From Sorangium aterium (GTDB taxonomy: Bacteria; Myxococcota_A; Polyangia; Polyangiales; Polyangiaceae), in the NCBI RefSeq assembly GCF_028368935.1, contig NZ_JAQNDK010000001.1, forward strand, positions 3,844,001 to 3,908,000: a stretch of DNA of 64,000 bases. Direction: 5' to 3'. Every line of letters begins with the position of its first letter. The stretch's first letter is position 1. The position numbers and the translations under genes were made by a program. The notes under the pieces were generated by a model. It was not told where the DNA came from and searched no databases. It saw only the letters and a list, made by a program, of their open reading frames with translations. Below are positions 1-64,000 of this stretch, piece after piece.

Positions 1-2
1 TG

Positions 3-938
3 AACGGCTATGCGCACGGCGCGCTCGACTTCCGCGCCCCGAAGCTCGTGGTGGCCCACTCGTGCGTCCTCTCCTGGTGGGCGGCGGTCCTCGGCGGGGA
101 GGCGCCGCCGCGGTACGATCGCTACCGGCGCGAGGTGGCCCGGGGGCTCGCCGCCGCGTCGGCGGTGGTGGCCCCGACCCGGGCGATGCTCGACGCCCTC
201 CTGCGCCACCACGGCCCGCTCCCCGCGGGCTCGCGGGCGGAGGTGATCTCCAACGCCGCCGATCCCGCGCGGTTCGCCCCGCGCCCCAAGGAGGAGCTCG
301 TCCTCGCGGTCGGGCGGCTCTGGGACCAGGCCAAGAACATCGAGGCGCTCGGCGAGGTAGCCCCTCACCTGCCCTGGCCGATCCAGGTGGCCGGGAGCGA
401 CGTGCGCCCCGGCGGGGGCGCGAGCGCGATACCCCTCCCCTCGCTCGAGCGCCTCGGCGTGCTCTCGCCCTCCGCCGTCGCCGCCGCGCTCGGCCGCGCG
501 TCGATCTACGCTCACCCGGCCCGCTACGAGCCGTTCGGCCTCTCGGTCCTGGAGGCGGCGCTCTCCGGGTGCGCCCTCGTCCTGGGCGACATCCCCAGCC
601 TGCGCGAGGTCTGGGGGGACGCGGCCCTCTACGTGGATCCCGGCGACACGGAGGCCCTCCGGCGCGCGCTCCGGACGCTCATCGACGCGCCCGGCGCGCG
701 GCGCGAGATGGCTGCGCGCGCCCGCGCCCGCGCCCTCGGCTTCTCGCCGCGGCGGATGGCCCGGGGCTACCTGCGCCTCTACGGCGAGCTCCTCGGCCGC
801 GGGCGCAGCGAACAGCGCTCGCCGGCGAGGGAAGCGCGCTCGCCGGCGCGCGATGCGGCCGTGGTGCTCGAGCGGCGCGGGACCTCGGGGTTCGCGGCCG
901 CGCTCCCCGCGAAGAAGGCGAGCACGCCATGCGCATAG
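3..938 (+). CDS. Glycosyltransferase, GT4 type (5' end outside window)
   Basis: The frame is open from base 3, so the start lies upstream; 311 residues are visible. This is the C-terminal Rossmann half of a GT-B glycosyltransferase: a hinge with ISNAADPARF, a nucleotide-site strand VGRLWDQAKNIEAL, and the family EX7E motif EPFGLSVLE near bases 528-555, followed by LREVWGDAALYVDPGD. Family knowledge says such enzymes transfer a sugar from an NDP or GDP donor to a growing surface glycan at the inner membrane. The last ~45 residues are Arg/Ala-rich and look like an extension beyond the fold. The stop overlaps the next gene by 10 bases, so it is probably translationally coupled. Donor and acceptor cannot be read from sequence. 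Confidence 0.85.
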   Translation, partial: NGYAHGALDFRAPKLVVAHSCVLSWWAAVLGGEAPPRYDRYRREVARGLAAASAVVAPTRAMLDALLRHHGPLPAGSRAEVISNAADPARFAPRPKEELVLAVGRLWDQAKNIEALGEVAPHLPWPIQVAGSDVRPGGGASAIPLPSLERLGVLSPSAVAAALGRASIYAHPARYEPFGLSVLEAALSGCALVLGDIPSLREVWGDAALYVDPGDTEALRRALRTLIDAPGARREMAARARARALGFSPRRMARGYLRLYGELLGRGRSEQRSPAREARSPARDAAVVLERRGTSGFAAALPAKKASTPCA

Positions 939-2074
939 CCCTGTTCTGCCACTCCCTGCTCTCCGACTGGAACCACGGGAACGCGCACTTCCTCCGCGGC
1001 GTGGTCACCGAGCTCGCCGAGCGCGGGCACGAGGTCCGCGCCTTCGAGCCGAGGGACGCCTGGAGCCTCCAGAACCTCGTCGCCGATCACGGCGACGCGC
1101 CGCTCCGCGAGGTGAGGGAGGTCTATCCGCGCGTCGATCCGATCCGCTACGACCTTGCCTCGCTCGACCTGGACGAGGCGCTCGAGGGCACCTCGCTGGT
1201 CATCGTCCACGAGTGGAGCGAGCCCGAGCTGGTCGCCCGCATCGGCGCGCACCGGGCACGCGCGCCGCGCGCGCCGTACCGGCTGCTCTTCCACGACACG
1301 CACCACCGGTCGGTGACGGATCCCGGGGCCATGGCGCGCTACGACCTCACCCGCTACGACGGCGTCCTCGCCTTCGGCCGGGTGATCCGCGACCTCTACC
1401 TCGCGCGACGATGGGCCCGCCGGGCCTTCGTCTGGCACGAGGCCGCAGACGTCCGCGTGTTCCGCCCGCGCCGCGGGGCCGGGCCGGAGCGCGATCTCGT
1501 GTGGATCGGCAACTGGGGCGACGAGGAGCGCACCCGCGAGCTCGACGCGTTCCTGATCGGCCCTGCGCGCGATCTCGGCCTCTCCGCCCACGTGTACGGG
1601 GTGCGTTACCCCGAGCACGCCCGCGCCGCGCTCGACGCGGCCGGCATCGAGCACCGGGGCTGGCTCCCCAACTACCGCGCTCCCGAGGCGTTCGCGCGGG
1701 CCAGGGTGACCGTCCACGTCCCGAGGAGGCCCTACGTCGCCTCGCTCCCGGGGATCCCGACCATCCGGCCGTTCGAGGCCATGGCCTGCGCCATCCCGCT
1801 CATCTGCTCGCCGTGGAGCGACGCGGAGGGGCTGTTCTCGCCCGGCCTCGACTACCTCGTCGCCCGGGACGGCGACCAGATGAAGCGCCACCTCGCGGCC
1901 CTCCTCGCCGAGCCCGCCCTGGCGGCCGAGCTGGCGGAGCGGGGGCGCAGGACGATTCTCGCGCGCCACACGTGCGCCCACCGGGTCGACGAGCTCCTCG
2001 CCATCTCCGCCGAGCTCGGCGTCGAGGTCGACCCTCCCGCGCCCGCCGCCACACCCCAGCGAGCCACGTCATGA
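929..2074 (+). CDS. CgeB-like glycosyltransferase
   Basis: A 381-residue protein starting at an ATG 10 bases inside the preceding gene. The N-terminus MRIALFCHSLLSDWNHGNAH followed by LRGV is the typical start of CgeB/spore-maturation type GT-B enzymes, in which a short hydrophobic strand is followed by a Trp-Asn-His/Gly-Asn-Gly turn. The C-terminal half has FRPRRG, DLVWIGNWGDEERTREL and TIRPFEAMACAIPLICSPW, the Glu-containing donor-binding region of the family. The next gene starts in an ATGA overlap (2071-2074). It probably adds one sugar in a surface polysaccharide repeat unit; the specificity is unknown. It is related to the next two genes but not a recent duplicate. Confidence 0.85.
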   Translation: MRIALFCHSLLSDWNHGNAHFLRGVVTELAERGHEVRAFEPRDAWSLQNLVADHGDAPLREVREVYPRVDPIRYDLASLDLDEALEGTSLVIVHEWSEPELVARIGAHRARAPRAPYRLLFHDTHHRSVTDPGAMARYDLTRYDGVLAFGRVIRDLYLARRWARRAFVWHEAADVRVFRPRRGAGPERDLVWIGNWGDEERTRELDAFLIGPARDLGLSAHVYGVRYPEHARAALDAAGIEHRGWLPNYRAPEAFARARVTVHVPRRPYVASLPGIPTIRPFEAMACAIPLICSPWSDAEGLFSPGLDYLVARDGDQMKRHLAALLAEPALAAELAERGRRTILARHTCAHRVDELLAISAELGVEVDPPAPAATPQRATS

Positions 2075-3210
2075 ACCGACGCAGCCCACGCCCGACCCTG
2101 AGCCGATCGCTCGACATCGCCTTCTTCGGATCGAGCCTCGTCTCCGCCTACTGGAACGGAGCCGCCACCTACTACCGCGGCATCCTCCGCGCCCTCGCGG
2201 CGCGAGGGCACCGCATCACCTTCCACGAGCCGGACGCCTACGATCGGCAGAAGCACCGCGACATCGAGGACCCGCCGTGGGCCCGCGTCGTTGTCTATTC
2301 CGGCACCGACCCCGCGGAGCCCAGGCGGCTCGTCGAGCAGGCCCGGAGCGCCGACGTCGTCGTCAAGGCCAGCGGCGTCGGCGTCTTCGACGAGCTGCTC
2401 GAGGCCGAGGTCGCCGCGCTCGATCGGCCGGGGCTCACGACGATCTTCTGGGACGTCGACGCCCCGGCCACGCTCGAGCGGGTCCGCGCCGCGCCGTCGG
2501 ATCCCTTCCGCGCGCAGATCCCGCGCTACGACCTGGTCTTCACCTACGGCGGCGGCGACCCGGTGGTGCGCGGCTACGAGGCGCTCGGCGCGCGGCGCTG
2601 CGCGCCCATCTACAACGCGCTCGACCCCGAGACCCACCTCGAGGTCGCGCCGGATCCTCGATTTCATTGCGATTTTGCGCTGCTCGCCAACCGCCTGCCG
2701 GACCGGGAGCGGCGCGTGGAGGAGTTCTTCCTGCGGCCCGCGGCCGCGCTCCCCGGGCTCCGGTTCCTCCTTGGCGGCAGCGGCTGGCAGGACAAGGCGT
2801 TGCCCCCGAACGTCCGTTACGTCGGGCACGTCTACACGGCGGACCACAACGCCTTCAACGCCAGCGCCCGCGCGGTGCTGAACGTGGCCCGCGACAGCAT
2901 GGCGTCGGTCGGCTTCTCCCCGGCGACCCGCGTCTTCGAGGCCGCGGGCGCGGCCGCGTGCCTCGTCACCGACGCGTGGGAGGGGATCGAGCTCTTCCTC
3001 GAGCCCGGGCGCGAGGTGCTGGTCGCGAGGAGCGGCGACGACGTCGCGGAGATCCTCCGGACGCTCACGCCCGAGCGGGCCCGCGCGATCGGCAGGGCGG
3101 CGAAGCAGCGCGTGCTCGCGGGGCACACCTACGCCGAGCGCGCGAGGCAGGTCGAGGCCCTGCTGGCCCGCCCCGACGGCGCAACCCTCACCGCGAACGC
3201 GCCGCCGTGA
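2071..3210 (+). CDS. CgeB-like glycosyltransferase
   Basis: A 379-residue GT-B protein whose ATG overlaps the previous stop as ATGA. The N-terminal strand DIAFFGSSLVSAYWNGAATY and the later IFWDVDAPATLERV, IPRYDLVFTYGGGDPVV and TRVFEAAGAAACLVTDAWEG match CgeB-family layout (N-terminal acceptor domain, then donor domain with the conserved FEA-A-G-x-LVTD segment around residues 285-310). It ends GREVLVARSGDDV and a helical tail as in its neighbours. Being the second of three tandem CgeB-like enzymes suggests successive transfers onto one glycan. It ends in a GTGA overlap with the next gene, so the operon reads as one message. Confidence 0.85.
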   Translation: MNRRSPRPTLSRSLDIAFFGSSLVSAYWNGAATYYRGILRALAARGHRITFHEPDAYDRQKHRDIEDPPWARVVVYSGTDPAEPRRLVEQARSADVVVKASGVGVFDELLEAEVAALDRPGLTTIFWDVDAPATLERVRAAPSDPFRAQIPRYDLVFTYGGGDPVVRGYEALGARRCAPIYNALDPETHLEVAPDPRFHCDFALLANRLPDRERRVEEFFLRPAAALPGLRFLLGGSGWQDKALPPNVRYVGHVYTADHNAFNASARAVLNVARDSMASVGFSPATRVFEAAGAAACLVTDAWEGIELFLEPGREVLVARSGDDVAEILRTLTPERARAIGRAAKQRVLAGHTYAERARQVEALLARPDGATLTANAPP

Positions 3211-4373
3211 AGCCCATCTCCTTCGTCTTCCTGGGCCTGTCGATCACCTCGTCGTGGGGCAACGGCCACGCGACGACGTACCGCGGGCTGCTCAGGCGGC
3301 TGGCCCAGCGGGGGCACAGCGTGCTGTTCCTGGAGCGGGACCTCTCGTTCTACGCGGAGAACCGCGACCTCCCGAGCCCGCCCTACGGCCGGACCGAGCT
3401 CTACCGGGGGCTCGACGATCTCCGCGCGCGCTTCGCGGGCGCGGTGCGCGACGCGGACCTCGTGGTCGTCGGGTCCTACGTGCCCGACGGCGCCGAGGTC
3501 GGCGCCTGGGTGACGGAGACGGCGCGCGGCAAGACCGCGTTCTACGACATCGACACGCCGGTGACGCTCAAGCAGATCGAGCGGGGAGGCGCCGGGTACC
3601 TGTCTCCGGCGCTGATCCCGCGGTACGACCTGTACCTCTCGTTCACGGGCGGCCCGACGCTCGAGCGGCTCGAGCGCCGCCACGGGGCGAAGCGGGCGCG
3701 AGCGCTCTACTGCTCGGTGGATCCGGACGAGTATTTCCCGGAGCGCGCGCCCCCCCGGTGGGATCTCGGCTACCTCGGCACATACAGCGCCGATCGCCAG
3801 CCCACGCTGGACCGGCTCCTCGTCGCGCCGGCGCGCCGCTGGGGGCGAGGCCGCTTCGTTGTCGCCGGCCCGCAGTACCCGGCGGACCTCGGCTGGCCCA
3901 CCAACGTCGATCGCACGGATCACGTCCCGCCGGGCGATCACCGCGGCTTTTACGGCGCGCAGCGCTTCACGCTCAACGTCACCCGCCGGGACATGATCGA
4001 GGCGGGGTACTCGCCGAGCGTGCGCCTCTTCGAGGCGGCGGCGTGCGGCGTGCCGGTGATCAGCGACGACTGGCCTGGGCTCGACGAGCTCTTCGAGCCT
4101 GGCAAGGAGATCCTTGTCGCCCGCTCCCCGGAGGAGGTGCTCCACCTGCTCCGCGAGCTCCCCGAGCGGGAGCGGATCGCGATCGGCCAGCGGGCGCGCG
4201 AGCGCGTGCTCGCCCGACACACCGCGGCGCACCGCGCCGAGGCGCTGGAGAGGTACACCCGGGAGCTGCTCGACGAGCAGGACGCGCCGGAGCGCCCGGG
4301 GGACCGGGGGGGGACCGGGAAGGATGACGTCGACGCGGCGAGTCGACCTGGAGAGGAGGTCAGAGAGACATGA
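3207..4373 (+). CDS. CgeB-like glycosyltransferase
   Basis: A 388-residue protein starting at GTG in a GTGA overlap with the previous stop. The sequence contains [82 protein letters not shown] and [19 protein letters not shown]: a textbook CgeB-like GT-B enzyme with the donor-site [13 protein letters not shown] stretch near residue 275. Its closest relative in the window is the minus-strand gene at 22766-23836, which shares most of these blocks. The last 35 residues are charged and probably disordered. A clear Shine-Dalgarno GAGAGGAGG (4351-4359) for the next gene lies inside its end. Confidence 0.87.
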
Positions 4374-5377
4374 GCGCAGCGCTGCGCATCCTGGTGACCG
4401 GGGGCGCCGGATTCGTCGGCTCCCACCTGTGTGATCGGCTGATCCGGGAGGGCCACGAGGTCGTCGCGCTCGACGACTTCTCGACGGGCTCCCGGGACAA
4501 CGTCGCCCATCTCCTCTCTCACCGGCGCTTCCGGCTGGTGGAGCACGACGTCATGCAGCCGTACGAGCGGGAGGTCGATCGCATCTACAACCTCGCCTCG
4601 CCGGCGAGCCCGCCGCATTACCAGCGCGACCCGGTCCGGACCACGCTGGTCAACGTGGTCGGCGCGCTCCACGCGCTGAAGCTCGCCGAGGGCTGCGGGG
4701 CGCGGGTCTTCCAGGCGTCGACCAGCGAGGTCTACGGCGATCCCGAGGTCCACCCGCAGCCGGAGGACTACCGGGGCGCGGTGAACCCGATCGGGATCCG
4801 CTCCTGTTACGACGAGGGGAAGCGCTGCGCCGAGTCGCTGGTGATGGACTTCCACCGGCGCGGCGTGGAGGTACGCCTGGCGCGGATCTTCAACACGTAC
4901 GGCCCGCGGATGGCGCTCGACGACGGTCGGGTGGTGTCGAACTTCATCGTACAGGCGCTCCGGGGTGAGGACCTCACAGTGTACGGCGATGGATCCCAGA
5001 CACGGAGCTTCTGCTACGTGGACGACCTCATCGAGGGGATCGTCCGGCTGATGGAGCACCCGGCCGAGACGGGCCCGGTGAACCTGGGCAATCCCGAGGA
5101 GTTCACGGTGCTGGAGCTCGCCGAGGAGGTGCTCCACCTGACCGGGAGCCGCGGTCGCGTGGTGTTCCGCCCGCTGCCCGAGGACGATCCGAGGCAGCGG
5201 CAGCCGGTCATCGATCGCGCGAGGCGGGTGCTCGGGTTCGAGCCCAAGGTGCCGTTGCGCACGGGTCTTCGCCGCACGATCGAGGGTTTCCGGAGCGCGC
5301 TCGGGCTGGGCCATCGCGCACCTGGGCTCCCTGTGTCGGACGATGACGCACCATTGCCCCGGGCTGCGAACGGCTGA
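4370..5377 (+). CDS. UDP-glucuronate decarboxylase-like SDR epimerase (UDP-xylose synthase type)
   Basis: A 335-residue extended short-chain dehydrogenase. The NAD-binding loop [11 protein letters not shown] is at residues 10-20. The catalytic Ser/Thr segment STSEVYGDP is at 117-125, and the Tyr-Lys pair sits in SCYDEGKR (Tyr147, Lys151). The blocks [39 protein letters not shown] and [14 protein letters not shown] are diagnostic of the UXS/UDP-glucuronate decarboxylase branch, which converts UDP-glucuronate to UDP-xylose plus CO2. The ATG overlaps the preceding stop (ATGA) and has a good ribosome site at 4351-4359. It closes the operon and probably supplies UDP-xylose (or a related pentose) to the upstream transferases. 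dTDP-glucose dehydratase is less likely given the motif set. Confidence 0.9.
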
Positions 5378-5506
5378 GTCGAGCCGACCGTGGAGCCGGT
5401 GCGGCGCTCATGATACCGTGAGCGCTCTGACGCCCGATTGTCGCACAGGGCCGTGCGGCGAACGGCAGGGGCACTACGCCCTTAACTTAGAGCGAAGGAG
5501 AGCGGC

Positions 5507-6466
5507 ATGGATCTCAGGGCATGGTGCGCGGCGCTCTGCGCGGCGACGGTGGGTATCGCGGGCTGCGGCGGGGACTCGGGCACGGGCGATACCGGCGGTT
5601 CGCCGGGCGGCTCGAGCTCGGGCGATGCGCCGGCGGGGGGTTCCAGCGGCCAGGGGGGTTCCTTCGGCGAGGGGGTTGGCTCCGGCATCGGGTCCGGGTC
5701 CGGCAGCGGGACCAGCGGAGCAGGAGGCAACGGCGCGACGGGGTGCGAGCACGTCGATGTCGTGTTCGCGCTCGACAACTCCTCGAGCATGGATGAGGAG
5801 AAGGCATCGATGCGCGACGTCGTGTTCCCGGCGTTCGCGCAGGCGTTGCTCGATATCGATGGCATCATCGACTTCCGCGCGGCCGTGATGGACGCCTGCC
5901 CGCTCCCCGCCAACTTCCACACGCGCGGCGCCGCGGGCGACTGCTCGTTCCAGAGCGGCAAGGCGTGGATGGAGAGCACGAGCACCGACCTCACGGGCGA
6001 GTTCCAGTGCGCTGCCGACCTCTATGCGGACGACGTCGAGTGCACCGGCGACAGCGACGACGAGCAGCCCGCGTCCACCGTCGCCGCCGCGCTGGAGCCG
6101 CCGTTCTCGACCGCCGAGAACGCGGGGTTCCTCCGCAACGACGCGCTGCTCGTGGTGGTGGCGATCACCGACGAGGACGAGCAGCCCGTCCCGCGCCAGA
6201 CGCCGCAACAGATCCACGATCGGCTGGTCGCCGCGAAGGGTGACGCGAAGAACGTGGTGTTCCTCGGCATCGGCGGGAGGCGGGAGTGCGCGGGCGCTTA
6301 TGGGGACGCGGAAGCGGCCGAGGACATGCAGAGGCTCGTGGACCTGTTCGCCGCCGATGGCCGTGGGTTCTTCTGGGACCTGTGCGAAGGGCACCTCGAG
6401 GACGGCCTCACGAACGCCCTCGCGGCGATCGAACAGGCGTGTGGGGAGTTCGTGCCCATCAACTGA
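5507..6466 (+). CDS. Lipoprotein with von Willebrand factor A domain
   Basis: A 319-residue protein. The N-terminus MDLRAWCAALCAATVGIAGC is a lipoprotein signal peptide with the lipobox Cys at residue 20. It is followed by a ~55-residue Gly/Ser linker and a VWA domain starting near residue 80. The metal-ion-dependent adhesion motif DxSxS is seen as D90-N-S92-S-S94. Internal DACPLP, DCSF and ECTGDSDDEQPASTVAAALE resemble the many VWA lipoproteins of myxobacteria, which are exported and of unknown role. A GAAGGAGAG ribosome site lies just before the ATG. It is separated from the sugar operon by ~130 bases and appears monocistronic. A hairpin at 6496-6517 probably ends it. Confidence 0.82.
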   Translation: MDLRAWCAALCAATVGIAGCGGDSGTGDTGGSPGGSSSGDAPAGGSSGQGGSFGEGVGSGIGSGSGSGTSGAGGNGATGCEHVDVVFALDNSSSMDEEKASMRDVVFPAFAQALLDIDGIIDFRAAVMDACPLPANFHTRGAAGDCSFQSGKAWMESTSTDLTGEFQCAADLYADDVECTGDSDDEQPASTVAAALEPPFSTAENAGFLRNDALLVVVAITDEDEQPVPRQTPQQIHDRLVAAKGDAKNVVFLGIGGRRECAGAYGDAEAAEDMQRLVDLFAADGRGFFWDLCEGHLEDGLTNALAAIEQACGEFVPIN

Positions 6467-6495
6467 CCGCGCCGGCGAGGCGAGCTGACGAAGGG

Positions 6496-6517
6496 GGCGG
6501 CGCCATGAGGCGCCGCC
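6496..6517. terminator. Hairpin between convergent genes
   Basis: GGCGGCGCC and GGCGCCGCC form a perfect 9 bp GC stem with an ATGA loop. It lies between the VWA gene (stop 6466) and the convergent Uma2 gene (stop 6524). There is no U-tract, as is common in high-GC myxobacteria; a bidirectional terminator is the likely role. Confidence 0.55.
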
Positions 6518-6523
6518 GGCAGG

Positions 6524-7165
6524 CTACCGCGGCAAGCTCTCCTGGTCTTCCTCCGGCGCTTCGCCCTCCTCGGCGCCGAGCTGATCGACTTCCTCCCACA
6601 ACGCATCGAGTTCCAGCCGGAGCCCTTCGCACCCAGGCACATCGATGCTCCCATCGGTCGCGTCGAGCGCGTGCGCATAGCGCCCATCCGCCCCGAGCTC
6701 CAGGACCTCGATGCTCCGGAGCTGCGGATCGACGATCCAGTACCAGCGCACCCCGAAGGCGGCATATTCGCGGAGCTTCTCGACACGATCGCGGCGCCCG
6801 TCGCTCGGCGTGGGAGAGACGACCTCGACGGCGATATCGGGCGGGATACGCACGAGCCCCCGCGCCGGCGGCCTCCGGTTCTCGGGAAAAAAGACGGTCA
6901 CGTCGGGCTTCCGGCCCCGCTGCGCCTTGACCGCGAATTTCGCGTCCGAGCCGCCCACCAGCCCGCCGCGGGGGGTGATCCAGACGCGGAGCATGTGGAT
7001 CAACCAGCCGACCACGACCTCGTGAACGTAGCCGGACACCTCTTCCTCCACGAGCAGCCCGTCCACGAGCTCGCCCGGCTCATCCTCGGGCAAGGCCGCC
7101 CACTCGACGAGCGACATCCGCCGGCCTGACGCGGGTGCGGGTGAACGAGCCGCGGCCTGGACCAT
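6524..7165 (-). CDS. Uma2-family putative restriction endonuclease-like protein (DUF820)
   Basis: A 213-residue protein with the Uma2/DUF820 layout of the PD-(D/E)XK fold: MSLVEWAALPEDEPGELVDG at the N-terminus (Glu of the first helix-strand), then SDAKFAVKAQRGRKPDVTVF with the catalytic-type PDV, and PDIAVEVVSPTPSD with the ExV strand, then RDRVEKLREYAAFGVRWYWIVDP. This family is greatly expanded in cyanobacteria and myxobacteria. Nuclease activity is expected from the fold but the biological role is not known. It stands alone, convergent with the VWA gene and divergent from the TetR gene. An internal Met (residue 17) is an alternative start that keeps the whole domain. Confidence 0.82.
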   Translation of the reverse strand: MVQAAARSPAPASGRRMSLVEWAALPEDEPGELVDGLLVEEEVSGYVHEVVVGWLIHMLRVWITPRGGLVGGSDAKFAVKAQRGRKPDVTVFFPENRRPPARGLVRIPPDIAVEVVSPTPSDGRRDRVEKLREYAAFGVRWYWIVDPQLRSIEVLELGADGRYAHALDATDGSIDVPGCEGLRLELDALWEEVDQLGAEEGEAPEEDQESLPR

Positions 7166-7339
7166 GAACAGAGCCTATCACGCCCGACGCAAGGGGTGTA
7201 CCGCGACGGCGGCCCGCCTCTGCTCCCACCAGACGCGCGCACGCATGCGCCGCACCTCGGCGAACCATGAGGGCTGGCAGGGGTGACGGCGGGCCCGATA
7301 TGCCCCGGAGACCGCCGAAACGCGCTCCAGAAAAGATCC

Positions 7340-7368
7340 TTGACGGTACATAATCATGTTGTTATAAA
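7340..7368 (+). promoter_or_regulatory. Sigma-70-type promoter of the TetR gene
   Basis: TTGACG (7340-7345) and TATAAA (7363-7368) are separated by exactly 17 bases, in a locally AT-rich stretch. Transcription would start near 7375, inside the palindromic operator at 7371-7383. This placement also argues that translation starts downstream of 7375. Confidence 0.7.
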
Positions 7369-7370
7369 AA

Positions 7371-7383
7371 GTAACACTGTTAC
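7371..7383. promoter_or_regulatory. Palindromic operator O1, probably bound by the TetR regulator
   Basis: GTAACACTGTTAC is a perfect 13 bp palindrome (arms GTAACA/TGTTAC about a central C) directly after the -10 box. Nearly the same palindrome occurs once more, at 8133-8143, in front of the gene after tetR. Two copies flanking a TetR gene point to autoregulation plus control of the downstream operon; this is inference from position and symmetry. Confidence 0.68.
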
Positions 7384-7435
7384 GTCCGAAGACATGGACG
7401 GCCATTGCGCCGCCCGGAGGCCAGGCGACACGGAC

Positions 7436-8107
7436 ATGGCGAGCTCGCGCCCGAAGACCACGAAGACCAGCGGCACGACCCAGGCGGAGCGCCTGCAGGC
7501 GTCGAGCTTGCAGCGCCGCGAGCAGCAGAAGGAGAACCTGCGGGGCGCGATCCTGGCGGCGGCGGGCGAGCTGTTTCTGGAGCAGGGCTACGAGGCGTTC
7601 TCGATGCGCCAGGTGGCCGAGCGCATCGGCTACTCGGCGACGACGATCTACCGCTATTACGAGGACAAGGACGATCTCCTGTTCGCGATCGTCCACGACG
7701 GCTTCACCGAGTTCCAGCGGGCGCTCGTCGCGGCCGCCGAGAGCACGGCGGACCCGATCGAGCGGCTCGTGGCGCTCGGCGCCGCGTACGTTCGCTTCGG
7801 CATGGACAACCCGGTGCACTACCGGCTGATGTTCATGCAGCGCTTCGATTTCGTCTTCGACCAGCGGAAGGCGCGGCAGCAGCCGATGATCGACTCGTTC
7901 GACGTGCTGCAAAACGCGGTCGCGTCCGCGATGGATGCCGGCGTGATGCAGCGCGGAGACGTGGAGCGCCACAGCCAGGTGGTCTGGGCCCTGGTCCACG
8001 GGATCACCGCCCTCGGCCTGGCCGACCGCGGCCGCTTCACGGCCGACGACGTCGACCGGACCATGGAGATCGCCATGAAGATGATGGTCCGGGGCCTGCA
8101 CCCCTGA
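7436..8107 (+). CDS. TetR/AcrR-family transcriptional regulator
   Basis: The protein has 223 residues from the ATG at 7436. After a basic, Ser/Thr-rich arm comes the TetR DNA-binding domain: LRGAILAAAGELFLEQGYEAF, SMRQVAERIGYSATTIYRYY and EDKDDLLFAIV cover the three helices, with recognition helix SATTIYRYY. The rest (FTEFQRALVAAAES... to MKMMVRGLHP) is the helical ligand-binding domain, including NPVHYRLMFMQRFDF typical of the TetR_C WHG-like group. The frame is open from 7283, but the promoter at 7340-7368 puts the transcript start near 7375, so only 7394 or 7436 are plausible starts. I prefer 7436 because it has a weak AGG upstream. It likely represses itself and the membrane operon after it. 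Confidence 0.88.
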   Translation: MASSRPKTTKTSGTTQAERLQASSLQRREQQKENLRGAILAAAGELFLEQGYEAFSMRQVAERIGYSATTIYRYYEDKDDLLFAIVHDGFTEFQRALVAAAESTADPIERLVALGAAYVRFGMDNPVHYRLMFMQRFDFVFDQRKARQQPMIDSFDVLQNAVASAMDAGVMQRGDVERHSQVVWALVHGITALGLADRGRFTADDVDRTMEIAMKMMVRGLHP

Positions 8108-8132
8108 TCGCTCTCTTTTTTTCCCGCGAAGT

Positions 8133-8143
8133 TAACACTGTTA
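8133..8143. promoter_or_regulatory. Palindromic operator O2 upstream of the membrane operon
   Basis: TAACACTGTTA is an 11 bp perfect palindrome within GTTAACACTGTTAC (8131-8144). It is identical to the core of operator O1, differing only in the outermost left base. It lies 44 bases before the start of the next gene; a possible -10 TACAAT follows at 8160-8165 but no good -35 is visible. Confidence 0.62.
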
Positions 8144-8186
8144 CTAATAGTTTCATCGTTACAATCAGCAGTCGGTGGAGGGTATG

Positions 8187-8651
8187 ATGGATAAGGTCTT
8201 TGGACTGAGCGGCTTGCTCGTGATGCCGTTCTGGTTCCTCATGATTTTTCTGCCCCGCGCTCGATGGACGCGGCGGATCATGGAGTCGCCGCTCGTCGTC
8301 GTCGCGCCCGCGCTGCTCTACACGGCGCTCGTCCTCCCGGTCATCGGCGAGGTGCTGCCGATCGTCAACCAGCCGAGCCTCGCGGCGGTCGCCCCGCTGC
8401 TCGGCTCGCCCGCGGGCGCCACGATCGGCTGGGTTCACTTCCTCACCTTCGATCTCTTCGTGGGCCGGTGGGTGTACCTCGACAGCCGCGATCGCGACAT
8501 CTCGCCGTGGCTCATGGCCCCGGTGCTCTATCTGACGCTGATGCTCGGGCCGATGGGGTTCTCGCTCTACCTCGCCGTCCGCGCGATCGCCGATCGATCG
8601 GCGCGCGCCCTCGACAGGACCGTGGCGCAGCGCCGCGTCGAGGAGGCCTGA
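8187..8651 (+). CDS. ABA4-like integral membrane protein (DUF4281)
   Basis: The protein has 154 residues and four hydrophobic segments: residues 4-22, 34-56, about 70-92 and 108-132. The stretch GWVHFLTFDLFVGRWVYLDS followed by RDRDISPW is the signature of the ABA DEFICIENT 4-like family. In plants ABA4 is needed for neoxanthin formation; bacterial homologues are of unknown function and sometimes sit near carotenoid genes, which is not the case here. GGAGG (8177-8181) lies 5 bases before ATG 8187, favouring this over ATG 8184 and GTG 8175. It forms a two-gene operon with the next gene (1-base gap) and is probably controlled by the TetR protein through the operator at 8133-8143. Confidence 0.78.
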   Translation: MDKVFGLSGLLVMPFWFLMIFLPRARWTRRIMESPLVVVAPALLYTALVLPVIGEVLPIVNQPSLAAVAPLLGSPAGATIGWVHFLTFDLFVGRWVYLDSRDRDISPWLMAPVLYLTLMLGPMGFSLYLAVRAIADRSARALDRTVAQRRVEEA

Positions 8652-8652
8652 C

Positions 8653-9486
8653 ATGAGCGCGCGCTCTGTGACCACCTCGCTCCAGCTCCCTCGCCCGATC
8701 GAGGAGCTCCTCCGGCGGAGCCCCGTCCTGTTCGCGGCGGCCGCCGCCCACGTCGCGCTGCTCGTCTTGCTGCTCGCCGTCGCCCCGCTCGACGCGCGCC
8801 TCGTGATGGGGGTGAACCCGTGGATCAAGCCGGCCAAATTCGCCGCCTCGATCGCCATCTACCTCCTGACGATCAACTGGCTCGTCGGCGATGTCGCGCT
8901 CCCGCCGAGGGGCCGCAGGGCGGTCGTCTGGGGCACGGTGGCGCTGGTGAGCTTCGAGATGATCGCGATCACCGCGCAGGCGGCGCGGGGCGTGGCGTCG
9001 CATTTCAATCAATCGACGCTGTTCGACGGCGCGGTGTTCGCGCTCATGGGCATCGCCATCCTCGTGAACACGGCGCTCGCGGCGTACCTCGCGTACAGGT
9101 TCTGGGCGGCGCGACCTCCGCTGCCGGCTCCCTACCTCTGGGGCATCCGGCTGGGTCTCCTCCTGTTCCTGCTGGCCTGCGCGGAAGGCGGCGTCATGTC
9201 GGCGCACAACGCGCACGGCGTCGGCGTCGCCGACGGCGGGCCCGGGCTCCCCGTCGTCAACTGGAGCACCCGAGGAGGCGACCTGCGCATAGCGCACTTC
9301 TTCGGGATGCACGCGCTGCAGGCCGTCCCGCTGGTCGGGTACTGGCTGTCGGCGCGGGCCTCGGGGTCGGCGCCGCGCACGCGGCGGGCGGTGCGATGGG
9401 TCATCGCGTTCGGCGTCGCCTACGGCGCCGTCGCGCTGGCGCTCTTCCTGACAGCCCTCGCAGGGCGACCGCTGATTCGAATGTAG
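8653..9486 (+). CDS. Polytopic membrane protein of unknown function
   Basis: The protein has 277 residues with about seven transmembrane segments, starting with LFAAAAAHVALLVLLLAVA near residue 27. Recognisable polar blocks between them are NPWIKPAKFAASIAIYLLTI, ARGVASHFNQSTLFDGAVFA and RIAHFFGMHALQAVPLVGY; the His residues in SHFN and HFFGMHALQ lie close to membrane edges and could bind a metal or haem. I do not recognise a named family. It starts one base after the ABA4-like gene with an overlapping GAGG site, so the two are co-transcribed and probably induced together when the TetR repressor is released. Confidence 0.72.
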   Translation: MSARSVTTSLQLPRPIEELLRRSPVLFAAAAAHVALLVLLLAVAPLDARLVMGVNPWIKPAKFAASIAIYLLTINWLVGDVALPPRGRRAVVWGTVALVSFEMIAITAQAARGVASHFNQSTLFDGAVFALMGIAILVNTALAAYLAYRFWAARPPLPAPYLWGIRLGLLLFLLACAEGGVMSAHNAHGVGVADGGPGLPVVNWSTRGGDLRIAHFFGMHALQAVPLVGYWLSARASGSAPRTRRAVRWVIAFGVAYGAVALALFLTALAGRPLIRM

Positions 9487-9728
9487 CGCGCCACGAGGAC
9501 GGCGGTCCTGCGCTAGGCGAGCCCGCGCGGACCACCGACGATGGCGCGTGACAATGGGCGCGAGCAGGGAGTCGTCAAGCCCATGACCCCGCCTGCGACG
9601 AATCCGTCGCGTCGTCGTCACCGACGGACAACAACAAGCAGGCGCCACGCCACACAACTGACACAAATTCCGTCTAGGCTCTCCAGCGCGTCTGCGCCTG
9701 CCGCTGTTTCCCACCCGTGAGGCTCGCC

Positions 9729-12146
9729 ATGCCTGACAATTTCGTCGTCCAATCAAGCGCCCTGCCCTCTTCCACCAAGCTCGTAGCTTTCCACGGCACC
9801 GAGGGTATTTCGAAGCCCTATCGCTTCGAGCTCTACCTGGTGATGACGAACGACGCCGGCCAGAGCTTTGATATGGCCGCGGCCGTGGGGCAGCCGGTGA
9901 GCATCTCCCTGGAGCGGAGCGACGGCGGCGAGCCCTTCCTTCGAAGCGGCGTCCTCGGCAGCATCGAGCTCATCAACGAGTTCGTCGGTCGGTCCGTCTT
10001 CCGGGCCACCATGGTCCCGCGCCTCGCCTTGCTCGCCATGTCGTTTCACAGCCGCGTCTTCACCGTGCAGGCCATCCCGGCGATCATTCAAGCCGTCCTT
10101 CAAAAGGGCGGCGTCACGGACTGCGCCCTCCAGCTCCAGGGCTCCTACAACCCCGAGGAGCATATCTGTCAGTACCGCGAGACCGATTATGCCTTCATCG
10201 CCCGGTGGATGGAGCGCGAAGGCATCTATTACTACTTCGAGCATGGGGAGGGCGGCGAGACGCTGGTGCTTGTCGATAACAAGTCTGCCCATCAGCCCCA
10301 TGGCGGCAAGCCCATTCGCTATTTCCCGCAACCGGGCGGCGCCAACACCGCGAAGGACACCTTCCACGCCTTCACCTGCCGGCATGAGGCCATGCCCGGC
10401 ACGGTCCGCCTCAAGGACTACAACTACGCCACGCCGGCCGTACCGGTCACCGGGCAGGCGTCGGTCAGCCCGAGCGGCGTTGGCGAGGTCAGCGTGTTCG
10501 GCGCGCGGTTCTTCTCGTCGGGCGACGGGGCGCGGCTGGCGCGGATCAAGGCCGAGAGCCTCTCCGCGACCGGCGTCGTGTACCAGGCGATGGGCAAGGC
10601 AGCGACGGTGGTCCCCGGGTTTACCTTCGAGATCGAGGACCACCCGCGGGCCGCGTTCAACACGAAGTACCTGGCCATCGAGGTCGAGCACTGGTCCAAC
10701 CAGGCCCCGGACATGCCCGAGCTCCGCGACTTCACGACGTGGACCGAGAACTACCGCATGGAGGCCAAGGCCATCCCCACGACGACGCAGTTCCGCGCGC
10801 CGCAGGTCACCGAGTGGCCGCGCATCTACGGCACCGAGATCGCCATCGTCGAGGGCGCGGCGGTCAGCGAGTACGCGCAGATCGACAGCCAGGGTCGCTA
10901 CCGGATCAAGTTCCTCTTCGACGAGAGCGACCTGAGCGGGGGGAAGGCGTCGACCTGGGTCCGGATGCTCCAGCCCCACGGCGGCGGCATCGAGGGCTTC
11001 CACTTCCCGCTGCGCGCAGGCGTCGAGGTCATGTGCGCCTTCGAGGGGGGCGATCCCGACCGGCCGGCCATCGTCGGCGTCGCGCCCAACGCGCTGACGC
11101 CGAGCCCGGTCACGTCGGGGAACAACACGCGGAACGTGATCCAGACGGGCGGGAGGAACCGGCTCGAGCTCGAAGACCAGGCCGGGCAAGAGCGGGTCAC
11201 GCTGTCGACGCCCTATGACAACACCTACCTCCGGATGGGGGCGCCCAACGGCGGCGCCTCGTACGAGGTCAAGTCGCAAGGGCACGCTTATGTGTGGATC
11301 GGAGGCAGCTCCGAGAACATCGTGACTGGCAACCGAACGGCGATCACCGTGGGCATCTCCGAGAGCGTGATCGGGGGCTTCAGCTTGAGCGCCGTCGGAG
11401 GATACGCCGGGAGCTTCATCGCTGGATACTCACAGAACGTGATCTTGGGCTATCGCCACACGACCATCCTCGGCAATGAAAAGACGATCCTCCGGGGCAA
11501 CCGGAAGACCAACATCACGAGGAATCGGAGCACGAAGATCGGGGGCGACGACACGTTCACGCTCGTGGGCGATCGCCTCGCCACCATCAGGGGCAACAGC
11601 AGCTTGCGCATCATGGGGAGGCGCAACACCCAGATCAGAGGCAAGGACGAGAGCACCTTCTTCAACGGGCGAGAGACGACGGTCTTCGTATCGAACAAAA
11701 CGACGATCAACGGCACCAGCGAGACCGATGTCAACGGGACCCGACGCACAGACGTCCGCGGCCATGCCACCGGCAACTTTTACGCGGGGCGAACGACCAC
11801 CGTTCACGCGGGGGGGAGCACGAAGACGATCAGAGGCGGGAACACCGCCAAGATCTATGGCCCCAGAAAAACCACGGTCTATGGACCGAGCTCGAGCACC
11901 ATCAATGGCCCCGCCGAAAGCAAGATAACAGGCCTCTACACGACCAAGATCGGGTCGCGCGTCGAGGTCATCAACGGAACGAAATACGAGAACATCAAGG
12001 GGCTAGCGTTCAAACGCGCCCCCTTGGAGATAAAGAAACTGAACGCAGCAGAAATCTCGGCAAAGGGCTACAAGGCCTCGGCCGAGATATTGACGATCAA
12101 AGCTCGACTCGGCCTCTCGAACGCGGACTTGCACATCCTGAAGTAA
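9729..12146 (+). CDS. vgrG: Type VI secretion spike protein VgrG with long repetitive C-terminal tail
   Basis: The protein has 805 residues. Residues 1-~450 are the phage gp27/gp5-like core: LVAFHGTEGISKPYRFELYL at the start, QYRETDYAFIARWMEREGIY near 150, and the gp5 OB-fold with GRYRIKFLFDE and WVRMLQPHGGG near 395-420, then VEVMCAFEGGDPDRPAIVG. After about residue 470 the protein is a long series of short Thr/Gly/Arg repeats (TTILGNEKTILRG, TKTIRGGN, KTTVYGPSSSTINGP), which should form an extended triple beta-helix needle. VgrG trimers cap the T6SS tube and carry effectors outward. GAGG (9719-9722) sets the ATG at 9729 rather than GTG 9717. It heads a six-gene delivery cassette; no structural T6SS genes are in the window. 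Confidence 0.93.
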   Translation: MPDNFVVQSSALPSSTKLVAFHGTEGISKPYRFELYLVMTNDAGQSFDMAAAVGQPVSISLERSDGGEPFLRSGVLGSIELINEFVGRSVFRATMVPRLALLAMSFHSRVFTVQAIPAIIQAVLQKGGVTDCALQLQGSYNPEEHICQYRETDYAFIARWMEREGIYYYFEHGEGGETLVLVDNKSAHQPHGGKPIRYFPQPGGANTAKDTFHAFTCRHEAMPGTVRLKDYNYATPAVPVTGQASVSPSGVGEVSVFGARFFSSGDGARLARIKAESLSATGVVYQAMGKAATVVPGFTFEIEDHPRAAFNTKYLAIEVEHWSNQAPDMPELRDFTTWTENYRMEAKAIPTTTQFRAPQVTEWPRIYGTEIAIVEGAAVSEYAQIDSQGRYRIKFLFDESDLSGGKASTWVRMLQPHGGGIEGFHFPLRAGVEVMCAFEGGDPDRPAIVGVAPNALTPSPVTSGNNTRNVIQTGGRNRLELEDQAGQERVTLSTPYDNTYLRMGAPNGGASYEVKSQGHAYVWIGGSSENIVTGNRTAITVGISESVIGGFSLSAVGGYAGSFIAGYSQNVILGYRHTTILGNEKTILRGNRKTNITRNRSTKIGGDDTFTLVGDRLATIRGNSSLRIMGRRNTQIRGKDESTFFNGRETTVFVSNKTTINGTSETDVNGTRRTDVRGHATGNFYAGRTTTVHAGGSTKTIRGGNTAKIYGPRKTTVYGPSSSTINGPAESKITGLYTTKIGSRVEVINGTKYENIKGLAFKRAPLEIKKLNAAEISAKGYKASAEILTIKARLGLSNADLHILK

Positions 12147-12228
12147 TCCACCCACCGAGTGTGGAACAGGCTCGCGCCCGGCGCTGAGCCGAACGATCCA
12201 TCGAGCCCGCTACCCTGGAGTCCGTCGG

Positions 12229-15200
12229 ATGAAAATCGTCAAGCCCATGCGCCTCGGGGTGGTGCCGAGGGTCTTCATGCACCAGCGCACCCCGCACCTC
12301 GTGGTCACCACCTTCGTCGGCTTCTCCTACGACCGGCCGGCCCGGCTGCTCTATGAGCCCACGGTCTGGAAGATCGCCATGGAGGAGCTCGGCGAGGACG
12401 GCCTCCTCGACGAGTTCAACCCCAAGACCCGGGGCGAGCTCCTCGTCACGGGCCGCTGCTATCCGCCGGGGCGCGCCGCCCGCCCCGCGAGCTCGGTCCG
12501 CGTCCAGCTCGGGCCCATCAACAAGAGCCTCTACGTCATCGGCGACCGGACGTGGGGGATGCTCGGCATGTCGGATCCGACGCCCTTCACCGAGATGCCC
12601 GTCACCTGGCGAAACGCCTTTGGCGGGAAGGATTTTGCCAGGAACCCGCTGGGCAAAGGCCACGGCGACAAGAGCGCGGCGCTCCCCAACATCGAGTCGC
12701 CCAAGCACCTCATCCACGCGCGCAGCGACTGCCCTACGCCCGCCGGCCTCGACGGCTACGACCTGACGTGGCCCCAGCGGTTCTCCAAGATCGGCACCTA
12801 CGACGCGGCGTGGCGCGACGAGTGCTTCCCTGGTTTTGCGCGGGATCTGGACCCGACGCTGTTCAACATGGCTCCGGAAGACCAGCAGATCGACGGGTTC
12901 TTCAGGGGCGACGAGACCTTCGTGGTCGAGAACATGCACCCCGACAAGCCTCGGATCGAAGGCTCCCTTCCCGGGGTCGTGAGTCGATGCTTCGTCTGCC
13001 TCAAGACGAGCGACGGCGTGGAGATCCACGAGCCCGCGATGAAGCTCGACACGGTGCGTCTGTTCCCGCACCGCGAGCGGGGGGTCGTCCTCTTCCGCGG
13101 CGGCATCGAGATCTCCGAGGACGACGCAGACGACGTGGTGGCGGTGCTGGTTGCCTGCGAAGCCATGGGCGCCCCCAGGCCCGCCGCGTATTACCACGAC
13201 TACCTCATCCCCCGGCTTGGCCTTGAGAGCAAAGAACTCCCGGATGACCAGGACGACACGCTCATGCCCGAGCCCGAAGATCCGGAGGCGCCGCCGCTGC
13301 CCGATGACACGCTCTCCGGGCTCGCGTCAAAGCTCAGGCGAGAAGGGTTTCTGGGAGGCACTCCGGCTCGATCCGTCAAGCGCGCGGCTGCAGCCGCGGC
13401 CGGCGCCGGCGTCGTCACCGCCGGTGTCCACGGAGCGAGAGCAGCGGAGGGCCTCGACGTCGAAGCGGCCGAGGCCGAGCTCGAGAGGGACCCCGACCTC
13501 GAGGCGACCGAGGCCGAGCTCGCCGAGATGGGGATCGACCCCGGGCACCTCGCCGCCTCAGCCGACGCGGAAGGGGCGGAGTTAGCCACGGACTTCCCGG
13601 AGGGCACGGAGGAAGAAGAGAGCCCTGCATGGTCCCAGGCTGACACGGGGCTGAGCCACGAGGCAGACCCGGAGCCACTCGCGTTTGCGGCCCCGACGAT
13701 GACCCCCGCCCTGGAGGACGACCCCGAGGAGGCCGAGGCGCTTCGCGCGCAGGAAGCGCTCATGGAGTGGGGCAAGAAGCAGCTGCGAGACCGTGGCATC
13801 GATCCAGAGGCGCACCTCGCCCAGGAAGAGCCCTCCGACGACCTTGCGTCCCTCGATGACTCGGAAGAATCCGAAGAGACCGTGGTCCGCTTGGTCGAGG
13901 GTCGGCTCAGCAGCGGGCTGACCGCGCACGGGGTCGACGTCGGCGCGTTGCTGGCGAGGACGCGTCAGAACGCCGCCGACGGTCCGAGCGAGCTCAGGAT
14001 ATCGGAGGTCCGCGAGCGCGTGCGGCAGTCGCTGACGAGCGAGGGCTTCACGCCGGAGAAGAGCGAAGAGCTGGTGTCGTCGCTGGATTGGCAAGCGTTC
14101 GAGGACGAGACCCAGGCCGCCGCTGACGAGGACCTCGACGACACATTCCACCTCCCCGACGAGGCGCCCGAGGCTGCCCACGCGCCGCCAGAGGACGAGG
14201 CCTGGGGCGGTGAGCCTACGGACGACGAGGGCTTCGCGTCTGCGGAGGATCTGGACGACAGGGCTTCGTCTTTCGCCGAGCTGGGCGAAGACGGGCCTCG
14301 GCTCGCGCACCTCCTGGCGGCCTCCGCGCCCCTCGACAGCGAAGAGTCCCTGCAGCTTCGCCGCGAAGTGGAGGCCGGGCACAAGGAGGGGCGGAGCTTC
14401 GCGGGGTGCGACCTCACGGGCGCCGATCTCTCTCACCTCAACCTCGAGGGGATCGACCTCGAGGGCGCCATGCTCGAGTCGGCCTTTCTCACCGGGAGCA
14501 TCTTGCGAAGAGCGAAGCTCACCGGAGCCGTCCTGGCGCGAGCCAACCTGGAGGCCGCGGATCTCTCGGAGGCCAAGCTCAACGGAGCCAATTTCGGTTC
14601 GGCGTGCCTGCGGGACGTGAAGGCAGGTGGAGGCGTCGATTTCGGCGAGGCCGTGCTCGTCAAGGCGGACCTCTGGGGAGCGGATCTGTCCGGCGCCAAC
14701 CTCTCGCGCGCCGACCTCTCCGAGGCCAATTTCTGCGACACCAACCTGGAGAACGCCGTCGCGGAAGAGGCGATGTTCCAGCAGGTGGACCTCACGGGAG
14801 CGCGACTCGTGGGCGCGCGGCTCTCGGGGTGCACGTTCAACGAGGTGAACGTGACCGAGGTCGATTTCACCGGCGTCGACCTGAGCTCCGCCACCTTCAT
14901 CGCCGCCCAGGGCGACCGCGCCATCTTCCGAAACGTGATGGCAAAGGACCTCACGAGCGTGATGGGCTCGTCCTTCGCTGGCGCAGACTTCGCCGGCGCG
15001 AACCTCGCCGGCGCGAACCTGATGGGGACGAGCCTCGCCGGCAGCGACCTCTCCGACGCCGACCTGCGCGGCGCGCTGCTCAACGAGGCCGACTTGACGG
15101 AGGCGAGCCTCGATCGCGCGAACCTCGCCGAGGCCATGCTGACCCGCGCCAACCTCACCGGGGCGTCGCTCTACGCCGCTGACCTGAGGCAGAGCATCAT

Positions 15201-15336
15201 GAACCATGCGTGCGTCCAGGGGGCCAACTTCGAGAAGGCCAACCTGTTCAGCGTGTGCGCCGATCGAATGGTTGGAGATGACGACACGAGCTTTGCCGGC
15301 GCCAACCTCAAGCGACTCAGGGTAATACCGGCCTAG
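12229..15336 (+). CDS. DUF2169 T6SS adaptor fused to an acidic linker and pentapeptide repeats
   Basis: The protein has 1035 residues in three parts. Residues 1-~330 are DUF2169 (IVKPMRLGVVPRVFMHQ, VTWRNAFGGKDFARNPLGKG, LFPHRERGVVLFRGGIEI). Residues ~330-700 are a low-complexity Glu/Ala/Asp-rich linker with weak helical repeats of the type EAELERDPDLEATEAELAEM. Residues ~700-1035 are pentapeptide repeats A(D/N)LXX, for example GADLSHLNLEGIDLEGAMLE, predicting a right-handed quadrilateral beta-helix. DUF2169 proteins are regularly found between VgrG and PAAR-like genes and are thought to help load effectors; the pentapeptide part may be cargo or scaffold. It lies 82 bases after vgrG and 7 bases before the next gene. 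Confidence 0.88.
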   Translation: MKIVKPMRLGVVPRVFMHQRTPHLVVTTFVGFSYDRPARLLYEPTVWKIAMEELGEDGLLDEFNPKTRGELLVTGRCYPPGRAARPASSVRVQLGPINKSLYVIGDRTWGMLGMSDPTPFTEMPVTWRNAFGGKDFARNPLGKGHGDKSAALPNIESPKHLIHARSDCPTPAGLDGYDLTWPQRFSKIGTYDAAWRDECFPGFARDLDPTLFNMAPEDQQIDGFFRGDETFVVENMHPDKPRIEGSLPGVVSRCFVCLKTSDGVEIHEPAMKLDTVRLFPHRERGVVLFRGGIEISEDDADDVVAVLVACEAMGAPRPAAYYHDYLIPRLGLESKELPDDQDDTLMPEPEDPEAPPLPDDTLSGLASKLRREGFLGGTPARSVKRAAAAAAGAGVVTAGVHGARAAEGLDVEAAEAELERDPDLEATEAELAEMGIDPGHLAASADAEGAELATDFPEGTEEEESPAWSQADTGLSHEADPEPLAFAAPTMTPALEDDPEEAEALRAQEALMEWGKKQLRDRGIDPEAHLAQEEPSDDLASLDDSEESEETVVRLVEGRLSSGLTAHGVDVGALLARTRQNAADGPSELRISEVRERVRQSLTSEGFTPEKSEELVSSLDWQAFEDETQAAADEDLDDTFHLPDEAPEAAHAPPEDEAWGGEPTDDEGFASAEDLDDRASSFAELGEDGPRLAHLLAASAPLDSEESLQLRREVEAGHKEGRSFAGCDLTGADLSHLNLEGIDLEGAMLESAFLTGSILRRAKLTGAVLARANLEAADLSEAKLNGANFGSACLRDVKAGGGVDFGEAVLVKADLWGADLSGANLSRADLSEANFCDTNLENAVAEEAMFQQVDLTGARLVGARLSGCTFNEVNVTEVDFTGVDLSSATFIAAQGDRAIFRNVMAKDLTSVMGSSFAGADFAGANLAGANLMGTSLAGSDLSDADLRGALLNEADLTEASLDRANLAEAMLTRANLTGASLYAADLRQSIMNHACVQGANFEKANLFSVCADRMVGDDDTSFAGANLKRLRVIPA

Positions 15337-15343
15337 AGGGAGC

Positions 15344-16435
15344 ATGGACAGGGAAGCGCTGCGCAAGCTGATCGAACAAGAAGAGGTCGTTTCGGAGCTG
15401 GACTTGTCGGGCTTCGACCTGTCGGGGCTCGACCTCTCCGGCGGGATCTTCGAAGATGTCCGCTTCACCAACGCCAACCTCGCCGGCGTCAAGGTGCGCG
15501 AGGCGATCTTTCACCGCTGTGACCTCGCGGGAGCCAACCTGAAGGGGCTGGATTTTCACCTCGGCACGGCCATGGATTGCACGTTCACGGGGGCCGTGCT
15601 CGCCGACGCCTCGCTGGTTGGAGCGAACATCTCGGCCGTGGACCTCGAATCGGCCGATCTGACCGGAGCCGACCTCTCGTCGGCTACCATCGACCATGCC
15701 GAGCTCAAGAACGCCCGATTCGTCCGTGCCAACCTGACCGACGGCACCCTGTTTGGCGTCACGCTCGAGGGCACGGACTTCTCTCAGGCCAACTTGACCA
15801 GGGCTGTCTTGTTCCGTCAGGACCTGTCCCAGGCCATTCTCACGGGGACTACCCTCGTGGAAGCGATCCTGATCGAGGTAAGGATGGGGCCCAAGGACTT
15901 CCGGCGGATGGACCTCAGCAGAACGCAATTTACAAGCGCCGACCTGCAGGGTTGCGACTTTTCAGGGGCCACGCTGACGCAATGCGGCTTCAAGGGCGCC
16001 AACTTGACCGGGGCTCGACTGGACGGCGCCGTCGCCCGGCTGGCCGACTTCGTCGAAGCGACCCTGATGAACGCGAGCCTCACCCAGGCCGACCTGAGCC
16101 AAGCGCTCTTCGTCGACGCGCGCGCGGGCGCCACGAACCTCTCGGGCGCGCGGCTCGAGATGAGCGTCTGGCACCGGGCGAGGTGCCCGGGTGCCCGCTT
16201 CTGCCGGGCAGACCTGAGCCACGCAGACTTCTCCCACGCCGACGTGTCGTCCGCCGATTTCTCCGATGCGACGCTGTCGCGCGCGCGGCTGCACCGTGTG
16301 ACGGACAAGGGCACGATCTGGCCGCCGAGCAAGGCGCTGGCGCACGGAGACGACCAGGAGCTCAAGGAAGCAGAAGACTGGCAGGCCAACGTCCTTGGGA
16401 GGCCTGCCGGCAGTCAACGCCCCCCTCACTCATGA
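15344..16435 (+). CDS. Pentapeptide-repeat protein of the T6SS cassette
   Basis: The protein has 363 residues made almost entirely of pentapeptide repeats, from ELDLSGFDLSGLDLSGGIFE near residue 17 to the HADFSHADVSSADFSDATLS region near residue 300, followed by a ~50-residue charged tail. About 60 pentapeptides would form a beta-helix rod of roughly 15 coils. Some bacterial pentapeptide proteins mimic DNA and protect gyrase, but nothing here proves that. The repeats resemble the C-terminal part of the gene before it, suggesting duplication of that region into a free-standing protein. It lies 7 bases after the DUF2169 gene, and its stop overlaps the ribosome site of the next gene. Confidence 0.87.
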   Translation: MDREALRKLIEQEEVVSELDLSGFDLSGLDLSGGIFEDVRFTNANLAGVKVREAIFHRCDLAGANLKGLDFHLGTAMDCTFTGAVLADASLVGANISAVDLESADLTGADLSSATIDHAELKNARFVRANLTDGTLFGVTLEGTDFSQANLTRAVLFRQDLSQAILTGTTLVEAILIEVRMGPKDFRRMDLSRTQFTSADLQGCDFSGATLTQCGFKGANLTGARLDGAVARLADFVEATLMNASLTQADLSQALFVDARAGATNLSGARLEMSVWHRARCPGARFCRADLSHADFSHADVSSADFSDATLSRARLHRVTDKGTIWPPSKALAHGDDQELKEAEDWQANVLGRPAGSQRPPHS

Positions 16436-16442
16436 GGAAACC

Positions 16443-17093
16443 ATGCAGAGCGCAGCAAGAGCGAGACAATACCAGCGGGAAGCCTACGGCGATCACGGCG
16501 CCGTGCTCCGCATCGATGGCCCCGCGTACATCGTCGAGACCGAGCATGGCGAGATCCGCGCGAGGCGCGCGACGAGCTGCCTGCTGGAGCCTGCCACCGG
16601 AGACCTGGTGCTCCTCACCACCGTGAACGGCACGCATTACATCCTCGCCGTCCTCGAGCGAGAGGAGGGCGCGCCCTCACACCTCGTCTCCGAAGGAGAT
16701 CTACAGATTCGTTTGCGGCGCGGCTCGCTGGGCCTCTCGGCGCCCGACGGTGTACACGTGGCAGCCGGCAAGGACCTCTCGATGGCCGCGTCGACCTTCC
16801 GTGTCCAGGCCAAGGAGGGGCACGTCGCGCTGGAGCTGTTCTCGTTCCTCAGCAAGGTGGCTCGCGGCGAGGTCGACCGCGCCAAGCTGGTCGGCCGGAG
16901 CCTCGACTCGGCGCTCGAACGGCTGTCGCAGAGGGTGAAGCGCTCCTACCGCATCGTGGAAGAGGCGGACCATGTGCGCGCCGAGCGCATCGACTATGCG
17001 GCCAAGGGCAACCTCGCCATCCACAGCGAGAACGCCAAGATCACCGCGTGCCACGTCGTGAAAATCGATGCCGATCAGATCCAGGTAGGGTGA
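16443..17093 (+). CDS. DUF3540 protein of the T6SS cassette
   Basis: The protein has 216 residues. After a 20-residue basic start it shows a small beta-barrel (AVLRIDGPAYIVETEHGEIR, CLLEPATGDLVLLT, HYILAVLE), then LQIRLRRGSLGLSAPDGVHV and a helical segment (SFLSKVARGEVDRAKLVGRS). This is the pattern of DUF3540, a family seen next to DUF2169 and DUF4150 genes in T6SS effector clusters; its exact role is unknown, with adaptor or chaperone the usual guess. GAGG (16434-16437) precedes ATG 16443 by 5 bases, which decides this start over the longer open frame from 16395. It is followed by the PAAR-like gene after 6 bases. Confidence 0.8.
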   Translation: MQSAARARQYQREAYGDHGAVLRIDGPAYIVETEHGEIRARRATSCLLEPATGDLVLLTTVNGTHYILAVLEREEGAPSHLVSEGDLQIRLRRGSLGLSAPDGVHVAAGKDLSMAASTFRVQAKEGHVALELFSFLSKVARGEVDRAKLVGRSLDSALERLSQRVKRSYRIVEEADHVRAERIDYAAKGNLAIHSENAKITACHVVKIDADQIQVG

Positions 17094-17099
17094 CCGAAC

Positions 17100-17483
17100 A
17101 TGTTTGCAATCACGTCGAGCGGTGGAATGGACTTTGGCATGCCGGATGTCTGCCGTCTTCCGACGATGGTCCCCGTCCCATTTCCAAACTTTGCAGCGAA
17201 GCCCATGGGGACGTCCCCCGCGTACAAAGTGCGCATCGGGGTCGCTCCCGCCCATACCGTGACAACCACCATTCCGCTCACCTCCGGCGACAACCCTGGG
17301 CTCCTTGGTGGCGTGATCTCGGGCCGCAACATGGGCCCCGCGAGGCGTCTCCGATTCTCTCGCAACACGTTGTGGCAGGGAAAACCGGCGGTGGTGCTCT
17401 CCGCCAACGGCTTTGGGAACCAGATCAACACGAACTCGACGACCATTGTCCCGAGCCAGATCAAGGTCCTGGTTCTCAAGTGA
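17100..17483 (+). CDS. PAAR-like DUF4150 protein
   Basis: The protein has 127 residues. The sequence MFAITSSGGMDFGMPDVCRL continues with PTMVPVPFPNFA and, later, GDNPGLLGGVISGRNMGPAR and NTLWQGKPAVVLSANGFGNQ: the DUF4150/PAAR-like domain, a small beta-rich cone that sharpens the VgrG tip and attaches effectors. Unlike many members it carries no C-terminal toxin extension; the protein ends soon after the fold (SQIKVLVLK). It begins 6 bases after the DUF3540 gene. Together with VgrG, DUF2169 and DUF3540 it completes a spike-loading set. Confidence 0.87.
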   Translation: MFAITSSGGMDFGMPDVCRLPTMVPVPFPNFAAKPMGTSPAYKVRIGVAPAHTVTTTIPLTSGDNPGLLGGVISGRNMGPARRLRFSRNTLWQGKPAVVLSANGFGNQINTNSTTIVPSQIKVLVLK

Positions 17484-17551
17484 CGTCCGCTCGGTCTTCC
17501 GCGAGAGCGCCCCGAGAGCCCGCCCTGTTCTGACCCCTGAGGGACACCCAC

Positions 17552-18022
17552 GTGGCCATCGATGAAACTACCCGCATCCGCCTGGGGATCATTCAAAAGA
17601 AATACGGCGAGCGCCTGGCCCGGAGCACGAACGGCGCCAACACGCCGGATCGGCGCCAGGTGTTCATCGATGAATTCCGGCGGATCCTGGGCGACATCTT
17701 CGTGCCCACGTTCGAAGCCATCGGCGGGGAGCTCGCCTCGTCAGGCCACGCTTACCGGATCGAGCATGACGTGGGCGAGAAGACCCCCAGCATCGAGTTT
17801 CACCTCCTGCTGCGGGGCGTACCGGCGAACGCGAACAACCTGATCCGCCTCTTCTACAGCGCCGAGGCCGCGGGCGACGGAGAGGTGATCGCCGAGGTCA
17901 ACGTTCACCGGACCCTGACCGAGCTCACGCGGTTCCGGGTGCTGTCTCGGGTCACCCGGGAGGTCGCGGAGCAGATGTGCGTGGACGCCATCGAGCACGT
18001 CTTCGCCTGCAACGCTCGCTGA
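17552..18022 (+). CDS. Conserved-looking protein of unknown function, end of the T6SS cassette
   Basis: The protein has 156 residues, starting at GTG with a TGAGGGAC ribosome site 7-8 bases upstream. I do not recognise the family. It shows alternating helix (RLGIIQKKYGERLARSTNGA, FIDEFRRILGDIFVPTFEAI) and beta-strands (YRIEHDVG, SIEFHLLLRG, NLIRLFYSAEA, GEVIAEVNVHRTLTELTRF), ending in a helix (AEQMCVDAIEHVFAC). No signal peptide or membrane segment is present. Being the last gene of the cassette, 68 bases after the PAAR-like gene, it could be an immunity protein, a chaperone or a small effector; nothing in the sequence decides between these. A hairpin follows at 18037-18057. Confidence 0.72.
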   Translation: MAIDETTRIRLGIIQKKYGERLARSTNGANTPDRRQVFIDEFRRILGDIFVPTFEAIGGELASSGHAYRIEHDVGEKTPSIEFHLLLRGVPANANNLIRLFYSAEAAGDGEVIAEVNVHRTLTELTRFRVLSRVTREVAEQMCVDAIEHVFACNAR

Positions 18023-18036
18023 GCGGCCCGCGCGAT

Positions 18037-18057
18037 GCCTGCGGCGCGGCCGCAGGC
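18037..18057. terminator. Hairpin terminator between convergent operons
   Basis: GCCTGCGGC and GCCGCAGGC form a perfect 9 bp stem with a 3-base loop. It starts 15 bases after the T6SS cassette stop and lies 44 bases from the 3' end of the convergent glycosyltransferase. No U-tract is present; it is likely bidirectional. Confidence 0.55.
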
Positions 18058-18100
18058 TGCGAGCGTCGTCCTCCATCCTCCAGCAGGGCGACCCGGCGCT

Positions 18101-19156
18101 TCACGCTGCGCGCAGGATCCGGCGGTACGTCTCGAGGTACGCCGCCGCCGTCGTCGCCGCCGAGAAGCGCTCCTCGGCCGCGCGACGGCACGCCGCCGGG
18201 TCGAGCCGGTCGACCCTCGCCATCGCGTCGGCCATCTCCACCGCGCCGTCCACGAGGAACCCCGTCCGGCCGTGCTCGACGATCTCCGGCAGCGCGCCGG
18301 CGCCGCGCAGCGCGATCACCGGCGTGCCCGAGGCCAGCGCCTCCAGGGCCACGAGCGAGCTGGTCTCCTGCACCAGGCTGGGGACGAGGAGGCACCGCGC
18401 CGCCGCGAGCAGGCGGCGCTTCCGGGCGAGGCCCACCGGGCCGATGAAGCGCCGCACGGGCCCGGGGCCGCGCAGCATCGGCAGCAGGACCTCCTGGAGG
18501 TACCGCGTGTGCTCCTCGTACCCGAACGCCTGGCCGGCGATGACGAGCGGCACGGCGGCGCGGACCGAGGCCTCGACGGCGACGTGATAGCCCTTCTCCG
18601 GGCAGATCCGGCCCAGCGCCAGCGCGAAGCCGCGCTTGTACCGCCTCGGCCGGTAGTGCTCCAGCCGGACGCCGTTCGGGATGTCGGGCAGGAGCCGCGC
18701 CTCCGGCGGACAGGCGCGCCGCTGCGTCGCGGACACGCAGTGGAGGAACGTCCTCGGCCGCTCGAGACAGAACACCGCAGGCGAATAGAAGCCTGGCGGG
18801 AGATGGAGGGTCGCGAGCACCGGCGCACCCGGCTCGGGCAGGTAGCGATCGAAATCGACGCCGTGCATGTGGACGAGGTCGATCGGATACCTGTCCAGGA
18901 CCCGGGCGACGGCGCTCCGGTGATGGCTCCAGGCCCGCTCCCTCGCCGCCTCGTCGAGGGCCGCGCCAGGCGGGGGCGCCGGCGTGGCGACCAGCGTCCC
19001 GGCGCACGCGGAGCCCTCCGGAGCGACAACGATCGACCGGTGGCCGCCGCGCGAGAGCGCCTCGTCGAGCATCGAGAGCACCTGCTCGGCGCCGCCGACG
19101 GCGTCCGGACCCACGGGCGCGAGCGGATAACCGACGAGCAGGACCGTCAGAGGCAC
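18101..19156 (-). CDS. GT4-type glycosyltransferase
   Basis: The protein has 351 residues and a GTG start. The N-terminal GT-B signature VGPDAVGGAEQVLSMLDEAL has the GGAE nucleotide loop near residue 21. IPNGVRLEHYRP is the interdomain hinge, GRICPEKGYHVAVEA the donor-domain strand near 180, and ETSSLVALEALASGTPVIAL the EX7E motif (Glu-x7-Glu) near 265. The GT4 family uses retaining chemistry with NDP-sugar donors. It overlaps the end of the PIG-L gene by 10 bases, so deacetylase and transferase are translationally coupled, a common pairing in which a GlcNAc-containing intermediate is deacetylated and extended. It is the last gene of the second polysaccharide block. Confidence 0.87.
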   Translation of the reverse strand: MPLTVLLVGYPLAPVGPDAVGGAEQVLSMLDEALSRGGHRSIVVAPEGSACAGTLVATPAPPPGAALDEAARERAWSHHRSAVARVLDRYPIDLVHMHGVDFDRYLPEPGAPVLATLHLPPGFYSPAVFCLERPRTFLHCVSATQRRACPPEARLLPDIPNGVRLEHYRPRRYKRGFALALGRICPEKGYHVAVEASVRAAVPLVIAGQAFGYEEHTRYLQEVLLPMLRGPGPVRRFIGPVGLARKRRLLAAARCLLVPSLVQETSSLVALEALASGTPVIALRGAGALPEIVEHGRTGFLVDGAVEMADAMARVDRLDPAACRRAAEERFSAATTAAAYLETYRRILRAA

Positions 19157-20013
19157 AGCTCACGCTCGAGGCCGAGCAGCGTGAGCGTCTTGGCCGCGAG
19201 CCGCCGCCAGCGCGCGCCGTCGATCGGGAAGCCGAGGCGCTCGTAATGGAGCGGGCCGTCGTGCGGGGGCCTGCGGAAATCGTAAGCGGGCGCCGGCCGG
19301 AAGCGCTCGACCTCCGCGCCGAACGGGGCGAGCACCTCCCGCTGGCTGGCGAAGCAGGCCAGCATGGCGCGCTTCCGCGACGCCTCGATGTCCGAGAGCC
19401 GGAGGGCGATCTCGGGGACGCCGGCGTGCGCGATGAACTCGCCGGTGCGGAGGCGGCCGCGCGCGGCGTGGTACGACGCCGCCTCGAAGATCAGCGGCGA
19501 GGTGACGCCGTTCCAGAGGGCGAGCACCGCCGCCGCGTGGACGGCGAGCGCCGCCGCGTCGTGATCGGGGTGGCCGCCCTCGTAGGGGTGGGTGAACACC
19601 ACCTCGGGCCGCGTCCGGGCGAACAGCTCGACGAGCCGCCGGGTGAGGCTCGGCGCCTCCTCGATCGCCTCCTGGTCGACCGCGCCGAGGCACCTGAGCC
19701 GCCCCGCAGGCACGTTGCCGGCCGACATGGCGCGGGTCACCTCCTCGCGCCGGAGCGCGGCGTAGCGCTCGCGCCCGATGCCGGCGAGGCCCGCCGGCAC
19801 GAAGCGCTCGTCGCGGGGCGCCCCGTCGGTCACGTGGACCACCTCGATCGGGCTGAGCCGGCCGATCCGCGCGCCGAGCCCGATGGTCTCGTCGTCCGGA
19901 TGGGCGAGCACGACGAGACAGCGCGGCGCCCGGCCCGACGAGAGCCAGGAGAACGGCGGCCACGCGAGCTCCTGGGCGGAGGGCCCCTGACGGCGCAGCA
20001 CGGCGAGGTTCAC
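19147..20013 (-). CDS. PIG-L/LmbE-family N-deacetylase
   Basis: The protein has 288 residues from a GTG preceded by GGAGGTG with 5-bp spacing; the open frame upstream (to 20139) lacks such a site. The zinc motif AHPDDE is at residues 37-42 and HPDHD at 148-152, the two halves of the PIG-L/LmbE metal site. ASYHAARG and MLACFASQREVL are later conserved blocks. The family removes acetyl groups from GlcNAc-type sugars on lipids, mycothiol precursors or glycans. It overlaps the GT4 gene by 10 bases. 287 bases separate it from the glycosidase gene upstream; I see no gene in that gap, which probably holds a promoter. Confidence 0.88.
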   Translation of the reverse strand: MNLAVLRRQGPSAQELAWPPFSWLSSGRAPRCLVVLAHPDDETIGLGARIGRLSPIEVVHVTDGAPRDERFVPAGLAGIGRERYAALRREEVTRAMSAGNVPAGRLRCLGAVDQEAIEEAPSLTRRLVELFARTRPEVVFTHPYEGGHPDHDAAALAVHAAAVLALWNGVTSPLIFEAASYHAARGRLRTGEFIAHAGVPEIALRLSDIEASRKRAMLACFASQREVLAPFGAEVERFRPAPAYDFRRPPHDGPLHYERLGFPIDGARWRRLAAKTLTLLGLERELCL

Positions 20014-20300
20014 GAAAGCACCTCCGCGCGCCTGCTGCGCAGCCCGGTGCGCGGCTCGGATCGCCCCCCCGAGATGCCGCGGTGCTCCTCGGGTCTCCTC
20101 TTTCGCTTCGGCGTGCTCGCGACGTGGGACATGAGCCACCTGGAGTGCATGCGGTCAGGTCGTCCTGGCGAAAAACGCAGCGATCTCCACACTACCAAAC
20201 GGCGACGCGGCGCGCCAGACGCGCGTAAACCGCGGACAGACGAGCAGGCGCCTACGCGCTCCTTTACGTACGCATGCAGGGCGTTACGCATGGCGGCACC

Positions 20301-21185
20301 TCATGCGTAGCGCCGCGTCATCCGGGCGCAGAAGTCGGCGAACTCCTCGATCCGCTGGGGAGGGCTCGTGTGGTGGGGCCGGACGCCGGCGTGCTCTGGG
20401 GTGAAGCAGTAGGTCAGGGTCACCTCGAACGGCTCGAGCGCCTTCATCTGCCGGTCGAACCAGGCCTCCGCGCCGGGGCGGAAGCTGTCGGCCCAGCTGA
20501 GGCCCGTGCGGAGGTGGCGCACCCCGAGCTCCTTCAGCCACGCCACCGCGTCGTCGAGCCGGTGGTCCTCGAAGTGGAACCACTGGCACAGACCGAATTC
20601 AGGGGTGTACTCCGGGAAGAGCCGGAGCGCGCGCTTGGGCGTCCCGTCCTCGCGGAGCAGGCCCATGTAGAAATGCCTGTAATACGACGAGCCCTCGGCC
20701 TCGCGGTGCCGGGTCGTCGCCGGCCACGCGCGCGGCAGGTCATAGAGGCTGTACCAGTGGATCCGCTCGACCTTGCCGCGGAGCAGCTCGGCGCTCCGCC
20801 GGAGGCCGAACTCCTGCACCTCCTCGGCGCCGAACGTGGAGACGCCGACCTCGGTGATCCAGAGAGGCCTGTCGGTCACCGCGCGGATCTCCTCGAGCTT
20901 GGCGGGCCACTCGTGGATCTGCCAGTGATTCCAGTCGAGGGGGAAGCCGTGCACCGCGACCACGTCGACGTGCTCGAGCACGCCCTGCCGCCCCATGTTG
21001 GCGATGAACCCCGGATCGATCGGCGAGATGCCGCCCAGCACCCGCAGCAACCAATGGCGCTCGCTCCGGATCGCGTCCGCTGCGAGCTTCACCATGGTTC
21101 CATACGTCGTCCACTCGGGATCGATCTCGAAATCCCAGTGCGACTTGTTGTTGGGCTCGTTCCAGAGCATCACCGCCTCGATCAC
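20301..21185 (-). CDS. Glycosidase-like TIM-barrel protein, apparently circularly permuted
   Basis: The protein has 294 residues; GTG overlaps the preceding stop (GTGA). Clan-A glycosidases carry an acid/base Glu in WNEPN about 150 residues in, after barrel strands 1-3. Here VMLWNEPNN is at the very start (Glu10), with a nucleophile-like Glu112 in WITEVGVSTFG. The elements that normally come first (strand 1 RLDDAVAWLKELGVRHLRTG, strand 2 VTLTYCFTPEH, helix EEFADFCARMTRRY) form residues 208-293. The C-terminus ends just where WNEPN would normally follow. The order therefore looks like a permuted barrel rather than a truncation. There is no signal peptide, so it probably acts on a cytoplasmic glycan intermediate or nucleotide sugar. 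Its neighbours are a methyltransferase (upstream) and PIG-L (downstream). Confidence 0.75.
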   Translation of the reverse strand: MIEAVMLWNEPNNKSHWDFEIDPEWTTYGTMVKLAADAIRSERHWLLRVLGGISPIDPGFIANMGRQGVLEHVDVVAVHGFPLDWNHWQIHEWPAKLEEIRAVTDRPLWITEVGVSTFGAEEVQEFGLRRSAELLRGKVERIHWYSLYDLPRAWPATTRHREAEGSSYYRHFYMGLLREDGTPKRALRLFPEYTPEFGLCQWFHFEDHRLDDAVAWLKELGVRHLRTGLSWADSFRPGAEAWFDRQMKALEPFEVTLTYCFTPEHAGVRPHHTSPPQRIEEFADFCARMTRRYA

Positions 21186-21985
21186 GCCAGCTCTCCCTTC
21201 TCGAAAGCTCGCCTCGCCGGGTAGACGGCGCCGGGCGGACGGCCGGCGGCCCTCTCGCGCCGGCGGCAGAGGTAAACCTCGGGCTCGGGGTGGTTCACGA
21301 TCTCGAAGCCGGCGCTCCGCAGCATCGCCTCGGCGCAAGCCCGGTTGGGCACCCACCAGTTGGTCGGGTCGTGCGCATAGCTGTGCTCCACGAAATGGAG
21401 CCGGGGATAACCCGCCTCGTCGAAGATCTCCTCCTCGGAGAAGGGAAAATCTTCCTCGAGCGGCGCCACCTCCGCGCTGCCGCGCTGCATGCTCTGGAAA
21501 ATGAGCGTGTGTCCGACCACGTGCTCGTGGAGCAGATCGAGCGCCAGGAGCGGGTGGCGGAGGTGGTACAGGACGCCCAGGAAGAGCACGAGATCGAAGC
21601 GCTCTCCGAGGCTGCCGACGTCGTACACGGAGAGGTTCCGGAACTCGATGTCCGCCCCGGAGACCTCCGCGGCGAAGCGCGCCTGCGCCAGGTAGTCCTC
21701 GTCGCTGTCGATCCCGAGGACGCGCGCCGCCCCGCGGCGCTTCATCTCGAGCGAGTAGAAGCCGGCGTTGCAGCCGATGTCGAGGACCGTCTTGCCCGTG
21801 AGATCCGCCGGGACGGCGTCGGCGAAGCCCCTCCATTTGAACGCGGGGTAATCGCCCAGGAAATGGTCGGGCGCCGTCTTCACCCCGCCGAGATCGAGGT
21901 TGTGGAACCACGGCCCGAGCCCGCGCACGCGCTCCTGGATCTGCTCCCGCGTCCACTTCGTCGCTCCCTCGACGCACCTCTCCAT
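21182..21985 (-). CDS. SAM-dependent methyltransferase (CmoB-like fold, polysaccharide cluster type)
   Basis: The protein has 267 residues; GGGAGGGG lies 4-5 bases before the ATG. Motif I TVLDIGCNAGFYSLEMKRRG is near residue 68, followed by GIDSDEDYLAQARFAAE, FDLVLFLGVLYHLRHPLLAL near 130 and WWVPNRACAEAMLRSAGF. These blocks, with GPWFHNLDL and FLGDYPAFKWRGF at the N-terminus, match the methyltransferase family found in exopolysaccharide clusters that resembles the tRNA enzyme CmoB but is distinct from it. It probably O-methylates a sugar residue. It overlaps the glycosidase-like gene by 4 bases and lies 11 bases after the nucleotidyltransferase gene. Confidence 0.85.
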   Translation of the reverse strand: MERCVEGATKWTREQIQERVRGLGPWFHNLDLGGVKTAPDHFLGDYPAFKWRGFADAVPADLTGKTVLDIGCNAGFYSLEMKRRGAARVLGIDSDEDYLAQARFAAEVSGADIEFRNLSVYDVGSLGERFDLVLFLGVLYHLRHPLLALDLLHEHVVGHTLIFQSMQRGSAEVAPLEEDFPFSEEEIFDEAGYPRLHFVEHSYAHDPTNWWVPNRACAEAMLRSAGFEIVNHPEPEVYLCRRRERAAGRPPGAVYPARRAFEKGELA

Positions 21986-21996
21986 GGCCCCTCCCT

Positions 21997-22725
21997 TCAC
22001 GCGGCGGCGCGGCTGAGGAGCTGGATGGCCTCGTGGTAGCCGTGCAGCGTCCCCACGTCGACATAGGCCTCTCCGGCCCGCACGGCGCGCGCGCTGCCGC
22101 CGCGGGCGAGGTACTCGTTCACCAGCGTCCCGATGTACGGGTCCTCCCGCCCGCGCTCGCACCAGAGGCCGTGGAGCTCTTGCATCACAGCCCCCGTGAG
22201 CCTGAAGGCGCCCCAGACCCACCGCGAGCGCGCGCCTCGCTGCTTGACCTGGATCTCGAGCACCCGGCCCTCCTCGTCGGTGACGACCGCGTCGAAGAGC
22301 TCCGGATGCTCGACCGGAAAGAGCAGGAACGAGAGCCCCCCGCCGCCGAGCGAGCAGAGCCCGTGCTCCGGGAACCACACTGTGTCGGGGAGCCCCACGA
22401 GCACGTCCTCCTCCGGCCGGATCCAGGGGAGCGACCTGAAGATGGCGTCGCAGAGCCCGGCGGCGGCCGGCTGCACCACATAACAGATGTGCGCCGGGCC
22501 GACGCTCGCCCCGTAGTACTCGACGATATCCGACTTGCCCGGCGAGATCACCATGCAGAGCCGGGTCGCCCCGGCGAGCACCATGCGATCGATGAGGTAC
22601 TCGCTGACCGCGCGCGGCCGCTCCACGTCGCCGTCCCTGCGCGTCCCCACCGGGAGCAGCTCCTTCGAGAACGCGAGCGGCTGTATCCTGCTGCCCAGGC
22701 CCGCCGCCGGAATCACTCCCCACAT
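21997..22725 (-). CDS. Sugar-phosphate nucleotidyltransferase (RmlA/GalU-like)
   Basis: The protein has 242 residues from the ATG at 22725, which has GGAGG 9 bases upstream; an ATG at 22746 is possible. The signature WGVIPAAGLGSRIQPLAFSK followed by ELLPVG is the GxGxR-x-PL-x(5)-K loop binding the NTP triphosphate and sugar phosphate. LPDTVWFPE contains the metal-binding Asp, and DVGTLHGYHEA is the late sugar-nucleotide motif. The enzyme would activate a hexose-1-phosphate (dTDP- or UDP-linked). At ~240 residues it is shorter than RmlA (~290), lacking most of the C-terminal dimer region. It sits 40 bases after the CgeB-like gene. Confidence 0.85.
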   Translation of the reverse strand: MWGVIPAAGLGSRIQPLAFSKELLPVGTRRDGDVERPRAVSEYLIDRMVLAGATRLCMVISPGKSDIVEYYGASVGPAHICYVVQPAAAGLCDAIFRSLPWIRPEEDVLVGLPDTVWFPEHGLCSLGGGGLSFLLFPVEHPELFDAVVTDEEGRVLEIQVKQRGARSRWVWGAFRLTGAVMQELHGLWCERGREDPYIGTLVNEYLARGGSARAVRAGEAYVDVGTLHGYHEAIQLLSRAAA

Positions 22726-22765
22726 CGCGTCGTCCCTCCGTTCCATGAGCCGACCTCGACTGCGT

Positions 22766-23836
22766 TCAATGAGCCGAGACCGACTCGAGAATGGTCACGA
22801 GCTCCGCCGCGCGGCGCGCCGCGCTGTGCTCCGCGAGCACCCGCTCCTGCGCCGCGCGGGCGATGGCCGCGATCTCGCCCGCCGGGAGCGAGAGCGCCGC
22901 GACCGCGTCGTCCGTCGTCGCCGCCACGAGGATCTCCCTCCCCGGCGTGAAGAACCGGTCGAGCCCCTCCCAGCCGTCGCTCAGGATCGGCGTCCCGCAC
23001 GCGGCGGCCTCGAAGAGCCTGCCGGAAGGGCAGTACCCCATCGCCGCCATCGCCCCCCGCGTCACGTTGAGCGTCAGCCGCGACGAGCAATAGAACGCCG
23101 GGTGATCCGGCGGCGCCACGTGGCGCACGTAATAGACGTTCTGCGCCCACGGGAAGTCCCCGGGATAGAGCGAGCCCCCGATGACGAACCGCCTCTCGGG
23201 CAGCCGCCTCGCCGCGTCGAGGAAGAGGCGGGAGAGCGCCGCCTGCCGGTCGGCGGCGTACGTGCCGAGGTACGAGAGGTCCCCGCGGAAGCCGTCCCGC
23301 GGCGGGACCGGGCGGTGCACCGCCGGGTCCGCGCTGCCATAGAGCGGGAACACCCGCCGGGCGCCGAGCTTCGCCTTTAGCTGATCGAGCGCCGCGCCGC
23401 CGGTGTAGCTGAGCACGCAGTCGAAATCGACGAGGCCTCGAGGGCCGATGTAGCCGACCGGCTGTCCGGCCTGGATGCGATCCAGCGTCACAGGCGTGTC
23501 GAGATCGTAGAAGACCTTGAGCGCGCCGGACTCGAGGACCACGTCGGTCGCGGGGCCGCCGTCTGGGCAGTACGACGTGACCATCGCCGCCTCGGCCTCG
23601 CGGACGGCGCGCCTGGCCTCGGGGAGGACGTCCTCGAACGAGGTGTAGAGCCGGAGCGTGTTGCCGTGCGAGAGCGCGCTCAGATCCCGGTGCGCGGCGT
23701 AATACGGGACGTCGCGCTCGAAGAAGGTGACGCGGTGCCCGGCTCGCCCGAGGGCGGAGACGACGCCGCGCCACAGCGTAGCGTGGCCATTGCCCCAGGA
23801 AGAGCTGATCGTCAGACCGAAGATGACGAGCCTCAT
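22766..23836 (-). CDS. CgeB-like glycosyltransferase
   Basis: The protein has 356 residues from the ATG at 23836, which overlaps the previous stop (ATGA) and is preceded by GGAGGAGG. The open frame extends 7 codons upstream (23857). The sequence contains [67 protein letters not shown] and [19 protein letters not shown], block by block parallel to the gene at 3207-4373 on the other side of the T6SS cassette. The two are paralogues, which links the two polysaccharide blocks. It is a GT-B fold enzyme of unknown specificity. Confidence 0.87.
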   Translation of the reverse strand: MRLVIFGLTISSSWGNGHATLWRGVVSALGRAGHRVTFFERDVPYYAAHRDLSALSHGNTLRLYTSFEDVLPEARRAVREAEAAMVTSYCPDGGPATDVVLESGALKVFYDLDTPVTLDRIQAGQPVGYIGPRGLVDFDCVLSYTGGAALDQLKAKLGARRVFPLYGSADPAVHRPVPPRDGFRGDLSYLGTYAADRQAALSRLFLDAARRLPERRFVIGGSLYPGDFPWAQNVYYVRHVAPPDHPAFYCSSRLTLNVTRGAMAAMGYCPSGRLFEAAACGTPILSDGWEGLDRFFTPGREILVAATTDDAVAALSLPAGEIAAIARAAQERVLAEHSAARRAAELVTILESVSAH

Positions 23837-24816
23837 GGCGGAGCGGACCTCCTCCATGCCTGCATCTCCGGCGCCGGCGCCGCCGGCCTGTCCGGCTCGC
23901 GGAGGATCATCGCTTCCACCTCGGGGCGGCAGCGGATCCGCGGCAAGAGCGCCCTTGCCTCGGGCCGGAGGCGGCGGAGCGTGTACGCCACCTTGGCGCG
24001 GGTGTGCTCGGGCCCGTAGCAGTCGAGGAACCCGGCGCTGTTCAGCGAGAAGAACGAGAGCGCGTCGGCGTCGTTGAGCAAGGCGAGCTCGGCGTCGTCT
24101 CCCGGCCGCTCGTGCGACGCCACCAGGGCGCCGATCCGGTCGAGGACCTCCGGCGCGAGCCCGACGCCGGCGAGCGCGGCGCGCGTCAGGGCCGCCCCGC
24201 GCCGCGCGTGCTCGTCCTTGAACGCCTGGTAGTCCGGGGCGCGGTGCTCACGCCGGACGTCCGCCTCGGAGACGAGCCGCTCCACGTCGTGGAAGAGCGC
24301 CGCCGCCTGGACCGCGACGCCGGCGCGCGGCTCGAGGCGGAGCATCCATTGCCAGACGTCGATCGCATGATCGTAATCGGCGCGGACGAGCGGCCTGTCG
24401 AGATCGTGGAGCTCCCGGTGCCGCCCGAGGATCCGGGCGAAGACAGCGGTCGCGGAGGCGAGGTTCCTCCTGCGGATGAAGCGCTGGCACCGTGTGAGGA
24501 CCTCGTAGGCGGCGCGCGCGGCGCCCGCTCGATCGAGCCCCTCGATCCGGAGGTCGAAGAGGCCGCCGGCGTCGAGCGCGTGCAGGCGGGTGTCGAGCGC
24601 CCACAGGTCGAGCGCCGACGAGCGCCACGCGCGGCCGTCGACGACGGCGTGGAGCGCACCCCCGGATGGGCCGGGCGCGCCGCTCTCCACCGCCACGCCA
24701 GGGAACTCCCTGGAGAGCGCCGCCCTGTCGGACGGAGAGAGCAGCGGCGTCCCGCAGATCGATGGTCCATCGCTGCTCGAAGGGGGGCCGTCGATGAGGA
24801 TCAGGCGCTTGAGCAT
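23833..24816 (-). CDS. HD-domain protein of the polysaccharide block
   Basis: The protein has 327 residues from ATG 24816; an alternative start is ATG 24846, and neither has a strong ribosome site. The C-terminal half (from about residue 140) is an HD-superfamily metal-binding domain. YDHAIDVWQWML supplies the first His, ALFHDVERL the HD pair, EHARRGAALTRAAL a further His, and LLNDADALSFFSLNSAGFLD the final Asp. The N-terminal 130 residues are of unknown type. HD proteins are phosphohydrolases or phosphodiesterases acting on nucleotides or other phosphates. Its coupling (4-base overlap) to a glycosyltransferase suggests a role in sugar-nucleotide or glycan metabolism. It is the first gene of the minus-strand operon. 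Confidence 0.75.
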   Translation of the reverse strand: MLKRLILIDGPPSSSDGPSICGTPLLSPSDRAALSREFPGVAVESGAPGPSGGALHAVVDGRAWRSSALDLWALDTRLHALDAGGLFDLRIEGLDRAGAARAAYEVLTRCQRFIRRRNLASATAVFARILGRHRELHDLDRPLVRADYDHAIDVWQWMLRLEPRAGVAVQAAALFHDVERLVSEADVRREHRAPDYQAFKDEHARRGAALTRAALAGVGLAPEVLDRIGALVASHERPGDDAELALLNDADALSFFSLNSAGFLDCYGPEHTRAKVAYTLRRLRPEARALLPRIRCRPEVEAMILREPDRPAAPAPEMQAWRRSAPP

Positions 24817-25119
24817 GAGCGTGCGCTCTCCGGTCAGCCCGGGCATGGAGCTCGACACAGCTGCCGCGCGCGGCTGCCGCGGACGAACAGGGATCGCAGG
24901 TGGGAACCTATCGCCGTGCTCCTCACCGCACCATCGCGGAAATTCCGTAGAGCACCGTCGGGAAAGAAATGAGCGCGAGACGTGGGATCGCCGTAGCCAA
25001 GCCCGCCGCGGCGATCTCCTCTCGGCGCTCCGCCCCGAGCCCCGCCCCGTGGCCGCCCTGCCACGACAGCCGCACTGGGTCCGCCTGTGCTGTGCGCCCG
25101 CCGCCTGGGGTCGCCCGGG
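24817..25119. other. Intergenic region upstream of the HD gene
   Basis: No convincing gene on either strand. It separates the minus-strand polysaccharide operon from a decayed gene fragment and should contain the operon promoter. I cannot identify clear -35/-10 boxes. Confidence 0.5.
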
Positions 25120-25296
25120 CGTGGCCCACTGCCCCTGATACCGCATCTCCGGGTAGGTCGGGTCTGTGACGAAGACATAGCGCGACAGGTAGTGCGCTGC
25201 CGGGAACACATTGACGAACTCGGGATCCACGATCCCATTGAACGCCGCGCCGCGCGACATGTACGTCGAGACGTGGAACGGGCGCGCGTCATCCTG
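25120..25296 (-). pseudogene. Fragment of an IgGFc-binding-domain type surface protein
   Basis: Translating the minus strand gives FHVSTYMSRGAAFNG, VDPEFVNVFPAAHYLSRY and FVTDPTYPEMRYQG. This run resembles the conserved N-terminal IgGFc-binding domain repeats of large secreted myxobacterial proteins (pattern FVNVVPA..YL..YVFFTDPTYPE). It is about 58 residues only, with no start, no signal peptide and no continuation in any frame, so it is a remnant of a much larger gene. The flanks (25297-25476) hold nothing recognisable. Confidence 0.5.
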
Positions 25297-25476
25297 GCTC
25301 TTCCCCAGGGCGGCGGATCGAGGAGAACAAAGCGGCGTGTTTCCCGTCGGCGCGGGAGCTGGCCCAGCATGATCGCAGCGCGGCCAGGTGTTCCTGTCGC
25401 CGCTGCTGGCCGAATTTATGAGGCGCATCACACAGCGGACCGGCTCCCATTGCGCGCCGCGGCCCGGTAAGCGAGT

Positions 25477-26613
25477 GTGACGCCGATGCAGCTTGCGCAG
25501 CGCCTGGCCGGGCTTGAGATGTCGGCCGTCCCCGTGTGGGTCCTCGACGTGGACCGCTCTCGGGTCTGCTGGGTGAACGAGGCCGGCCTGGAGATGTGGC
25601 GGGCGCAGGATCGCGACGAGCTGTTCGCGCGCGATTTCTCGACGGTGCCTGCGCCGGTCCGGACGCGCATCCAGGCCCTCGCCGCGCAGGTACGCGAGCG
25701 CCGCGTCGTGCGCGAGAGCTGGACCTTCTACCCGCGCGGGATGCCCGTGACGGTGACGCTCCACTCCTCGAGCGTCGAGCTCGACGATGGGCGATTCGCG
25801 ATCTTGAGCCAGGCGCTTCCCCCGGATGGAGCCCCTGAGCCGGAGCTCCTCCGAGGCATCGAGGCGCTGCGCCACACCTCCGTGATGATCGCGTTCGTCG
25901 ACCCGACCGGAGACCTCCTCATGCAGAACCCGGCGGCGCTGCGGGCGTTCGGCCGCACGAGGACGTGGAGCGCCTGGCTGAGCGAGCCGGGCGAGGCGGA
26001 CGCGATGCTCAGGGCGGCGCTGGACGGCGACATCGTGACGCGAGAGATGCTCGTCCGCACGGTGGATGGAGAGCGCCTGCACGCGATCGAGGGGCGAGCG
26101 GTGCGTGATCCCGTGGCGGGCGCCATGGGGGTTCTGCTCCACCACACCGACGAAACGGCGCGGATAGGCGCGGAGCGCTCCGCCGAGGAGCGCGGCCGCC
26201 TTCTGGAGGAGCTGAACGCGACGCTTGCGCTCGTCGAGCAGCAGCGCGGTGAGATCCTCGCCCTCTCCGCGCCCATCCTGGACGTGGGCGAGCGCGCGCT
26301 GGCGCTGCCGATCATCGGTGCGCTGAACCGAGAGCGGAGCGCGGAGATCGCGGCGCGGCTCCTGCCTGCGATCGCCGGCTCCGGGGTCGACCGGGTGATC
26401 CTCGATATGACCGGCGCCGCGGCGCTCGACGAGGCCGGCGCCAGGCACCTGATCGAGATGGTAGGAGCCATCCGGCTGCTCGGCGCGTCCGCCATGATCA
26501 CGGGTATCCAGCCCGCGCTGGCCCGCACCCTGGTGGCATCGGGCTTTGACGGGACCGGCATCACCATCGTCGGCTCCATCGCCCAGGGCCTCTCGCGCTC
26601 CAGGAAGCGCTGA
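25477..26613 (+). CDS. PAS-like sensor with C-terminal RsbR-type STAS domain
   Basis: The protein has 378 residues, GTG start (ATG at 25486 is an alternative). Residues ~15-110 are a PAS-like domain (VWVLDVDRSRVCWVNEAGLE, WTFYPRGMPVTVTLHSS). A second PAS-like region lies at ~125-225 (VMIAFVDPTGDLLMQNPAAL), followed by a coiled linker and a STAS domain from residue ~260 (ILDVGERALALPIIGALNRE). RsbR-type STAS proteins build stressosomes or regulate partner-switching kinases through Thr phosphorylation. Here the first phosphoacceptor motif, normally VDT, reads LDE; the second (Thr in ARTLVASG) is kept. No kinase or phosphatase gene is nearby. Confidence 0.82.
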   Translation: MTPMQLAQRLAGLEMSAVPVWVLDVDRSRVCWVNEAGLEMWRAQDRDELFARDFSTVPAPVRTRIQALAAQVRERRVVRESWTFYPRGMPVTVTLHSSSVELDDGRFAILSQALPPDGAPEPELLRGIEALRHTSVMIAFVDPTGDLLMQNPAALRAFGRTRTWSAWLSEPGEADAMLRAALDGDIVTREMLVRTVDGERLHAIEGRAVRDPVAGAMGVLLHHTDETARIGAERSAEERGRLLEELNATLALVEQQRGEILALSAPILDVGERALALPIIGALNRERSAEIAARLLPAIAGSGVDRVILDMTGAAALDEAGARHLIEMVGAIRLLGASAMITGIQPALARTLVASGFDGTGITIVGSIAQGLSRSRKR

Positions 26614-26765
26614 GTCGAAGCCACCGTCGTGCTCCGGCCGGGCATCCGGCCTCGTCCTGCCGCAGGCCTTCGACCACCTGGCACACGTCGGGCAACGATT
26701 GGCACAAAGCGGCACCACGATTCGTAAACTATCAATATTCCATCGCATTCAGGACGGCACAAAGC

Positions 26766-27662
26766 ATGCTCCTCCGGGCCATCATGAACATCGAGATGGC
26801 AAGGCGAGCGGTTGGGGTCGGGGTGTTTGCGGCGAGTGCGTCCTTCGGAGGGGGATGCATGGCCGAGGTCGTGGACGGCACCGATGAAGCACGGGATGAA
26901 GTGAAAGAGGAGGAGACCGCCTGCTGGGCTGACTTCGGCCCCGAGGCGCCCGGCGAATGCACCATCGGCGAGGAGCGGGAATGCCCTGACAAAGATCCCC
27001 ATTCGGGGAGCGGGTTTTGCCGTGAAAAGTGCGTGAACATCGACGGCAAAGCCGTCTGGGGGCTCAGGACCACCTGGCGCGAGTGCCCCTTCGTTGAATC
27101 GGCGTGGCACATCGGAACATCGCCCGAATGTACCTGTTTCACGCCTCTCGTGCTCTCCTTCGACAATCGCCCGGTGGAGTTCACCGCCGAGGCGGGCGCC
27201 GCCTTCGATCTGACCGGCACCGGCGTGTGCCACGCGAGCGATTGGCCCACCTCGGCGACGCCCTGGCTCGCGCTCGATCGCGACGGCGACGGCGTCATCC
27301 AGGATGGAGGCGAGCTGTTCGGCTCGGCCACGCGGCTGGGGAGCGGGGGATTCGCGAAGAACGGCTTCGAAGCGCTGCGGGAGCTCGACGCGGACAACAA
27401 CGGCGTCTTCGACAAGCAGGATCCGGCGTTCGCCAGGGTGGTCGTCTGGTCGGATAACAACCTCGACAGGACGAGCGAACCGAGAGAGATCACGCCCCTC
27501 GAGGCGCTCGGCGTGACGTCGATCGATCTCCGCGACTTCCGCGAGTGGCGCTGCGACGCGCGCGGCAATTGCGAGGGCGAGCGGAGCGCGTTTGCCTTCA
27601 CGGACGCCGCTGGCATGGCGCGCCGGGGGACGGTGATCGACGTGTACATGTCTCGTCGATGA
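26766..27662 (+). CDS. Secreted lipoprotein with EF-hand-like calcium loop
   Basis: The protein has up to 298 residues; in-frame ATGs at 26766, 26784 and 26796 all precede the signal peptide MARRAVGVGVFAASASFGGG followed by the lipobox Cys. The mature part is acidic, then Cys-rich (about 10 Cys, e.g. ECTIGEERECPD and CREKCVNIDG), and then has a domain with DRDGDGVIQDGGELFG and DADNNGVFDKQDPAF. These two DxDxDG loops are typical of dockerin/EF-hand-like calcium sites. Such proteins are exported to the outer membrane or surface; the function is unknown. Upstream (26700-26760) is an AT-rich stretch that probably holds its promoter. It is monocistronic. Confidence 0.75.
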   Translation: MLLRAIMNIEMARRAVGVGVFAASASFGGGCMAEVVDGTDEARDEVKEEETACWADFGPEAPGECTIGEERECPDKDPHSGSGFCREKCVNIDGKAVWGLRTTWRECPFVESAWHIGTSPECTCFTPLVLSFDNRPVEFTAEAGAAFDLTGTGVCHASDWPTSATPWLALDRDGDGVIQDGGELFGSATRLGSGGFAKNGFEALRELDADNNGVFDKQDPAFARVVVWSDNNLDRTSEPREITPLEALGVTSIDLRDFREWRCDARGNCEGERSAFAFTDAAGMARRGTVIDVYMSRR

Positions 27663-27979
27663 GCGCCGCGCGGCGCTCACCCGGGCAGGCGGCGTGCTGT
27701 GCCGCTTCGCAGCGAGCCAGAGCTGCGCGACTTGCGGTGCAGCGGGGACGACACCGGCGTTAGCCCGACGACATCCCACCTCCGCTTCGGCCCGAGCCGT
27801 TAACATGCAAATTGCATCGTTCGCACGTGAATTCACAGGACGAGGTTTCGCCGGCGCAGTATGAGGCGGAGTTGCGGTCGAGATGCGCTTCGAGGCTATC
27901 AAGCGCGCACCCCCGCAAGGATATGCCGCACCCTTCCACGATGCCCCTTACGGGCCATTGCCCGAGGAGACGTTTCGTC
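27663..27979. other. Intergenic region with a short palindrome
   Basis: No gene is supported in these 317 bases. The only structure I see is a 13 bp perfect palindrome ATGCAAATTGCAT at 27805-27817, about 165 bases before the next start, which could be an operator. GAGGAGACG at 27964-27972 is the ribosome site of the next gene. Confidence 0.5.
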
Positions 27980-29265
27980 ATGAGAACGCTTCCCAAGAAC
28001 CGCCATGCCACGTTCGGCTCGATCCTTTGCGTCGCCTCCCTGGGCGTCTTCGCGTTCGGTCCCGGGTGCAGCGCGGCCTCGTCAGACTCCGCCGGCGCGG
28101 AGCAGGTCGGCGAGGCTGACGAGCACGTCACCGCGGCACAGTGCGAGTACTTCGATGTCAACGGCAAGGTCACGATCTGCCACTACACCGGCTCGAGGGC
28201 GTGACCTGCACGGCGTCCGACCAGTGCCACGTGGCCGGCACCTGCGACCCCCAGACGGGGCTCTGCTCGAACCCCGTCGCCCCTGACGGCGCCGGCTGCG
28301 ACGACGGCGACGCCTGCACGCCGACCGACACGTGCCAGGCCGGCACCTGCACCAGCGGCAACCCCGTCACCTGCACCGCGAGCGACGAGTGTCACGTGGC
28401 CGGCACCTGCGACTCCTCCAGCGGCGTCTGCTCCAACCCCAACGCCCCGGATGGGATCTACTGCAGCACGGGCATCTGCGAGACCGGGGCATGTTACGTG
28501 CCCACCCTGAGCTTCCAGGCGAGCCAGAGCTACGCCGCCGGCAACCGCCCCGCGGGCGTGGCGACGGGCGACGTCAATGGCGACGGCAACCGCGACCTCG
28601 TCGTGATCAACGTCGTCGGTGCCGACGCGAGCGTGCTGCTGGGCAACGGCGACGGCACCCTCACGGCCGCCGCCCCCGTCGGCGGCATCGGCACGAACCC
28701 CGGCGGCGTGGCGCTGGCGGACCTCGACGGCGACGGCAAGCTCGATCTCCTCGTCGGGGGCTTCAACGTCCCCGGCATCGGCGGCCTCCGCGTGCTGCTG
28801 GGCAACGGCGACGGCACCTTCCAGGCCCCCGTCCTCTATGCCGTGGGCAATCAACCGACCAGCGTGCAGGTGGCGGACTTCAACGGCGACGGCAAGCTCG
28901 ACGTCGTCACGTCCAACTTCGTCGGCAGCAGCCTGAGCGTGCTACTGGGCAACGGCGACGGCACCCTCCAGTCCGCCACCAACTACTCCGCCCCCGGCGC
29001 CAACACCCCCAACGACGTGGCGGTGGCGGACGTCAACGGTGACGGCAAGCTCGATCTCATCTCGGCCAACGCCAACGGCCAGACCCTGAGCGTGTGGCTC
29101 GGCAACGGCGACGGCACCTTCCAGCCCGCCATCGTCTTCCCCTCCGGCGGCAGCTTCCCCGATGCCGTGGCGGTGGGGGACCTCAACGGCGACGGCAAGC
29201 TCGACCTCGCCACGACCAACTACTTCGCGAACACCGTGAGCGTGCTGATCAACCAATCGTTCTAG
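27980..29265 (+). pseudogene. Frameshifted FG-GAP/VCBS-repeat surface lipoprotein
   Basis: Two overlapping frames together make one protein. Frame 1, from ATG 27980, gives a lipoprotein signal (lipobox near FGPGCSAA) and CEYFDVNGKVTICHYTGS, then stops at 28202-28204. Frame 2, open from before 28141 to the stop at 29265, continues with EGVTCTASDQCHVAGTC, two Cys-rich CTASD/CHVAGTC repeats, and five FG-GAP-like units of the type VLLGNGDGT-x-VAD-NGDGKLDL. The FG-GAP units predict a calcium-binding beta-propeller. The switch near 28190-28200 needs a shift of reading frame, perhaps with a small deletion. The gene is either broken or the sequence has an error there; the repeat region itself is intact. 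Confidence 0.7.
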
Positions 29266-29447
29266 TTGGGACGGCGTTGCAAATTGAACGCCGCGCAGCG
29301 CTGTACGAGCCTGCGCGGCGCTCCGTGCGGCGACCGTGCGTCGAGGCACGGTCGCCGTTCTACTCGGCACGACGTCCGTACCTGCCAATGGAGGAGCTTC
29401 CCAGAGTGCGCGAACGACGCGCGCCAGCGTATCCTCATCGAAATCCG

Positions 29448-29649
29448 AGGCGGCCCGCCAGCCCGAACTGCGCGCGCTCTCGGCCATGGCGCACGGCGAG
29501 GGCTGCGGGGAACGACCATCGCGGCGGCGGTGCTGCCCGCGGTCGCCAGGCTCAGGGACAATCGAGCCAGGGTGTACGGCGATCTCGTCCTGAATTCGCT
29601 GAACGATGCGGTCCGGCGGGCGCTGGAGGCGATGATAAAGGACAAGTGA
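29448..29649 (+). pseudogene. Remnant of an Rpn/PD-(D/E)XK transposase-like protein C-terminus
   Basis: One frame reads ELRALSAMAHGEG, and a neighbouring frame continues RGTTIAAAVLPAVARLRDN and ARVYGDLVLNSLNDAVRRAL then EAMIKDK and a stop. This is the helical C-terminal part seen in Rpn-family proteins that are abundant in Sorangium-type genomes. The N-terminal nuclease core is missing and the reading frame is broken near 29500, so it is a dead fragment. The surrounding bases 29266-29447 and 29650-29793 show nothing else recognisable. Confidence 0.4.
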
Positions 29650-29793
29650 GCGACGAAAAGACGAAGCCGGCGGCCTCGCGATTGAACCACATCTCGCCGG
29701 GGCCCACAAGACGTACCAAGGTACGGATGGTCGTCCCCACTTCGTAGCGCTAGCTTGCGCGCGGCACCTTCCACCGGAAAAGGAGTATCGCCG

Positions 29794-30417
29794 ATGACGC
29801 GCGAGACACCGCTCATCCGCATGTCCCTCTTCACGCTCCTGGGCGCGAAGTCCGTCACAATGCTCAGCGGGTGCACCTCCACGCCGGCAGAGGACGACCA
29901 CCTCGGGAGCGCGGAGCAGGCGCTCACCGCCTCCGAGTGCAACTACTTCGCGGTGAACGGCAAGGTCCAGACCTGTGTGGACGGCGTGAACAGCTATACT
30001 TGTCAGTGCCCGGCTGGCTACAGCGAGACCAACTGCGAGACGCAGGCAACGGCCTGCCCGTGCTCGAGCCTGCCCGAGTGGCAGGCGGCGCTGGCCACCT
30101 CGCCTCTGCCTGCCGGTTCGTGCAGCGCCAGTTCTTGGCCGGGCCCCTGTGGTAGCGTCGCCAACGTCGAGCCGGGGTCGAGCTTGGCCTACCTGAACGC
30201 CGGGGACGGGTCGGCGGCCTGGACACTCTACAGTGGGTCTCCTAGCGGCGGCAGCTCCTCCTTCTGCGGCACCTACGACATTCTGACCAACACCTACTGC
30301 TCCTTTTACGGTTACGGGCATCTTGAAATATCCCTCCCGGTGATCCCGGCGGAGAACTCGGCCTGCCAGGCGGAGATCCTGAGCTGGGCACAGCAGAAGG
30401 GCGCGACCTGCCACTGA
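29794..30417 (+). CDS. Secreted lipoprotein with EGF-like module
   Basis: The protein has 207 residues from the ATG at 29794 (AAAGGAG about 9 bases upstream). The signal peptide ends at a lipobox-like SGC near residue 27. Then CNYFAVNGKVQTCVDGVNSY and TCQCPAGYSETNCE form one EGF-like module with six Cys at the usual spacing. The remainder (~130 residues) has ten more Cys and ends AQQKGATCH. The opening CNYFAVNGKVQ resembles CEYFDVNGKVT of the frameshifted lipoprotein at 27980, so the two share an N-terminal module. It is surface exposed by inference; the function is unknown. A hairpin at 30440-30459 follows. Confidence 0.72.
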   Translation: MTRETPLIRMSLFTLLGAKSVTMLSGCTSTPAEDDHLGSAEQALTASECNYFAVNGKVQTCVDGVNSYTCQCPAGYSETNCETQATACPCSSLPEWQAALATSPLPAGSCSASSWPGPCGSVANVEPGSSLAYLNAGDGSAAWTLYSGSPSGGSSSFCGTYDILTNTYCSFYGYGHLEISLPVIPAENSACQAEILSWAQQKGATCH

Positions 30418-30439
30418 GGATAGGCGACTGGATCTGGCT

Positions 30440-30459
30440 TGCCGCCATCGAGGGCGGCA
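30440..30459. terminator. Possible terminator hairpin
   Basis: TGCCGCC and GGCGGCA form a 7 bp stem around a 6-base loop, 22 bases after the stop of the EGF-like lipoprotein gene and before the convergent regulator. There is no U-tract. Confidence 0.4.
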
Positions 30460-30614
30460 TCGCGCTCCCGGGCGCCGCGCCGTCTCCGGCGAGGCGCGCG
30501 AGGCGCTCGGCGAGCTGCGCGCGGCGGCCGTCGAGACGCTGAACGGGCTCGGTGGCGACCTCAGCCTCTGGGCAGCGTCACGGGTCGTCGCGTCGAGGAG
30601 ACGTAGGAATGAAG

Positions 30615-31862
30615 CTATTCACGTGCCTTTTGCAGCAGGATCCCCAGCTCCACCGCGGACCTCGCCCCCAGCTTGGTCATCACGCGCGCACGGTGCTCCT
30701 TGACCGTCCGCTCGGTGATCCCGAGCGCCTCCGCGATCTGCTTGTTGAGCAGCCCCCGCGCGACGGCCTCGCAGACCTCGCGCTCTCGCGCGGAGAGGAG
30801 CGCCATCCGCGCCGCGAGGGTGGCAGGCTCGATGGCGGCGGAAGGCGCCGCGCACCGGCTCGTCTCGGCCTCGCCGGGCGCCGTTCCGGCGGCGAGCAGA
30901 CCGCGCCGGCGAGTCTCTTCCGGGCGCTCTCCGAACGCGCGCACGTACGCCGACTCGAAGACCTCGCGCCGGGCGAAGCCGGCGGCGCGCGCGACGTGCA
31001 GCACGGCGAGGTGCGGCTCGGCGAGCAGCGCCCGCTGCGCGCGGACGAGGCGCCGATCGCGAAGGAACGTTCCGAGCGAGGTCCCGCGGTGCGCGCGGAA
31101 CGCCGCCTCGACCGAGCGGGCGCTCGTCCTGGCAACGGCGGCGAGATCGATCGCGCTGATCGGCCCGGCGGCGTGCGCGTCCACGTACTCTTCGACCCGC
31201 CGGAGCACCGTCCGGCTCGACGGCGGCGTGGGCCGCTCCAGCAGGTGAGCGAGGTTGTGAGGCTGCCCCAGCAGCAGGGCGCGCGAGAGCGACTCGGTCA
31301 GCCCGGCGAACACCTGGGGGTGATCGATGTCCGTGCCCGCGTTGATCTCGGCGGCCATGAAGCGGCAGAGTCGCTCAACGTAGGATCCGCTTCCGGCGCG
31401 GGAGTCCAGCGAGAGCTGGAACTGAAAGTCCTCGCGGACGACCTCGCCGGTGATCGACTCGAGCTGGGAGCAGAGATAGCCTCGGTCGAAGCGCACCGTG
31501 ATGACGTCCATCGCGCCGTCGTAGTTCACCTTCGAGCGGCCGTGAGGCGAGAAGATGGCTGGGCCGCCGCCGTGTCCCAGGGTCGCGCGGTCGCGTCCCA
31601 GCGCCGCGCGTCCGCTGCCGCGGACGGGAATGACGAGCATCGGCGCGTCCACCTGGGCGTCCAGGTAGATCGCGTCGCTGGTATGGTCCTGGACGAAGAG
31701 GATGGGGCCGAAGTCCACGGCGTGGGCGCGCCACTCGAAACCGCGCGGGAGCGCGGGGTCGACTTCCCCGTAAAGCCCCTCCCATATGGATACGGCGGTG
31801 TGGTGGTCGCGGGTGTGGATCTCGAACCGGCGGGGCACGTCCTCGTGAGTCGCGCGGGGCAT
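30615..31862 (-). CDS. Regulator with both AraC-type and LuxR-type DNA-binding domains
   Basis: The protein has 415 residues. Residues ~1-200 are an AraC-binding-like cupin domain ([37 protein letters not shown]). Residues ~225-325 are an AraC HTH pair ([20 protein letters not shown] with [18 protein letters not shown], then [20 protein letters not shown] with FGERPEET). Residues ~352-412 are a complete LuxR/GerE HTH ([40 protein letters not shown]). The LuxR part keeps the LTxREREV and TVKxHR signatures. Each fold is normally sufficient alone; their fusion in one chain is unusual. No partner gene is adjacent, so the target is unknown. It is convergent with the EGF-like lipoprotein gene. Confidence 0.85.
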
Positions 31863-31956
31863 GGGGGGTTCGCCTCCAGGATCGATCGCGGATCGGACGG
31901 CATGAAACGTCAGCGCTGTCGGGAAAGCAAGCGCGCCCTAACGACGCAATCGTGGG

Positions 31957-32220
31957 ATGACCTGCGGCGGGTACTCGGACTGCGGGCCGGTCTGTCATTG
32001 TCAGGGCGGCACGTGGTCCTGCACGACGCCGGCCGCGTGTCAGCCCCTCGTGTGCCCCACGGACAAGGAGGCGCCGCTCATGCTGGACGGCACGGCGTGT
32101 CCGGAGCACGTCGGCCTCGAGCGCCCCAAGGCGCCCGGCTGCACCTCCGCGCGCTGCACGTGCGCGCTGAATCCGGACACGGGGACCGCCTTGTGGCAAT
32201 GCCTCACGTTCCCCTGCTGA
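31957..32220 (+). CDS. Small cysteine-rich protein, possibly a remnant
   Basis: The protein has 87 residues with eleven Cys (MTCGGYSDCGPVCHCQGGTW, SCTTPAACQPLVC, CTSARCTCALNPD), resembling the Cys-rich modules of exported myxobacterial proteins. An in-frame stop at 31939-31941 prevents extension, there is no signal peptide, and only a weak GTGGG precedes the ATG. The composition strongly suggests coding history, but without an export signal the disulfides could not form. It may be the tail of a larger gene that lost its start. Confidence 0.45.
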   Translation: MTCGGYSDCGPVCHCQGGTWSCTTPAACQPLVCPTDKEAPLMLDGTACPEHVGLERPKAPGCTSARCTCALNPDTGTALWQCLTFPC

Positions 32221-32639
32221 TGAGCAGCGACGCCCCATGGAGCCATCGGCGGCTCAAGGAGCACGCGAATCGTCGCGAGCGCGTCCATCAACTCCTCGTT
32301 GCGGAGGACTCCATCCGTCTCCACCACGCAGTAAAAAGCGCGCGCCGCATCGATGGCCGCTCCGATATCGCGCTCATGTACGCGATGAGGCTGCGACCGC
32401 GAGCGCCGCCGGCGAGCCGTCACCCCCGTCGGAACGGCCGTCATGTCGGCCCGGAATACGTCCTCACGACATGGCGCCGTGGATCGGGATCAGGCCAGAG
32501 GGTGGATCAGAGGGAAGACGCCGCTGAAGCTCCTGATGCGCCGCCTTTGGTGGACGTCTCGGACGTATCGTGCTCCTGAAATCAGCGAGCTTATTTTCCT
32601 TAGCATTCTGAACCTCTTATCCAGTACTATTTCCATACC
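32221..32639. other. Intergenic region upstream of the arylsulfatase gene
   Basis: I see no supported gene here. The minus strand between about 32260 and 32390 reads RDIGAAIDAARAFYCVVETD and LMDALATIRVLLEPPM, which could be a decayed helical segment but has no start or family. From ~32580 the sequence becomes clearly AT-rich, marking a compositional boundary just before the sulfatase gene. Confidence 0.45.
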
Positions 32640-32667
32640 TACCAATGATTATATATATTCATTGGTA
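32640..32667. promoter_or_regulatory. 28 bp palindromic operator/promoter of the sulfatase gene
   Basis: TACCAATGA (32640-32648) and TCATTGGTA (32659-32667) are perfect 9-base arms around an AT-only centre TTATATATAT. The site lies 25 bases before the sulfatase ATG, in an AT-rich stretch, and probably overlaps the -10 region. It is likely the binding site of a dimeric regulator that is not encoded in this window. Confidence 0.55.
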
Positions 32668-32691
32668 ACTTTCCATCGAAAGGAGTCACCC

Positions 32692-35157
32692 ATGCCGTTA
32701 GATCGAGACCTTCTCAAGCGCGAAATCCTGCCGATTCCGGACCGGCCCTATGTCGGCCCGGTGATGTACAATGCCCAGGATCCAGCTTCCCACTTCCCTC
32801 CGATCGAGCCGATCAGACCGCCTTCGAAAGCCCCCAACGTGCTCCTCATCCTGCTCGACGATGTGGGCTTCGGCGCCGCGGAGCCCTTCGGGGGGGTCAT
32901 TCATACCCCGACAGCCAAGCGGCTCGCCGAAGGCGGACTCAGATTCACCCGTTTCCACACGACAGCCCTGTGCAGCCCGACGCGCGCCGCCTTGATGACT
33001 GGCCGCAACCCCCACTCCGTCGGCATGGGTTGCATCACCGAGTTGTATACCGACGCGCCTGGCTACACCTCGATGATCCCCAATACCGCCGCCTCGATCG
33101 CCAAGATCCTCAGGTACAACGGCTACTCGACGGCTCACTTCGGCAAGTGCCACGAGGTGCCCGTCTGGGAAACCGGCCCATCGGGGCCCTTCGACCACTG
33201 GCCCACCTACATGGGCTTCGAGAAGTTCTATGGTTTCGTGGCAGGCGAAACCAACCAGTTCTACCCTACCCTCTACGATGGAACGACCTACATCGAAACG
33301 CCTCACGACGGGGACTACCACCTGACCACAGATCTGACAAACCAGACAATCAAGTGGATCGAGCAGCAGAAGGCCATGGCGCCGGACAAGCCATTCTTCA
33401 TCTATTTCGCTCCCGGCGCGACCCATGCGCCCCACCAGATCCCGGACGACTGGCTTGATAAGTATAAGGACAACGAAAACTTCGCCAAGGGCTGGGACGA
33501 ACTGCGCGAAACGATTTGCAAAAAACAAAAATCGCTTGGCGTCATTCCAGAGGACGCGGAGGCGGCGGTCAACGAGGACGTTCCAAAGTGGGACGATGAA
33601 ATGTTCGACGGTATGAGGGATTCCCTGCGCCGCGAGATGGAGCTCTACGCCTCTTTCCTCCAACAGACGGACGAAGAGGTCGGCAGGGTGATCAAAACGC
33701 TCGAGGACCTCCACCTCATGGAGAACACGCTGATCATTTACATCCTCGGCGACAACGGCGCTTCCGCCGAAGGCACCTTTATGGGCACCTTCAACGAGAT
33801 GATCGGCTTCAATAACATCCAGAAATCGCTCGATGAGCAGAAGACGATCATCAAGGACAACATAGACAAGTTCGGCACCAAGGAAGCGTACAATCACTAT
33901 GCCATCGGCTGGGCCCAGGCCATGTGCACGCCGTACAAGTGGACCAAGCAAGTTGCCAGCTTCTTCGGCGGCACGCGCAACGGCATGATCGTCCATTGGC
34001 CTGGCCACATCGACCGGGGCGACAGGGGGCTGCGACACCAATTCACTTACGTGATCGATGTGCTTCCGACGATCCTCGAAGCGGCCGGATTGCCGGAGCC
34101 AATGAGCGTCGACGGAGTGCTGCAGATGCCCATCGAGGGTACGAGCTTCCTCCGGACGTTCAAAGAGCAGAATGCGCCCGAGTTCCGCACGACCCAGTAC
34201 TTCGAGATGTTTGGCAACCGTGGCATCTACCATAACGGCTGGACCGCCGTCACCCTCCACTCGAGGCCCTGGGACTTGGAATCCAATCCGGACTACGAAA
34301 AGGATACGTGGGAGCTCTACTACACGTACCCATGGGGCGAGAAGTCGCCGCATAAGGTGGACTGGACCCAGGCAAACAACCTCGCCCAACGGGAGCCCGA
34401 AAGGCTAGCGCAGCTGAAGAACCTTTTTGAGATCACTGCGGCCCGATATAACGTCTTTCCCCTCAACGACGAAAAGACCGAGCGCCTAGAACAGTCGTCC
34501 CCCCCGGTCGGCACGAAGCAGAGGTACGTCGACGGCAGTTTCGTCTCCGACCCGTGCGTGATCAACAACTTCAACCGCTCATTCATGATCACGGCAAAGA
34601 TCGAGGGCCCCCACGGGGAAGCGCCGAACGGCGTGATCCTCGCCCGGGGCAACGATTTCGGCGGATTTGGCCTCTATGTCAAAGACGCAAGGCTTACTTA
34701 CGTCTACAACTACCTTGGGCTCGAACGGTACTACGTCCAAGCCGAACCTCTGCTGCTGCCTCTGTCCGAAGCGTACGAGGTCCGCATGAAGTTCACCTAC
34801 ACAGGCACGGATACGGGCGAGGGCGGCAGGGTGGAGCTCCTCATCAAGTGGCCCAGGGACAACGACTTCAAGCCTCTCCCGCTCGTCCCGTTCCCGGCCA
34901 TCGGTGAGGACCCGCTCAATTATACACCGAAGGATATGCCGCCGGGCCATATCCTTAAGTCCAATCCGATTATCTTCAACGTGGACGCCTTCCTGATGGT
35001 CGGCAAGAAGACTGGCGGCCCGTTGTGCCCCGACTTCGCAGGTAGCGGGAACAACCGCTTCCCCGGCAAGGTGCACTGGGCGGAGATCGAGCTGACGGGC
35101 GAACCCGCCAAGGTGAGCCCCGAACACAAATTGCACGCGCTGGAGGCGATCCAGTGA
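32692..35157 (+). CDS. Arylsulfatase (type I, formylglycine-dependent)
   Basis: The protein has 821 residues from the ATG at 32692, which has AAAGGAG 9 bases upstream; the frame is open further upstream but without a start signal. [20 protein letters not shown] contains the metal-binding Asp pair. [15 protein letters not shown] holds the formylglycine Cys94 in the CxPxR motif. [25 protein letters not shown] and [10 protein letters not shown] are the remaining active-site blocks. The enzyme would hydrolyse sulfate esters after Cys94 is converted by a formylglycine-generating enzyme. There is no signal peptide, so it is probably cytoplasmic. Base and codon use (more AAG, AAC, ACA, TAT) differ from its neighbours, suggesting recent acquisition. 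A perfect palindrome follows at 35243-35272. Confidence 0.92.
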
Positions 35158-35242
35158 CACGTTGACCCGGCCGCGGGCCAGCCGCCCGCAGCTCCCCATG
35201 GCGAACCGGCCGTCGGGCTCGACCTCGACGTACCGCGCAGAT

Positions 35243-35272
35243 CGCCATCGTTCGCGCGCGCGAACGATGGCG
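35243..35272. repeat. Perfect 30 bp palindrome downstream of the sulfatase gene
   Basis: The first 15 bases (CGCCATCGTTCGCGC) are the exact reverse complement of the next 15. It lies 86 bases after the sulfatase stop and covers the first possible ATG of the truncated surface-protein gene. It could be a terminator or a recombination scar at the edge of the acquired sulfatase segment. Confidence 0.6.
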
Positions 35273-36496
35273 CCCGCCGCCACCAGCGACTTCATCGTGC
35301 GATTCCCCGCCGGCGCTGTCATCCAGCCGGGCGAGACCCAGTACGTGGCGATCGCCGGCGGCGAGTGCTTCAGGACCTCCTGCGGCGTGACGAGCCCGTT
35401 CACCGGATACGGGATCTATCCCACGTACGAGATCGCAACGGGCGCCGCGACCACGACGAGCCCCGCTGTCCCTGACATGCTCGTACCGGTCACGAACGGG
35501 GTCGGCACCGCGTGGGGATTCACCAATGGGGGCGAGCCGGTCATTCTGTTTTACTGGGATGGCATGACGAACCTCGTGACCGACGTCGATTACGTGTTCT
35601 ATGGAACGGCGGGGCCCCAGGCCCCGGTGAGCAAGACGGGCGTCACGGTCAACGGCTGGACGTATCTGCCGGACACGGCGGACAATGCCGCGCTGCACGC
35701 GCCCCTATCGACGAATACGACAACGGTCAACACGTGTCGCGTGGACCTCTCGGAGACCGGCCAGGTCACGATGGGCAGCAATGGCGTCAGCGGCCGCGAC
35801 GAGGCCAGCGAGCCCTGGTCGACGACCTGGACCGCGTGCGCCGTGCCGAGCGCCGCCGATATCGACCTCGACACGGTCCTCAACAGCATGGATAACTGCC
35901 TCACGGTGTCCAACACCGCGCAGCTCGACACCGACGCCGACGGCGTCGGCGACGCCTGCGACAACTGCCCGACCGTGGTCAACGTTGTGCAGTCGGATGC
36001 GGATGCCGACGGCGTCGGGGACGCCTGCGACAACTGCCCGACGGAGCCGAACCCCGACCAGGCGGACTCCAATAGCAATGCCATCGGCGACGCCTGCGAC
36101 GCGTCGGGCGCGGGCGGCGAGGGTGGTATGGGTGGCGGCGGCGGCATGGGCGCCGGCGGCACCGGCGGCAATGGCACCGGCGGCTCCGGCGGCAATGGCA
36201 CCGGCGGTATGGGCACCGGCGGCACCGGCGGTATGGGCACCGGCGGCACCGGCGGTATGGGCACCGGCGGCGGCGGAGGCAATGGCAGCGGCGGTATGGG
36301 CACTGGCGGTGACACGACATCCGCGACCACGGCCGCCACGACCGGTACCGGCAGCGCGGGCGGCAGCGAGGATGACGGCGGTTGCGGCTGCCGCGTGACC
36401 GGCGACGAGTCGCCGCGGAGCGCGTCCTACGCTTCGCTCTTCACGATCGCGGCGGCCGCGCTCGGGGTGCGGCGCCGGCGCTCGCGATCCCGCTAG
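35267..36496 (+). CDS. N-terminally truncated surface protein with thrombospondin-3 repeats and MYXO-CTERM-like tail
   Basis: The frame is open from 35162, with ATGs at 35198 and 35267; none is preceded by a ribosome site or followed by a signal peptide. Residues ~5-190 look like the second half of a lamin-tail-like beta domain ([43 protein letters not shown]). Then come calcium-binding TSP3 repeats ([32 protein letters not shown]), a Gly-rich linker with GMGTGGTG repeats, and a C-terminal GCGCR motif, one hydrophobic helix and RRRRSRSR, as in MYXO-CTERM sorting signals. Without an export signal the tail is useless, so this is probably a gene whose 5' end was lost next to the sulfatase insertion. 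Confidence 0.65.
36203..36271. repeat. 24 bp tandem repeat encoding GGMGTGGT
   Basis: The unit GGCGGTATGGGCACCGGCGG plus CACC is present twice exactly (36203-36226, 36227-36250) and once partly (36251-36271). It is in frame with the Gly-rich linker of the surface protein and prone to length change. Confidence 0.7.
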
Positions 36497-36920
36497 ACCG
36501 ACAGCAGCGGGGGAGGCATCCCAGAAAATCTCCTCGCCGCGCCGCAGGTCTTCATGAAATGCGACCCGGGCCCAGCGGTCAAGCACCGGGCCTGGGGAGC
36601 TCGCCGTGGCCGATCCGTCGCCCCGGGCGGCCGTGGTTGGCTCACTCGTCGGCCCCCTGAGCCGCGCCGTCGCCCGCCCTCGGGGATGAGGTGGCGGCCT
36701 GGGTCGTTCACGAGGCGATCGGTCGGCTGCTCGGGCTGGAGGAGGACGCCGCGCGCCGGAGCGAGCACGACCGGCTCGTACGGGGAGCGCCGGTGCGGAC
36801 GTACCGGGTGGGCCGGAACGGCGCGCTCGAGTGGCAGGGGCATCGGCGGCCCCTCGCCTCGCATTCGCGAGCCCGTCGGCATCTCACGAAACTGACCGCG
36901 GCAGTGCTAGGGTGCGCCGC
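36497..36920. other. Intergenic region containing repeat copy A
   Basis: No gene is supported. A frame from 36691 reads DEVAAWVVHEAIGRLLGLEE but begins inside the dispersed repeat (36656-36738) and has no start signal. The final bases hold the AGGGTG ribosome site of the macro-domain gene. Confidence 0.5.
36656..36738. repeat. Imperfect direct repeat, copy A (~83 bp)
   Basis: From CCTGAGCCGCGCCGTCGCCC to GATCGGTCGG...TCGGGCTG this segment matches 38240-38318, with about six substitutions and a 4-base indel. The two copies lie on either side of the macro-domain gene and its neighbours. Each strand gives a similar peptide in one frame, so it may be a remnant of a duplicated gene end or a small dispersed element. 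Confidence 0.6.
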
Positions 36921-37382
36921 GTGCCGACGATCTTCACCAAGGGCGATCTCCTCAACACCCCGGATCTCCACGCGTACGCGCACGGCGTGAGCTGCGTGGG
37001 CAAGATGGACACGGGGATCTCCGTGGCCTTCAAGAAGCGCTGGCCGGGCCTTCTCCCGGCGTTCGAGCAGCGGAACGCCGAGCGGAAGCTCCAGCTCGGG
37101 GAGGCCTTCGTCTGGAGCGAGGGCGGCGACACCGTGTACACCCTCGCGATCCAGGAGAACGCGACGAAGAGGCCCTCGCTCGCCGCGCTCGAGCGCTCGC
37201 TCGTCGCGATGGTGACGCACGCCGCCGAGGCGGGGATCGCGCGGATCGGCGTACCGCGCGTGGGCGCCGGCAAGACCGGCCTCGAGTGGCTGCGCGTCAA
37301 GAGCATCCTCGTGAAGGTCGCCAACGACAAGCCGGTCACGCTCGTGGTCTACGAGCAGTTCGTGCGCGCCCCGGGCGCCTGA
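36921..37382 (+). CDS. Macro-domain protein (ADP-ribose-binding type)
   Basis: The protein has 153 residues from the GTG at 36921 (AGGGTG 8 bases before); longer in-frame starts lack a site. FTKGDLLNTPDLHAYAHGVS, CVGKMDTGISVAFKKRWP and, later, IARIGVPRVGAGKTGLEW correspond to the macro fold: the GDLL strand, the Gly-rich loop binding the distal ribose, and the GVPRVGAGxxGL phosphate loop. Macro domains bind ADP-ribose, and some remove it from proteins or DNA. No ADP-ribosyltransferase (DarT-like) gene is adjacent, so a toxin-antitoxin role is not supported. The catalytic Asn/Lys set cannot be assigned with certainty. Confidence 0.8.
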   Translation: MPTIFTKGDLLNTPDLHAYAHGVSCVGKMDTGISVAFKKRWPGLLPAFEQRNAERKLQLGEAFVWSEGGDTVYTLAIQENATKRPSLAALERSLVAMVTHAAEAGIARIGVPRVGAGKTGLEWLRVKSILVKVANDKPVTLVVYEQFVRAPGA

Positions 37383-37385
37383 CCC

Positions 37386-37834
37386 CAGCGGCGCTCGTCG
37401 AAGGCAAGTACGTCGAGCACCTCGAGATCGCGCCGGGAAAGCCCCCCTTCGCACCGCTGCCCAGCGGCCTCGAGAGCTACCACGGTGAGCTCCGCGGCCT
37501 GTCCGTGGGCGCCGGCTGGGTATTCTCCGCGTGGCGCGGGCCGTCGGAGCAGGTCGATACGCCGCCCAGCTCGCTGCCGGACCAGATCGTCAACAGCGCC
37601 GAGGGGACACGCTTCTGGCTCGCAGCGGTGGGCCAGGACGAAGCCCTGGAGCAGCTGCGCCTGCTCTACGACACGCTGGTCGCCAGCGCGGGACGGAAGC
37701 CGACCTCCTGCGGCCTCCATGTCCAGATCGCGAGCGTCGCTCCCCTCGCGGGCGGCAGTCGCGCGGTCGCGTACTACGTGGGCGACCCGTTCGCTCCCGG
37801 ATCCCGGTGCTCGGCGTGCGATCGAGCAGGCCGA
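37386..37834 (+). pseudogene. Coding-like fragment without a usable start
   Basis: The frame directly after the macro gene reads GKYVEHLEIAPGKPPFAPLP, GLESYHGELRGLSVGAGWVF, WLAAVGQDEALEQLRLLYDT and SCGLHVQIASVAPL. It has the composition of a real protein. The only starts are a GTG deep inside the macro gene (37286) and one at 37505 that would lose the first 40 residues, and the frame runs into the antisense VF530 gene without a natural end. I do not recognise the family. It is most likely a decayed gene, or a former C-terminal part of the macro protein separated by a frameshift near 37375. Confidence 0.4.
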
Positions 37835-38065
37835 TCACGGGCTGGGCTTGGCTTTGTCCCGCAGGTAGAGAGCCTCCACCTGCTGCCGGGCCCACGGGGT
37901 CCGTCGCAGGAATTGCAGGCTCGATTTGATGCTGGGATCGTACTTGAAGCAGCGAATGTTGATCATGCGTCCGAGCTGCTCCCAGCCATGCTGCGCGACC
38001 AGGTGCTCGAGGATCATCTGGAGCGTGACACCGTGAAGAGGATTGTGGGGCTGGGGCTGAGTCAT
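37835..38065 (-). CDS. VF530-family (DUF2132) small DNA-binding-like protein
   Basis: The protein has 76 residues. [53 protein letters not shown] and VEALY match the VF530/DUF2132 family over its full length (~70 residues). A solved member has a helical fold related to DNA-binding modules; the function is not established. It is a single gene, antisense to the tail of the fragment before it, with no partner visible. Confidence 0.88.
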
Positions 38066-38400
38066 CTAGGTGCTCGGGGGCGATCGCCCCGGAGGGCCAG
38101 CGTGAGCCCGCGGTGTAGCACGTCGCGCGGCGGCCGCCGCACCCACGCCGCCCGTTCGCGCCGAGGAGCGCTCGGTTTCATCGGCCCCGCCCCGTCGTCG
38201 CGGCGACCCTGGCGGGACGATTCCGCGGCGGCGAACCGTCCTGAGCCGCGCCGTCGCCCTCGGGGATGAGGTAGCGGCCCGGGCCGTTCACGATGCGATC
38301 GGTCGGTTGATCGGGCTGCCGGTGGCACTGCGCCGGTGAGCAAGCTTGGACCGAACGTCGAGCCCGCCACCGGAAGGGTAGGCCTTGGCCATTCACAGCC
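38066..38400. other. Intergenic region containing repeat copy B
   Basis: No gene is supported. The only notable structure is the second copy of the ~83 bp repeat at 38240-38318. Confidence 0.5.
38240..38318. repeat. Imperfect direct repeat, copy B (~79 bp)
   Basis: Matches 36656-36738 in the same orientation, lacking 4 bases and with about six substitutions. The plus-strand peptide DEVAARAVHDAIGRLIGL parallels DEVAAWVVHEAIGRLLGL in copy A; the minus strand gives QPTDRIVNGPGRYLIPEG versus QPTDRLVNDPGRHLIPEG. Confidence 0.6.
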
Positions 38401-39060
38401 TCAGGCTGCGACTGGAGCGCCTCGAGCGTAGTCCGCCATTTGGTCGCGCAAGGCCTTTTGGAAGGCCGGCCGTGCCTCACAGCGCTTGACGTAGGCGTCG
38501 AGGACGGGAAATTCGGTCACCAGGGCTGTGTGCCGAAGGAACTTCAGCACGGTCGTCATCAGGACGTCCGCCGCGGTGAAGCGATCGACCAGATAGTCGC
38601 GCCCGTCGAGCCAAGCGGAGAGCGCGCCCAGCCGAACTTTCACCGCATCCACGGCCGCGGGACGCCGCAGCTTCGCCCACTGCTCTTCGCCGTGCTGCAG
38701 GTCCATCGCGAAGAGGTTCTGGATCGGCGGATCGACCGTGTTGAGCGCGGCGAACATCCAGGCGACCGTGTTGGCGCGGTCGTGCCGATCGGGGGGCATC
38801 AGAGCCTCGGAGTCGGCAGCGATGTGATGCACGATGGCGCCCGATTCAAACAGCCACCGACCATCCGCCTCGAAAGCCGGCACCATCCCGAAGGGGTGCT
38901 TCTGACGGTATTCGTGCGAGCTCCGCTCGCCGCCATCGATCAGTCTGACCTCATAAGGAAGCCCGGCCTCCTCCAGCGCCCAGCGCACGCGCAAGTCGCG
39001 AACAAGCCCCTGCGCGAACGGCGGGGCCCAGGGCAATCCCGTAACGGTGATCTTATCCAT
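38401..39060 (-). CDS. Glutathione S-transferase family protein
   Basis: The protein has 219 residues from the ATG at 39060. The N-terminal thioredoxin-like domain shows MDKITVTGLPWAPPFAQGLV, ALEEAGLPYEVRLI, HPFGMVPAFE with the cis-Pro, and the ES pair in WLFESGAIVHHIA that binds the glutathione gamma-glutamyl group. The C-terminal helical domain has WLDGRDYLVDRFTAADVLMT, the N-capping-box region of GSTs. It conjugates or reduces electrophiles with glutathione; the substrate is unknown. The frame is open to 39189, but the upstream part belongs to a decayed AHSA1 gene. Confidence 0.88.
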   Translation of the reverse strand: MDKITVTGLPWAPPFAQGLVRDLRVRWALEEAGLPYEVRLIDGGERSSHEYRQKHPFGMVPAFEADGRWLFESGAIVHHIAADSEALMPPDRHDRANTVAWMFAALNTVDPPIQNLFAMDLQHGEEQWAKLRRPAAVDAVKVRLGALSAWLDGRDYLVDRFTAADVLMTTVLKFLRHTALVTEFPVLDAYVKRCEARPAFQKALRDQMADYARGAPVAA

Positions 39061-39111
39061 TTGAATTCTTTGCCTCTGTGGAGTTGTGTTCCTTGGAGAT
39101 GGCGCCGATCC

Positions 39112-39280
39112 CCGGACGACCTTCAGCCATCCTTCGCTCATGCTCTCGAGCGAAACAACAATCATTCTTCGTCGTGCAGAAACCGGCATGCAGCAGGCGA
39201 ATCCGGGTGCCGTCGTGGACTTTGGCGAGCGTCCACGTGACGACGGTCTCTCGAACCAATCGCGGAGCGACGCGCGCCCG
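39112..39280 (-). pseudogene. Remnant of an AHSA1/SRPBCC-domain protein
   Basis: On the minus strand one frame reads RLVRETVVTWTLAKV, HDGTRIRLLHAGF and, after a shift, another reads SMSEGWLKVV. These are the conserved last strand (ETxVTWxL...GTRLxLxHSGF) and the C-terminal helix start (MxxGW) of the AHSA1 family, in the right order but in different frames. The first two thirds of the domain are missing. It lies directly upstream of the GST gene. Confidence 0.5.
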
Positions 39281-39824
39281 CTCGGCCCACGAAGACGTAC
39301 TCCTTTTCGATCTTCTCCAGAGGAGTTCGTGCCGCTCCGCGGAGAGCGCGTCGCGCGCTCACGCGCCGTCCGCCAGCAAGGAAAGGTTTAACGCAGGGGG
39401 AGCGCCCCTGGGAGCAACAAATCTGTCGCGAATCCGGTGAGCGGCGGCGCGAGCACGACGACCTCGTACGAGGCGGACGACGCCGGGAGCGGAGGTGGGA
39501 GCTGCCTGCATCGTTGCAGGTGCCGCTGCGCTGATGAGCAACATTTCCCGCTGTAGCGCCCGCGCCCTACCTCAGGCTCAAGCCCTGGCCTCGCCGATCC
39601 GCTGGCGCGCGGGCGGTGACGCCAGCGCGGGGCCGCGGCCCTGCGGCCGCGGGTCCGGCGGCAGGGATAGGCCGGGCGGTATGCGCCTTGGCTGCGGCCG
39701 GGCGAGCGGGGAGCTGCTGCGCCGCCGCCGTGCTCGACCGCTTGCCGTCGATCGGCGTCGGGTACACTGCCGGCGCACCAGCGCCTCCACCTACTTCCTA
39801 CTTCTCCACGGAAAGCTCGCCCCC
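39281..39824. other. Intergenic region upstream of the DUF4139/OmpA lipoprotein
   Basis: The plus frame is open from 39495 but its translation (Arg/Ala-rich) looks non-coding, and the lipoprotein signal begins at 39825. I see no other gene, RNA or repeat here. Confidence 0.5.
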
Positions 39825-41999
39825 ATGAAGCACGCGTTCCTCGCGGCGCTCTCGCTGGCCCTCAGCGCGTGCGCCGGACCGCTGGCGAAAGGGCCGTCGG
39901 TCGATCTCCGCCTGCGGCACGTCGTCCTGTACCAGAACGGCCTCGGTTACTTCGAGCGCACCGGCGTCATGTCGGGCGAGCGGCTCACGCTCCGGTTCCG
40001 GGAGCGCGAGGTCGACGACGTGCTGAAGAGCATGGTGGTCGTCGAGCAAAACCTCGGGCCGAACGAGACCCCCTCCACCGTGAGCGCGCTCTTGCCGCGC
40101 TCCGGGCAGGCGAGCGGGCCCGAGGAGCCCACCGAGCTCGAGCTCGTCTTCTCGCCGGCCGCGCGGAGGCCCGTGTCGATCGCGTACGCGGTGCCGACCG
40201 CCGCCTGGAAGGCGACCTACCGCGTGATCCTGCCGGCCAAGGGGCAGAAGGAGAAGCGGGCGCTCCTCCAGGCCTGGGCGCTCATCAGCAACATCGGCGA
40301 CGAGGACTGGAGCGAGGTCGACGTGACGCTCGCGACGGGCGCGCCGCTCTCCTACGTCTCGAACCTGCGCGCGCCGGCGATGCTCGACAGGCCGGAGCTG
40401 AAGGGCGTCTACGACGGCGAGGGCGGCGCGCTCGCCCCCGTGCTCTCAGAGCGCTCGCCCGGGCCCGACACCGACCGCGACGGCGTGCTCGACCACGAGG
40501 ACGCCTGCCCGCGCGAGCCCGGCTCGGCGAGCCCGCAACCCGACCGGCACGGCTGCCCGCACACGGTCCGCGTCGCCAGCAGCAGCGAGATCCAGATCCT
40601 GACCGCCGTGCCCTTCGACAAGGGCTCGGACGTCATCCCGCCGCGCGCGAGGCCGCTCATCGAGGAGCTCTCGCGCACGCTCAAGAGCGTCCCGCACCTC
40701 CGCGCGTTCGAGGTCGAGGGGCACGCGTCGTCGGACGAGTCCGGCGCGGCGGATCTCGCGGCCCGGCGCGCCGCGGCGGTGCGCGCGGCGCTCCTCCAGC
40801 TCGGGGTCACGGCCGAGCTCGTGACGCGCTCGCACGGCACCCAGATGCCCCTCGTCGCCGGCGACACCGAGGAAGCCCGGCAGCGCAACCGCCGCGTCGC
40901 CCTGCGCGCCCTGGACGTCGGGCAGGCGCAGGCCCCCAGCCGGGGGCGCGAGGCGCCGGCCGTCACGCCCGAGGCGATGGAGAAGGTGCCGGAGGGCGCG
41001 GCGAGCGTGGACGCCGTGGCCGGGGCCTTCCGGTACGCGATCGCGAACCCGGTGACGCTCCCGAAGAAGTCGTCGGCGCTGATCACGCTCATCAACCGCC
41101 CGGTCGCGGGCGCGGACGTCCTCCTGTTCCGCCCCGATCCCGCGGCGCCCGCGAGCGCGACCCACCCCTTCCGCGCCGCGCAGATCGAGAACCGGAGCGC
41201 GCTCGGTCTCCAGCCCGGATCCGTGTCGATCTTCTCCGGCGGGACCTTCGTGGGCGAGGGTGTGCTCACGCGCCTTTTGCCCGGGGAGAGCGCGACGATC
41301 CCGTACGCCATCGACAGCTCGACCGAGGTGCGCGCGACGAGCATGACCACGGATGTGCCGGTGCGGTTCGTGTCGCTGTCCCGCGGCGCGCTGCGCGTGG
41401 AGGATCGGTACCGGCGCGTGACGGTCTACGATGTGAGGCCCGGCCGGGACGTGCCGGAGACATTGCTCATCCGCCACGCGAGGGCGACAGGGTTCGAGCC
41501 GCAGGGCCTCCCAGGGTGCACGGACGCGATGCCGGACGCCTGCCTCGTCGAGAAGAAGCTCGCGCCCGGCGCGCCCCAGAAGGTCGTGGTCGAGGAGACG
41601 CGGCTGTCTCAGCGCGAGATCCCGCTCGTCCAGGCCGACAGCGAGCGGCTCTCGCTCTACCTGAAGGGCTCGAGCCTCCCGGCCGAGCTCCGCGCGAGGC
41701 TGGACCGCGCGCTCGCGCTCCGGCGCGCGCTCGACGCGGCGAACGACGAGCTCGACCCGCTGCGGCGGAGGCGCGCCGAGCTGATCGACCGCGCCGCCGA
41801 GCTGCGCGAGAGCCTGAGGACCATCGAGCGCACGCCCCAGGCCGGCAAGCTCCGCCAGACCATGCTCGACCGGCTCGCCGAGGTGGCCCGACAATCGGAG
41901 GAGATCGGCGCGAAGATCACCCAGCGCATCGAGGACGTGGCCATGGCGCGCGCCGAGCTCGACGACACGCTCCGCGATCTGGTCATCGAAGGTCGGTGA
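39825..41999 (+). CDS. Lipoprotein: DUF4139-like protein with inserted TSP3-OmpA module
   Basis: The protein has 724 residues. MKHAFLAALSLALSAC is a lipoprotein signal with Cys16. Residues ~25-190 (HVVLYQNGLGYFERTG, EVDDVLKSMVVVEQ, AAWKATYRVILPAKG, NIGDEDWSEVDVTLATGAP) match the DUF4139 beta-domain, whose second half resumes at ~395 (PVTLPKKSSALITLINRPV to KKLAPGAPQKVVVEE). Between them, ~210-365, lies a TSP3-like DTDRDGVLDHEDACPREPG and an OmpA-like peptidoglycan-binding domain (FDKGSDVIPPRARPLIEELS, VEGHASSDESG, RNRRV). The last 110 residues form a coiled coil. A protein anchored in the outer membrane and gripping the cell wall is the simplest reading. Confidence 0.82.
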   Translation: MKHAFLAALSLALSACAGPLAKGPSVDLRLRHVVLYQNGLGYFERTGVMSGERLTLRFREREVDDVLKSMVVVEQNLGPNETPSTVSALLPRSGQASGPEEPTELELVFSPAARRPVSIAYAVPTAAWKATYRVILPAKGQKEKRALLQAWALISNIGDEDWSEVDVTLATGAPLSYVSNLRAPAMLDRPELKGVYDGEGGALAPVLSERSPGPDTDRDGVLDHEDACPREPGSASPQPDRHGCPHTVRVASSSEIQILTAVPFDKGSDVIPPRARPLIEELSRTLKSVPHLRAFEVEGHASSDESGAADLAARRAAAVRAALLQLGVTAELVTRSHGTQMPLVAGDTEEARQRNRRVALRALDVGQAQAPSRGREAPAVTPEAMEKVPEGAASVDAVAGAFRYAIANPVTLPKKSSALITLINRPVAGADVLLFRPDPAAPASATHPFRAAQIENRSALGLQPGSVSIFSGGTFVGEGVLTRLLPGESATIPYAIDSSTEVRATSMTTDVPVRFVSLSRGALRVEDRYRRVTVYDVRPGRDVPETLLIRHARATGFEPQGLPGCTDAMPDACLVEKKLAPGAPQKVVVEETRLSQREIPLVQADSERLSLYLKGSSLPAELRARLDRALALRRALDAANDELDPLRRRRAELIDRAAELRESLRTIERTPQAGKLRQTMLDRLAEVARQSEEIGAKITQRIEDVAMARAELDDTLRDLVIEGR

Positions 42000-42025
42000 G
42001 CGCCGGCGACTCGCCCTCTCGACCC

Positions 42026-42051
42026 GGCGCGCCTCGCTGACGAAGCGCGCC
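42026..42051. terminator. Hairpin between convergent lipoprotein genes
   Basis: GGCGCGC and GCGCGCC form a 7 bp stem; after one C/A mismatch the inner TCG/CGA adds 3 bp around a CTGA loop. It lies between the stops at 41999 and 42066 of two convergent genes. Confidence 0.5.
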
Positions 42052-42065
42052 AGAACGCCTCCGCC

Positions 42066-42995
42066 TCATTCGGTGGTGCAGTCGGGCGCCGAGCTCGGGT
42101 CGGCCACCCACGCCGCGAGGCGCGCGGTCCCGGCGTCGCCCCACGCGTCGTGAGCGAGCTGATTGAGCCGGCACCACTCATGGCGCGTCTGCTGGATCGC
42201 GAGCGCCTTCGCCGCGAGGTGCTGCTCGACGCGATCGGTCAAGGAGGTCTTGTCCTTGCTGAGCTCGTCGTGGGTCATCGCCACCGGGGGCGGACAGTGG
42301 TCGCCTGGCTCGTAGTCGACCGTGCCCGAGACAAGGCCGTAGGCGGTCGTCCGCCGCTGGCGGAAGGTCACGATCGCGTACTCCGGGTACGGCGCATCGT
42401 CGTCGCGAGTCACCGCCGTCTCCCTCGGCTTCTTGCCCTGCACGACGATGAAGCCCGTCGAAGGCACGGCGGAGTACGGCGTGAGCGCGGGGAACGCCGT
42501 GAGCGACTGGTCCACGAGGACGTCGCCGCCGAGCTCGACCCAGTTCGTGTGTGCGTAGAAGTCCTGCACCGCGTGAAGCGAACGGGAAAACGCCAGCAAT
42601 GCCAGCGCATCGCCGTCCAGCTGCGCGATGCCCGGGCCCAGCGCCGCCACCGCCTCGGCTTGCTTCTCGGCGATGAAGGCGGCTCCTCCGCTGAAGTTGC
42701 AGTCATCGAAGTGGGCAGCATTGCTGAAGTGGAACTCGGCGTCCGTCGACACATTGCCGATCTTCAGAGCGCTGATCACCGCAGGCTTCAGGAACGACAG
42801 CGCGGCGCTGGTGATCTCCTCGTGGTTCGGCTCCCCGGGCGCCGTTGAAAATGCATCGGCGCTCTCCTCGATCGCCTCGGCTGTTCCAGGCTCGCCGGCG
42901 CAGCCGAGCGTCAGCGAGAACCCCACGACTCCCACGATGAACGCGGCGTGTCGATGTACGTCTTGCAGCATGTCTTGCGGCATGTCTTGCGGCAT
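42066..42995 (-). CDS. Lipoprotein with Het-C / zinc-phospholipase-C-like domain
   Basis: The protein has up to 309 residues. After MPQDMPQDMLQD a signal peptide follows with a lipobox (LTLGCAG, Cys near 32). The domain shows NHEEITSAAL, HFDDCNFSGGAAFI and LHAVQDFYAHTNWVEL: the His/Asp-rich motifs of Het-C and related zinc-dependent phospholipase-C-like proteins (HxxHxxxDFYAHTN pattern). In fungi Het-C controls incompatibility; bacterial members are exported and uncharacterised. Three in-frame ATGs (42995, 42983, 42971) arise from a 12 bp tandem repeat, and none has a clear ribosome site, so the start is uncertain. It is convergent with the DUF4139 gene. Confidence 0.72.
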   Translation of the reverse strand: MPQDMPQDMLQDVHRHAAFIVGVVGFSLTLGCAGEPGTAEAIEESADAFSTAPGEPNHEEITSAALSFLKPAVISALKIGNVSTDAEFHFSNAAHFDDCNFSGGAAFIAEKQAEAVAALGPGIAQLDGDALALLAFSRSLHAVQDFYAHTNWVELGGDVLVDQSLTAFPALTPYSAVPSTGFIVVQGKKPRETAVTRDDDAPYPEYAIVTFRQRRTTAYGLVSGTVDYEPGDHCPPPVAMTHDELSKDKTSLTDRVEQHLAAKALAIQQTRHEWCRLNQLAHDAWGDAGTARLAAWVADPSSAPDCTTE

Positions 42996-43003
42996 GTCTT
43001 ACG
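42969..43003. repeat. 12 bp tandem repeat duplicating the start codon
   Basis: CATGTCTTGCGG occurs twice exactly (42969-42980, 42981-42992), with a partial third copy (42993-43003) and a degenerate one before 42969. On the minus strand each unit encodes MPQD, giving several successive start codons of the Het-C-like gene. Confidence 0.65.
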
Positions 43004-43250
43004 TAACTGCAAAGCGCGATCCAGGCGTGCGGGCTGAGCGTTCGTCGAGAGAAACGAGCGGAAGGAGCTTGCGTGAACGCGCTTGCGCCCGATGAGCGCA
43101 CCTCATCGCCTGTCGTTCCCTTCCACGCGCGAACCGCGCGCGTGCCTCACTGCGGCGTTCCGCCACGCTTCTCCCGTACCGTCGCGTCGAGCTCCGCCAG
43201 GTTGACGAGGAGCAACATCGGGCGGAGCCGCGGCCCCGCGTGTCGCCGCG

Positions 43251-43973
43251 TCACGCGCCGAGCGTGGATGGCTCGTAGCGCGTCACCCAGGTCTTGATTT
43301 GCAGCTCGCAGAAGATCAGGCGAGGCGCAATGAAGCCTGCCTGGGCCAGGAGCGCGAAGACCTCGGCGTCCGAGGCCGGCATCTTCAACGACGCCATGGC
43401 CTTCCGTCGTTGCTCCGCCGCCTCGGGCGGCCGCCCCTCCGCGAGGGCCCGCCGGTCCTCGACGGCCCTCAGCAGCGGATCGTCTCCAGTCCGACAGCCG
43501 ATCACGAAGGGCGCCCCCGGCTTCAGGCGCCCTGCGATCTCCCGCAAGAGCTCGATGCGCGCCTCATCGCCCGGGACGTGGTGCAGGACGCCGATCATCT
43601 GGGCGCCGTCGAACAAGGGCCCACGCGCGAGATCGCGCAGCTCGCAGGCATGCAGGCTCGTCCGCTCGAGGAGGCCTTCCGCCGCGAGCTTCTCTCTCGC
43701 GACGGCGAGCATCTCCGGCGAGGGATCGACGCCCGTGAAACGAACGCCGGCCCCCGCATAACGCGCGAAAGGCTTCAGCTCGCTCCCGGTCCCGACGCCG
43801 ACGATCAGCAGCGACGCGGCCTCCTCGTCGGGGAGCGCGGCGACCATCACCTCGGCGATGACCTGCTGCATGACGCCATAACCCGCCCAGAAGCGGCGCA
43901 CCTGGTCGTCGTAGCTCAATGCTCGCTCGCGCCCGAAGCCAACTGCGTGTTTCTCGTGCTCGTCCGTCTTCAT
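43251..43973 (-). CDS. SAM-dependent methyltransferase
   Basis: The protein has 240 residues from the ATG at 43973, with GAGGAGAAGG just upstream; the frame is open to 44216 without a better site. SLLIVGVGTGSELKPFARYA is motif I of class I methyltransferases near residue 54, followed by FTGVDPSPEMLAVAREKL (motif post-I, acidic residue binding the ribose), DGAQMIGVLHHVPGDEARIE and LKPGAPFVIG. The family includes small-molecule methylases; the substrate is not predictable. It is a lone gene divergent from the GAF-STAS sensor; the ~190 bases between them should contain both promoters. Confidence 0.85.
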   Translation of the reverse strand: MKTDEHEKHAVGFGRERALSYDDQVRRFWAGYGVMQQVIAEVMVAALPDEEAASLLIVGVGTGSELKPFARYAGAGVRFTGVDPSPEMLAVAREKLAAEGLLERTSLHACELRDLARGPLFDGAQMIGVLHHVPGDEARIELLREIAGRLKPGAPFVIGCRTGDDPLLRAVEDRRALAEGRPPEAAEQRRKAMASLKMPASDAEVFALLAQAGFIAPRLIFCELQIKTWVTRYEPSTLGA

Positions 43974-44167
43974 CACGCCTTCTCCTCGGCGGACGGTCGC
44001 CCGGACCGCCTTCAGCAGAGGCGTATCACCCGTCGTGCAGCCTCGACATGGCGGCGATTTCGATCCGACCGGCGGGGCTTTCTGTCGCGACCGCCGCGGG
44101 TGCAGGCGCCGTAGGGCGATGGATGCGTCAGGTTCCACCTGGCGCGAACCAGCCGTAGCATGGACGG

Positions 44168-45862
44168 ATGACGGACTCAGACGACCGCCGATCGCCCGCG
44201 GCGCGCGACGGGACACGCGATGAAATCCCTGCGCCGCTGGCGTCCCGGCAAGCGCCCACGATCACGTCAGGGCCGGACGGACACCAGCACGGACAGCCGG
44301 CGAGCGACGGGCCGCGTAAGGTCGGCGGGACGCCGGCGCCGCTCGATCTCGTGCCCGCCATGATCGCGGCGACCCGCGCGATCACGTGCGCGACCGACGA
44401 GGCGTCCCTGTTCGCGGCGGCCGTCGAGAGCCTGTCCTGCCTGGGCCACGACGCCTTCTACCTCAGCAGGTTCTGCGACGACGCGAACAGCGTCCTGGAG
44501 ATCGTGGGCGTCTGGAAGCGCGGCGGCGCGCCGCCCGTCCCGGCCGGCACGCGCCTGCAGCGCTCGGCCTACCCCGGCCTGGAGAAGATCGCCGCGGGCG
44601 ACCCGATCCTGTACGAGGACTGCGCCACCGACCCGCGTCTCCACGAGACGACGCGGCGCCTCATGGTCGACAAGATGGGCATTCGCTCGATGGCGCTGTT
44701 CCCGCTCATGCACGGCGACCGGCTCCTCGGCTCCCTGTCGGCCAACTACGGCGCGCCTCACGTGTACTCGCCGGAGGAGCGGCAGCTCTTGACGCTCGTC
44801 GCCCAGCTCTCGGCCGTGACGCTGCTCGGCATCCGGAGCCGCAAGCAGATCGACGAGAAGGTCCGGCTGGTGGAGGCGCTCTACCGCGCCGGCGACGCCG
44901 TCGCCGTGATCTCCGAGGAGGCGCCGCTGCTCGACAGGACGGCAGAGCTCCTGGTGAACGAGGTCGGCTACGTGATCAGCTGGATCGGGCTCGTGGACCC
45001 CGAGCGCGGCGTGCTCGCCTCCCGCGCCGGGCTCGGCAGGAACTTCGGAGTTGATCTCTCCATCGTGCACCCGCTGGACAACCCTCGGAGCGCGGCGGTC
45101 GCGGCGTTTCATCAGGGCCATCCGGTGGTGCGCCACGATCTCCACGAGCGCCGCGAGGCCGAAGCCTGGGGTGAGGCCGCCACGAACGCCGGCCTGCGGA
45201 CCGGGGTGTACGTGCCCCTCCGCGCGGGCGGAGAGGCGCTCGGGGTGCTGGGCGTCGGCAGCTCGGACGAGCGCATCACCGAGGACGAGGTCGCGCTCAT
45301 CGCCGCGTTCGGGAACCAGCTCGCCGCCGCGATCCTCCGGGCGCGGAGGGACCGGGAGCGGACCGAGCAGCTCGCGCAGATCGAGCAAGCCTACGACCGC
45401 CAGGCGCGGCTGCTCGAGGTCGTGCGCGAGCTCTCGACGCCCGTCATCCCGGTCCACGACGGGATCCTTGTGCTGCCGCTCGTGGGCACCGTCGACTCGA
45501 ACCGGAGCGCGCAGATCATGGGCTCGCTGCTCTCCGCGATCGAGCGCGAGCAGGCCTCGGTCGTCCTCATCGACGTCACCGGCGTCCCGATGGTGGACAC
45601 GGGCGTCGCCGACCATCTTCTCCGGGCCGTCCGCGCGGCGGCGCTGCTCGGCGCCGAGGTCGTGCTCGTCGGCATCGCGCCCACCGTCGCGCAGACCATC
45701 GTGCAGCTCGGCGTGGACCTGAGCGGCGTGACCACCCGCGGCGATCTCCAGGCGGGCATCGCCCACGCCCTGCGGCGGCGGGGCCTGGAGATCCGCCCGC
45801 TCCAGGCCGCGGCGGCGGCGCCGCCCGGCGCCGGCGGAGCCAGGCTCCGCAAGGTCCGGTGA
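44168..45862 (+). CDS. GAF-GAF-STAS sensor protein (RsbR-like output)
   Basis: The protein has 564 residues. After a ~55-residue disordered N-terminus come two GAF domains, residues ~65-220 (IRSMALFPLMHGDRLLGSLS) and ~245-390 (RTGVYVPLRAGGEALGVLGV), a short coiled linker (RTEQLAQIEQAYDRQARLL) and an RsbR-type STAS domain from ~425. The STAS domain has VLPLVGTVDSNRSAQIMGSL, LIDVTGVPMVDTGVADHLL with the phosphoacceptor Thr in VDT, and VAQTIVQLGVDLSGVTTRG with the second Thr. This is a complete stressosome-type output domain, unlike the LDE variant at 25477. No cognate kinase is nearby. It is likely cytoplasmic, sensing a small ligand through GAF. Confidence 0.87.
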   Translation: MTDSDDRRSPAARDGTRDEIPAPLASRQAPTITSGPDGHQHGQPASDGPRKVGGTPAPLDLVPAMIAATRAITCATDEASLFAAAVESLSCLGHDAFYLSRFCDDANSVLEIVGVWKRGGAPPVPAGTRLQRSAYPGLEKIAAGDPILYEDCATDPRLHETTRRLMVDKMGIRSMALFPLMHGDRLLGSLSANYGAPHVYSPEERQLLTLVAQLSAVTLLGIRSRKQIDEKVRLVEALYRAGDAVAVISEEAPLLDRTAELLVNEVGYVISWIGLVDPERGVLASRAGLGRNFGVDLSIVHPLDNPRSAAVAAFHQGHPVVRHDLHERREAEAWGEAATNAGLRTGVYVPLRAGGEALGVLGVGSSDERITEDEVALIAAFGNQLAAAILRARRDRERTEQLAQIEQAYDRQARLLEVVRELSTPVIPVHDGILVLPLVGTVDSNRSAQIMGSLLSAIEREQASVVLIDVTGVPMVDTGVADHLLRAVRAAALLGAEVVLVGIAPTVAQTIVQLGVDLSGVTTRGDLQAGIAHALRRRGLEIRPLQAAAAAPPGAGGARLRKVR

Positions 45863-46010
45863 AGCGCTCGCGAGAGGAGGAGGCCTCCACAACGCGGATC
45901 ACGTGGACGCTGAGCGTGTTTCGTTGCCAGGGATCGAGCGCGGATACCGCGATCTCGACCTGGGTCGCCCGCGAGGCGCTTCGCCGCGACTTGCCCGCCT
46001 TTGCTAGACC

Positions 46011-49000
46011 TCAGGCAATCGGACCGCGCGCCTGGCGGATGCTCTCCGCCATCATCGCCGCGATGCGGCGAGCGAGCGCGTCCACGGCGTCGGCGCGCCC
46101 TTCCACCACGCTGTCGAGCGCGCGCTGGTGGTCGTGGAACAAGCGCACCGTCACGCGGATCGAGCCGTCAGCCGCACGGCGGTAACGCCCCGCCGGACGG
46201 AGCGAATCCGGCACCCCGGTGGCATCGACGAACACGAACGGCGGGGGCTGCGCTTCCGCCAGGCTGCGTAGCGCCTCATCGACGTTCATGCCGAGCGCGA
46301 GCCCGTCGTCCATTTCCTCTTCATCCTGGAACGAGCTGCGCTCGACGAGCGGCAGAGGGACGGCGAGACGGAAGCTCCCGGGCCGCGCCGCGTCGACCGC
46401 TCCGATGACGAAGCTGGACCCTCCCGCGGGCACCGCCAGCAACGGGCGCTGTACGCCGCCGATCCCCTTGGCCAGGAGCGGCACCTGATCCACGACGTAG
46501 TTGTAGAGCTCGCCGACGCCGATGAGGTTGCCCCCGTGCAGCGCCGCTCCGCGCATGCCGGACAGCAGCGCGTAGGTGAGCAACCCCTGCGCATAACGGC
46601 TCGCCTCGTAGCTCACCGCGTCGGCCGCCGCCCCCGCGAGCAGCCACAGCCCGGTTCGGTCTCTCATCCGCTCGAGCACGCGCTGGTAGCTCGACGGCAC
46701 CTCGCGCTCCTCCGTCAGATCCTTGAGGAACCGCCCGGCGTGGCAGGTGTCGAGCAGCACCACCTGCTTGAGCGCCGGCACGCGCTTGATCCACTTTGTC
46801 AATTCCTGGCTAGAGAGCGCGCTGGCGCGCCAGACCACGGGATCGGCGTACGCCCGCTCCACCGCGTCCTGGGTCAGATAATAGAACTCGTCGTCCTTCC
46901 CCTCATTGACCTGCACGCCATGGCCCGACAGATACACCACCAGGACGTCCTCCGACTTCGCGCCTTCGGCCCACCTGAAGGCGGCCTCTATGTTCGCGCG
47001 CGTCGGCCACTCCGCGGTGTCGCCGGAATCCGTGCTCAGCACGTTGACCTTCACGCGGTCCCCGAACAACGGCTCGGCGACGAACCGCAGCGCCTTCCCG
47101 AAGTCCGCGGCGTCCTTACCAGCGTAGGCCAAGCGGAGACTGGGGCCCTGGTACCGCGAGATGCCGACGATGATGCCCCACAGCATGGGCGGCGCGCGCC
47201 CCGGCGTACCGGCCGCCGCGAAGCGCGATTCGCTGCCGCGGCTCGCCAGCACGTCGTCAGCGTCCATCGCCACGACCGTGACTCGATTGCTGGCGTCGCC
47301 TTGGTGCAGGTAGGGGTGGCCGGCGAGCGAGAACTCGAACGAAATCTCGCGAATGGCACCCGTCGCCTCGTCACGGAGCGCGTCGACCCAGAACTCCTGA
47401 CGGCGCCCTTCCGCCGCCAGGAACGGCCGACCAGACTCGTCCTGTGCGAGGCGGCCGACGAGCGCCTCTTTGCCGTTGATGGCGATCTGTATCGTTCCGA
47501 ATCCGCCACCCTGGTCGCGCAGCTCCACGTACAGCGTCGGCCCCTTCTCTTCGCCCCCCAGGATCGTTCGGGCTCCGCTGCCCTGACCACCCAGCTCCAC
47601 GTGCACCGTCGGCCTCCTCGGCCCCCTCTCCAGGATGGTCGTCCTCACCGACGGAAACAGCTTTGGCGCGAGCTGCGTCACAGCGCGCACCGGCTCCGCG
47701 CGGAGCTGCATTTTCTTGGCGAGCAGCGCCGGATCGTAATAACGCAGCTTGAGCTGCGAGAGCGCGAGCGGCTCCAGATCGAGCAGCCAATGGAGCCCCG
47801 CCGCCTCACCATCTTGCGACGTGTCGTAGCGACCCTCGTCGTCAGCGACCGCCCATCTCCTGTCGGCCAGCGAGAGCAGCGTGCACAGCCGCGCTGCGAC
47901 GCCGACCCTCCACAGCTCCACGGTGCCGCTCGCCGTACCGCCGAGCACGAAGCGCCCGTCCGGTGAGAGCGCCGTCGTGGTCGCGTGCGCGATCATCGCG
48001 CCCCACTGGCACTCGGCGGTGAGCAGCCATTGTCCGGGGAGCTGCTTCTCGTCAAGCACGTTCACTTGGCCGTCCCGGTGCGTGAGCAGCCAGCGCCCCA
48101 CCGAGCCCAACCGCTCCACGCGGACCAGAGGATTATTCCGTATGCTCTCGGGCTCGTAATAGCCAATCTCCTCGCCGCTCTGCGCACTGCGAATCACCTG
48201 GCCAGGAAGGATGGCTTCGAGTTCCAGCGAGGGCGTCGGCGCCGGCGCGGGGCGCACCTCGGCGAGCCCGCCGGTTCCGGCGTCCCACACGTGCGCCATC
48301 CCGTCCTCGCGCGCCACTGTGAAGCGGCGCCCATCAGCGGCGAATTCAATCCAGGTCGACGCGAGCCGCATCGCCTTGACCGACCACACCACGTCACCGT
48401 TTACCCAATCTATGGCGTGAAGCGAGCCGTCTGCCATGCCAACCACCAGCAACGTCAACAGCGCCGAAGGCGACAGATCCGCCGCCTGGATCGATCCACC
48501 GATCATGGCGAGCGCCTGCGCGACCGCAGCGCGCGGCGCGGGCGGCCGGGCGTCGAGCTCCCACAGCTGCACCGCCGCTCCGGGCGACACCGTCAAGAGC
48601 AACCGTCCGTCGGTCGAGAGCGCGATCGAGGTCGGCGCGCTCGAGATCGCCAATTCGAGGAGCCGACCCGCGGTGTGCGCGTCCCACACGATCACGACAC
48701 CCGCCGTGTCGAGCGTGGCAACGCGATCGCCGTCAGCAGAGAAGGCGGCGGCCTGCACCGGCGCCGCATGCCCTGAAAGTGCCTGGAGCTGGGCCCCCGT
48801 CCTTGCATTCCAGAGAATAGCGTCGTGATTGGGCCCCTCCGTGAGCACGAGATCGCCGCGCGGCGAGAACGCCGCCACGGTCGCCGTCGCGTCGCTCCGC
48901 TCGCCGAACCGGCGCGCTGCCTCGACCCTCCCCTCCTTGACGGCCCACACGATCGTCTCCGCGCCCGACGTGACGAGCCTCGCACCGTCCGACGAGAACG

Positions 49001-49709
49001 CAGCGAATCGCACCTTGCGCAGCTTGAACGGAGCGTGCAGAGATAGCCACTTCATCTCATCCAGCAGCGGATAACGGATCGCCGCCCCTTCGCCGCCCAC
49101 GACGACCATTTGCCTTCCGTCAGGCGACAGGGCCACGCCGGCCGGATCGCCCATCTTCGCGGAATCAAGCCAGAAGGTGTAGAGCTCGTCACCCGTCGCC
49201 GCGGCCCATGAGATGGCGCGCCCGTCGCCAGCTGCGGTGATCAGCCGCGAGCCGTCGGCGCTGAAAGAGATCAGGCGAATCACGCCGCTGTGTCCCGTCT
49301 GCGCCACCAGCTCTAGCTTCTTGCCGCCCACCAGCGCCACGCGCGACATCCCCGCCGTTGGGCCACCAAGCAGCACTTTGATGAGCGCGCCACCCAACCA
49401 TTTCGCGATCACGATGGCACGAAACAGCCGGTCCTCCTCGCGCGCGTCGCCGCCATCGCGCGCGGCCTTCATTCGCGCGGCCAGATCGATTACCGTGGCG
49501 AGATGCGCCGTCAATCGCTCGATTTTGCGCTGCAGCTCCTCCCGGAGGAAGCGCTCGGTCAGGAGTCTTTTTTCCCCCTTTTTCCGTGCCTCTTCCATCT
49601 CGCGGATGGCCTCGTCGACGAATGCATCACGGACCGAACGTTCCGGCAAATCAACGAACACATGGAGAGTGCCGCACTGGAGGCCATACAGATCATGCCG
49701 GGATATCAT
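46011..49709 (-). CDS. WD40-repeat protein with C-terminal caspase-fold protease domain
   Basis: The protein has 1232 residues from the ATG at 49709 (GAGAGGA 5-6 bases before). Residues 1-~120 are a charged helical region (VRDAFVDEAIREMEEARKKG). Residues ~140-680 are WD40 repeats (HSGVIRLISFSADGSRLITA, PDGRFVLGGTASGTVELW). Residues ~690-830 are a beta-rich connector. Residues ~840-1090 are a caspase/peptidase C14 domain with His930 in YLSGHGVQ and Cys989 in LLDTCHAG, and GIIVGISRYQGPSLRLAYAG at the start. About 140 more residues follow. It is the last gene of a three-protease cluster. There is no signal peptide; the WD40 propeller probably acts as sensor or assembly platform controlling the protease. 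Confidence 0.88.
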   Translation of the reverse strand: MISRHDLYGLQCGTLHVFVDLPERSVRDAFVDEAIREMEEARKKGEKRLLTERFLREELQRKIERLTAHLATVIDLAARMKAARDGGDAREEDRLFRAIVIAKWLGGALIKVLLGGPTAGMSRVALVGGKKLELVAQTGHSGVIRLISFSADGSRLITAAGDGRAISWAAATGDELYTFWLDSAKMGDPAGVALSPDGRQMVVVGGEGAAIRYPLLDEMKWLSLHAPFKLRKVRFAAFSSDGARLVTSGAETIVWAVKEGRVEAARRFGERSDATATVAAFSPRGDLVLTEGPNHDAILWNARTGAQLQALSGHAAPVQAAAFSADGDRVATLDTAGVVIVWDAHTAGRLLELAISSAPTSIALSTDGRLLLTVSPGAAVQLWELDARPPAPRAAVAQALAMIGGSIQAADLSPSALLTLLVVGMADGSLHAIDWVNGDVVWSVKAMRLASTWIEFAADGRRFTVAREDGMAHVWDAGTGGLAEVRPAPAPTPSLELEAILPGQVIRSAQSGEEIGYYEPESIRNNPLVRVERLGSVGRWLLTHRDGQVNVLDEKQLPGQWLLTAECQWGAMIAHATTTALSPDGRFVLGGTASGTVELWRVGVAARLCTLLSLADRRWAVADDEGRYDTSQDGEAAGLHWLLDLEPLALSQLKLRYYDPALLAKKMQLRAEPVRAVTQLAPKLFPSVRTTILERGPRRPTVHVELGGQGSGARTILGGEEKGPTLYVELRDQGGGFGTIQIAINGKEALVGRLAQDESGRPFLAAEGRRQEFWVDALRDEATGAIREISFEFSLAGHPYLHQGDASNRVTVVAMDADDVLASRGSESRFAAAGTPGRAPPMLWGIIVGISRYQGPSLRLAYAGKDAADFGKALRFVAEPLFGDRVKVNVLSTDSGDTAEWPTRANIEAAFRWAEGAKSEDVLVVYLSGHGVQVNEGKDDEFYYLTQDAVERAYADPVVWRASALSSQELTKWIKRVPALKQVVLLDTCHAGRFLKDLTEEREVPSSYQRVLERMRDRTGLWLLAGAAADAVSYEASRYAQGLLTYALLSGMRGAALHGGNLIGVGELYNYVVDQVPLLAKGIGGVQRPLLAVPAGGSSFVIGAVDAARPGSFRLAVPLPLVERSSFQDEEEMDDGLALGMNVDEALRSLAEAQPPPFVFVDATGVPDSLRPAGRYRRAADGSIRVTVRLFHDHQRALDSVVEGRADAVDALARRIAAMMAESIRQARGPIA

Positions 49710-49767
49710 GAGTTCCTCTCTCCCGTGGCCACTCGTCACCGCCCCCCGCCATCGACCCGAAGCCGCT

Positions 49768-51936
49768 CTATTTCGCCGTCATTCGCACCACCACGATGTC
49801 CGCGGTCCAGCGCTCCGATGCGCCGCGCGCGTGCTCGCCCCTTTCCCCGACTCCGCTCGCTATCTCGGCGAAGGACGTATCACGCCTGAGGTAATCGAGC
49901 GACGCTGTGTTGTTCGTCGTCGCGATTGCCACGAAGCGATCCACCCCGAGCGATTGGCCCGCCGCGAGCGTCGCGCACATCGGATCCCCGAGGACGCCGG
50001 AGGAAGACCAGAAGGTCGCGCGGCTCTTCCTTGCGATGAGGTAGCGGCTCGCGTAGATGCTCACGCGCCCCTCGCCGTCGCAATTGATGAGCGTGACCCA
50101 CAGGTCGATGTCCGAGGTATTCTCGATCTGGATACAGTAGCAGTCTCCGAGCGTGATCCACCTGTCGTTCACCGTGTCGAAGCGGCCCGCCTTCACCTCG
50201 TAATTGGGGCGCCTGTCTGGCTGCAGCGCTGGCAACGGCGGGTTCTGGGCCAGCTCCGGCGGCAGCACTCCGATCTGCTTGTTGCAATCGAGGAGCGTCA
50301 TCTGGAGGCAATGCTCTAGATCGGCGCAGTTGCGCGCGATTCGCAGGGGCGCGGCGTAGAGGTAATAGTGCTCCACCAGAGCGACCGCGATGTCCTTGGC
50401 GTCGGCCGGCGGCGCGGTGTTCGCCAGGAAGGGCAGCGTCGGCAGGGGCGGCCCCGGCTCCTCCCCGGTCCCGTAGATGTCGTCGGTGATTGCCCAGGAC
50501 TTGTCCGAGCGCTGCACCACCGTGATCTGGCCCTTGTCCCCCGCCTGCGCGATCTTCAGGAACGGCGAGGCGGCGAGCCGGTTCGCCATCGCCTCGTCGT
50601 GCGGCGCGAGCGCCACGACGAGCTTCGCTGCCTCGCCGGGCCGGATCAATCGACCGCGCATGAGCGCGCTCGGCGGCGGCGAAGGCGGGGGCATCGCAGG
50701 ATCGGCCTTCGCAGACGACGTCGCGGGGGCGGTCGAAATCACGCGAACGAGGCCGATTCGCTCTCTCACATCCTCTGGCGTGCCGACCGGCGGAAACACC
50801 GCCGTCGCGCCTGGCGTCCCTAGCTCCGGATAGAGCGCCACGACCGCGCCTTCGGTGACGCCCACCAGGGATCCCGCGTTGAGTCGATAGGTCGCGCTCG
50901 CCGCATCGAAGGTCACGGAATAGCCGATGTCTCCCTCCTCCGGCGGCCCGCCGAACACCCGTCTCACCGGGGAGCTCGAGAGCCACGGGTGCTGATTCGC
51001 GTTCATCGCCTCCACCTTGGCGACCACCGTGCGCCAGATCTGGCCCCAGCGCAGCTCCGACAGCGTGGTGTCCTCGAGCGCGCTCAGCTGATCCACGAGC
51101 GCGCGCGTGAGCAGGCCATGCGTCTTTTGCTGCCGGCCCGGCGCGGGAGGCTCACCGCCGCTGCCGTCCCACTCGCGGGCCAGCTCGTCGTCGAGGCAGG
51201 CCGCTACCACCATGAAGTCGCCCGCGCCGACGCCCAGCCTCCTCGCGGCACCTCGCTCCCCCGTCGCCGGGGGCGGCGCGACCTCGGGCGGAAGGACGAA
51301 CGGCCGCGGCGACTCGACGAACCGCGGGCGTACCCCCTTCTCCGGCACCTCCCGCGTCGCCCCCGCGGAGAAGCAACAATCGAGCACCACCGTCACGGCC
51401 GGCGTTCGCTCCGCGATCCTCCCGAGCAGCCTGTTCAGCTCCCAATCGAAGAGGAGCCTCTCCGTATACGCCAAATTGCTGTCCGTCGCCAGCAGCGCCT
51501 CGCGATAATAGCGACTGTTGTCCCTCGGATCGATCACCTCGATGCGCGTGCCGTGACCGGAGTGATAGATGAACACCCGGTCGCCCGGCTGCACCTCATC
51601 CCCGAGCGCGGTGAGCGCCGCGATCAGGTTCGCCTGGGTCGGCGCCTGCGTCGGCACCGTCGTCGGCCGCGGCGGGCCGCCGCGCAGGGGGGCGGCGAAC
51701 CGCTTTATCCGGCTCGCCGGCACGCCCAGCCGATTCAGCAGCAACTCCTGGATCTCGTCGATGTCATTGACGCAGCCGAGGAGCTGGGGAACTTCGCCGG
51801 AGTAAACGTCGATACCGATCAGCACCACGTGGAGGCTCGCCGCAGCGCGCTCCGCGCGCGGGGAGAGCGGAATCTCGGGCTGCCTCATCGCCCTGGAAGC
51901 GCGAGGAGCAGCTGGCTTGGTCTTCCTGGTTTTCAT
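49768..51936 (-). CDS. Metacaspase-like protease with DUF4384-like C-terminal domain
   Basis: The protein has 722 residues. The caspase p20-like domain starts at residue ~34 (LHVVLIGIDVYSGEVPQLLG, CVNDIDEIQELL), with catalytic His128 in YHSGHGT and Cys188 in VVLDCCFSAG; the usual His after that Cys is Phe. LLTRALVDQLSALED is the p10-like part. A Pro/Ala-rich linker (~410-440) follows, then a C-terminal beta domain (CYCIQIENTSDIDLWVTLIN, SIYASRYLIARKSRATFW, FVAIATTNNTASLDYL) resembling DUF4384, often paired with caspase or kinase domains in bacteria. No signal peptide. It lies 58 bases before the WD40-caspase gene and ~100 bases after the zincin gene, in the same direction. Confidence 0.87.
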   Translation of the reverse strand: MKTRKTKPAAPRASRAMRQPEIPLSPRAERAAASLHVVLIGIDVYSGEVPQLLGCVNDIDEIQELLLNRLGVPASRIKRFAAPLRGGPPRPTTVPTQAPTQANLIAALTALGDEVQPGDRVFIYHSGHGTRIEVIDPRDNSRYYREALLATDSNLAYTERLLFDWELNRLLGRIAERTPAVTVVLDCCFSAGATREVPEKGVRPRFVESPRPFVLPPEVAPPPATGERGAARRLGVGAGDFMVVAACLDDELAREWDGSGGEPPAPGRQQKTHGLLTRALVDQLSALEDTTLSELRWGQIWRTVVAKVEAMNANQHPWLSSSPVRRVFGGPPEEGDIGYSVTFDAASATYRLNAGSLVGVTEGAVVALYPELGTPGATAVFPPVGTPEDVRERIGLVRVISTAPATSSAKADPAMPPPSPPPSALMRGRLIRPGEAAKLVVALAPHDEAMANRLAASPFLKIAQAGDKGQITVVQRSDKSWAITDDIYGTGEEPGPPLPTLPFLANTAPPADAKDIAVALVEHYYLYAAPLRIARNCADLEHCLQMTLLDCNKQIGVLPPELAQNPPLPALQPDRRPNYEVKAGRFDTVNDRWITLGDCYCIQIENTSDIDLWVTLINCDGEGRVSIYASRYLIARKSRATFWSSSGVLGDPMCATLAAGQSLGVDRFVAIATTNNTASLDYLRRDTSFAEIASGVGERGEHARGASERWTADIVVVRMTAK

Positions 51937-52039
51937 GGCGAACCTTCACAGTCGGGGACTACCGAGCGTCGATCCGCCGCGCGCGACGGACGCGCGCGCG
52001 GCGGACGCCTGCGGCACCAGCGCTCGGCTCGGCTCAGCG

Positions 52040-52822
52040 CTAGGGCTTCGGATATTCGCGCGCGACGAAGGCGTAGTCGCTGTCGCTGATCGTCACTCCG
52101 CCGAGGATCGGTCTCCCGCTCTTCGTGCACTCGCCGGGGATCTGGTAGGCCATGATCGATTCCTCATCGGGCCTGGCCGTGCCGAAGATCGAGCTCTCCT
52201 CGAGCGGCGTCAGCACCTGGAAAATCACGTCTTCTCGGCTCCAGCCCTGGGTCCGCATGAAGTAGGCGATCGTCCTCTCGAAATCGAGGCGCTCGACGAT
52301 CTGCGCGCGGAGGTGCTCGTGCGGGAACCCCAATGTGTGGCCGAACTCGTGTGGAACGACGCGTTCGAACTCGGAATCCGGAGTGTTCAGCGTGAACCCT
52401 TGGAGGTTCATCGTCTGCTGACCCGGGTGGTTGAGGATGTCGATGCCGAGCCACGACCAGTAGCCCCCTTCGCCACGCGCGAGGCGGACGTCCGCGCTCG
52501 CCGCGTAGGACCGCGTCTCGACGAATTGGATATTTCCAGTCCTGTTCCACATGTTCGCGTACGCGAGGATTTTGCGCCGCAGCGCGGGCTCCGGATTGTC
52601 GAGGAAGCCGACGCTGAGCCTCACCCCCGTCTTCGGCCACCGTAGCCTGATGACGAGAGCAAGCCTGCCGTGCTCGGTGGGATCGATGTCCTCGATATTG
52701 AAGCCCGGCGGCAGGTTGTCCGGGCGAACGGCCTTCGCCTGCACGGCCAGCTCCTTCCATTTTTCCGGCGGCGGAAGCTTGGGAATGCAGACCGGGACCT
52801 GACTTGCGAACGAGTTTTTCAT
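52040..52822 (-). CDS. Zincin metalloprotease (astacin-like motif)
   Basis: The protein has 260 residues; GGAGG lies 6-7 bases before the ATG. HEFGHTLGFPHEH at 158-170 is a complete HExxHxxGxxHE zinc site (His158, Glu159, His162, His168), and SIMAYQIP at 222-229 is the Met-turn (Met224). The upstream strands KILAYANMWNRTGNIQFVET and DVRLARGEGGYWSWLGIDIL are typical of M12-type zincins. There is no signal peptide. The N-terminal 60 residues could be a propeptide: Cys12 in PVCIPKLPPP is one of only two Cys and might act as a cysteine switch (inference). It is the first gene of the three-protease cluster and could be a substrate or activator of the caspases. Confidence 0.87.
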   Translation of the reverse strand: MKNSFASQVPVCIPKLPPPEKWKELAVQAKAVRPDNLPPGFNIEDIDPTEHGRLALVIRLRWPKTGVRLSVGFLDNPEPALRRKILAYANMWNRTGNIQFVETRSYAASADVRLARGEGGYWSWLGIDILNHPGQQTMNLQGFTLNTPDSEFERVVPHEFGHTLGFPHEHLRAQIVERLDFERTIAYFMRTQGWSREDVIFQVLTPLEESSIFGTARPDEESIMAYQIPGECTKSGRPILGGVTISDSDYAFVAREYPKP

Positions 52823-53158
52823 GGCGACCCTCCGATACGACCCTGCTGGAACGCTCCTTTCTTAAGGCGAGCCGACCGCAAAGCACAGCTCCCCGGTGCT
52901 CACCGTCGCGCGTCGGCTCTCTTCGGTGCCGCGCTCCACTCCCGGAGAGCCTGTCAATGCGCAAAGGTGACTTCGAGAGAGAGCGGCGGCTATCCGCCAA
53001 GCAGGAAGGCATCGCGGAGAATGTGGGAGGAGATGCATTCTCCGTCGTCGATCACGATCGAGCTCGCGAACGGCCCGCTGCGCAACCGCGCGACGGGCGC
53101 GGTCGATGTCGACGCCGGCCCGTCCGCGGTGGGCGACGCGACGGCTACCGGCGACGCG
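52823..53158. other. Intergenic region with a gene remnant at the IS insertion point
   Basis: One frame (53005-53160) reads SSITIELANGPLRNRATGAV and DVDAGPSAVGDATATGDAL and, across the IS, continues AARR and a stop. This has coding character but no start, so the IS at 53162-54104 probably landed in an already short or decayed gene. The promoter of the protease cluster must also lie here, near 52823-52950; I cannot point to its boxes. Confidence 0.45.
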
Positions 53159-53161
53159 TTA

Positions 53162-54104
53162 GAACCTATCCCAGTAGGGAGCACCTGGGATCTTGGGAGA
53201 CTATGTTCAGGAACATGCGGAGGTCCTGGCCAGACGTCTTGACATTGGCACGTGACGCGGCAGCCGCGGCAGATGAAGCAGTTCAAGGATGATGGCTGGA
53301 GGTTGCCCGACGCCATCTGGACAGAGATGGAACCCTACTGCCGCCGCGCAAGGCGCACCCGCTCGGTTGCCATAACCCGCGCGTGCCCGATCGCGTGGCC
53401 ATGGACGCCATCTTCTTCGTCCTCCGGACGGGCTGCCAATGGGGGGCGCTCGATGCGACCGGTATCTGCAGCCATTCCTCAGCGCATCGACGATTCATCG
53501 AGTGGATCGAGGCGGGCGCGTTTCGGGAGTTCTGGCGCCGCGGGCTGCTGGCGTACGATGAGTTCATCGGCATCGACTGGAGCTGGTTGGCGATGGACGG
53601 GGCGATGAGCAAGGCCCCGCTCGGCGGGGAAAAAAACCGGGCCCAACCCCACCGATCGCGCCAAGAGGGGCGCCAAGCGCAGCTTGCTGACAGAGGCGTC
53701 GGGCGTCCCCGTGGGCGTCGCCGTGGCCGGAGCCAATCGCAACGACTTCAAGATGGCGCGCGAGACCATCGAGAGCATCCCGGTCGAACGCCCGCATCCC
53801 AGCGGGCGCAAGCCGCAGGGCATGTGTCTGGACAAAGGGTACGATTACGCTGAAGTACCGGCGCTGCTGAAGGAGTTCGGGTTCACGGCACACATCCGCC
53901 CGCGCGGTGAGGAGGCGCGCGAGATCAAGAAGGAGGCAGGCCGCAGAGCCCGCCGATGGGTCGTCGAGCGTTCCCATAGCTGGATGAACCGCTTTCGGGG
54001 AATCCTCATCCGGTGGTCGAAGCGTGCGGACACCTACCTCGCCCTTCTGCACCTCGCCTGCGGGGTCATCACCTGGCGTGCAGCCGGCCTACTGGGATAG
54101 GCTC
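53162..54104 (+). mobile_element. IS5-family (IS427-type) insertion sequence
   Basis: A 943 bp element. The left end GAACCTATCCCAGTAGG (53162-53178) matches the inverted right end (54088-54104) at 16 of 17 bases. TTA occurs directly outside both ends (53159-53161 and 54105-54107), fitting the TNA target duplication of the IS427 group. One transposase gene fills the element but is broken by two frameshifts, so transposition would need help in trans. Confidence 0.88.
53273..54100 (+). pseudogene. IS5/IS427-type transposase, frameshifted twice
   Basis: Three frames together give a full IS5-type DDE transposase. Frame 1 reads GWRLPDAIWTEMEP. Frame 2 reads PDRVAMDAIFFVLRTGCQWG to WSWLAMDGAMSKAPLGGEK. 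Frame 3 reads LLTEASGVPVGVAVAGANRN, DKGYDYAEV and RRWVVERSHSWMNRFRGILI. The DDE residues fall in MDGAM, LDKGYD and VERSHSW. The first shift (about 53335) looks like loss of one base. The second is an extra A in a run of seven (53630-53636); a homopolymer there could allow slippage, but the first shift still inactivates the gene. Confidence 0.85.
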
Positions 54105-54212
54105 TTAGCCGCTCGGCGGTGAATCGCTCAGAACAGAATGAATTTCATTGAGATGTCATCCGCGCCCGCCTCGCCGTCGCAGAATTCCTGGCGCGATTTC
54201 CGGCACGCAATG

Positions 54213-55949
54213 CTAGCCGAGCGCCCGCGAGGCGGCCGCGGGGCGGAGGCCCTCTATCAGGGCCGCGCGATAGCGGTGTCGCGCCGCGGAGAGGCGCAGC
54301 GCCTCGCCCTCGTCCGCAAGCGACGCAGCCGCCATCGCCGCGTGACCCAGACGCAGGAGCGTGTAGGCGAGGAGATACGCCGGCAGGCGCCGCTCGGGAT
54401 CATCGCCGGAGCGGCGCCGGTACCGCGCCAGGAAGGCGCGCCGGGCGCCTCGCGGCATCCGCCACTCGACGATGGCGCCGGCGAGATCCCAGGCGATGTC
54501 CGCGGGGCCAGGGAGGAAGTGATCGTCGCCGTGCCCGCAGGCGTCCACCTTGACCAGCTCGCCCGAGGCGGACCTGCGCCACTCGTGGGGATCCATCCTG
54601 CCATCGACGATCACCGGACGCGCGAGCTCCGGGTGGAGCTCACCAGGGAGCTCCCTCCGCATCTCCAGCGAGAAATTGGTGCGTGCCATCGCGATGAGCT
54701 CGTCGGCCGCAGGGCTCGGCACGGGGAAGGCCGAGGCGCGAAAGGCGCAGTAATCGGCCAGGCGCTCGAGCTCCGCGGCGGACAGCTCATCGGCCTGGAG
54801 CGGCCGGCCAGGGAGCCATGGATACGAGAAGAATCCCTGGCCCTCGTCGCGCGGCTCCAGCCCAAAGCCGGCCTGGAAGACGCCGTGAGCCCGCTCCAGA
54901 CACTCGGCCCCGTAGCGGCCCATCCCTTCGAACTTGAGGATCCGGCGTTCGTCCCGGGAAAGGTATTTGAGTCGCTCCATGGATGTCCACGAGGGCGGCC
55001 AGCGCGATTCGTCCTCGTAGCAGCGGCGGCGCCACGCCCCGGCGCCGATGGGCTCGCCCGCGTCTCCGGGGAGCTGCGCCCCGCCCTCGGCGCGCTCCGA
55101 GCGGAAGGACCGCCAGCGGCGGGCGCCGTCCGGCGCGACGAGCGCGTCGGGGTCGGGCGCGCGGGAGCCGAGGAAAACGATGCTCGCGCGCGGGACGCCC
55201 GCGCGAACGAGGGAGTCGCCGGCGGCGAGGAACGAGGAGCCGCTGAGGCCCGGCCCCTCGTCGACGACCCAGAACCGCGCTCCCTCGGCGATGCCGTCCT
55301 CGACCCAGCGGAGCTGCCCGGCATCGAGCTCGACGCGGCGGTCATAGGGGTGACCTGATGGGCGCACGGTCATGCGCCCGGCCCGGATCCTCTGCCGGCG
55401 AAGCGCCGCGGCCGTCACCGCGCTCAGGGTCGTGCCGATGCTGCGGATGCCGACGACCCGGACCGGCGCCGGCGGGGACGCGAGCCGCTCGGCCAGCCGG
55501 GCGGAATCGAGCGGGTGGAGCGCGTAGAACGAGAACCCCTCGGGCGGCGAGGTCGAGACGGTCGCCGGGACCTCGACGGCCATGAGGGCTTCGGGCGTGG
55601 CCAGACGTCTGGCGGGTCGTGGCCAGACGTCTGGCTGTCCATGGTCAGACGTCGGGCCGTCCGCGATCGCGAGCGCGCCCGCGTCGTCACCGCCGATCAG
55701 CGCGGCGGCGAGATCGTCGGTGAGCTGCGCCAGCGCCGAGGCGCCCTCCGCGCCCGCGTCGGTGAGGATGGACTCGAGCTCGCCAGCGCGGATCAAGGCG
55801 CGGAGCACGACGTCGCGAGGGCGCTCCGCGCCTCCGGGGCCGGCGATCGCCTGGAGGTCGACCGCGAGCTCGTCGACGAGCCGCCGCCCCGGGACGTCGC
55901 GGCGGCCGCTGCGGAACACGTACATGCGGTATCCGGAGCTGTCGTCCAT
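54213..55949 (-). CDS. Phosphoribosyltransferase-like domain fused to a kinase-like domain
   Basis: The protein has 578 residues from the ATG at 55949 (GTGGAG 8 bases upstream). The N-terminal ~120 residues are helical. A type I PRTase-like fold follows: VRVVGIRSIGTTLSAVTAAA (~190), RMTVRPSGHPYDR and RFWVVDEGPGLSGSSFLAAG (~255), where VVDEGPGLSGSS occupies the PRPP-loop position (usual consensus VVDDVxTTG). The C-terminal ~270 residues resemble aminoglycoside-phosphotransferase-type kinases: CGHGDDHFLPGPADIAWDLA has the HGD-like catalytic and Asp metal sites. Substrate unknown. An in-frame triple 22 bp repeat encodes the linker near residues 95-120. Confidence 0.72.
   Translation of the reverse strand: MDDSSGYRMYVFRSGRRDVPGRRLVDELAVDLQAIAGPGGAERPRDVVLRALIRAGELESILTDAGAEGASALAQLTDDLAAALIGGDDAGALAIADGPTSDHGQPDVWPRPARRLATPEALMAVEVPATVSTSPPEGFSFYALHPLDSARLAERLASPPAPVRVVGIRSIGTTLSAVTAAALRRQRIRAGRMTVRPSGHPYDRRVELDAGQLRWVEDGIAEGARFWVVDEGPGLSGSSFLAAGDSLVRAGVPRASIVFLGSRAPDPDALVAPDGARRWRSFRSERAEGGAQLPGDAGEPIGAGAWRRRCYEDESRWPPSWTSMERLKYLSRDERRILKFEGMGRYGAECLERAHGVFQAGFGLEPRDEGQGFFSYPWLPGRPLQADELSAAELERLADYCAFRASAFPVPSPAADELIAMARTNFSLEMRRELPGELHPELARPVIVDGRMDPHEWRRSASGELVKVDACGHGDDHFLPGPADIAWDLAGAIVEWRMPRGARRAFLARYRRRSGDDPERRLPAYLLAYTLLRLGHAAMAAASLADEGEALRLSAARHRYRAALIEGLRPAAASRALG
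55598..55663. repeat. Three 22 bp direct repeats with internal palindrome, inside a gene
   Basis: Units at 55598, 55620 and 55642 share TGG-CAGACGTC-GGC. The first two contain the perfect 14 bp palindrome GCCAGACGTCTGGC. Because 3 x 22 is a multiple of 3, the array keeps the host frame. The 13-mer TGGCCAGACGTCT also occurs at 53227-53239 inside the IS5-type element. Confidence 0.7.
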
Positions 55950-56152
55950 GGCGGGCTCCACGCCTCCCCGATGCGCGACGCGCGACCCGCGCCGCTCGCG
56001 GGCCTTCCCAGCGGTAACGTCATGGAACCGGCTCGTCAAGCCGCCGGCCTCGTGCGTGGAGGGAAGCGACGGGCCTGACTCGGTCGTGGCTGGGGGCCGG
56101 CAAAAGGAGCAGCGCGAGCGGCTCCGGCGCCATCACCCGTCGAGGACTTCGC

Positions 56153-56995
56153 TCAGAGCGGGCCGCCGGCCGCGAACGCAAAATCGATGTGCACGTGCTC
56201 GTCGTGTCGCCACCACACCGGGCCGAGTGGGATCGCCCCTGCGAGGGAGCCCAGCTTGCGGCCCGCGGGGCTCGCGAGCAGCAGCGGCACGTACTCAGGC
56301 GCGAGGAAGATCCGCTGGATCCGGAGCTTCCTTGGCCTGGCCTTCTCGTCCAGCGCCGACAGGAGCCGCGCGAGATCGTCGAAATCGATCATCAGCTCGC
56401 CCCACCGGCCCTGCGCGTCGAACTCGAGGCCATAACCGAGCTTGTTCCAGGGATAGGTCGACACGTCCGCGGGCCGCCCCGCGCCGTCGCGCAGCGGGAC
56501 GAAGATATCGACGCTGAGCCCGTTCTGGTGCGTGCGGTGCGGCCAGAACCGACCGCCATCGCGGTGGCCCGTCTCCCCGACGACGAAGCGCCGCCCTGGC
56601 CTGGCGGCCGCGCACGCGGCGAACGCCTCCTCCAGCGCGCCGCGAACGGCGCCGTGCACGTACTGGCGCCCGAGGCTGGCGCCCAGGTAGGAGTAGGTCA
56701 CGTAGCCGGGCCCCGAGGGGCGGATCGGATGCCCGTGCAGCAGCCGGCCGCGCGCCGAACCGCCGACGCTCTCGGACGGCACCGCGCCGTCGAGCCATAC
56801 GCGGCCGTGCGCCACGACGACGGGCGCGACGAGCAGGAGACCGGCGGCGACCGCGAGTCGCTTCCACGCCCGACGAGACGCGCTCGTCGCGCGCGGAGCC
56901 ACAGCGGGCGGCGCGCCCCGAAGGACCTGGAAGAGCTTCACCCCGTTCGCCTTCTTAGAAGATCGCTCGCGTCGTTCAAGCGAGAAATGAACCAT
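56153..56995 (-). CDS. MepA-like (M74) murein endopeptidase, membrane-anchored
   Basis: The protein has 280 residues from the ATG at 56995; an upstream TTG is also possible. A basic N-terminus and the hydrophobic segment RLAVAAGLLLVAPVVVAHG (about 47-65) anchor or export it. FVVGETGHRDGG, then HRTHQNGLSVDIFVP (His-Gln-x-Gly-x4-Asp zinc ligands, the SHQxGxDVD motif of MepA) and WWRHDEHVHIDF (third His) define the penicillin-insensitive murein endopeptidase/LAS metallopeptidase fold. Such enzymes cut D-Ala-mDAP cross-links in the periplasm. YVTYSYLGASLGRQYVHGAV is also typical. It is divergent from the S1-domain gene and stands alone. Confidence 0.85.
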   Translation of the reverse strand: MVHFSLERRERSSKKANGVKLFQVLRGAPPAVAPRATSASRRAWKRLAVAAGLLLVAPVVVAHGRVWLDGAVPSESVGGSARGRLLHGHPIRPSGPGYVTYSYLGASLGRQYVHGAVRGALEEAFAACAAARPGRRFVVGETGHRDGGRFWPHRTHQNGLSVDIFVPLRDGAGRPADVSTYPWNKLGYGLEFDAQGRWGELMIDFDDLARLLSALDEKARPRKLRIQRIFLAPEYVPLLLASPAGRKLGSLAGAIPLGPVWWRHDEHVHIDFAFAAGGPL

Positions 56996-57166
56996 CAAGG
57001 CCGCCGAGAGGACATGCCGCCCTTGGCGTCCCTGGCGCCTTGGCAGCTCACCATTGGCATCTTTCAGGCAGCTTCGACTTCATTTGTGGGATCGGGAGGT
57101 CATCGCGTCAAAAAGAGACGCGACCGACCGACCGCGCGCCCTGGCCCTGTGCAAGACTGCGCGCCG

Positions 57167-58024
57167 ATGCCGTACGATCATCTCCTCGGGCGCGTGGTGA
57201 CCCTGCCGGTGCGGCGGTTCGGCCCGCCGGGCGCCTTCCTCTCGGCCGATCCGGACGACCTTCGCCCGGACGCGCCGGTGCTCCTCTTGCCGCGCAGCGA
57301 GGTGCCCGAGGGCGCCAGGGAGGGAGACGCGCTCGAGGTCTTCGTGTACCTCGACTCGGAGGATCGCCCCATCGCCACGACGCGCCGGCCGAAGGTCACG
57401 CTTGGCGAGGTCGCCTTTCTGGCGGTCACCGACGTCGCGCCCTTCGGCGCCTTCGTCGACTGGGGCTTGCCCAAGGAGCTGCTCATCCCCCGCGCGGAGC
57501 AGACCCGCGACCCGCGGGTCGGCGAGCGGCACCCGGTGGGGCTGCTCGTGGACAGGACCGGGCGCCTCGCGGGGACGATGCGCGTGAGCGAGATGCTGCG
57601 CGACGAGGGCGAGTTCGATCTCGACGAGTGGGTCGAGGGCGAGGCGTGGCGCAACGAGCCGGGGATCGGCCTCTTCGTCATCGTCGAGCGCAGGTTCGTC
57701 GGCCTGCTCCCCGCCGACGAGCCGCACGCGCTCTCCCGCGGCCAGGCGGCGCGGTTCCGCGTGGCGAGCGTGCTGCCCGACGGGAGGATCGAGCTCTCGC
57801 TCCGCGGTCACGCGCACGAGGAGGTCGAGAACGACGCCCAGGGGATCCTCGCGCGGCTCTCGCGCCCGGGCGCGCCGAGGGTCGGCGATCGCTCGAGTCC
57901 GGAGGAGATCCGGGCGCTCTTCGGCCTGAGCAAGAAGGCGTTCAAGCGAGCCGTCGGCCGCCTGCTGAAGGAGCGCGCCGTGGCGATCGACGGCGAGGGG
58001 TTCCTCGTCAAGAACGCGCGCTGA
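57167..58024 (+). CDS. CvfB-like S1-domain RNA-binding protein
   Basis: The protein has 285 residues from the ATG at 57167, matching the usual length (~280) of the CvfB family. Three S1-like OB modules and a winged helix are visible: GRVVTLPVRRFGPPGAFLSA at the start, AVTDVAPFGAFVDWGLPKEL near 95 (S1 module with LIPRAEQ), RLAGTMRVSEMLRD, and FVIVERRFVGLLPADEPHAL near 175. The C-terminus (SSPEEIRALFGLSKKAFKRA, VGRLLKE) is the winged helix. CvfB affects virulence-factor expression in staphylococci by an unclear RNA-binding role. The frame is open far upstream, but nothing before 57167 looks coding. Confidence 0.88.
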   Translation: MPYDHLLGRVVTLPVRRFGPPGAFLSADPDDLRPDAPVLLLPRSEVPEGAREGDALEVFVYLDSEDRPIATTRRPKVTLGEVAFLAVTDVAPFGAFVDWGLPKELLIPRAEQTRDPRVGERHPVGLLVDRTGRLAGTMRVSEMLRDEGEFDLDEWVEGEAWRNEPGIGLFVIVERRFVGLLPADEPHALSRGQAARFRVASVLPDGRIELSLRGHAHEEVENDAQGILARLSRPGAPRVGDRSSPEEIRALFGLSKKAFKRAVGRLLKERAVAIDGEGFLVKNAR

Positions 58025-58096
58025 GCCGGGCGGAAGTCGGAAGGCGACGCGACGCCCCGCGGCGGACGCCGTGTCAGGAGCGCCGCGCGGGCGACG

Positions 58097-59344
58097 CTAC
58101 CTATCCCTCGCGCACCGGGCGCCGATGCCGTAGTAGCGCTCGGCGGGTTTGCTTGGAAGGCGCTCGGACGCCATCAGGCGATCCGGATCGTCCTCGAACG
58201 ATCCGCCGTGGATGACGCGATCGCCGGTATCGGTCAGGTTCGCGCAGTTGTCGCAGTGATCGATGTCCCCGCTCGAGATCGTATAGCTGTTGCTGTACCC
58301 GTCCAGCGTCCACTCCCACAGGCTCCCCGCCAGGTCCGCCTGCCCCCACCGTCCGTCTCCTCCCTCGCTCGATCCCGCGCCGACCGTCAGGATGTCGCCT
58401 ATCGTGCACGGGCCGCCTGACGATTCCGTGGCCCCGTAGCAGCCGAAGACCGCGTGGTTATCGACGAACGTGTCGCCCCAGGGATACGTGCGCTCCTCGT
58501 CGCCGCCGGCCGCTGCGTAGTGCCATTCGGCCTCGGTTGGCAGGCGCCCGCCGTCCCACGCACAGAAGGCCATCGCCTCGTGCCATGTGATGCAGTTCAT
58601 GGGGCGGCGCTCGTCGTCGTCCGAGCCGACGCTGTCGGTCCACGTCGAGCAGGGGTCCCCGATAGCACTGCATGTGTCGACGCCGGGAGGGGTGCACTTC
58701 TTCAGCTCCGCCATCAGCATCGCCTTGTTCGGCTGGAGGTACTGCTTGAAGCTGGTCTGCCATCCGCTGTCCAACAGCGTCGGGTGCCGTCCGGCGTTCA
58801 CCGCCGGAGGGCTCTCCTGCGTTCCTTTCCCCGCCTCGACGAACTCGCGGAACCGGCCGACGGTGATCTCGTAGGTATCCAGCCAGAAGTCGTTGACGAA
58901 CGCCTTCTTCTGCGCGCTGGAGCCCGTCGCCTCAACATGGTTCCTCGTGTAGCGCCTCGTGTGCCGGCCGCCGTCCACCAGCTTGCTGTCGCAGCAGCTG
59001 ATCTGGTCCGGTCCGCACCGCGTCTCCAGGTCCCGGCAGCTCGGGGCCGACGCGACCGGACCGCCCCCGGCGCCCGCGCCGCCGCCCCCGGCCGCAGCGC
59101 CCTCTCCGCCGCTCCCGGTCGCCGTCTCACCGCCGCTCCCGGCCGCAGCGCCCTCTCCGCCGCTCCCGGCCGCAGCGCCCTCTCCGCTGCTCCCGGCTGC
59201 CGTCTCACCGCCGCTCCCGGCCGTCGTGCCCTCTCCGCCGCGCGTGTACCGTCCCCAGTCTGCTCCGATGAGGTCCGAGCATCCGGCGGCGACGAGCGCT
59301 CCCACCCCGCCGATCCAACCAGCTTTCGCCCAGGTTCCACCCAT
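58097..59344 (-). CDS. Lipoprotein with FGE/sulfatase-modifying-factor-like domain
   Basis: The protein has 415 residues; lipobox at VAAGC (Cys22), then a low-complexity linker of 9-residue repeats GSGGEGAAA (about 45-88), then an FGE-sulfatase domain. The domain shows FWLDTYEITVGRFREFV, RPMNCITWHEAMAFCAWDGG, RLPTEAEWHYAAAGGDE, YPWGD and GSLWEWTLDGY. In true formylglycine-generating enzymes a catalytic Cys follows GGS(F/Y). Here that place reads IHGGSFEDDPDR, without Cys. The protein therefore probably does not activate sulfatases and belongs to the large set of non-catalytic exported FGE-like lipoproteins of myxobacteria. It is convergent with the CvfB-like gene. Confidence 0.85.
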   Translation of the reverse strand: MGGTWAKAGWIGGVGALVAAGCSDLIGADWGRYTRGGEGTTAGSGGETAAGSSGEGAAAGSGGEGAAAGSGGETATGSGGEGAAAGGGGAGAGGGPVASAPSCRDLETRCGPDQISCCDSKLVDGGRHTRRYTRNHVEATGSSAQKKAFVNDFWLDTYEITVGRFREFVEAGKGTQESPPAVNAGRHPTLLDSGWQTSFKQYLQPNKAMLMAELKKCTPPGVDTCSAIGDPCSTWTDSVGSDDDERRPMNCITWHEAMAFCAWDGGRLPTEAEWHYAAAGGDEERTYPWGDTFVDNHAVFGCYGATESSGGPCTIGDILTVGAGSSEGGDGRWGQADLAGSLWEWTLDGYSNSYTISSGDIDHCDNCANLTDTGDRVIHGGSFEDDPDRLMASERLPSKPAERYYGIGARCARDR

Positions 59345-59459
59345 GACCCGACAGCGTCACCCCCTTCGTTCACCGCTGTCAAGCCGCCCCGGGCCGGCCG
59401 GCTGCATCGAGGGATCTCCTCTCCGCAGCTCGGCCGGCGGTCGCATCGCAACGCGGGGG

Positions 59460-59927
59460 CTACTCGAGCAGGCTGCGCAGCATCCAGGCGGTCTTCTCGT
59501 GGACCTGCAGGCGCTGGGTGATCAGATCGCAGGTGGGCTGATCGTTGGCGTTCTCGGCCACGGGGAAGAGCTCACGCGCCGTGCGCGCGACCGTCTCGTG
59601 GCCCTCGACGAGGCGCTTGATCATGTCCGTGGCCTTGGGGACGCCGTCGTCCTCCTTGATGGTCGAGAGCGCGACGAACTGCTTGTAGGTCCCCGGCGCG
59701 GGGAGGCCGAGGGCCCGGATGCGCTCGGCGACCAGGTCCACGGCGAGCGCCAGCTCGTTGTACTGCTGCTCGAACATGAGGTGGAGCGTCTGGAACATGG
59801 GCCCCGTGACGTTCCAGTGGAAGTTGTGGGTCTTCAGATAGAGCGTGTACGTGTCCGCGAGGACGCGTCCCAGCCCGGCGCCGATCAGCTCGCGGTTCTT
59901 CGCATCGATTCCGATATTGATCTCCAT
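59460..59927 (-). CDS. dps: Dps ferritin-like DNA-protection protein
   Basis: The protein has 155 residues. AGGAG lies 5 bases before the ATG at 59927; the adjacent ATG at 59930 is only 2 bases away. [20 protein letters not shown] holds ferroxidase ligands (His37, His49), and [15 protein letters not shown] holds the Asp/Glu pair (about 64 and 68). Dps forms 12-mers that oxidise and store iron and protect DNA in stationary phase. The length and motifs are complete. The 160 bases upstream to the IS4-type left end (60089) probably hold its promoter, so the IS insertion may affect its expression. Confidence 0.92.
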
Positions 59928-60088
59928 CATCGCTCCTCTCGTAGATCGTGTGCTCTTCGCTCGCTGGACCGAATCCGGCGCCGGGAGCGCCCTCCGTGCC
60001 CAGTCGTGACGGGCCGCCAACGTTCGTCCTCGCCGTCGCCGCGTCAATCGGGTCATCCCCTGCCCTCTTCCCATAGGAGGACGCCAGC

Positions 60089-61666
60089 GGGGCAGACCCG
60101 CACAGGAGACGGGCCCAGATCGGCGTTTTCGGTGCTCAGCGTACGTGAGTCTCAGGATTGATCATATTTCCCCCACCTCCCTCGCGGCGCTCCAGCCCTG
60201 AACGAGGGTGAGGAGCTGCTCGTAGCCACGGCCCAAGGTCTGCCAGCCGGGCTCGCCGTTTCGCCGGAGGTGTCCGCCGAGCGCGGCGATCGCCAGGAAG
60301 GCATCGCGGGCCGTGGCGTTCTCGGGCAGGGGCTTGCGCGCGAAGACCCGCAGCACCGCGAGCTGGGTGGGCGTGAGCACGGCGGTCGCGGGCTGCTCCG
60401 GAGCGCGCCGAGCCTCGCTGCGCAGCAGCAATAGCTGCCAGGCGATGGGCGCGAAGAGCGCCAGCACGTTGCGCAAGCCGTGCAGGTCCTCGATCTGGCG
60501 CTTCTCGTAGGCGCACCCGGTCTTCAGGGCCTTGAAGAATTCCTCCACCATCCAGCGCGCCCGGTACCAGTCGACCAGCTGCGTCAGCTGCTCGCCGGAC
60601 TCGACCGGCTCGTTGGTGAGCAGCACCCACTCGACCGGCGCTTCGCCCGGCGGCGGCTCGAGCTCCCAGACACGCACGACCTGAAGCGAGAGTGTCGCCG
60701 GCAGCTCACGCGGCTGCGATCTGGGTCGTCGCAGCGTCACGCGCGTGCTGCCAAGGGCGAGCTTCGCCAGGCGTCCGGCACGGGTGGGATGCAGGCGTTT
60801 CTGTTGAGGGCTACGGTTGCCCGCCGGCCGTGGGGAAAGCTCTACCTCGCGCACAGCGACCGCTTGAACTTGCGCGAGCGCGTGCTCGAGTTTCGCCTCC
60901 TCTCCGAGGGCGGCGGCCTCGACGAGGCGATTGTGTGCCAGCCGGATCACGAACCGATGCCCTGCGCCCAGCAGCTGCGCGAACAGGCCGTAGTCGTCGC
61001 CCTCGCGGTCCATGACATGCACCAAGGCGTGCGGAGCACAGCCCAGGGCAGCGACCTGTTCCACCTGCTCTCCCCAGCGGTCGTGCTCGTTGCCCGTCGT
61101 GTCCTCGTCGCGCACGTGCGTGCTCAGAGCGAGCACGCCGAGCGGGCGACGCACCCCATCGCCGCTGACGGCCAAGGTGAAGTGGGCGAAGAACGTCTGC
61201 CCCGAGGAGCGCAGCCGGCCGAGCCCCTGCCGCTGGCCGTCCGAGCGGAAGGAGAGGGTCGTGGTGTCATGGATGGCGAGCACGACCGGCTCGGCCTCCA
61301 TGCGCGCGAGGGTGGCGCGCACATGCGGAGCCAGGATCGCCGCGGGTGTGACGGCGTCGTTGCCGAAGAAACGGTACGCAGCCTCCAGCTCGCTGTCGGA
61401 CAGCAGCGAGGGGAAGCTCTTGTCCGGCGCCTGCGCCAGCTTTTGCACCAGCTTGCTCTGGCGCTTCGAAAGCCGCACATCGCCGAAGGGCGCGTCGCTC
61501 ATCTCCTCGGCGAGTGCGGCCGCGTTCTCTGCTGCGGGTGAACCCATCCGCAGCTTTGATCACGTCGCCCAGCACACATCAAGCGAGATGTGTAGGATCC
61601 TGAGACTCTTGTACGCCGAGCACCGAAAACGTCGAGATGGGCCCGTCTCCGAAGCGGGTCTGCCCC
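60089..61666 (-). mobile_element. IS4-family insertion sequence with 70 bp inverted ends
   Basis: The segments 60089-60158 and 61597-61666 are inverted copies of each other, 70 bases each with nine mismatches. Both begin GGGGCAGACCCGC at the outside and end GAGTCTCAGGAT inside. A single intact transposase gene lies between them. I find no target duplication outside the ends. The right end stops 4 bases from the algH stop codon. Confidence 0.72.
60162..61547 (-). CDS. IS4-family (Tn5-like) transposase, intact
   Basis: The protein has 461 residues. The N-terminus (SKLVQKLAQAPDKSFPSLLS, ELEAAYRFFGNDAVTPAAIL) matches the Tn5-type DNA-binding domain. Catalytic residues are visible: Asp94 in AIHDTTTL, Asp180 in VMDREGDDYG and Glu335 in the Y(2)R(3)E motif of WYRARWMVEEFFKALKTGC (Tyr328, Arg331). 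The C-terminal domain is full length. The reading frame is uninterrupted, so the element may be active. It lies inside inverted ends at 60089-60158 and 61597-61666. The start ATG lacks a strong ribosome site, as is common for transposases. Confidence 0.92.
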   Translation of the reverse strand: MGSPAAENAAALAEEMSDAPFGDVRLSKRQSKLVQKLAQAPDKSFPSLLSDSELEAAYRFFGNDAVTPAAILAPHVRATLARMEAEPVVLAIHDTTTLSFRSDGQRQGLGRLRSSGQTFFAHFTLAVSGDGVRRPLGVLALSTHVRDEDTTGNEHDRWGEQVEQVAALGCAPHALVHVMDREGDDYGLFAQLLGAGHRFVIRLAHNRLVEAAALGEEAKLEHALAQVQAVAVREVELSPRPAGNRSPQQKRLHPTRAGRLAKLALGSTRVTLRRPRSQPRELPATLSLQVVRVWELEPPPGEAPVEWVLLTNEPVESGEQLTQLVDWYRARWMVEEFFKALKTGCAYEKRQIEDLHGLRNVLALFAPIAWQLLLLRSEARRAPEQPATAVLTPTQLAVLRVFARKPLPENATARDAFLAIAALGGHLRRNGEPGWQTLGRGYEQLLTLVQGWSAAREVGEI

Positions 61667-61670
61667 TCAC

Positions 61671-62270
61671 CTAGGCTTCGCCGATGCTTCGCATCGACAT
61701 TACCTCGATGGGGCGCAGGCCGAGCAGCGCATAGGCCTGCTCCCAGCGCTGGTCCGCCGCCACGTCGAACAGGATCCGCTCGTCGAGGGCCACGGGCAGC
61801 CACGCGCCCCCGGCGATCTCTCGCTCCAGCTGGCCGGGCCCCCAGCCGCTGTAACCGAGGAGCACCGTCCTGCGCCGCGGGTCGTCCGCGGCGGCCGTGC
61901 CACGCACCGCGTCGGCCGCGAGCGTGTCGAACGCGCTCCGGGACGACGTGACCCGCACCCGGGAGCCCACCGGGATCACGCCCGTCTCCTCGGCCCCGAG
62001 CGCCGGATCGAGGCACAGGATCCACCCCGAGCTCGGCTGGACCGGCCCGCCGAGGTAAACCGGCGCCGGGTCCTTCAGGTCGTTGCCATAACCCGCGAAC
62101 GACAGGAGCTCCCCCAGCGTCATCGGCGCTGGCCTGTTCACAACGAACCCCAGCGCCCCGCCCTCGCTGTGCACCGCCAAGAGCACGACCGTCCGGTCGA
62201 AGTTCGGATCGCCGAGCGGCGGCGACGCGATGAGGAACCCTGGGGCCAGCACGCTCGCTTCGCTGTTCAT
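61671..62270 (-). CDS. algH: AlgH/YqgE family protein (UPF0301)
   Basis: The protein has 199 residues. APGFLIASPPLGDPNFDRTV, LGFVVNRPAPMTLGELL, PVYLGGPVQPSSGWIL and VLLGYSGWGPGQLEREI are the conserved blocks of the AlgH/YqgE family, full length. AlgH was named from an alginate-regulation phenotype in Pseudomonas; its biochemical function is unknown. The gene stands alone on the minus strand, divergent from the PTPS-like gene (162 bases between starts). Its stop codon is only 4 bases from the end of the IS4-type element, which therefore inserted just after it. Confidence 0.93.
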   Translation of the reverse strand: MNSEASVLAPGFLIASPPLGDPNFDRTVVLLAVHSEGGALGFVVNRPAPMTLGELLSFAGYGNDLKDPAPVYLGGPVQPSSGWILCLDPALGAEETGVIPVGSRVRVTSSRSAFDTLAADAVRGTAAADDPRRRTVLLGYSGWGPGQLEREIAGGAWLPVALDERILFDVAADQRWEQAYALLGLRPIEVMSMRSIGEA

Positions 62271-62432
62271 CGGCGATCCTCCCTGGCAACGGTCAACCGG
62301 TCACTGCGTCCCGCACGAACCCGTCCGCCGCGGCGGGGGCTGGACGGGAGGTCGCCCCCACCTTACTCCGGTGTGCCGTGACAGGCGATTGGGATCTCCC
62401 TCCAGCGCCGGTGCGGCGGGTATAGTGGACCC

Positions 62433-62843
62433 ATGTACACCGTCGGCGTCCGCGATCACATCATGGTGGCCCACAGCCTCAAGGGCGTGCAGTTCGGCCC
62501 TGCGCAGCGCCTGCACGGCGCGACGTACACGGTCAGCGTGGAGGTGGAGCGCGAGGAGCTCTCGCCCCTCGGCCAGGTGGTCGAGACGAGCGCGCTGCGG
62601 GATGGCCTGCGCGCCGTGCTCGCCGAGATCGACTACCGGAACCTCGACGAGCACCCCGCGTTCGAGGGCAAGCGCTCGACGCCGGAGCTCATCGCGCGCT
62701 ACATCCACCGCGAGCTCGGCCGCAAGCTCCCGGTGAGCGCCGGAAGCGCCCTCACGATCACGCTGCACGAGTCCCCCCTCGTCTGGGTGCGCTACCGCGC
62801 GCCGCTCCGGGGCGCCTCGGTCATGCCGACCGAGCTGGCCTGA
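62433..62843 (+). CDS. 6-pyruvoyl-tetrahydropterin synthase/QueD-like protein with altered active site
   Basis: The protein has 136 residues. RDHIMVAHSLKGVQFGPAQR followed by LHGATYTVSVEVE, then VVETSALRDGLRAVLAEIDY, RNLDEHPAF and TPELIARYIHREL follow the PTPS/QueD fold from end to end. In canonical enzymes the second zinc motif is HGH, with a catalytic Cys before it and an Asp-His pair in LDHxxLN. Here these read HGA, no Cys, and IDYRNLDE. The His in VAHSL and the His in LHGA remain. It is a T-fold protein but probably not a normal QueD; the reaction is unknown. It is followed 55 bases later by the helicase gene. Confidence 0.8.
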   Translation: MYTVGVRDHIMVAHSLKGVQFGPAQRLHGATYTVSVEVEREELSPLGQVVETSALRDGLRAVLAEIDYRNLDEHPAFEGKRSTPELIARYIHRELGRKLPVSAGSALTITLHESPLVWVRYRAPLRGASVMPTELA

Positions 62844-62898
62844 TCGCCGGCCATCTCCGCTTGGCACGCGGCCCTGCCCGCGGCAAAAGAGCGCGCCG

Positions 62899-64000
62899 AT
62901 GACCGAGCCGGTCCGCACAGCGCCGATCGCCCTGAGCTTCCAGGGCGGCACCCTCCGCATCGAAGGCCTCGCCCCGCGCCCTGCGCTCGCGGCTGCGCCT
63001 GCGATCGACAGCAGCGCGCTGCCATCGAGCGCGGACGAGCCCGACGGCGGCGACGCGGGCGATCCCGCCGAGGGCGCGCCGCTCGACCCCGCGTGCCTGC
63101 CCGCGTCCTGCCGCTGGGACGCGCGCGAGCGGGTCTACCGCGTGCCGGCGATCGACTACGCCGAGCTCGTCCTGAGGCTCCGCGCCCGCGGCGTCCCGTT
63201 CACCGACGGCGCCCGCAAGTACGAGGCGCTCCCGCTCGCGCCGCTCGCCAAGCACGACCCGTTCCCCTACCAGCGCGAGGCGCTCGACGCCTGGGCCGGG
63301 CGGCGCAGCCGGGGCGTTGTCGTGCTCCCGACGGGCGCGGGCAAGACGTTCGTCGCGACGCTCGCGATCGCCGCGCGGCAGCGCAGCACGCTCGTGGTCG
63401 TCCCCACCCTGGATCTCCTGAACCAGTGGTACGACGGGCTCTCCGCCGCGTTCGGCGTCCCGATCGGCCTGCTCGGCGGCGGTTATCACGACGTCCTCGA
63501 CCTGACGGTGACCACCTACGACTCCGCGCACGCCCACATGGACCGGCTCGGCGCCCGCTTCGGCCTCGTGATCTTCGACGAGTGCCACCACCTGCCGAGC
63601 CCGTCGTACGCGCTCGCCGCGAAGATGTGCCTCGCGCCCTTCCGCCTCGGCCTCACCGCCACGCCCGAGCGCGCCGACGGCCGGGGCTACGACGATCTCA
63701 TCGGCCCGATCGTCTTCCGCCGGGAGATCACCGAGCTCTCCGGGCAGTACCTCGCGGCCTACGACGTCGTCCGGCTCGAGGTGCCGCTCTCGGACGACGA
63801 GCGCGCCGCGTACGAGGCGGCGCGCGCCGTGTACATCGGCTTTCTGCGCGCCAACGGCATCCGCATGCCCGAGGGGTGGGGCCAGTTCATCCTGCTGAGC
63901 TCGCAGTCCGACGCCGGCCGCCGCGCCTTCGAGGCGTACCGCCGCCAGCGCAGCCTCGCGCTGTGCGCGCCCGGCAAGATCGACGTCCTCGCCCGGCTGC
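62899..64000 (+). CDS. XPB-like superfamily 2 DNA helicase (3' end outside window)
   Basis: The frame is open from the ATG at 62899 to the window end; 367 residues are visible. The N-terminal ~110 residues form an Ala/Pro-rich start and a damage-recognition-like domain (CRWDARERVYRVPAIDYAEL). Then come the SF2 motifs: Q-like FPYQREALDAW, Walker A LPTGAGKT, LVVVPTLDLLNQWYDG (Ia), DECHH (II) and LGLTATPERADGRGYDDLI (III). The order and spacing match bacterial XPB-like helicases, 3'-5' translocases proposed to act in DNA repair. The second RecA domain should follow beyond 64000. Confidence 0.88.
   Translation, partial: MTEPVRTAPIALSFQGGTLRIEGLAPRPALAAAPAIDSSALPSSADEPDGGDAGDPAEGAPLDPACLPASCRWDARERVYRVPAIDYAELVLRLRARGVPFTDGARKYEALPLAPLAKHDPFPYQREALDAWAGRRSRGVVVLPTGAGKTFVATLAIAARQRSTLVVVPTLDLLNQWYDGLSAAFGVPIGLLGGGYHDVLDLTVTTYDSAHAHMDRLGARFGLVIFDECHHLPSPSYALAAKMCLAPFRLGLTATPERADGRGYDDLIGPIVFRREITELSGQYLAAYDVVRLEVPLSDDERAAYEAARAVYIGFLRANGIRMPEGWGQFILLSSQSDAGRRAFEAYRRQRSLALCAPGKIDVLARL

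What the first reader, a model, noticed from the sequence alone, without database searches (positions are those of the whole stretch)
46011..52822. Three-protease cluster: zincin, metacaspase-like and WD40-caspase genes in a row
Seen: three same-strand genes encode a zinc protease with a complete HExxHxxGxxHE site, a caspase with His128/Cys188, and a WD40-caspase with His930/Cys989; none has a signal peptide, and gaps are only ~58 and ~103 bases. Known: caspase-fold proteins fused to WD40 or beta domains occur in multicellular bacteria and are linked to regulated death or conflict systems. Inference: the cluster is a proteolytic cascade, with the WD40 protein as sensor or scaffold, a caspase cleaving its partners, and the zincin (Cys12 near its N-terminus as a possible switch) as executioner or substrate. 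I know of no described system with exactly this trio.
Basis: partly seen in the sequence, partly recalled or inferred. Interest (0 to 1): 0.8.

Follow-up and report, generated by a model that had tools for sequence, protein, structure and literature searches.

The report
Caspase genes beside a latent metalloprotease
A soil myxobacterium carries, side by side, a metalloprotease that appears to be locked by a built-in cysteine and caspase-like proteases that could unlock it; similar pairings recur in unrelated bacteria, which suggests a bacterial protease cascade that has not been described in the papers found.

Summary
Three minus-strand genes encode an M12A (astacin-like) zincin (52822-52040), a caspase (51936-49768) and a WD40-caspase (49709-46011), with the residues and gaps stated. 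The exact trio was found only in this strain: homologs of the WD40-caspase elsewhere have no zincin nearby, and the cluster is absent at the matching site in four congeners. The zincin-caspase pairing is not accidental. The genome has only 9 caspase-domain genes; both of its zincin loci touch one, and each carries two. Similar zincins sit next to caspase or CHAT genes in other Myxococcota and an alphaproteobacterium; a cyanobacterium has zincin, caspase and caspase-STAND-WD40 in one locus. The linked zincins are scattered on the family tree (about 7 changes). Cys12 is conserved in 61 of 68 homologs, and the nearest solved relative, myroilysin, is a proven cysteine-switch zymogen. An Arg at the maturation site occurs in 8 of 8 clan-CD-linked zincins against 26 of 86 others (not phylogeny-corrected). 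The caspase has the S1 acids of Arg/Lys-specific metacaspases. Best model: the caspase cleaves after Arg53 and frees an intracellular zincin; the WD40-caspase is sensor or initiator. The cascade is inferred, not shown. New variant of known protease-driven conflict systems.

The parts
52040..52822 (-). Gene 1: myroilysin-like M12A zincin, 260 aa, no signal peptide; predicted cysteine-switch zymogen
52787..52789 (-). Cys12 codon: predicted cysteine-switch ligand of the active-site zinc
   Evidence: C at this column in 61 of 68 homologs; invariant in A4; predicted N-terminal strand 12-15 in the AF2 model
52664..52666 (-). Arg53 codon: predicted activation cleavage site (Arg53|Leu54), nine residues before Trp62
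   Evidence: the mature myroilysin chain 5zjk begins just after the aligned Arg; Arg in 8/8 clan-CD-linked vs 26/86 other zincins
52316..52351 (-). Zinc site HEFGHTLGFPHE (residues 158-169)
   Evidence: catalytic residues invariant in 68 homologs (the homologs were picked by this motif)
52145..52159 (-). Met-turn SIMAY (residues 222-226) with conserved Tyr226
51973..52005 (-). GC-rich hairpin (about 13 bp) between zincin and caspase genes; no T-tract
   Evidence: z -1.1, not unusual for this composition
49768..51936 (-). Gene 2: caspase-fold (C14, orthocaspase/metacaspase-like) protease, 722 aa, with uncharacterised beta-rich C-terminal region
51553..51555 (-). catalytic His128
51373..51375 (-). 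catalytic Cys188; two residues after Asp186 (predicted S1 acid)
   Evidence: S1 residues C55, D58, D186 invariant in A5
46011..49709 (-). Gene 3: WD40 repeats + C-terminal C14 caspase, 1232 aa from the ATG at 49709 (alternative GTG start 49739)
46743..46745 (-). catalytic Cys989 (ATG numbering) of gene 3, motif DTCHAG
53684..54100 (+). DDE transposase fragment (IS element) upstream of the zincin, between the cluster and the conserved gene at 54213
   Evidence: cluster absent beside the same conserved gene in four congeners

Best explanation
The locus is a caspase-controlled metalloprotease module. The zincin is made in the cytoplasm as a latent zymogen: its N-terminal segment lies in the active-site cleft and Cys12 occupies the zinc (cysteine switch). 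The neighbouring caspase, whose S1 pocket predicts cutting after Arg/Lys, is activated by a stress or invader signal and cleaves the zincin at about Arg53-Leu54, releasing the prosegment and an active endopeptidase that executes damaging proteolysis (regulated death or dormancy, or destruction of an invader's proteins). The WD40-caspase is an interchangeable sensor or initiator caspase; in this genome's other cluster and in a cyanobacterial locus its place is taken by caspases fused to TPR or nSTAND-WD40. Shown here: gene content, recurrence of the pairing, conservation of the Cys, homology to a proven cysteine-switch zymogen, presence of S1 acids and of Arg at the maturation site. Inferred: direction of cleavage, scaffold role, and death or defence as outcome.
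For: Both zincins of this genome adjoin a caspase gene although only 9 caspase-domain genes exist. Adjacent zincin-C14 or zincin-CHAT genes in S. cellulosum So0157-2, G398, G370 (decayed) and G380, and a Rhodospirillaceae MAG; a cyanobacterium has zincin, caspase and caspase-nSTAND-WD40 in one locus. C14 is the commonest Pfam family among the next genes examined (4 of 64; a list that included known linked loci). Linked zincins are scattered on the tree, about 7 changes. Cys12 conserved in 61/68; a few members have no other cysteine, so a disulfide cannot be its role there. Best structural match is myroilysin (Z 22.8), pro-myroilysin aligned from residue 7; [quoted passage not shown] Mature myroilysin starts after the Arg aligned with Arg53; Arg in 8/8 clan-CD-linked vs 26/86 others. 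P0002 C55, D58, D186 invariant in 11 homologs and correspond by motif to TbMCA2 Cys92, Asp95, Asp211 (PMC4357240, PMC6426788).
Against: Most zincins of this family have no caspase neighbour. The Arg correlation was noticed after the fact; corrected for phylogeny it is concordant in every informative pair but not significant (median p 0.125, 5 pairs). In the cyanobacterium three genes separate zincin and caspase. In So0157-2 zincin and caspase are convergent, not co-transcribed. A GC-rich hairpin lies between genes 1 and 2 and no promoter could be called. No coordinates were available to measure the Cys12-zinc distance in the model, and the structural alignment did not show Cys12 over myroilysin's switch cysteine.
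Confidence: 0.45

Rival explanations
1. Reverse cascade: the zincin is the upstream activator (its Cys switch opened by oxidation or another protease) and it processes the caspases, as trypsins are proposed to release nuclease effectors in NucA-trypsin systems.
For: Zincins sit next to effector genes without any caspase: non-specific endonuclease in a Bacteroidia MAG (L138), Tle1-like phospholipase in Nitrospira; the NucA-trypsin precedent (PMC7159879).
Against: Arg at the zincin's own maturation site tracks linkage to clan CD peptidases; caspase-fold enzymes with scaffold repeats usually sit upstream (general knowledge).
Confidence: 0.2
2. The zincin is a toxin delivered to other cells by a contractile injection system (T6SS or eCIS), kept latent in the producer by the Cys switch; the caspases are neighbours in a shared accessory region or act in the producer's own response.
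For: VgrG-like genes upstream of relatives in L110 and L114, Tle1-like effectors next to relatives in Nitrospira, a LysM domain on the cyanobacterial zincin, an Ntox1 toxin gene near the So0157-2 pair; no signal peptide.
Against: No secretion genes were recognised among the genes examined around the window cluster or the C4 cluster; caspase adjacency arises repeatedly.
Confidence: 0.2
3. Chance clustering of accessory genes around an IS element; no functional link between the three proteins.
For: The exact trio was found nowhere else, the WD40-caspase is not zincin-linked elsewhere, a transposase lies next door and the cluster is absent at the site in relatives.
Against: With 9 caspase genes in roughly 11,000 (estimate), both zincins touching one by chance is about 1e-6 to 1e-5; the pairing recurs in at least three phyla on scattered branches.
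Confidence: 0.12

Closest known systems
Myroilysin (Myroides; M12A astacin, PDB 5gwd/5czw/5zjk)
   Same: Best PDB match by sequence (E 2e-24; 6.7e-89 with the family profile) and by fold (Z 22.8); HExxHxxGxxHE, SIMxY; proven cysteine switch (PMC9848320); maturation after an aligned Arg
   Different: Myroilysin is a secreted elastase (PMC4377995 abstract); the window zincin has no signal peptide and lies beside caspases
Orthocaspases / type I metacaspases (C14B; e.g. TbMCA2, AtMCA4, GSU0716)
   Same: C14 fold, His-Cys dyad, acidic S1 residues; Foldseek hits AtMCA4, AtMCA9, GSU0716 and TbMCA2
   Different: Long beta-rich C-terminal region without a Pfam match; substrate unknown
WD40-metacaspases and multi-metacaspase operons (Asplund-Samuelsson 2012, PMC3501461)
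   Same: WD40 in 10.9% of bacterial metacaspases; 20 operons with more than one metacaspase, including Deltaproteobacteria
   Different: No zinc protease partner turned up in a text search of that paper; gene 3 has WD40 at the N-terminus and caspase at the C-terminus
EAD, EACC1-caspase, NucA-trypsin and MoxR-vWA conflict systems (Kaur 2020, 2021)
   Same: Caspase or trypsin proposed to release effectors; typical of multicellular bacteria; metallopeptidase effectors mentioned as rare; zincin relatives occur beside trypsin-EAD1 and CHAT genes
   Different: No EAD, EACC1, MoxR, vWA or STAND gene was recognised among the genes examined near the window cluster; a cysteine-switch astacin as caspase partner was not found described there
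TPR-CHAT / Craspase, bacterial gasdermin proteases
   Same: Clan CD protease gated by a sensor cleaves a partner (PMC9729208 abstract; gasdermins from general knowledge)
   Different: No CRISPR gRAMP or gasdermin gene recognised nearby; partner here is itself a protease

Membership tests
M12A astacin, myroilysin type | HExxHxxGxxHE zinc site and SxMxY Met-turn | tested here: met
M12A astacin, myroilysin type | astacin fold and profile score | tested here: met
   Pfam Astacin 23.9 bits over 22.5; 5zjk Z 22.8, rmsd 2.0 over 198 residues
M12A astacin, myroilysin type | N-terminal cysteine switch | tested here: inconclusive
   Cys conserved 61/68 and prosegment modelled as ordered, but zinc ligation itself not measurable
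C14 orthocaspase/metacaspase | His-Cys dyad and C14 profile above cut-off | tested here: met
   for gene 2; for gene 3
C14 orthocaspase/metacaspase | acidic S1 pocket (Arg/Lys specificity) | tested here: met
   gene 2: C55, D58, D186 invariant in A5; residue roles from PMC4357240; mapped by motif, not by superposition
C14 orthocaspase/metacaspase | cleavage after basic residues | not testable with these tools
   needs enzyme assay
EACC1-caspase two-gene system | EACC1-type caspase by curated model (NF047832, cut-off 140 bits) | tested here: not met
   35.1 bits for gene 2, 77.3 for gene 3
EAD / MoxR-vWA ternary systems | EAD domain or MoxR, vWA, VMAP or iSTAND genes | tested here: inconclusive
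   no such Pfam hit in the three proteins or six neighbouring ORFs scanned (one has a VWA7 N-terminal domain, not a vWA domain); the whole window was not scanned; Trypsin-EAD1 and a weak iSTAND hit occur beside the So0157-2 pair
PADLOC defence systems | membership of a listed system | tested here: inconclusive
   genes 2 and 3 hit the generic 'caspase' model, gene 1 hits nothing at E 0.01

The most novel reading that the evidence does not exclude
Bacteria repeatedly and independently coupled caspase-fold proteases (C14 or CHAT) to a cysteine-switch astacin zymogen, giving an intracellular two-class protease cascade in which a scaffold-bound initiator caspase and an executioner caspase unlock a metalloprotease.
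Probability: 0.33. Interest if true: 0.8.

Novelty: new variant of a known kind. Interest (0 to 1): 0.6.

Why it matters
The natural substrates of most bacterial caspase-like proteases are unknown (general knowledge). This pairing names a concrete candidate with a predicted cut site (Arg53) and a built-in read-out (release of Cys12 latency), so the question can be tested with purified proteins. If true, it would be a proteolytic cascade from a caspase to a metalloprotease zymogen in bacteria, reached several times independently.

Tried and rejected
Whole-trio conservation: rejected, WD40-caspase homologs L203-L207 have no zincin nearby (some of those contigs are short). 'The zincin family always goes with caspases': rejected, most of the zincin loci examined lack them. 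EACC1 membership: below cut-off. Sigma-70 promoters and intrinsic terminators: no informative hits. Intergenic hairpin as a special RNA element: z -1.1, not unusual for composition. Phylogeny-corrected test of the Arg correlation: concordant but underpowered. Reading the original myroilysin paper: not held. NCBIfam 'beta-glucuronidase AbsR1' hits on the zincin family are far below cut-off (38 to 141 of 650 bits) and were not followed.

Full report
Observation. The three ORFs are real, on the minus strand, in the order zincin (52822-52040), caspase (51936-49768), WD40-caspase (49709-46011; GTG alternative 49739). Gaps are 103 and 58 bp. None of the proteins has an evident signal peptide.

Gene 1. 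Pfam calls it Astacin just above its cut-off. The closest solved protein is myroilysin by sequence (E 2.1e-24; 6.7e-89 with the family profile) and by fold (AF2 model pLDDT 89, pTM 0.89; Foldseek E 8.8e-18; VIA-align Z 22.8). Pro-myroilysin aligns from model residue 7. [quoted passage not shown] In 68 zincin sequences the column of Cys12 is Cys in 61, gap in 6, His in 1. A few members have only one cysteine in all, so a disulfide is excluded for them. The spacing of the Cys from the catalytic domain varies widely, as expected of a plug rather than a core residue (inference).

Maturation site. In myroilysin the mature chain (5zjk) starts directly after an Arg that aligns with Arg53 of gene 1, nine residues before the near-invariant Trp62 (assuming the deposited chain begins at the natural mature end). 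Among the zincins collected, Arg at this place occurs in 8 of 8 that lie with a C14 or CHAT gene and in 26 of 86 others (Fisher p 1.6e-4). The test was post hoc and not corrected for descent; independent pairs on the tree agree in every informative case but are too few (median p 0.125). Zincins next to trypsins (L131, L133, L161) have Glu there, not Arg.

Gene 2. C14 (E 2.6e-17). Eleven aligned sequences share His128, Cys188 and the S1 residues C55, D58, D186, equivalent by motif to TbMCA2 Cys92, Asp95, Asp211 that accommodate basic P1 residues (PMC4357240, PMC6426788). The AF2 model (pLDDT 72) matches metacaspases. The stretch 189-239 between the catalytic halves is predicted disordered and holds several Arg, as for a self-processed linker (inference). 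The C-terminal region has no Pfam match.

Gene 3. WD40 repeats followed by C14. The non-WD40 part finds good homologs (36-48% identity) in three Myxococcota genomes, five loci, none with a zincin in the stretch examined.

Recurrence of the pairing. (a) Same genome, C4:234-240 kb (L043): C14-TPR-C14 gene, zincin, caspase, all on one strand; its zincin and caspase are only about 30-32% identical to those of the window, so this is not a recent copy. (b) So0157-2 (L045): zincin, a CHAT gene 51 bp upstream on the same strand, convergent caspase 105 bp away, plus Trypsin-EAD1 and a weak iSTAND hit. (c) G398: zincin followed by an overlapping C14 gene; G370: decayed version of a zincin with a C14-like remnant; G380: zincin followed by CHAT after 20 bp. 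(d) Rhodospirillaceae MAG (L086): second zincin 3 bp before a C14 gene. (e) Pseudanabaenaceae cyanobacterium LEGE 13415 (L139): zincin, an unknown gene, a C39-like peptidase gene, a LuxR-type regulator, a caspase related to gene 2, and a caspase-nSTAND-WD40 gene, all on one strand.

Against chance. PF00656 finds 9 caspase genes in the whole genome; 4 lie in the two zincin clusters. With roughly 11,000 genes (estimated from genome size) the chance that one zincin touches a caspase gene is about 0.0016, and for both about 3e-6. On a tree of 87 zincins the linked ones fall on scattered branches (7 changes of label); the window zincin is nearest to one from Sphingomonas, not to those of its own genus. 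So linkage arose repeatedly. Most zincins, however, have other neighbours, so the link is a property of some lineages, not of the family.

Genomic setting. A transposase ORF lies between the zincin and a gene conserved in the genus (54213-56039). In four congeners that gene is present (70-81% identity) without the cluster beside it: the cluster is accessory.

Comparison. Kaur et al. 2020 and 2021 describe conflict systems of multicellular bacteria in which caspases or trypsins are proposed to release effectors, and mention metallopeptidase effectors as rare. Asplund-Samuelsson 2012 reports WD40-metacaspases and multi-metacaspase operons. No paper found describes a cysteine-switch astacin as a caspase partner (searches; open-access library only). 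Hence: new variant of a known kind.

Verdict. The functional link of zincin and caspase is likely (about 0.7). The direction caspase-to-zincin is the best reading (0.45). The outcome (death, defence, development) is open.

Noticed in passing
L133:9926-13523 and L161:8857-13711: In Paenibacillus oralis and Sporosarcina globispora the zincin adjoins a trypsin - Exo_endo_phos - Endonuclease I fusion protein (in L161 also a second trypsin gene), resembling the NucA-trypsin conflict systems.
   Followed up: partly
L131:3641-5603: Actinomadura rifamycini: a Trypsin_2 protein with EAD1 lies just before the zincin.
   Followed up: partly
L129:3333-6264, L132:1201-4158, L110:7789-11692, L114:1682-5586: Zincin relatives next to Tle1-like phospholipase genes in Nitrospira and downstream of VgrG-like genes in Bacteroidia: some may be injected effectors.
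   Followed up: partly
L138:9803-11704: Bacteroidia MAG: zincin followed after 6 bp by a non-specific endonuclease gene.
   Followed up: no
L139:707-1555: The cyanobacterial zincin carries a C-terminal LysM domain although it has no evident signal peptide.
   Followed up: no
L045:1418-5728: A 1436-aa protein with an Ntox1 toxin domain lies about 2.3 kb from the caspase gene in S. cellulosum So0157-2.
   Followed up: no
L164:9313-11205: The G370 zincin-caspase pair appears to be decaying (split frames), so the module can be lost.
   Followed up: partly
L180:10056-15200 and L181:1605-7642: Genome G263 has several caspase-like genes in tandem, two of them related to gene 2, without a zincin in the stretches read.
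   Followed up: no
window 42066-42995 (-): Protein with VWA7 N-terminal domain and a weak Het-C match.
   Followed up: no
zincin family (P0001, L043, L045, L139): NCBIfam hits to 'beta-glucuronidase AbsR1' (NF050131), far below cut-off: that model seems to contain an astacin-like region.
   Followed up: no
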